From positions 1 through 23,365 of the forward strand of contig PWOI01000208.1 in NCBI GenBank assembly GCA_003557485.1: a stretch of DNA of 23,365 nucleotides, written 5' to 3'. A program made the translations under genes and the position numbers. Below, piece by piece: positions 1 to 23,365 of this stretch. Positions within the stretch are counted from its first letter, which is position 1; each line of letters opens with the position of its first letter. This DNA comes from Elusimicrobiota bacterium. GTDB lineage: Bacteria > CG03 > SLGR01 > PWQF01. The notes under the pieces were generated by a model. That model made no database searches. It was not told the origin of the DNA and was given only the letters and a program-made list of their open reading frames with translations.

Positions 1-337
1 GCACTTTTCCACCGGAACACTCCAGATCCATCCTTTCTCCCAGAAATTCTACTCCGGAATGTTTTTTAAAAAATTTGCCGGCCGTAAAATCACGGTTGCC
101 GTAGATAAAATAAACCTTTTTGCCTTTTTCACTGAATTGTTTAAGAGCTCTAAGGGCAGGATTGTTCTCACCAAGGTCAAGGCGGGGATGCTCAAACCAG
201 TAATTAAAAAGGTCTCCGAGAATATAAATAACTTCAACTTTTTTTGAAGCACTGTCGAGAAACTCAAAAAAATTGCTGTAAGCATCAGGCGAACTGCTTA
301 CTTTAAGATGCAGGTCTGCGGTAAAAAGGTAAGTCAA
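1..337 (-). CDS. lpxH: UDP-2,3-diacylglucosamine diphosphatase (LpxH-like metallophosphoesterase), 3' part outside window
   Basis: The minus strand is open from a TTG at 337-335 to the window edge (112 codons). The translation shows the start of a calcineurin-like phosphoesterase: a TADLHL metal motif near residue 8, GDLFNYWFEHP near residue 40, and YGNRDFTAG near residue 78. This D-x-H, GD, GNRD order matches LpxH, which cleaves UDP-2,3-diacylglucosamine to lipid X in lipid A synthesis at the inner face of the cytoplasmic membrane. The C-terminal histidine motifs lie outside the window. An in-frame stop lies a few codons upstream and there is no ATG, so TTG (MTYLFTADLHL) is the likely start, although no strong ribosome-binding site is visible. 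It lies 46 bases after the acidic membrane protein gene. The family is clear. The exact substrate is inferred; another metallophosphoesterase of the same fold cannot be excluded. Confidence 0.75.
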   Translation of the reverse strand, partial: MTYLFTADLHLKVSSSPDAYSNFFEFLDSASKKVEVIYILGDLFNYWFEHPRLDLGENNPALRALKQFSEKGKKVYFIYGNRDFTAGKFFKKHSGVEFLGERMDLECSGGKV

Positions 338-383
338 CTTTGAACTCTGATATACAAGTTTTTAACCGGAATTACTTCGTTGT

Positions 384-1691
384 TTACCTTACATGGCTAA
401 CGTGGGCCGATACCACATTTTCTCTGTATCTGAGCACTACCGCAAGTCTTCCAGCATCCTCTCTGGTAAAAACCATATGGGCAAGTCCTGCCGACTTGTT
501 AAAGTCATCCTTTTCAATGATATAATCCATAGCTTCAAGACGGCTCTTGAAAAATTCCCTTACGTCTTCTATCCTGTCTGACGTCTGCCAGCTGAATGTA
601 ACGATACCGTCGCTGACATCCCTGCTTACATTGGTTGCTGCCGTATAAATAAACGGACTGTCATATTCCGGCGGTGCCGGGGGTATAGGGGGCGCTTCCG
701 GTTCCGGTGGAGAAACGATATGAACTTCGGCAGGAGCTCCTGTAATCAGGCTGATTATAGTGTCCATATATAAATATGCGCCTCCGGCAATCGTAAGGAT
801 AATCACAGTAAGCAGTATAAATCCGGTCCTGGATTTTTTTGGCTTTTCCATTTTTTCTTCATCAGCCGGGGGCGGTTCCTGCGGAGAAGGTTCTTCTTCA
901 ATATTTTCGGGAACTAACTCTTCTTCCGCCGGTAATGTTTCTTCTTGTGTCTCTTCAGGAGCAAAAGCTTCTGGCTCTTTTTCTTCTGATGGCGGAGGGC
1001 TGTCAGAAATTCCGAATTCCGATTCTATATCTTTTATTTCATCTTCTATCTCTTCGGCAGGAATTTCATCCGATGATACATCATCTTTGCTGCCGAACTC
1101 ATCAAGGTTGAGATCAATGTCTTCAAGTCCCTCGTCTTCTATATCTTCAATCGGTTCAGTTTCTTCTCCTAAAGATTCGTTCCCAATTTGCTCTTCACCG
1201 GAATCCAGCGGGGCAATATTTTCAAAATCAGCATTGTCGTTTTCCGGAAGTTCGCCTGCTTCTTGTTTTTCCTGTTCCTGATCCAAAGTTCCAGGCTCAA
1301 TCTCTTCAAGATTTAAGTCGTTCTCATCCGGAAGGACATTTTCTTCTTCCGGTTTTTTCGGTTCTTCGCCCGAATTCTCATCTTCAATCTCAAATGTTTC
1401 AGATACTTCATCAATAGAAGGTTTTTCCCGCAGCGGCCCATTGTCATCTCCGGGAGGCGGTCCGGGGTCAAAATCAGCATCGGATATATCTTCACCTCCG
1501 GTTATTTCATTTTCTGCGGAAGTGAAATCAGCATCGGCAGGAGGCAGCGGTTCGTCTTCAAGTTCCAGCGAATCTGCTACCTCGTCTATTGAAGGCTTTT
1601 CTTCTTGTGGAACAGATTGTTCGTCAAGTTTTTCATCCGGCTTTATTTCTTCCTTTTCCTCATCAAAGCTGTTATTTTTTTCTTCGTTCAT
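384..1691 (-). CDS. Acidic, repeat-containing single-pass membrane protein of unknown function
   Basis: This 435-residue protein is not recognised as a known family. Residues 1 to about 280 are very rich in Glu, Asp and Pro and look disordered. They contain an imperfect direct repeat, EKPSIDEV followed by an acidic run, near residues 31-47 and again near 89-105. A short basic KPKKSR segment precedes one hydrophobic helix at about residues 290-310. A Pro-rich linker (PPEPEAPPIPPAPPEY) then leads to a C-terminal region of about 95 residues that looks folded. The positive-inside rule suggests a long acidic cytoplasmic arm and a small periplasmic C-terminal domain. A good ribosome-binding site (GGGAGGA, minus strand, 1703-1697) precedes the ATG. 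The gene follows parAB and the small membrane protein with an 81-base gap. The reading frame is credible because of the ribosome-binding site, the membrane segment and the gene spacing. No function can be assigned. Confidence 0.8.
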   Translation of the reverse strand: MNEEKNNSFDEEKEEIKPDEKLDEQSVPQEEKPSIDEVADSLELEDEPLPPADADFTSAENEITGGEDISDADFDPGPPPGDDNGPLREKPSIDEVSETFEIEDENSGEEPKKPEEENVLPDENDLNLEEIEPGTLDQEQEKQEAGELPENDNADFENIAPLDSGEEQIGNESLGEETEPIEDIEDEGLEDIDLNLDEFGSKDDVSSDEIPAEEIEDEIKDIESEFGISDSPPPSEEKEPEAFAPEETQEETLPAEEELVPENIEEEPSPQEPPPADEEKMEKPKKSRTGFILLTVIILTIAGGAYLYMDTIISLITGAPAEVHIVSPPEPEAPPIPPAPPEYDSPFIYTAATNVSRDVSDGIVTFSWQTSDRIEDVREFFKSRLEAMDYIIEKDDFNKSAGLAHMVFTREDAGRLAVVLRYRENVVSAHVSHVR

Positions 1692-1772
1692 TTCGTTCCT
1701 CCCAAAAACCCCACTAGCTATTTATATTAATACAAAAGTCGGTTTTATTCAAATATTTTTCACCTCGCAGAT

Positions 1773-2447
1773 TCATAATCTGAGGCTGGCTATTGTTGAC
1801 ATTGTGGCAACAACAGAGCCTGCCCTCACAAATTCCGAAGATGCAATGAAAAGCGGACTGACTATACCGATCCCTGCCGAGTATGAATATGCGGCAAGCA
1901 CAGTCATTAATTCAGCCGCTGCGCCGGTTGCAATAAGCAGGAAAATTAAAAACACCCCGCCCAGCGCCCAAATAGCCGGTTTTGTTTTCACAATTCCGGC
2001 CGTTTCACACAGCGATTCTTTTAAACTAAGATCCGAGTATAGTCCCGCGGCCGGCAGTCCGGTAATATATCCCGACAAGAAAAATATAACAGGCCACAGA
2101 AAAGAAGCCCCGGCCCCGTATATACGTGAAAGACCAATAATACTGTTAACAGTAATACCCAGGCATAATAAAAGCCAGAGAACCATAACCGGAAAATTTT
2201 TCAGTCCTCCTGCAAGTATTCTTACCCAGTTCCAACCCCCTTCTTGATAATAAAGAACAATTCCCTGCATAACTGCGGAAAAAAGATAAATTGCTGCCAG
2301 GGAAAAAAGCACCACAAAAAAAATACTGCCTGCAGGCACCATCCTGTATGAAATATAGCTGAATAATATATTTCCGAAAAAAAGAATCCAGATCAGCGAA
2401 GCGTTATCGATTAAGGATTGAAGTACGCTTTTTATTATTTTCTGCAT
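1773..2447 (-). CDS. Multi-pass integral membrane protein, unknown function
   Basis: This 224-residue, strongly hydrophobic protein has about five or six predicted membrane segments by eye, near residues 17-35, 40-62, 87-108, 115-135, 158-180 and 185-205. A short hydrophilic loop with KESLCETAG and KTKPA lies before the fifth segment. Its ATG at 2447-2445 overlaps the end of parB by 13 bases, so it is probably translationally coupled to parB. I see no catalytic motif and do not recognise the family. It might be a small transporter-like or envelope protein, but that is only a guess from hydrophobicity. The overlap with parB and the consistent strand make it likely to be a real gene. Confidence 0.75.
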   Translation of the reverse strand: MQKIIKSVLQSLIDNASLIWILFFGNILFSYISYRMVPAGSIFFVVLFSLAAIYLFSAVMQGIVLYYQEGGWNWVRILAGGLKNFPVMVLWLLLCLGITVNSIIGLSRIYGAGASFLWPVIFFLSGYITGLPAAGLYSDLSLKESLCETAGIVKTKPAIWALGGVFLIFLLIATGAAAELMTVLAAYSYSAGIGIVSPLFIASSEFVRAGSVVATMSTIASLRL

Positions 2448-3280
2448 ATAATACCCGCTATTCTTTCAAAATCATCAAGCGAGTAGAATTCTATTTTTAT
2501 TGTTCCTTTTTTTCCTTTTTTCTTAATATCTATGCCGACACGGGTTCCAAGAACTTTTTCAAACTTATCACGGATTTTATCTACTTCAGGATCCGATATC
2601 TGGTTTTTAGCTACCGTTTTTCTTTTGCCGGAACTCGTAAGTGAAGATGCAAGTTTTTCAGTTTCCCTGACGGTAAGCTTCTCCCTTATAATCTTAAAGG
2701 CCAGCATTTTTCTTTTTTTCCTGTCTTTAACTGCCAGAAGAGCGCGCGCGTGCCCTGCAGAGAGGCTTGAATCGGCTACAAATTGCCTTAAATCTTCAGG
2801 AAGTGTAAGTATACGCAAGGCATTTGCAACAGAACTGCGGCTTTTTCCAACTCTTTTTGAAACCTGTTCCTGGGTAAGTGAAAAATCTTCTATAAGCTGC
2901 TTGTAGGCGGAAGCTTCTTCTATAGGAGACAGGTCCCTTCTCTGTATATTTTCTATGAGCGAAAGGACAAGGGCGTCTTTACCGGCCAATTCTTTTTCTA
3001 TGCAGGGAATAGTTTCAATTCCGGCTTTTTTTGCAGCCCGCCAGCGCCTTTCTCCTGCAATGAGCATATACTTTTTTCCTTTTTTTGTAACCAGGACCGG
3101 CTGCATCACGCCATCCTCTTTGATCGAAAGAGCCAGCTCTTCTATCCCTTTTTCATCAAAATACTCTCTCATCTGGTACTGATTGGGGATTATTCTTTCA
3201 AGTTTTACATATTTTAACCCATCATCGGCTTCATTGCTTGGTATTAATGATTCTATTCCTTTTCCCAGTGCTTTTTTCAT
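2435..3280 (-). CDS. parB: Chromosome-partitioning protein ParB (parS-binding CTPase)
   Basis: This 281-residue protein has the canonical ParB order. It begins with a short MKKALGKGIESLIP tail that normally contacts ParA. The N-terminal CTP-binding/ParB domain follows, with GERRWRA near residue 77 and ENIQRRDLSPIEEA near residue 110. A helix-turn-helix region (LTQEQVSKRVGKSRSSVANALRIL in two pieces, about 134-158) reads parS, and a C-terminal dimerisation domain ends the protein. ParB loads at parS as a CTP-dependent sliding clamp and recruits SMC and ParA for origin segregation. GGAGG in the last codons of parA serves as its ribosome-binding site. It starts 2 bases after parA and overlaps the next gene by 13 bases. 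A perfect parS site lies about 2.3 kb away at 5601-5616. Confidence 0.96.
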   Translation of the reverse strand: MKKALGKGIESLIPSNEADDGLKYVKLERIIPNQYQMREYFDEKGIEELALSIKEDGVMQPVLVTKKGKKYMLIAGERRWRAAKKAGIETIPCIEKELAGKDALVLSLIENIQRRDLSPIEEASAYKQLIEDFSLTQEQVSKRVGKSRSSVANALRILTLPEDLRQFVADSSLSAGHARALLAVKDRKKRKMLAFKIIREKLTVRETEKLASSLTSSGKRKTVAKNQISDPEVDKIRDKFEKVLGTRVGIDIKKKGKKGTIKIEFYSLDDFERIAGIICRK

Positions 3281-3282
3281 TT

Positions 3283-4059
3283 TTATTCCTCCGGACTGTT
3301 ATCTCTTAAAAATTCATCCGCCAGCATATTGTATGCCGCCGCGCCGGCGGACTCACTGTCATATTCAAAAATGGACTTGCCAAAACTCGGAGCCTCGGCA
3401 AGACGTACATTTCGCGGTATAACCGTATTGTATACCGCCCCCTTGAAATGTTTTCTTATATTTTCCATCACCTGGTAGGAAAGGCTTGTTCTCCTGTCGT
3501 GCATAGTTAAAAGCACTCCCTCTATTTCAAGGCTGCGGTTAATTCCCTTTTTAACCATCGAAAGAGTATTAATAAGCTGACTCAGCCCCTCAAGAGCATA
3601 ATATTCACATTGAATCGGAATAATTGCCGAATCGCTTGCGGCAAGCGCATTAACCGTCAGAAGATCCAGGGAAGGAGGCGCATCAATTATTATATAAGAA
3701 TAACTGTTCTTTAAATTCTGCAGTGCTTCTTTAAGGCGATATTCCCTGCCTTCTGCCGACACAAGTTCAACTTTGGCCCCGTTCAGATCATCATTAGCCG
3801 GAATAATGTCCAGGAATTCACGCCCCGTTGAGTAGACAGCTTTAGCAGGGTCTTCTTTATCCATAAGAATTTCGTAGGCAGTAGGATAACAATCTTTTTT
3901 ATTGCGGATAAGGCCCCCTGATGCGTTGCCCTGCCCGTCCAGATCGACAAGCAAAACATCCTGCAGTCTTGCAGCAAGCGCGGCTGCAAGGTTTATAGCA
4001 GTAGTTGTTTTGCCTACACCGCCCTTCTGGTTGGTTATTGAAATTATTTTAGAACTCAT
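3283..4059 (-). CDS. parA: Chromosome-partitioning ATPase ParA (Soj-like)
   Basis: This ParA/MinD-family ATPase begins MSSKIISITNQ, followed by the deviant Walker A motif KGGVGKTTT near residue 11. LLVDLDGQGN follows near residue 40, and a Walker B-like IIIDAPPSLDLLTVNAL lies at about 120. Its length (258 residues from this start) is usual for chromosomal Soj/ParA proteins. ParA binds DNA nonspecifically in the ATP form, and ParB-parS complexes stimulate its hydrolysis, which moves new origins apart. An ATG five codons upstream (4074, MYYYG) is also open. I chose the downstream ATG because family members start a few residues before the KGGVGKTT loop; neither start has a strong ribosome-binding site. 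Its stop is 2 bases from parB, so the two genes are a classic parAB operon. Confidence 0.96.
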   Translation of the reverse strand: MSSKIISITNQKGGVGKTTTAINLAAALAARLQDVLLVDLDGQGNASGGLIRNKKDCYPTAYEILMDKEDPAKAVYSTGREFLDIIPANDDLNGAKVELVSAEGREYRLKEALQNLKNSYSYIIIDAPPSLDLLTVNALAASDSAIIPIQCEYYALEGLSQLINTLSMVKKGINRSLEIEGVLLTMHDRRTSLSYQVMENIRKHFKGAVYNTVIPRNVRLAEAPSFGKSIFEYDSESAGAAAYNMLADEFLRDNSPEE

Positions 4060-4099
4060 GCCATAATAATACATATTAAGGCAATTCTGTGCAACTTTT

Positions 4100-4723
4100 T
4101 TATTTAATTTTTGACCATTTACGCGGATATTCTGCGGAGAGTTTTTTATTTTTTCTTATTATTATGATCCCTTCTGGGGTTATTTTTTCGACTGAGGCGC
4201 CAAGCTTGGCTATAATTTCGGATGCGGATGCTACTTCTTCCCGGCAGTGCCCCCCGGACATGACATAGTAATACCCCCCGACTTTTATGAAGCCCATGGC
4301 CAATTCACAGGCAATCTTCAGCGGAGCAAGGGCGCGTGATAGAGCAAACTCAAATTTTTCCCTGTATTCTTCAAGATGAGCCGTCCTTTCCGCTCTTCCT
4401 CTTACGGGTATTATATTATCCAGACGGCATTCCCTTTTAACTTTTTTTAAAAAATTAATTCTTTTTGCGGAAGAATCAAGCAATACAATCTCTTTCTCCG
4501 GGCAGCTGGCCGCAGCCACTACACCCGGCAGGCCATTGCCGGAACCTATATCTATACCATAGCCGCCGCGGATTATACCGCAAAGCCCTATGCACGGGAT
4601 TATATGGGATGAAAGGAGGTCTGACTCATCAGCAGACCCTACTATGTTCCTTACTTTTTTTTCACTGAGGAGAATCTGTTTATATATATCGATTTTTCCG
4701 CTGATATCTTTCGGCCCGGTCAT
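4100..4723 (-). CDS. rsmG: 16S rRNA (guanine-527-N7)-methyltransferase RsmG
   Basis: This 207-residue SAM-dependent methyltransferase has the RsmG signature. The SAM-binding loop is GIDIGSGNGLPGVV near residue 55. LLDSSAKRINFLKKV follows near residue 82, and the family motif SRALAPLKIACELA lies near residue 128. RsmG methylates N7 of G527 in the 530 loop of 16S rRNA; loss of the enzyme in other bacteria gives low-level streptomycin resistance. The gene lies 3 bases after the patatin-like gene and 25-40 bases before parA, depending on which parA start is used. The mnmE, rsmG, parA, parB order is a widely conserved near-origin cluster. Here a patatin-like gene is inserted between mnmE and rsmG. 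Confidence 0.93.
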   Translation of the reverse strand: MTGPKDISGKIDIYKQILLSEKKVRNIVGSADESDLLSSHIIPCIGLCGIIRGGYGIDIGSGNGLPGVVAAASCPEKEIVLLDSSAKRINFLKKVKRECRLDNIIPVRGRAERTAHLEEYREKFEFALSRALAPLKIACELAMGFIKVGGYYYVMSGGHCREEVASASEIIAKLGASVEKITPEGIIIIRKNKKLSAEYPRKWSKIK

Positions 4724-4726
4724 AGA

Positions 4727-5617
4727 TCAGAACTTTCTTACTGCTTTTTCAGTTCCGAAAGCGGCAGTTTCGCCTGCAGCAATGGCATAGTCAAAAGAAT
4801 TAAAATCTGACCAGACAAGATCTTTTACGGCGGGACTTATAACCACATCTGCTCCTGACAGCTGACGCTTGTGAAGTTCAAAAGAGGTTATCTTTGAACA
4901 TCTCTCCAGTATTTCCATTCCTTTGTCAAAATTTTTACGGTAAGGAAGGCAGGAAAAAACTTCAACAGCAACTTTTAAGTCCGCGCCCATTTCACCTAAC
5001 TCTTCAACAGGGGTCATGCTGACGCTGCCTCCATCTGTATACATAATCCCGTCCTCCTTCACGGGGGCAAGAATTCCAGGAATAGCAATTGTAGACATAA
5101 TTGCTCTTTTAAGAGGACCTGACCGGAAAACCTTTTTCCTGCCCCGGGTTATATCTGTAGCCACGCAGCAGAATTCAAGCGGGAGGTTTTCTATATCAAT
5201 ATCGGGTATAATTTCATCTATAAGCGCCGTCACATTTTCCCTGGAAATGAGAAATGTTTCTGTAAAAATATTCTTAAAAAACATCATCCGGCTGTAATAT
5301 GCCGTCAAGGTGTCTTTTATACTTTTATCTCCGGTTCCCATTGGTTTCAGGCGGGATGAGAACTCCTGTTTGAGTTTAGAGAACAAAACTCCTTCATAAA
5401 TCTGCCGGAACTTTTTTTCAACGAGTTCGGCGCTGCGGTAATAACAGTACAGGGCTCCTACTACAGCACCCATAGATGTCCCGGCTATGCAGTTAAACTC
5501 AATGGAATTACTGTCAAAGTGCTTAAGGACGCCCACGGATGAAAGCGCCCTGACTCCCCCTCCTCCGAGCGCAAGCCCCCGTCGACGCTTTTTAAATAAA
5601 TGTTTCACGTGAAACAT
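4727..5617 (-). CDS. Patatin-like phospholipase family protein (start codons overlap parS)
   Basis: This 296-residue protein has the patatin fold signatures. A glycine-rich oxyanion loop (LALGGGGVRAL) lies at about residues 15-25. The nucleophile elbow is AGTSMGAVVG with Ser48, and TDGGSVSM carries the second catalytic residue Asp195. Together they form the Ser-Asp dyad of bacterial patatin/RssA-like acylhydrolases, which probably act on membrane lipids or fatty acyl esters. There is no signal peptide, so the protein is probably cytoplasmic. Residues 1-6 (MFHVKH) are encoded by the parS palindrome at 5601-5616. The ATG is one base from the mnmE stop and the rsmG ATG follows 3 bases after the end, so the gene is embedded in the operon. 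Its substrate and role are unknown. The family assignment is firm and the start is well supported by spacing. Confidence 0.9.
   Translation of the reverse strand: MFHVKHLFKKRRRGLALGGGGVRALSSVGVLKHFDSNSIEFNCIAGTSMGAVVGALYCYYRSAELVEKKFRQIYEGVLFSKLKQEFSSRLKPMGTGDKSIKDTLTAYYSRMMFFKNIFTETFLISRENVTALIDEIIPDIDIENLPLEFCCVATDITRGRKKVFRSGPLKRAIMSTIAIPGILAPVKEDGIMYTDGGSVSMTPVEELGEMGADLKVAVEVFSCLPYRKNFDKGMEILERCSKITSFELHKRQLSGADVVISPAVKDLVWSDFNSFDYAIAAGETAAFGTEKAVRKF
5601..5616. promoter_or_regulatory. parS: parS site (ParB-binding palindrome)
   Basis: The sequence TGTTTCACGTGAAACA is a perfect 16-base palindrome and equals the consensus chromosomal parS. It sits at the mnmE/patatin junction and encodes residues 1-6 (MFHVKH) of the patatin-like protein. 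ParB from the same cluster (2435-3280) should nucleate here. The site is about 4.6 kb from dnaA, within the usual distance of parS from oriC. Confidence 0.95.
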
Positions 5618-5618
5618 T

Positions 5619-6995
5619 TTACTTTCCTATGCAGAATCTTTCAAATATCCTGTCAAGCATATTGCCCTCTATTACTTTCCCGTCAATTCTGCCAAGCATA
5701 TCAAGCGCGCAGCCCAGCTCAAAAGAAACAAGTTCGCTTCGGCTGTTCTTAATCTCCGCGGCAGCTGACTTAAGTGAGCCCGAGAGTTTTTCCAGGAGTT
5801 CTTTCTGCCTGACCGACACCATAAGGCGCCCTTCATATCCCGCGCCGAGCTCCTCCGTTATAGCTTTGGCCAGTTTCGAGATCCCTTTCTTTTTGACGCA
5901 TGAAACCGGTATTGCTTTTTTTCCTCCGCAAAAATCTTTAATTTTTCTTCTGTCTGTTTGCATTTCCAGGTCAGTTTTATTTATTACCGGTATCCATTTG
6001 ACGCCTTCAAGACTTTCCCTTGCTTCATGGTCTTTTGCAGTAATGCCGGATGATCCGTCAATAACATAAGCTGCAAGGTCCGCAGATTTAATTGCATCTA
6101 TGCTTCTGTAGGCCGACATCTTATCTATTTCTCCGGCATCTTCCAGGCCCAGCCCCGCCGTATCTACAAACCTTACCAGGTAGCCGTCTATAACGGTTTC
6201 AGATTCTATAACATCCCTTGTAGTTCCTGGTATTCTGCTTGTTATACTGCGGGAAAACTTCAAAAGCGAATTAAAAAGAGATGATTTTCCAGCATTTGGA
6301 AGGCCGCATATAACCACTCTGTATCCCTCTATGGCGCTTTCAGACAGATATGATTGTTCTATAATCCTGTCTGTTTCCCTTATTATCTTGTTTAGTCGTG
6401 ACGGGGCGCCGTTTTTTTCCATGAACTCTATGTTCTGTTCTTCACCCCATTCTATATCCGCATCTATAAGGGCCTTTGTTTCTTCAACCATCTCTCTTAT
6501 TCTTTCAACCGTATTTTTCATTTCACCGGAAATCAGAGAGATGGCCTGCTTCCGGGCACCCTCTGTGCGGGCGCGAATAAGGCTGTTAACGGCTTCTGCC
6601 TGGGTAAGGTCCATTTTCCCGTTAAGAAAAGCCCTTTTGGTAAATTCTCCGGGTTCCGCGTAAACTGCACCTGCAGACCGGCAAAGCTGGAGCAGGCGGG
6701 ATATTATTAGCATGGATCCGTGACAGCTCAGCTCAACCATATCTTCTCCCGTATATGATAAAGGAGCCTTCATTGTGCATATAACGGCAGAATCAACTAC
6801 CTCCTCACCGTCAACAATGGCGCCCACATGGCAGGTTCTGTGCGCAAGTTCTGAGGGTTTCCTCCCGCTTTTAACTGTGCGGAATATGGTGTCGGCTATT
6901 TTAATTGAGTCCGGACCGCTGAGTCTTACTAAACCCAATGCTGAGGATCCGGGAGGAGTTGCCGCGGCGGCAATCGTTTCCGTACGGCTATGCAT
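5619..6995 (-). CDS. mnmE: tRNA uridine-5-carboxymethylaminomethyl modification GTPase MnmE (TrmE)
   Basis: This 458-residue protein matches the full length of MnmE. The N-terminal tetrahydrofolate-binding domain starts TETIAAAATPPGSSALGLVRLSG. The central G domain has GLPNAGKSS near residue 232, the TTRD switch, DTAGL near 279 and NKTD near 339. The C-terminal FCIGK carries the conserved Cys of the family. With MnmG it modifies the wobble uridine U34 of several tRNAs. The ATG at 6995-6993 is supported by family alignment, although the ribosome-binding site is weak. It follows khpB by 20 bases and is one base from the patatin-like gene. The rpmH to mnmE order is typical of origin regions. Confidence 0.97.
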   Translation of the reverse strand: MHSRTETIAAAATPPGSSALGLVRLSGPDSIKIADTIFRTVKSGRKPSELAHRTCHVGAIVDGEEVVDSAVICTMKAPLSYTGEDMVELSCHGSMLIISRLLQLCRSAGAVYAEPGEFTKRAFLNGKMDLTQAEAVNSLIRARTEGARKQAISLISGEMKNTVERIREMVEETKALIDADIEWGEEQNIEFMEKNGAPSRLNKIIRETDRIIEQSYLSESAIEGYRVVICGLPNAGKSSLFNSLLKFSRSITSRIPGTTRDVIESETVIDGYLVRFVDTAGLGLEDAGEIDKMSAYRSIDAIKSADLAAYVIDGSSGITAKDHEARESLEGVKWIPVINKTDLEMQTDRRKIKDFCGGKKAIPVSCVKKKGISKLAKAITEELGAGYEGRLMVSVRQKELLEKLSGSLKSAAAEIKNSRSELVSFELGCALDMLGRIDGKVIEGNMLDRIFERFCIGK

Positions 6996-7008
6996 ACGGT
7001 TTTAACCT

Positions 7009-7024
7009 AAGGCCTTCAGGCCTT
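7009..7024. repeat. Short perfect inverted repeat at the khpB/mnmE junction
   Basis: AAGGCCT-TC-AGGCCTT is a 7-base perfect stem with a 2-base loop. It overlaps the khpB stop codon and the 20-base gap before mnmE. On the minus strand it is not followed by a U-tract, so a rho-independent terminator for khpB is doubtful. It could be an RNA-processing or attenuation hairpin, or it could be chance. Confidence 0.45.
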
Positions 7025-7663
7025 CCTTTTTATAACCACTCGACGGGAACTGCCGCGCCCGACACTTTCCGATTCAACTCCTTCTATACTCTTGATCTGT
7101 TCGTGAACCATTTTTCTTGTATGTGAATCCATTGGTTCAAGTTTAACAGGCTTATCTTCTTTTTTAGCCCTGGCGGATGCCTGTCTTACGCTGTTTTTGA
7201 TTTTACCGGACATATTCTTTTTGTATCCGCCGCAATCAACAGATACATCTACTCTTGTAGAGGGGTCCCTTTTTACCAGGAGATTGACAATATATTCAAC
7301 AGCATCCAGCGTTGAGCCTCTTTTTCCTATAATAATTTCTTTTGAAGAAGAATCTATATTTACACTAATTCTGCTGCCTTTTATCTTTTCTACTCTTACC
7401 TTAGCCTTTTTATCAATCATGCCGACGATCATCCGCGTGTATTCTTCAACCTTGCCCGATGATTTATCCTTTTGGGCTGAAGCGGGAAAGAAGCCTCCCT
7501 TAGGTTTTATCTTAACTTTTGTGCCGCCGCCTAAAAGGCCGAACAGAATAAGAGGTTTTTCCTGGACAATTTCAATCTCCGCATCGCTCTCTGTAATGCC
7601 CAGTTTTTTCAGCCCCTTATTGATAGCCCTCCTAACATTTTTTCCTCTGTAAACAAATTTCAT
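7016..7663 (-). CDS. khpB: RNA-binding protein KhpB (Jag/EloR, Jag_N-KH-R3H)
   Basis: This 215-residue protein has the three Jag domains in order. The Jag_N domain (about 1-50) includes the typical LILFGLLGGGTKVKI segment. A KH domain contains IIIGKRGSTLDAVEYIVN near residues 110-130. A C-terminal R3H domain holds HTRKMVHEQIKSIEGV and ends SVGRGSSRRVVI. KhpB proteins bind RNA and, with KhpA in other bacteria, influence cell elongation and division. Its gene follows yidC by one base, the usual yidC-jag arrangement, so it is probably cotranslated with the insertase. The region between Jag_N and KH is short, without the long acidic linker seen in some homologues. Confidence 0.94.
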   Translation of the reverse strand: MKFVYRGKNVRRAINKGLKKLGITESDAEIEIVQEKPLILFGLLGGGTKVKIKPKGGFFPASAQKDKSSGKVEEYTRMIVGMIDKKAKVRVEKIKGSRISVNIDSSSKEIIIGKRGSTLDAVEYIVNLLVKRDPSTRVDVSVDCGGYKKNMSGKIKNSVRQASARAKKEDKPVKLEPMDSHTRKMVHEQIKSIEGVESESVGRGSSRRVVIKRKA

Positions 7664-7664
7664 T

Positions 7665-9236
7665 TTAACTCCTTGCTGTCTCCTTTTTCCCTATGAAGAA
7701 CTGTATGATGAAAGTGACAATGCTGTTTATAAACCAGTACAGCACAAGCCCCGAAGGAAATCCCATAAAAAGAAAAGTAAAAATAACGGGCATCATGTAA
7801 GTAAGGCTTTTCTGCGGCCCCTGGGAACCAGCTGTCACCTTCTGCTGCAGAAACATTGCCCCTCCCATAAGAAACGGCAGCGGCCCGTACTGCCCGATAT
7901 AAGGAATATCTTTAAGCACTGGCAATGCGTTAAAAAGGCGGTCAGGAGCCGACAGGTCCGTTATCCAGAGAAAACCTGCATATCTAAGCTCGGCCACCTC
8001 TCGAAGCATGACAAAAAGAGCGATAAATACCGGCATCTGCAGAAGAAGCGGAAAACATCCACTTAAAGGATTTACTCCCCGCTTTTTGTACATAGCCATC
8101 ATTTCCTGGTTCATTCTCTGAGGATTCTCTTTGTATTTTTTCCTTAGTTTTTCTATTTCCGGTTGCAGTGCTTTCATAGCATGCATTGATTTATAGCTTT
8201 TCACAGTTAATGGTATAAAAAAGAACTGAAGTACCAGTGTCAGCAGTATTATAGCTATCCCGTAATTGCCGACAACAGAGTTGAAGAAAATAAGAATATT
8301 AAGAAAAAGACGGCTGAGAAATCCAAAAAATCCGAACGACAGGATACCCTCAAGTCCGTCGGCAAGAGCTGTCATTGTACGGTACTCCTTAAGCCCTCCG
8401 TATATACGCTGCGTAAAAACTGTTTCATTGCCCGGTTCAATATCTATATGTCCGGAAACTTCCAGGGACGGATATCTTTCGTCTTCAATAAGTGAGAAAT
8501 GCGTATCAAGTCTTGAATAATAATCCTCAAGGCCAAGGAATACCGCAAGAAAGTATTTATTTGAAATTCCGGCCCATTCGATATTTCCACTGTGTGACCC
8601 CCCGTCAATATCAGTCATAACCCTTGAGTCTATCTTTGCAAAAGAGCTGTTTTCTTTAGCGTTATCTTCCAGAAGATCTTCAGTTGTTCCCAGTCCGCCA
8701 CGCCAGCTTTTATTAATCCGTACCTGCAATCTTCGGTCGGTAAGGTTAACTATCCTGTTTTCTATATTTAAAATATTTTTATCGTTGAGGTAAAATTCCC
8801 TGTAGTATGCAGCAAGGGATGTGCTTAGCTGAGCTTCAACCCCCTTTTCGGTTTGTTTAAGCGTCCAGTTTTCATCCGGCGCAAAAGCTGCTGAAAGAGG
8901 AAGCGGTGGATCCACAACATTAATAAGGTTTACAAACCCTTCTTTTTCATCGTATATACTGAAGCTCCTGAGGCCGCTCCCAAGCGAGCTTACTTCAATT
9001 TTGACTTCCTTGTTTGTCAGGGTAAAAGTTTCTTCATCGGAAAGCTTTCTGTCAGGTTCGGCTGTGTCAGCTATTACCGCTTCTCTTTTTTCTTCTTCTA
9101 CGCGTACGGAAGGAGACGGCTCTACTGTTTCCGTTTTGTCAACAATGTCTGCAGGAGGTGTTACGGTCTGGGTTGACTGAAAAAGGTATAGTATTGCCAC
9201 CGATATTACAACTGCTATAATAAGTCTTTTTTCCAT
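7665..9236 (-). CDS. yidC: Membrane protein insertase YidC
   Basis: This 523-residue protein has the Gram-negative YidC layout. An N-terminal membrane anchor (residues 4-20) is followed by a long periplasmic P1 domain (about 50-300). The conserved insertase core then begins near residue 320 (GNYGIAIILLTLVLQ) and contains PEIEKLRKKYKENPQRMNQE as the cytoplasmic hairpin, GVNPLSGCFPLLLQMPVF, and the last helices ending near residue 515. It inserts and folds inner-membrane proteins alone or with SecYEG. The large P1 domain argues for a diderm host. It lies 2 bases after yidD and one base before khpB. Confidence 0.97.
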   Translation of the reverse strand: MEKRLIIAVVISVAILYLFQSTQTVTPPADIVDKTETVEPSPSVRVEEEKREAVIADTAEPDRKLSDEETFTLTNKEVKIEVSSLGSGLRSFSIYDEKEGFVNLINVVDPPLPLSAAFAPDENWTLKQTEKGVEAQLSTSLAAYYREFYLNDKNILNIENRIVNLTDRRLQVRINKSWRGGLGTTEDLLEDNAKENSSFAKIDSRVMTDIDGGSHSGNIEWAGISNKYFLAVFLGLEDYYSRLDTHFSLIEDERYPSLEVSGHIDIEPGNETVFTQRIYGGLKEYRTMTALADGLEGILSFGFFGFLSRLFLNILIFFNSVVGNYGIAIILLTLVLQFFFIPLTVKSYKSMHAMKALQPEIEKLRKKYKENPQRMNQEMMAMYKKRGVNPLSGCFPLLLQMPVFIALFVMLREVAELRYAGFLWITDLSAPDRLFNALPVLKDIPYIGQYGPLPFLMGGAMFLQQKVTAGSQGPQKSLTYMMPVIFTFLFMGFPSGLVLYWFINSIVTFIIQFFIGKKETARS

Positions 9237-9238
9237 AA

Positions 9239-9499
9239 TTATTTTTTCCTTGTTTCCACGGGATCATATCCTCCTGTACAGAAAGGATGACATCTTAGAA
9301 TCCGCATTACTCCGGAGGCAAGGCCTTTTGCCAGCCCCCTCTTCTCCAGGCTCTCAAGGAAATACCGGGAGCAGGTAGGATAAAAGCGGCATCTTGCCCC
9401 GATAAGCGGTGAAAAAGCCACCTGGTAAAATTTTATTAAAACGGATAAGATAAATATTGCCGCATATTCTAATTTTTTAAGAGTTTTTCCTGTGTCCAT
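9239..9499 (-). CDS. yidD: Membrane protein insertion efficiency factor YidD
   Basis: This 86-residue protein carries the YidD/DUF37 signature. [23 protein letters not shown] appears in two adjacent pieces near residues 24-46, and [12 protein letters not shown] lies near the C terminus, including the conserved cysteines. YidD is a small membrane-associated helper of YidC. Its ATG lies inside the 3' end of rnpA (31-base overlap). AAGGAT about 8 bases upstream is a plausible ribosome-binding site. The rnpA-yidD-yidC order is standard. Confidence 0.94.
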
Positions 9500-9804
9500 A
9501 TATCCTTAAGTATTTTTTCCAGCCGGCTGTAAGTAAATCCGGCGGAACCTTTTTTGTATATTACAACTATGTCGTAATTTTTCAAGGAGTCCTTCTCTCT
9601 TCTGAAAACTTCCCTGCCCCAACGTTTAAGCCTGTTTCTTGTTACACTGTTACCGGTTTTGCGTCCCACAACAGCTGAAAAACGCGGCCGCTCACCCGGG
9701 CGCAGATAGATCCGCAAAAGCTGTGAGTCTATACGTCTTCCCTTCTTTATCACACCTGCGGTTTCTGAACCCAAACGGTCTTTTTTTTTAAAGGATTGGT
9801 TCAT
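9469..9804 (-). CDS. rnpA: Ribonuclease P protein component
   Basis: The 111-residue product from this ATG begins [11 protein letters not shown] and contains [21 protein letters not shown], followed by WGREVFRR. This is the RNR signature of the RNase P protein subunit (about residues 45-75). The subunit helps the P RNA remove 5' leaders from pre-tRNAs. A GTG at 9831 in the same frame would add nine residues. I prefer the ATG because family members start a few residues before the KKxxRL segment, although neither start has a clear ribosome-binding site. The gene follows rpmH by 39 bases and overlaps yidD by 31 bases. Confidence 0.94.
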
Positions 9805-9843
9805 GCCCGGAAGGCCTGATACCGCGCCCACAGGCCTGCAGTA

Positions 9844-9978
9844 TCATTTAGAGAGAGTTTTCCTGCCTTTTCTTTTCCTTCTTTTAAGAATAGCCTGGCC
9901 GTCTTTAGTGCTGGTTCTTTTCCTAAAACCGTGTTTTTTCTTTCTTTTTCTTTTTTTAGGCTGATATGTTCTTTTCAT
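9844..9978 (-). CDS. rpmH: 50S ribosomal protein L34
   Basis: This 44-residue, highly basic protein starts [18 protein letters not shown] and ends GRKTLSK, the classic L34 pattern. It is a component of the large ribosomal subunit. The same frame stays open further upstream, but the family start and AGGAGA (minus strand, 9992-9987), eight bases before this ATG, fix the start at 9978. It is the first gene of the left arm and is preceded by a consensus promoter at 10025-10053. Confidence 0.97.
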
Positions 9979-10024
9979 TATTTTTTTCTCCTGCTTTTGA
10001 GATTCTTGACATACATTAGGTTTT

Positions 10025-10053
10025 ATTATATTGTATTTTGATATTACTGTCAA
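10025..10053 (-). promoter_or_regulatory. Consensus sigma70-type promoter for rpmH operon
   Basis: On the minus strand TTGACA (10053-10048) and TATAAT (10030-10025) are separated by exactly 17 bases, an ideal housekeeping promoter. Transcription would start near 10018 and leave a leader of about 40 bases before the rpmH ATG. It probably drives the rpmH-rnpA-yidD-yidC and downstream genes. Confidence 0.85.
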
Positions 10054-10077
10054 GGAAAAAATTGCTAAACACCTCAA

Positions 10078-10214
10078 TATTGTCTTTTACCGTCTATATT
10101 CTTGACTTTAACAATATTATTTAATAATATCAAATTGATGTCGTTTGTGGCTGTTAGTTTAGTAATTAACATTGTTGGTAACTTGTGAAAAACTCTTTTT
10201 AATCTGTTGATAAC
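10078..10214. other. rpmH-dnaA divergent intergenic region, candidate oriC part
   Basis: This AT-rich stretch separates the two divergent arms. It contains a 17-base inverted repeat ATATTATT-T-AATAATAT (10114-10130). A DnaA-box-like TGTTGATAA (10205-10213, one mismatch to TGTGGATAA) lies just before the dnaA ATG. No gene is visible. Its position between rpmH and dnaA is one of the classical locations of oriC. I cannot tell from sequence alone whether this side or the dnaA-dnaN side unwinds. Confidence 0.6.
10102..10130 (+). promoter_or_regulatory. Possible dnaA promoter
   Basis: TTGACT (10102-10107) and TAATAT (10125-10130) are 17 bases apart and oriented toward dnaA. The -10 box matches consensus at only four of six positions and lies in the inverted repeat, so the call is tentative. 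Confidence 0.35.
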
Positions 10215-11579
10215 ATGCAAATAAACCCTGAAATTTTATGGAAAAAAACCACTGAAGATCTTAAGTCTGACCTGCCCCGGGAGACTTTTGATTTATGGTT
10301 TCCGCCCACAAAAGCGGTTACTTTTTCTGACCATACACTTCAAGTCGCGGTCCCAAATCAGTATTTTCTTGACCGCATGCATAAGTACATTGATAAAATA
10401 AATAGCGCCCTTCGGAAGGTTGCAGAGGATAAGGATGTATCTATACATTTTTCGGTATCGGATGAACTGGCAAAGTACAGGCCGCCTAACAAAACGGATA
10501 TACCTGAACCAACATACCAGCCGGAGCCGGAGACCTCTTTTCCAAATACCGATTTTAATCCCAGGTATACTTTTGATTCTTTCGTCGTAGCGTCATCAAA
10601 CCGCTTTGCGCACGCAGTTGCCGAAGCCGTATCCGAAGACCCTGGAAGACGCTACAACCCGTTTTTTATATACGCAGGAGTAGGACTGGGCAAGACACAT
10701 TTGCTTCATGCAATAGGCCACAAAGCAAAAGCCAACAATCCCCGGGAACACGTACTTTACGTTACATGTGAAAAATTCACAAACGAGTACATAGAAAACC
10801 TTAGAAAAGGCACTCCGCAGGAGTTTAAGGCAAAGTATACCAGGGCCGCTATCCTTCTTATTGACGATATTCAATTTTTAGAAGAAAAAGTAAGTACACA
10901 GGAAACTTTTTTTCATATATTTAATGATCTTATTGAAGCGCAAAGGCAAATAGTTCTAACCTCGGACAGGCCCCCGGATAAAATCAGAACCCTCGAAGAC
11001 AGACTGCGGTCCCGTTTCCAGTGGGGCGTAATTACCGATATACAGGCTCCGGATCTTGAAACAAGAATAGCTATTCTTAAATCCAAAGCGGAAATGGAGG
11101 ATCTCGACGCCCCGAATGACGTACTTATATATATAGCAAAACACGTCAAGGACAATATACGTAAGCTGGAGGGGGCTCTTATAAGAATCTATGCCTTCGC
11201 CTCCCTTACCGGCAGTGAAATAACTGTGGATAACACTAAGGAAATCCTCAAGGATATAATAGATCAGGAACAGTCGAAAGAAATAATCTCTATTGAAGAT
11301 ATCCAGAAGGTGGTAGCAAGGCGTTATCACAAAGAAGTAAAAGATCTCAAAGGGAAAAGCAGACGTAAAGATATTGTTTTCCCCAGACATCTTTCTATGT
11401 ATCTTTGCAGGAAACTTACTGAGAATTCAACCACTCAGATAGGTAATGAATTCGGTAACCGTGATCATAGTACGGTTATGTACGCTACAAGTGCTGTACA
11501 AAAAAAACTGGAAGAGGATTCCTTTTTTAAAACAATACTTGATGATATAACAAGGGAAATAAAAGCAAAGTGTCAATAA
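10215..11579 (+). CDS. dnaA: Chromosomal replication initiator protein DnaA
   Basis: This 454-residue DnaA has all four domains. Domain I (1-85) includes TFDLWFPPTKAV. A short Pro-rich domain II (about 92-115) follows. The AAA+ domain III has Walker A AGVGLGKTHLLHAI near residue 155, Walker B ILLIDDIQFLEEK near 215 and the arginine-finger region RLRSRFQWG near 265. Domain IV binds DNA and ends with the signature GNEFGNRDHSTVMYA near residue 410. It binds DnaA boxes and melts oriC. The ATG has no visible ribosome-binding site and is preceded by a DnaA-box-like sequence, which may allow autoregulation. It is the first gene of the right arm. A perfect DnaA box (TGTGGATAA, 11225-11233) lies inside the gene. 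Confidence 0.98.
   Translation: MQINPEILWKKTTEDLKSDLPRETFDLWFPPTKAVTFSDHTLQVAVPNQYFLDRMHKYIDKINSALRKVAEDKDVSIHFSVSDELAKYRPPNKTDIPEPTYQPEPETSFPNTDFNPRYTFDSFVVASSNRFAHAVAEAVSEDPGRRYNPFFIYAGVGLGKTHLLHAIGHKAKANNPREHVLYVTCEKFTNEYIENLRKGTPQEFKAKYTRAAILLIDDIQFLEEKVSTQETFFHIFNDLIEAQRQIVLTSDRPPDKIRTLEDRLRSRFQWGVITDIQAPDLETRIAILKSKAEMEDLDAPNDVLIYIAKHVKDNIRKLEGALIRIYAFASLTGSEITVDNTKEILKDIIDQEQSKEIISIEDIQKVVARRYHKEVKDLKGKSRRKDIVFPRHLSMYLCRKLTENSTTQIGNEFGNRDHSTVMYATSAVQKKLEEDSFFKTILDDITREIKAKCQ
11225..11233. promoter_or_regulatory. Perfect DnaA-box 9-mer inside dnaA
   Basis: TGTGGATAA is the exact reverse complement of the consensus TTATCCACA. It encodes part of a TVDNTK stretch in DnaA, so it may be a coding coincidence, but it lies about 350 bases from the dnaA-dnaN intergenic region. 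Confidence 0.45.
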
Positions 11580-11728
11580 TGTTAATTATGTTAATAAAGT
11601 CTGAATCTTATTCACAGGTTCTTAACACGTGTTTATCGTGATGAAATAGGGTTTTACACATAATTAACAGCTTTTATATATAATGATGATTGGTTTTTGG
11701 AAGTATCTTATAATAATCAGGAGGTAAA
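11580..11728. other. dnaA-dnaN intergenic region, candidate oriC part
   Basis: This is 149 AT-rich bases without a gene. It holds a DnaA-box-like TTATTCACA (11608-11616, one mismatch) and a weaker TTTTACACA (11652-11660, two mismatches). These are followed by a TA-rich run (about 11672-11684) that could be a duplex-unwinding element or a promoter. In many bacteria oriC lies exactly here. The box density is modest, so the call rests on position plus composition. Confidence 0.55.
11653..11684 (+). promoter_or_regulatory. Possible dnaN promoter
   Basis: TTTACA (11653-11658) lies 18 bases before TATATA (11677-11682), which overlaps a TATAAT (11679-11684). The boxes are near consensus but the best pairings have an imperfect spacer, so this is tentative. 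Confidence 0.35.
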
Positions 11729-12841
11729 ATGAAATTTACAGCTAATACGGCGCAGTTTTCGGAATTGCTTACAGGTGTTCTTCCGGCAGTTTCCACAAGG
11801 AGTACGTTACCGTCTCTCTCACATTTTCTTGTTGAAGCCAAGTCGGGAAATGTAAGTATTTATGCTACAGATCTTGAAATAGGCATAGAGTCTTCAATAG
11901 AAACAAATGTAGAAAAAGAGGGAGCAGCAACTCTTCCTGCCCGTCGCCTGACCGATATTGTCGGGGTAATTGAAACCGAAGATTTCGCGCTTGCCCAAAC
12001 AACGGAAAGTCAGTGCGAAATTAAAAGCACCGATAACAAAACAAAATTTAAAGTAATGGCAGGTGAAAGAGAAGAATTTCCGGTCATTCCCGAACTCAAA
12101 GAGGATATATCCGTAGAAATTGACGTAGAAAGATTAAAGGAGGGAATAGAAAAAACTATTTTTTCCGTATCCCGTGACGAATCCAGGTATGTACTGTGCG
12201 GCATATTCCTGGAATCGGATGGGGAAAATCTTAATATGATATCCACCGACGGCAGGCGTCTTTCAATGTTCAAAACAAAGCTGGAAGGAAACTCCAAAAA
12301 ATTTAAAGCCATAGTTCCTACCAAGGCGACAAGCATTCTTGACCGGGCCCTTGCTGGAGATGAAGGCAAAGTAAAGATAAATATATGCGATAAGGAAAAT
12401 CAAATATATTTTTCATTTGGTTCCACAGTAATATATTCGAGGCTTATAGAGGGCGATTATCCAAACTATAACCAGGTGATTCCAGAAAAAAGCACACGGA
12501 CCGTCACGGTAGAAACAGAGGCCATTTATAAGGCGACAAGGCAGATGACAGCAGTAACCACTAAGTCTTCCCTTGCAGTAAAGTATAAATTTGCCAAGAA
12601 TAAAGCCGTTGTATCGGTAAACGCTCCTGAAATAGGCAGCGGCACGTCCAGCATAGACGTTGAATATGGAGGAGATGAAATAGAGATTTCGTTCAATCCC
12701 GAATATGTTATAAATATGCTTAAAGTTATTAAAAGCCAGAAGATGAACATAGATATGACCACAGCCATAAACCCCGGGAAATTTACTCCGGCATCAGAAG
12801 ACGAATCATATACGGGTGTGATTATGCCTATGAGGCCATGA
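11729..12841 (+). CDS. dnaN: DNA polymerase III subunit beta (sliding clamp)
   Basis: This 370-residue protein has the usual length and three-fold layout of the beta clamp. Family marks are LPSLSHFLVEA near the N terminus, YVLCGIFLESDGENLNMISTDGRRLS near residues 150-175 (in two pieces), RLIEGDYPNYNQVIP near 245, and a C-terminal end YTGVIMPMRP like the canonical MPMR(L/P) tail. The clamp encircles DNA and tethers the polymerase and repair enzymes. A strong CAGGAGG ribosome-binding site precedes the ATG. It follows dnaA across the candidate oriC region and precedes recF by 17 bases. Confidence 0.98.
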   Translation: MKFTANTAQFSELLTGVLPAVSTRSTLPSLSHFLVEAKSGNVSIYATDLEIGIESSIETNVEKEGAATLPARRLTDIVGVIETEDFALAQTTESQCEIKSTDNKTKFKVMAGEREEFPVIPELKEDISVEIDVERLKEGIEKTIFSVSRDESRYVLCGIFLESDGENLNMISTDGRRLSMFKTKLEGNSKKFKAIVPTKATSILDRALAGDEGKVKINICDKENQIYFSFGSTVIYSRLIEGDYPNYNQVIPEKSTRTVTVETEAIYKATRQMTAVTTKSSLAVKYKFAKNKAVVSVNAPEIGSGTSSIDVEYGGDEIEISFNPEYVINMLKVIKSQKMNIDMTTAINPGKFTPASEDESYTGVIMPMRP

Positions 12842-12858
12842 CATTGAATTAAGGCAAC

Positions 12859-13884
12859 TTGCTTCTGAAAAAAATATCAGTCAGGGGCTTCAGGAATTTT
12901 GATGAATTTGATGCCGCATTCGAACCCGGCATCAATATTATCGCAGGTAAAAACGGAGCAGGAAAAACAAACCTGCTTGAAGCGGTCTTTGTAATTTCTA
13001 CCTCAACGTCTCAGAGAACATCAAATAACCAGGAGATGCTTAACAACGGAGAAGGTTGTTATTTTTTGGGCGCCCAGGTTTCAAGGAACGGACAGAACAG
13101 AGGCATAAGCGCGTCATATTCTCAGGGAAGCGGATTTGAGGCCAAGATAAACGGAAATACTGTTAACAGAAAAGATCTTCTTGAGGCATTTCCGGTTGTT
13201 ATCTTTAGCCCGGAGGATGTTGATGTACTGAAGGGCCCACCTGCTGCCCTCAGAAAAGTTTTCAACATAAATATTGCTCAGGTTTACAATTCTTATGTAG
13301 ATGATTTGATTAAATACGGAAAACTGCTAAGAGGCAGGAATGAAATTCTCAAATCTCAGGTAAAAAAATCCGGACCGGGCGAGCTTAAGGCATGGACAAC
13401 CACAATGCTCAGGTACGCTGAAAGAATAGGCAGGAAAAGGGCGCAGTATACAGATCTTGCCAACAGTGTTATAGCTGAAGAGGTCCGGGCATCAGGATTG
13501 AAAAAAGGGATCAAAATAAACTATTGCAGCAGCAAATATGATCCGGATGCCAGCACAGGAAGAGATATTGAAAGAGGGTACACTACCTGGGGCCCGCACC
13601 GGGACAGGTTTGATTTTCATTACGGTGGGCGTCCCGTGAGGGCATATGCTTCAAGAGGAGAAACGAGAACGGTTTCTTTTATTTACAGGATGGCCACCCT
13701 GTCTATAATCCAGGAAGTTACCGGTTGCCGGCCGCTTGTTCTTCTTGATGATATATTCAGCGAGCTTGATGCGGATAAAAGAACAATAATATCAGAAAGG
13801 ATTAAAGATATGCAGTCCGTAATTACTCATACGGAAGTTCCGGGAGAACTTAAAAACAATCTCTCGCAGGTAATAAAAATTTAA
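12859..13884 (+). CDS. recF: DNA replication and repair protein RecF
   Basis: This 341-residue SMC-like ATPase has Walker A AGKNGAGKTNLLEA at residues 29-42. The ABC-type signature region is ASRGETRTVSF, and Walker B with D-loop is RPLVLLDDIFSELD near the C terminus. RecF, with RecO and RecR, loads RecA at single-strand gaps. The start is a TTG at 12859: the RGFRNF motif follows within ten residues and no ATG is available nearby, with a weak AAGG upstream. The length is slightly below the usual 350-370 residues, but no domain is missing. It is followed 2 bases later by the dciA-like gene. Confidence 0.95.
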   Translation: MLLKKISVRGFRNFDEFDAAFEPGINIIAGKNGAGKTNLLEAVFVISTSTSQRTSNNQEMLNNGEGCYFLGAQVSRNGQNRGISASYSQGSGFEAKINGNTVNRKDLLEAFPVVIFSPEDVDVLKGPPAALRKVFNINIAQVYNSYVDDLIKYGKLLRGRNEILKSQVKKSGPGELKAWTTTMLRYAERIGRKRAQYTDLANSVIAEEVRASGLKKGIKINYCSSKYDPDASTGRDIERGYTTWGPHRDRFDFHYGGRPVRAYASRGETRTVSFIYRMATLSIIQEVTGCRPLVLLDDIFSELDADKRTIISERIKDMQSVITHTEVPGELKNNLSQVIKI

Positions 13885-13886
13885 AT

Positions 13887-14153
13887 ATGTGGCGCAATAC
13901 CGGCAACATAGTTGATTCCATACTGGGCAGGATCAAGGAGCCTAAATGGGACCGGCTAATGGAGGCCTGGGAGAAGATAGAGGGTGTACAGGAAATGGGA
14001 GAGCCAGTAAGGCTGAGTAAAGGAGCTCTTGTTATTAAAGTAAAAAACAGCGCATATCTTCAGATGCTGAATATGCGCCGCGAAGAGATAACGCAGTGTC
14101 TTAATAAATCGATGTCGGGTGAAATAAAAAACATAAGGTTTCAGGTAAGTTAA
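13887..14153 (+). CDS. dciA: DciA-like protein (DUF721), probable replicative helicase loader/regulator
   Basis: This 88-residue protein has the DUF721 pattern. A KWDRLMEAWEKIEG segment is followed by GEPVRLSKGALVIKVKNSAYLQMLNMRREEI, with the conserved W near residue 30 and the V-x-N-S-A-Y-L-Q core near residue 58. DciA is an ancestral partner of the replicative helicase DnaB in bacteria that lack DnaC/DnaI. Its position between recF and gyrB, 2 bases after recF and 12 bases before gyrB, matches many genomes. The protein is short, essentially the bare DUF721 domain. Family assignment is good; the biochemical role is inferred from family knowledge. Confidence 0.82.
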   Translation: MWRNTGNIVDSILGRIKEPKWDRLMEAWEKIEGVQEMGEPVRLSKGALVIKVKNSAYLQMLNMRREEITQCLNKSMSGEIKNIRFQVS

Positions 14154-14165
14154 AGGAGGCTATTA

Positions 14166-14939
14166 ATGGCTGACAATCAAGGCAAATATACCGCTGATAA
14201 TATAAAAGTAATGGAGGGGCTTCAGGCCGTACGGAAACGTCCGGCTATGTATATAGGATCCACAGGGGACGAAGGCCTTCATCATCTTGTTTATGAAGCG
14301 GTTGACAACTGTATTGACGAGGTTCTTGCGGGGCATTGTTCAAATATAAGCGTAGTGATAAAAGCCAACGGGAGTATTTCCGTTATTGATGACGGACGCG
14401 GAATCCCCGTTGATATGCATAAAAAATATAAGAAACCGGCACTTGAAATAATAATGACAAAACTGCATGCCGGAGGTAAATTTGACCACAAGGTATACCA
14501 GGTTTCCGGTGGACTTCACGGCGTAGGTATTTCCGTAGTAAACGCTCTTTCAGAATGGCTTGAAGCTGAAGTTGCAATTGACGGGCAGAAATATTCACAG
14601 CGGTTTGAGCGCGGCAAGCCTGTTACAAAGTTGCTGAAAAAAGGTAAAACAACTGAGAAAGGAACCACCGTAACTTTTAAACCTGATGCTGAAATATTTT
14701 CAACTACGGCATTCAGTTTTGATACGCTTTCCAGAAGGCTCAGGGAGCTGGCGTTTCTTAATGCGGGCACAAACATAAGCATAATAGATGAGGCTTCTGA
14801 TAAATCCCACACGTTTCATTATAAGGGAGGAATAGTTTCATTTGTTAAGCATTTAAACAAGGGGAAAGAGCCGCTCCATAACGAGCCTATATACATAAAT
14901 CATCAGCAGGATGGCATTATCCTTGAAATTGCAATATAA
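14166..14939 (+). CDS. gyrB: DNA gyrase subunit B, N-terminal part ended by an in-frame TAA
   Basis: These 257 codons encode the GHKL ATPase part of GyrB. Visible motifs are AVRKRPAMYIGSTG near residue 20, the catalytic-Glu segment YEAVDNCIDEVLAG near 43, DDGRGIPVD near 77, and GGLHGVGISVVNALS near 117. AGGAGG precedes the ATG by about six bases. The frame stops at TAA (14937-14939) after LEIAI. In GyrB this position is a Gln (the ALQ-[YW]-N motif), and the downstream codons continue the family sequence in the same frame with no shift ([22 protein letters not shown]). The gene is therefore one base change (CAA to TAA) from a 788-residue GyrB. As written, the product would lack the rest of the ATPase/transducer domain and the TOPRIM domain. 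It may be a sequencing or population variant, a true nonsense mutation or a recoded stop. Confidence 0.9.
   Translation: MADNQGKYTADNIKVMEGLQAVRKRPAMYIGSTGDEGLHHLVYEAVDNCIDEVLAGHCSNISVVIKANGSISVIDDGRGIPVDMHKKYKKPALEIIMTKLHAGGKFDHKVYQVSGGLHGVGISVVNALSEWLEAEVAIDGQKYSQRFERGKPVTKLLKKGKTTEKGTTVTFKPDAEIFSTTAFSFDTLSRRLRELAFLNAGTNISIIDEASDKSHTFHYKGGIVSFVKHLNKGKEPLHNEPIYINHQQDGIILEIAI
14937..14939 (+). other. In-frame stop codon interrupting gyrB
   Basis: TAA is codon 258 of the frame that opens at 14166 and closes at 16532. The flanking codons give EIAI before and YNSGY after, and families such as E. coli GyrB have ALQWND at this place. TAA ends several neighbouring genes (dnaA, recF, dciA, archease, rtcB, serS), so a general reassignment of TAA is not supported. 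Confidence 0.92.
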
Positions 14940-16532
<1,593 letters not shown>

Positions 16533-16549
16533 GAAAGAGAGGCCGGAAA

Positions 16550-19084
16550 ATGACAGATAAAGACAAAAATAAAGAAGAAAAAAACGGTAAAACACCCGAA
16601 CAGGAAGAAATTCAGCCTGAACCCGAAGTTCAGATAGGCAATCTCAATCTCGATACTCTGGAACACAGGGATCTTGAAGATGAAATGAAGGTTTCTTACC
16701 TTGATTACGCTATGAGCGTTATTGTCGGCCGTGCGCTGCCGGATGTCCGAGACGGACTCAAACCCGTACACCGCCGCATACTGTATGCCGCAAAAGATAT
16801 GGGGCTGCTTAACAGTAAACCTTTCAGAAAATGCGCCCGCGTTGTCGGAGAGGTTTTAGGTAAGTATCATCCGCACGGAGACAGGGCCGTTTATGATGCT
16901 ATGGTAAGAATGGTTCAGGATTTTTCATTAAGATATCCCCTTATGGATGGTCAGGGTAACTTTGGATCAATAGACGGCGACAATGCGGCAGCCATGCGTT
17001 ATACAGAAATACGTATGTCGAAAGCTGCTTCTGAAATGCTTGCAGACATTGATAAGGAAACGGTTGATTATCTTCCAAACTTTGACGGTTCTATGATGGA
17101 GCCTTCTGTGTTGCCGGCTAATTTCCCCAATCTTCTTGTCAACGGTTCTGCCGGAATTGCCGTGGGAATGGCCACTAATATTCCTCCTCATAATCTCAAG
17201 GAAGTCAATGACGCCCTCGAATCAATGATAGAAGATCCGGATATTACCGTAAAAGAGCTTATGAAACATGTAAAAGCTCCGGATTTTCCTACCGGCGCGC
17301 TTATATGCGGCCGTGAGGGTGTGGTAAAGGCCTACCAAACAGGTAGGGGTTCGGTTGAAATGAGGGCGAAAGTAAGCAAGGAGGAACTTTCCCATAACAA
17401 AACAGCGCTTATTGTAAACGAGCTTCCTTACCAGGTCAACAAGGCTTCTGTTATTGAGAATATTGCCAGCCTTATAAGAGATAAAAAGATAAAGGGAATA
17501 ACCGATCTTCGTGATGAAAGTGACCGTACAGCAATGAGAATTATGATTGAGCTTTCATCCAAATCCAACTCCGATGTTGTTTTAAACCAGCTTTATAAAC
17601 ATACAGCTCTGCAGAGACGTTTCGGCATTACTATGATAGCGCTGGTTGACAACGAACCCCGCGTACTGAATCTCAAGGAAATGCTTTTCTATTTCCTTGA
17701 ACACCGACGCGAGATGATCAGAAAAAGTACCGCCTACGACCTGAAGCAGGCCCAGGCCCGGGCTCACATAGTAGAAGGACTTAGGATTGCTCTGGAAAAT
17801 CTTGATGATGTAGTAAAGACTATCAGAGCGTCTTCTGACAGGAAAGAAGCGGAAGAAAAGCTTATTAAAAAGTTTGCCTTGAGCCAGAAACAGGCTGAGG
17901 CCATACTTGATATGCGTCTTCACCGCCTTACTTCTCTTGAAAGAGAAAAACTTGAAGAAGAGTACAAGGACCTTATAAAAAAGATAGAAATGTGCAAAGC
18001 AATCCTTGCAAGCCCCAAAAAGGTCGACGCCATAATCAAAGACCAGGTGAAAGCTGTCAGTGAAACTTACGGAGACAAAAGGCGTTCCGAAATAACTGCA
18101 GCTGCCGGAGATATGAGCATAGAAGACCTGATAAAGGAAGAGGATATGGTGGTAACCATCTCCAATGCTGGCTACATAAAACGCCTTCCTCTGGCTACGT
18201 ACCGGGCACAGCGCCGGGGCGGACGGGGCGTAAAAGGCATGGCAACCAAAGAAGAAGATTTTCTTGAGGATATTTTTATAACTTCATCCCATTCCTACAT
18301 GCTGTTTTTTACCAGTAAAGGAAAAGTGTACTGGCTTAAAGTTTACGAAATACCTCTTGCCGAACGGCACGCTAAGGGCAAGGCAATTATAAATCTGCTC
18401 GAGCTGGATCAGGATGAAAAAGTTACTGCCCTAATAGCTGTCAGGGACTTTGAAAAAACCGAGGGAAGTTATCTTATAATGGCAACCGAAAACGGAATAG
18501 TTAAAAAGAGCGAAGTAAAAGCTTATTCCAGACCCCGAAAAGGAGGCATAATAGCCATTACTATTGATGATGATGACCGCCTTATTGACGTGCAGCAGAC
18601 CAGCGGGGAAGACGACATAATGCTCACAACCGAAAAAGGAATGGCCATAAGGTTTTGCGAAAAAGATGCCCGGCCAATCGGGAGAACGTCAAGGGGAGTA
18701 AAAGGTATAGATCTCAAAAAAGGAGACAGTGTTGTGGGGATGAGCGTAGTTGCTGACAGTGACAGCCTTCTTACAGCCTGTATAAACGGATACGGGAAAC
18801 GCACCCTTGTTGAGAGATACAGAAGGCAGAAACGAGGCGGGAAGGGAATAAAGAATATAATTACATCAACTAGAAACGGCAATGTTGTTGCAGTCCGCAA
18901 GGTAGATATAGAAGACGATATAATGCTTATAACTAAAAACGGCATAATAAACCGCCAGAAAGTAAAAGAGATACGGGCAATAGGGCGCAATACCCAGGGA
19001 GTAAGGCTGCTTAAGCTTGATTCCGAGGACTCCCTTGTTTCTGTTGCCAGAATAGCCAGAGAAGACATAGTTGATAATGACTGA
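16550..19084 (+). CDS. gyrA: DNA gyrase subunit A
   Basis: This 844-residue protein opens with a hydrophilic N-terminal extension about 25 residues longer than in E. coli. [21 protein letters not shown] follows near residue 50 (in two pieces). The winged-helix active site [11 protein letters not shown] places the catalytic Tyr at 151, paired with Arg150. The C-terminal DNA-wrapping domain carries the GyrA box QRRGGRG at 554-560, which marks gyrase rather than topoisomerase IV. With GyrB it introduces negative supercoils. The helix-4 quinolone region reads [16 protein letters not shown]: Arg112 replaces the usual Ser/Thr (E. coli Ser83), while the acidic residue four positions later (Asp116) is kept. 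GAGAGG precedes the ATG. Its last codons overlap the archease start by 8 bases. Confidence 0.98.
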
Positions 19085-19481
19085 GCCCTTCCGGGAGCTT
19101 TCCCATACTGCCGATGCGGGAATAGAGGCTTTCGGGAAAACTATTGAAGAGGCTTTTTCAAATACTGCTCTTGGAATGCTTAAAATTGCCGGCGTTGCCG
19201 GAACAGTGCCGGATAAGGAAAAAACGTTTTCCGTTTCCGCTCCCGACAGGAGCGCACTGCTTATTGATTTTTTGAATGAAATACTTTTCATAATTAACGC
19301 TTCCGGCTGGAATCCGGCCTCTGTTAAATGTATTATTTCAGGGAACAGCCTTAAGGCAGTTCTTAAGGGTTCTGAAGATCAATCCGTCCCGGACAGGGAG
19401 ATAAAGGCTGCCACATACCACGGGCTTGAGGTTTCTGAAGAAAACGGGAAATGGAAAACTACAGTTTTTTTTGACCTGTAA
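19077..19481 (+). CDS. Archease (RtcB RNA ligase cofactor)
   Basis: This protein of about 134 residues begins [22 protein letters not shown] and ends [23 protein letters not shown] (across two pieces). These are the archease hallmarks: the HTAD aspartate near residue 13, the ATYH segment, and the C-terminal Asp of the metal site. Archease speeds guanylylation of RtcB, widens its nucleotide use and restores multiple turnover. The ATG at 19077 overlaps the gyrA TGA, giving a translational-coupling arrangement. A TTG at 19071 is also in frame but less likely. The rtcB start is one base downstream, so the pair is almost certainly co-expressed. Confidence 0.93.
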
Positions 19482-19482
19482 A

Positions 19483-20901
19483 ATGACAGAAATAAAAAAA
19501 CAGGGTAAATATGAATACATAATTACAAAGCGCGGCAATATGCTTACGGATGCCGTTATTTTCGCCTCGGAGAATATGCTCAGGCACATTTTATCCGATA
19601 AAGCCCATCTCCAGATAATAAATGTAGCAGCCCTCAAAGGGATAGTAGGACCTGCCGTTGTAATGCCTGATATACATTATGGCTATGGATTTCCGATAGG
19701 CGGCGTGGCGGCATTTTCCACAGAAGAAGGAATTATTTCACCGGGCGGAATAGGGTATGATATAAATTGCGGTGTTAGGCTTATGCGGCTAAATATCAAC
19801 TTTTCAGATATTTCCTCCCGGGATATCGAACAGTTTCTCTCTTTGATGTATAATAAGATACCCTCCGGGGTAGGAGGTCAGGGAACTCTCAAGCTTGGAA
19901 GAAAGAACATTGAAGGGGTACTTACAGAAGGCGGCTGCTGGGCTGTAAAAGAAGGGTACGGACTGGATAGCGACACGGAAAATACCGAAGAGGGAGGCTG
20001 TCTTGAAGGCGCCGATCCTGCTGAAGTTTCTCAGAGGGCAAAAGAACGGGGATTAACACAACTGGGGACCCTGGGAGCGGGAAATCATTTCCTTGAAATA
20101 CAGCATGTTTCCGAGATTTATGATGAGCAGTCCTCTTCTGATTATGGAATCCGCAGGGGTCAGATGACAGTAATGATACACAGTGGGTCTCGGGGTCTCG
20201 GGTTTCAGGTATGTGAAGACTACCTTAAAGTAATGAGGTCCGCATCAGCCCGTTACGGTATTAAACTTCAGGACAGACAGCTTGCCTGCGCACCGCTCAG
20301 ATCTCCCGAAGGAAATAAATATTTCAAGGCAATGCAGTGCGCGGCCAACTATGCCTGGGCAAACAGGCAGGTTATGGCTCATCGCGTCCGTCTTTGCGCA
20401 AAAGCAGTTTTTGGCAGCAGCACCTCTGTTGACCAGGTCTATGATGTCTGCCATAATGTAGGGAAAATTGAGAAACAGAAGGGCCGTGAGCTTTTGGTTC
20501 ACCGCAAGGGAGCAACGCGCGCTTTTGGACCTGGAAGAAAAGAAATACCAGAAAGATACCGCCGGGCAGGTCAGCCTGTAATAGTTCCCGGGACAATGGG
20601 TACATCTTCTTTTCTTATGAAGGGAACTGAAAAGGCTATGGATATGAGTTTTGGTTCTACGGCTCACGGTGCCGGCCGCATGTGGTCCCGAAGCCAGGCT
20701 CTCCGGAACCTTCGCGGCGGAGCCGTCAAGAAAGAGCTGGATGACAAAGGAATTTTCCTGATGGCAAAGAGCTTCAAGACTGTTGCAGAAGAAGCGCCTC
20801 AGGCTTACAAGGATATTTCTGAAGTTGTTCAAGTATGTCATGGCGCCGGACTCTCAGGAAAAGTTGCCAGGCTTCTGCCGGTGGCGGTTATGAAAGGGTA
20901 A
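19483..20901 (+). CDS. rtcB: RNA-splicing ligase RtcB
   Basis: This 472-residue protein shows the complete RtcB active site. It has MPDIHYGYGFPIGG near residue 61, GGIGYDINCGVRL with the metal ligand Cys96, GTLGAGNHFLEIQ near 200, HSGSRGLG, CHNVGKIEKQKGREL, and the guanylylated histidine in TAHGAGRMWSR (His395). RtcB joins 2',3'-cyclic phosphate (or 3'-phosphate) RNA ends to 5'-OH ends using GTP and Mn2+, in tRNA splicing in archaea and animals and RNA repair in bacteria. The frame is open upstream into the archease gene, but the ATG one base after the archease stop gives the family length. serS follows after 4 bases. No RtcR/sigma54 regulator is present next to it. Confidence 0.96.
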   Translation: MTEIKKQGKYEYIITKRGNMLTDAVIFASENMLRHILSDKAHLQIINVAALKGIVGPAVVMPDIHYGYGFPIGGVAAFSTEEGIISPGGIGYDINCGVRLMRLNINFSDISSRDIEQFLSLMYNKIPSGVGGQGTLKLGRKNIEGVLTEGGCWAVKEGYGLDSDTENTEEGGCLEGADPAEVSQRAKERGLTQLGTLGAGNHFLEIQHVSEIYDEQSSSDYGIRRGQMTVMIHSGSRGLGFQVCEDYLKVMRSASARYGIKLQDRQLACAPLRSPEGNKYFKAMQCAANYAWANRQVMAHRVRLCAKAVFGSSTSVDQVYDVCHNVGKIEKQKGRELLVHRKGATRAFGPGRKEIPERYRRAGQPVIVPGTMGTSSFLMKGTEKAMDMSFGSTAHGAGRMWSRSQALRNLRGGAVKKELDDKGIFLMAKSFKTVAEEAPQAYKDISEVVQVCHGAGLSGKVARLLPVAVMKG

Positions 20902-20905
20902 AAAT

Positions 20906-22183
20906 ATGCTTGATATAAATGAAATAAGAAAAAACTCTTCAGGGGTTATTACAATTCTTGCAAAACGTGGTGAAGATTTTTCTGATAAGATAGGGCAGAT
21001 TAAAAAAATGGACTCTCTCTGGCGCTCGGACCTTCTTGAAATGGAAGAAATAAGAAGGGAAAAAAATACAGTATCGGAAGAAATAGGAAAACTTAAAAGA
21101 GAAGGAACCGACACATCAGAAATTATAGCTCAGATGCAGGAAGTTTCCTTGAGGGAAAAGGAGATTAAGAAAAAGGTAGATGAAACCCGAGCCGCGATAG
21201 ACCGCGAAATGCTCATGCTTCCCAATCTTCCGGAAGATAGCGTTACCGCGGGCAATAAAATAGTCCGTGAAGAAGGAGAAAAGAAAAAGTATGATTTTGA
21301 GGTTCTGCCTCACTGGGAGGCGGGAAAAATACTGAAGATAATTGACTTTGAAAAGGCTGCGGTTTTAAGCGGATCCCAGTTCCCGCTTTTATGCGGAGAA
21401 GGCGCATTGCTTGAGAGAGCTCTTATCAGTTTTATGCTTGATGTTCATATTGAGCAGCACGGTTATCTTGAGATTATGCCTCCTTACCTTGTCAGAGAAG
21501 AGTCAATGATCGGTTCCGGCCAGTTCCCGAAATTTTCCGAAGAAAGCTATGTGACCGTTAAAGACGGACTTTCCCTTATACCTACAGCGGAAGTTCCGCT
21601 GGTTAATATGGTAAGAGAAACAATATTATCAGCAGATGAACTTCCTTTGAAATATACTGCCTTCACATCCTGTTTCAGGCGCGAAGCCGGGTCTTACGGA
21701 CAGGATACAAAAGGGCTTATAAGAAACCACCAATTTAACAAGGTAGAACTGGTAAACATAACAACCCGGGAAGATTCATCCAGGGCCCATAGTGAGCTGC
21801 TTGCCGAATCCGAGAAAATACTTAAACTTCTGCAGCTTCCTTACAGGGTACTTGAACTCGGAAGTGACGATATGGGTTTTGCAGCAGCAAAAACTTATGA
21901 TCTGGAAGTCTGGATGCCCGGTGAGAAAAAATGGAGAGAGGTGTCATCCTGTTCCAACTGTCTTGATTTTCAGGCAAGGCGCATAAATGCCCGTTACAGA
22001 ACTGCGGAAGGTGAGATTAATTATGCCCATACACTCAACTCATCAGGGCTTGCGGTAGGAAGGATATTCGCAGCTATCGTCGAAAATTTTCAAACCGGTG
22101 AAATAAATGTTAAAATACCCGAAGTTCTTCAGCCTTATATGAAAGGCAGAAAAATAATAAAAAGGCCCGATAGCACCGGGTAA
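20906..22183 (+). CDS. serS: Seryl-tRNA synthetase
   Basis: This 425-residue class II synthetase has the expected length. An N-terminal antiparallel coiled coil (about 30-100; KNTVSEEIGKLKREG and the following helix) contacts the long variable arm of tRNA-Ser. Motif 2 is TSCFRREAGSYGQDTKGLIRNHQF (in two pieces, about 250-274), and motif 3 is HTLNSSGLAVGRIFAAIVENF near residue 375. It charges tRNA-Ser and also tRNA-Sec where present. The ATG is 4 bases after rtcB. Its TAA is only two bases before the first of two tRNA-Ser genes, so enzyme and substrate genes are directly linked. Confidence 0.97.
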   Translation: MLDINEIRKNSSGVITILAKRGEDFSDKIGQIKKMDSLWRSDLLEMEEIRREKNTVSEEIGKLKREGTDTSEIIAQMQEVSLREKEIKKKVDETRAAIDREMLMLPNLPEDSVTAGNKIVREEGEKKKYDFEVLPHWEAGKILKIIDFEKAAVLSGSQFPLLCGEGALLERALISFMLDVHIEQHGYLEIMPPYLVREESMIGSGQFPKFSEESYVTVKDGLSLIPTAEVPLVNMVRETILSADELPLKYTAFTSCFRREAGSYGQDTKGLIRNHQFNKVELVNITTREDSSRAHSELLAESEKILKLLQLPYRVLELGSDDMGFAAAKTYDLEVWMPGEKKWREVSSCSNCLDFQARRINARYRTAEGEINYAHTLNSSGLAVGRIFAAIVENFQTGEINVKIPEVLQPYMKGRKIIKRPDSTG

Positions 22184-22185
22184 AC

Positions 22186-22275
22186 GGAGGGATGGCAGAG
22201 TGGACGAATGCGGCGGTCTTGAAAACCGTTGACCTTTTGCGAGGTCCGTAGGTTCGAATCCTACTCCCTCCGCCA
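22186..22275 (+). tRNA. tRNA-Ser (anticodon UGA)
   Basis: The acceptor stem GGAGGGA pairs with TCCCTCC, followed by discriminator G and an encoded CCA. The anticodon loop CTTGAAA gives TGA, which reads UCN serine codons. A long variable arm (TTGACCTTTTGCGAGGTCCG region) and a TTCGAAT T-loop fit class II tRNA-Ser. It begins two bases after serS. Confidence 0.97.
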
Positions 22276-22324
22276 ATTGAAAAAAATAAAATTTTTGGTT
22301 AAATATAAAGAGTCTTTTAATTAC

Positions 22325-22418
22325 GGAGAGGTACCCAAGTGGCTGAAGGGGGTGGTTTGCTAAACCACTAGCAGGCGCTTTACGCCTGGCCCGGGTTCAA
22401 ATCCCGGCCTCTCCGCCA
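22325..22418 (+). tRNA. tRNA-Ser (anticodon GCU)
   Basis: The acceptor stem GGAGAGG pairs with CCTCTCC, with discriminator G and encoded CCA. The anticodon loop TTGCTAA gives GCT, which reads AGC/AGU. The long variable arm (AGCAGGCGCTTTACGCCTGG) and the TTCAAAT T-loop are typical of tRNA-Ser. It lies 49 bases after the first tRNA-Ser, separated by an AT-rich spacer. Confidence 0.97.
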
Positions 22419-22433
22419 GTTTTTCAGAGCTGA

Positions 22434-22469
22434 GCCCGGATAACAGTGATACAGCTGTTTTCTCCGGGC
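22434..22469 (+). repeat. Hairpin between tRNA-Ser(GCU) and tRNA-Ala(CGC)
   Basis: GCCCGGA (22434-22440) pairs with TCCGGGC (22463-22469), and AACAG (22442-22446) pairs with CTGTT (22455-22459) inside. The structure would form between the two tRNAs in a joint transcript. No run of T follows, so it is more likely a processing or spacer element than a terminator. Confidence 0.5.
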
Positions 22470-22477
22470 GGCTTTAT

Positions 22478-22553
22478 GGGGATGTAGCTCAGCTGGGAGA
22501 GCGCAACGTTCGCAACGTTGAAGTCGGGGGTTCAAGTCCCCCCATCTCCACCA
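22478..22553 (+). tRNA. tRNA-Ala (anticodon CGC)
   Basis: The acceptor GGGGATG pairs with CATCTCC with a G3-U70 wobble, the alanine identity element, followed by discriminator A and encoded CCA. The anticodon stem-loop CAACG-TTCGCAA-CGTTG gives CGC, which reads the GCG codon. The D-arm (GCTCAGCTGGGAGAGC) and TTCAAGT T-loop are standard. Confidence 0.97.
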
Positions 22554-22587
22554 TTTGATTGTACAATATCTCATTAGGAGGATTTAA

Positions 22588-23365
22588 ATGTCATATCTGG
22601 TTCTTGCCAGAAAATACCGGCCGCTTAAGTTTTCAGATGTGATCGGTCAGGAACATATTACAAAAACCTTAAAGAATGCCATAAAAGATAGCAAGATAGC
22701 CCATGCCTATCTTTTTTCGGGTCAGCGGGGAATTGGAAAAACTACGACTGCCCGCATACTGGCAAAAGCGGTGAACTGTAAAAAGGCTTCGGGTCAGGAG
22801 CCTTGCGGCAGCTGTGACATATGCCGTGAAATTGATAATTCTTCGTCAGTTGACATAATTGAAATAGATGCAGCCTCCAACAGGGGCATTGATGAGATGC
22901 GCCAGCTCCGGGAAAACATAAAGTTTGCGCCCGCCTCGTGCAAATACAAAGTCTATATTATTGATGAAGTCCATATGCTTACCACCGAAGCCTTTAATGC
23001 TATGCTTAAGTCCCTTGAAGAGCCTCCTCCACATATTATATTCATAATGGCTACAACAGAGCCCGACAAGGTGCCTAATACTATTTCTTCCAGGTGTCAG
23101 TCTTTCAGCTTCAGGCCGATAGGCGAAGAAAAAATTATAGAAGCGCTCAAGGAGATAGCTTCCCTGGAAAAGACCAAGTACGAAGAGGAAGGAATTCGCA
23201 TGATAGCCCGTTCCGCAGGCGGGTCTATGCGGGATGCACAGAGTATAATGGATCAGGCTCTTTCTTACGGTTCAGGTAAAATAACTGCAGAAGAAATGGC
23301 TGATTTGCTGGGAATTATACCGGGAAGGTTCCTTTTCAAACTATCTGGCTATATTAAAGATGAAA
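22588..23365 (+). CDS. dnaX: DNA polymerase III subunits gamma/tau, N-terminal part (3' end outside window)
   Basis: These 259 codons run off the window edge. They encode the AAA+ clamp-loader domain: MSYLVLARKYRPLKFSDVIGQ, Walker A FSGQRGIGKTTTARILAKA near residue 45, and a four-Cys zinc module (NCKKASGQEPCGSCDIC, about 64-79). Walker B YIIDEVHMLT near 126 and the SRCQSF sensor/arginine-finger region near 167 follow. DnaX is the motor of the clamp loader that puts DnaN on primed DNA. A strong AGGAGG precedes the ATG. It starts 34 bases after tRNA-Ala. Whether a tau extension or an internal frameshift site exists cannot be seen here. Confidence 0.96.
   Translation, partial: MSYLVLARKYRPLKFSDVIGQEHITKTLKNAIKDSKIAHAYLFSGQRGIGKTTTARILAKAVNCKKASGQEPCGSCDICREIDNSSSVDIIEIDAASNRGIDEMRQLRENIKFAPASCKYKVYIIDEVHMLTTEAFNAMLKSLEEPPPHIIFIMATTEPDKVPNTISSRCQSFSFRPIGEEKIIEALKEIASLEKTKYEEEGIRMIARSAGGSMRDAQSIMDQALSYGSGKITAEEMADLLGIIPGRFLFKLSGYIKDE

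Follow-up and report, generated by a model that had tools for sequence, protein, structure and literature searches.

Stop codons kept by selection within the reading frame have been proposed for prokaryotic genes in a study that used stops common to orthologues in at least two species in order to remove sequencing errors (PMC7918605). A further described system is the programmed +1 frameshift of prfB, and isolated stops are also met as consensus errors in draft and metagenome genomes. The interrupted gyrB analysed here resembles the proposed readthrough genes in that the sequence is constrained both before and after its in-frame stop, but it differs from them in that the orthologues examined lack the stop, both release factors recognise UAA and no suppressor tRNA was found in the draft genome. 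Like prfB, it is an essential gene whose coding region contains a stop in frame; prfB, however, has a TGA, a slippery CTT, an upstream GGGGG and a change of frame, whereas gyrB lacks all of these features and stays in frame. The locus compares most closely with isolated stops due to consensus error: one substitution in an otherwise perfect and constrained essential gene, absent from relatives, in a draft of many contigs and with a comparable case in metF of the sister genome. A literature search on erroneous stops in metagenome bins returned nothing on the point.

The gyrB frame and its genomic setting

The window, i.e. the whole stretch of 23,365 nucleotides that was analysed, is contig 121 of a 212-contig draft genome of 2.07 Mb which is 86.6% complete and whose fragmentation suggests a metagenome bin. 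Translation of its gyrB region yielded 789 codons containing one internal stop besides the terminal TAA (Table 1). The internal stop is the TAA of codon 258, whose counterpart in the alignment with E. coli GyrB is Gln257 (numbering of chain 6rks_B) and which is flanked by the identical frame on both sides. Residues 8-257 of the upstream piece match positions 1-253 of the TIGR01059 gyrB profile, and the frame past the TAA matches DNA_gyraseB (from profile position 40), Toprim and DNA_gyraseB_C. The ATPase, transducer (PF00204), Toprim and C-terminal domains are consequently all found in one frame, with the TAA as the sole interruption.

Over all 788 codons the frame aligns end to end with the GyrB of the same genus at 91% identity, which indicates that the two pieces are not a chance juxtaposition. 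The full-length alignment also rules out an indel or frameshift at the stop. An earlier note on this DNA had described an in-frame TAA in an otherwise complete GyrB, caused by a substitution and not by an indel, and both statements are confirmed by the translation, the profile matches and the alignment.

Table 1. Features of the interrupted gyrB and the adjoining gyrA (positions in the window).
Feature	Position	Strand	Evidence
gyrB frame of 788 codons and a stop, with one interruption	14166..16532	+	translation; same-genus GyrB alignment; NCBIfam gyrB on both pieces
upstream gyrB piece: ATPase (HATPase_c) domain and start of transducer	14166..14936	+	profile matches
in-frame TAA, codon 258, in transducer (PF00204) domain	14937..14939	+	sister genome GAA
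gyrB codons 259-295, without in-frame ATG/GTG/TTG start	14940..15050	+	ORF reading and alignment
mechanical downstream ORF from first start past the stop: remainder of transducer, Toprim, GyrB C-terminal domain	15051..16532	+	
intact gyrA, adjoining gyrB, sole GyrA/ParC match in genome	16550..19084	+	TIGR01063

The gyrA paired with the interrupted frame is intact, as had been noted before, encoding 844 aa and scoring 1173.9 bits against TIGR01063 (cut-off 877). In the 86.6%-complete draft PF00204 and PF00521 match once each, so that gyrase, formed by the interrupted gyrB and this gyrA, is apparently the only type IIA topoisomerase of the genome. The profile search of the draft with these two families thus revealed no second GyrB/ParE or GyrA/ParC gene, including the second gyrB or parE for which the earlier note had suggested searching the rest of the genome. 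The replacement of GyrB by another topoisomerase was rejected on the same single matches.

The surroundings of gyrB appear to be an origin region (384-22183 of the window), in which parB-parA-rsmG-mnmE-jag-yidC-yidD-rnpA on the minus strand diverge from dnaA-dnaN-recF-DUF721-gyrB-gyrA, followed after gyrA by archease, rtcB and serS. Gene names in this region beyond the profile-scanned genes were read from the translations.

Codon 258 in related genomes and constraint past the stop

The search for GyrB/ParE covered 61 genomes including the source genome, 59 of which gave a match, and among the 58 of these besides the source genome no internal stop was detected in GyrB/ParE. The sister genome of the same genus has GAA (Glu) at codon 258, and the other five relatives in the order have GAA (three genomes), GAG (one) and CAA (one), so that Glu occupies the position in five of the six. 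Gln prevails outside the order, and across the 109 other GyrB/ParE sequences Gln was found in 76 and Trp in 24. The earlier description of the site as a conserved Gln thus has to be amended for the order to which the source organism belongs, where the residue is mostly Glu.

Since the closest relatives have GAA, a G-to-T change is the simplest history, whereas CAA to TAA would need an additional Glu-to-Gln step. From this comparison the parsimonious change at codon 258 is best read as GAA to TAA and not as CAA to TAA; the C-to-T substitution assumed previously is unsupported. The comparison with close relatives had been suggested in the earlier note, and it found the stop absent from them. A scan of genome contigs with GyrB for a second assembly of the same species gave best matches of 44-52% identity.

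Between codons 259-788 and those of the sister there are 181 synonymous differences and 46 that alter the amino acid, a proportion close to that before the stop (95 synonymous and 20 amino-acid differences). Among the amino-acid changes after the stop that could be assigned with an outgroup, 10 fall on the own lineage versus 14 on that of the sister, i.e. these changes reveal no excess past the stop on the own lineage. Judged by these substitution counts, the frame is not that of a decaying pseudogene: the stop either arose very recently, is not real or is read through. Strong constraint past the stop is also expected under true readthrough.

Readthrough, separate pieces and the meaning of TAA

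Readthrough of the UAA to a full-length GyrB would agree with the open and constrained downstream frame, and selection-kept in-frame stops in prokaryotic genes, as proposed in PMC7918605, would provide a parallel. The UAA would then truly stand in the sole gyrB of the genome, at a position for Glu, and the level of gyrase would be reduced and perhaps regulated. We consider both the production of full-length GyrB in this way and this wider scenario very unlikely, as the stop is common to no relative examined, gyrB contains nothing like the recoding motif of prfB, and neither a suppressor tRNA nor the lack of a release factor was detected in the 86.6%-complete draft.

Both release factors recognise UAA as a stop, and both are encoded in the genome: RF1, which has a P-E-T motif and whose gene lies upstream of prmC, and RF2, which has an S-P-F motif. 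The RF00005 search detected 40 tRNA genes, 35 of which were typed by ARAGORN, and no UAA-reading tRNA was found among these 35. A UUA anticodon loop was also sought with two patterns, neither of which matched any of the remaining five; their only tRNA matches were tRNA-Lys(TTT), tRNA-Leu(TAG) and tRNA-Gly(TCC), all of which are normal.

Two further observations were made among these genes. The prfB gene (L262:820-960, C145) contains a typical site of programmed +1 frameshifting, GGGGGTAT followed by CTTTGA, after which RF2 continues in the +1 frame. A tRNA-Leu at L257:1700-1785 (C100) was assigned the anticodon AAG by ARAGORN, which is unusual in bacteria.

A GyrB in two pieces, in which two fragments, each translated on its own, come together as a functional subunit, could make use of the ATG at 15051, which opens an ORF of 493 aa and is preceded by a weak AGGG 8 bases upstream. 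This AGGG, however, is part of the codons for a conserved Thr-Arg pair, and the break lies inside the transducer domain and not at a natural domain boundary. Downstream translation could not start before codon 296, so that codons 259-295 would be lost together with position 258. Six residues that are invariant in the 109 GyrB/ParE sequences (N272, G279, G280, H282, G285 and T291) fall within the lost codons. Given that the pieces would have neither the transducer domain nor the conserved residues complete, and that a stop at codon 258 occurs in no relative, such an arrangement seems scarcely credible.

Even less probable, to the point of being negligible, is the reassignment of TAA to an amino acid in the source organism, for which nothing speaks except the single gyrB codon. 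TAA is the commonest stop, terminating 159 of the 318 scored genes in the sample, in agreement with the earlier argument from its use as an ordinary stop, and it is nearly absent inside genes. It is thus neither frequent within genes nor avoided as terminator, and with RF1, RF2 and a standard tRNA set present the reassignment was rejected.

Isolated stops in the draft and the probable origin of the base

The background of lone stops was sampled in 504 kb of the own genome (24% of the genome) and 350 kb of the sister, the comparison between the genomes using one ORF per place. In 65 sister genes with a match in the own genome (21,782 aligned codons) the gyrB stop was the sole true internal stop, and no frameshifts were detected in these genes. 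A second row with an internal stop, located in L206, looks like an antisense frame according to its composition.

The coding-signal scan of the 504 kb (157,140 codons) returned many stop-separated pairs in the same frame, nearly all of which were adjacent genes or wrong-frame noise, and revealed one further likely stop within a gene. The latter is the single in-frame TAA of a Fic/DOC-family ORF (L197:5362, minus strand, C141), with PF02661 matching the downstream piece; it may reflect an error, or the ORF may be an accessory pseudogene of the ordinary kind. In the sister genome, metF (L177:6676, minus strand) has a lone in-frame TGA where the own genome has GGA, and this isolated stop appears to be of the same type as the TAA in gyrB. 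The sister furthermore has an outer-membrane-like ORF split by one in-frame TGA (L172:1867, minus strand), a homologue of which was not detected in the sampled part of the own genome.

Of random base changes in the own genome, 4.2% would give rise to a stop. Two lone stops in 157,140 codons would thus correspond to approximately 1e-4 wrong bases per base, on the assumption that both, i.e. every lone stop, are errors, and this appears plausible as a consensus error rate for a draft bin. The changes in gyrB and metF both fit G-to-T; two cases do not establish a pattern, as G-to-T already accounts for 27% of the single changes that can lead to a stop.

The stop could be a genuine nonsense mutation carried by part or all of the sampled population, either as a minor allele or in a lineage that is losing gyrB. 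This would suit a draft that probably represents the consensus of a population; nonsense alleles due to one base do occur, and a very young mutation would leave the frame as perfect as it is. GyrB is essential in bacteria, however, and no second GyrB/ParE or GyrA/ParC was found in the draft, so that a fixed loss would be lethal unless another copy were located in the missing ~13% of the genome. We regard a real nonsense mutation as improbable, though less so than readthrough, and a rare dead allele as less likely than a single-base error.

The TAA is unique to one draft genome and interrupts a gene that is otherwise constrained. It is very probably a single-base substitution, likeliest from GAA (Glu) to TAA, that is absent from the working gyrB of the organism. 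Its most probable source is an error of sequencing or of the consensus, or a damaged DNA base, in a draft that is fragmented. The stop itself, its absence from relatives, the GAA of the sister, the intact and constrained frame, the single type IIA topoisomerase of the draft and the rarity of other lone stops are observed, whereas we infer that the base at 14937 is most likely wrong in the draft. Among the options listed in the earlier note the single-base artefact or minor allele fits best, whereas the two-piece GyrB and code reassignment are contradicted and readthrough lacks positive evidence.

The cells would thus presumably have a normal GyrB without interruption. Were the stop genuine, the production of gyrase, an essential enzyme, through a UAA stop would be a great surprise. 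Isolated stops in essential genes of draft genomes call for caution, and the nearest relatives should be compared before recoding or gene loss is claimed.
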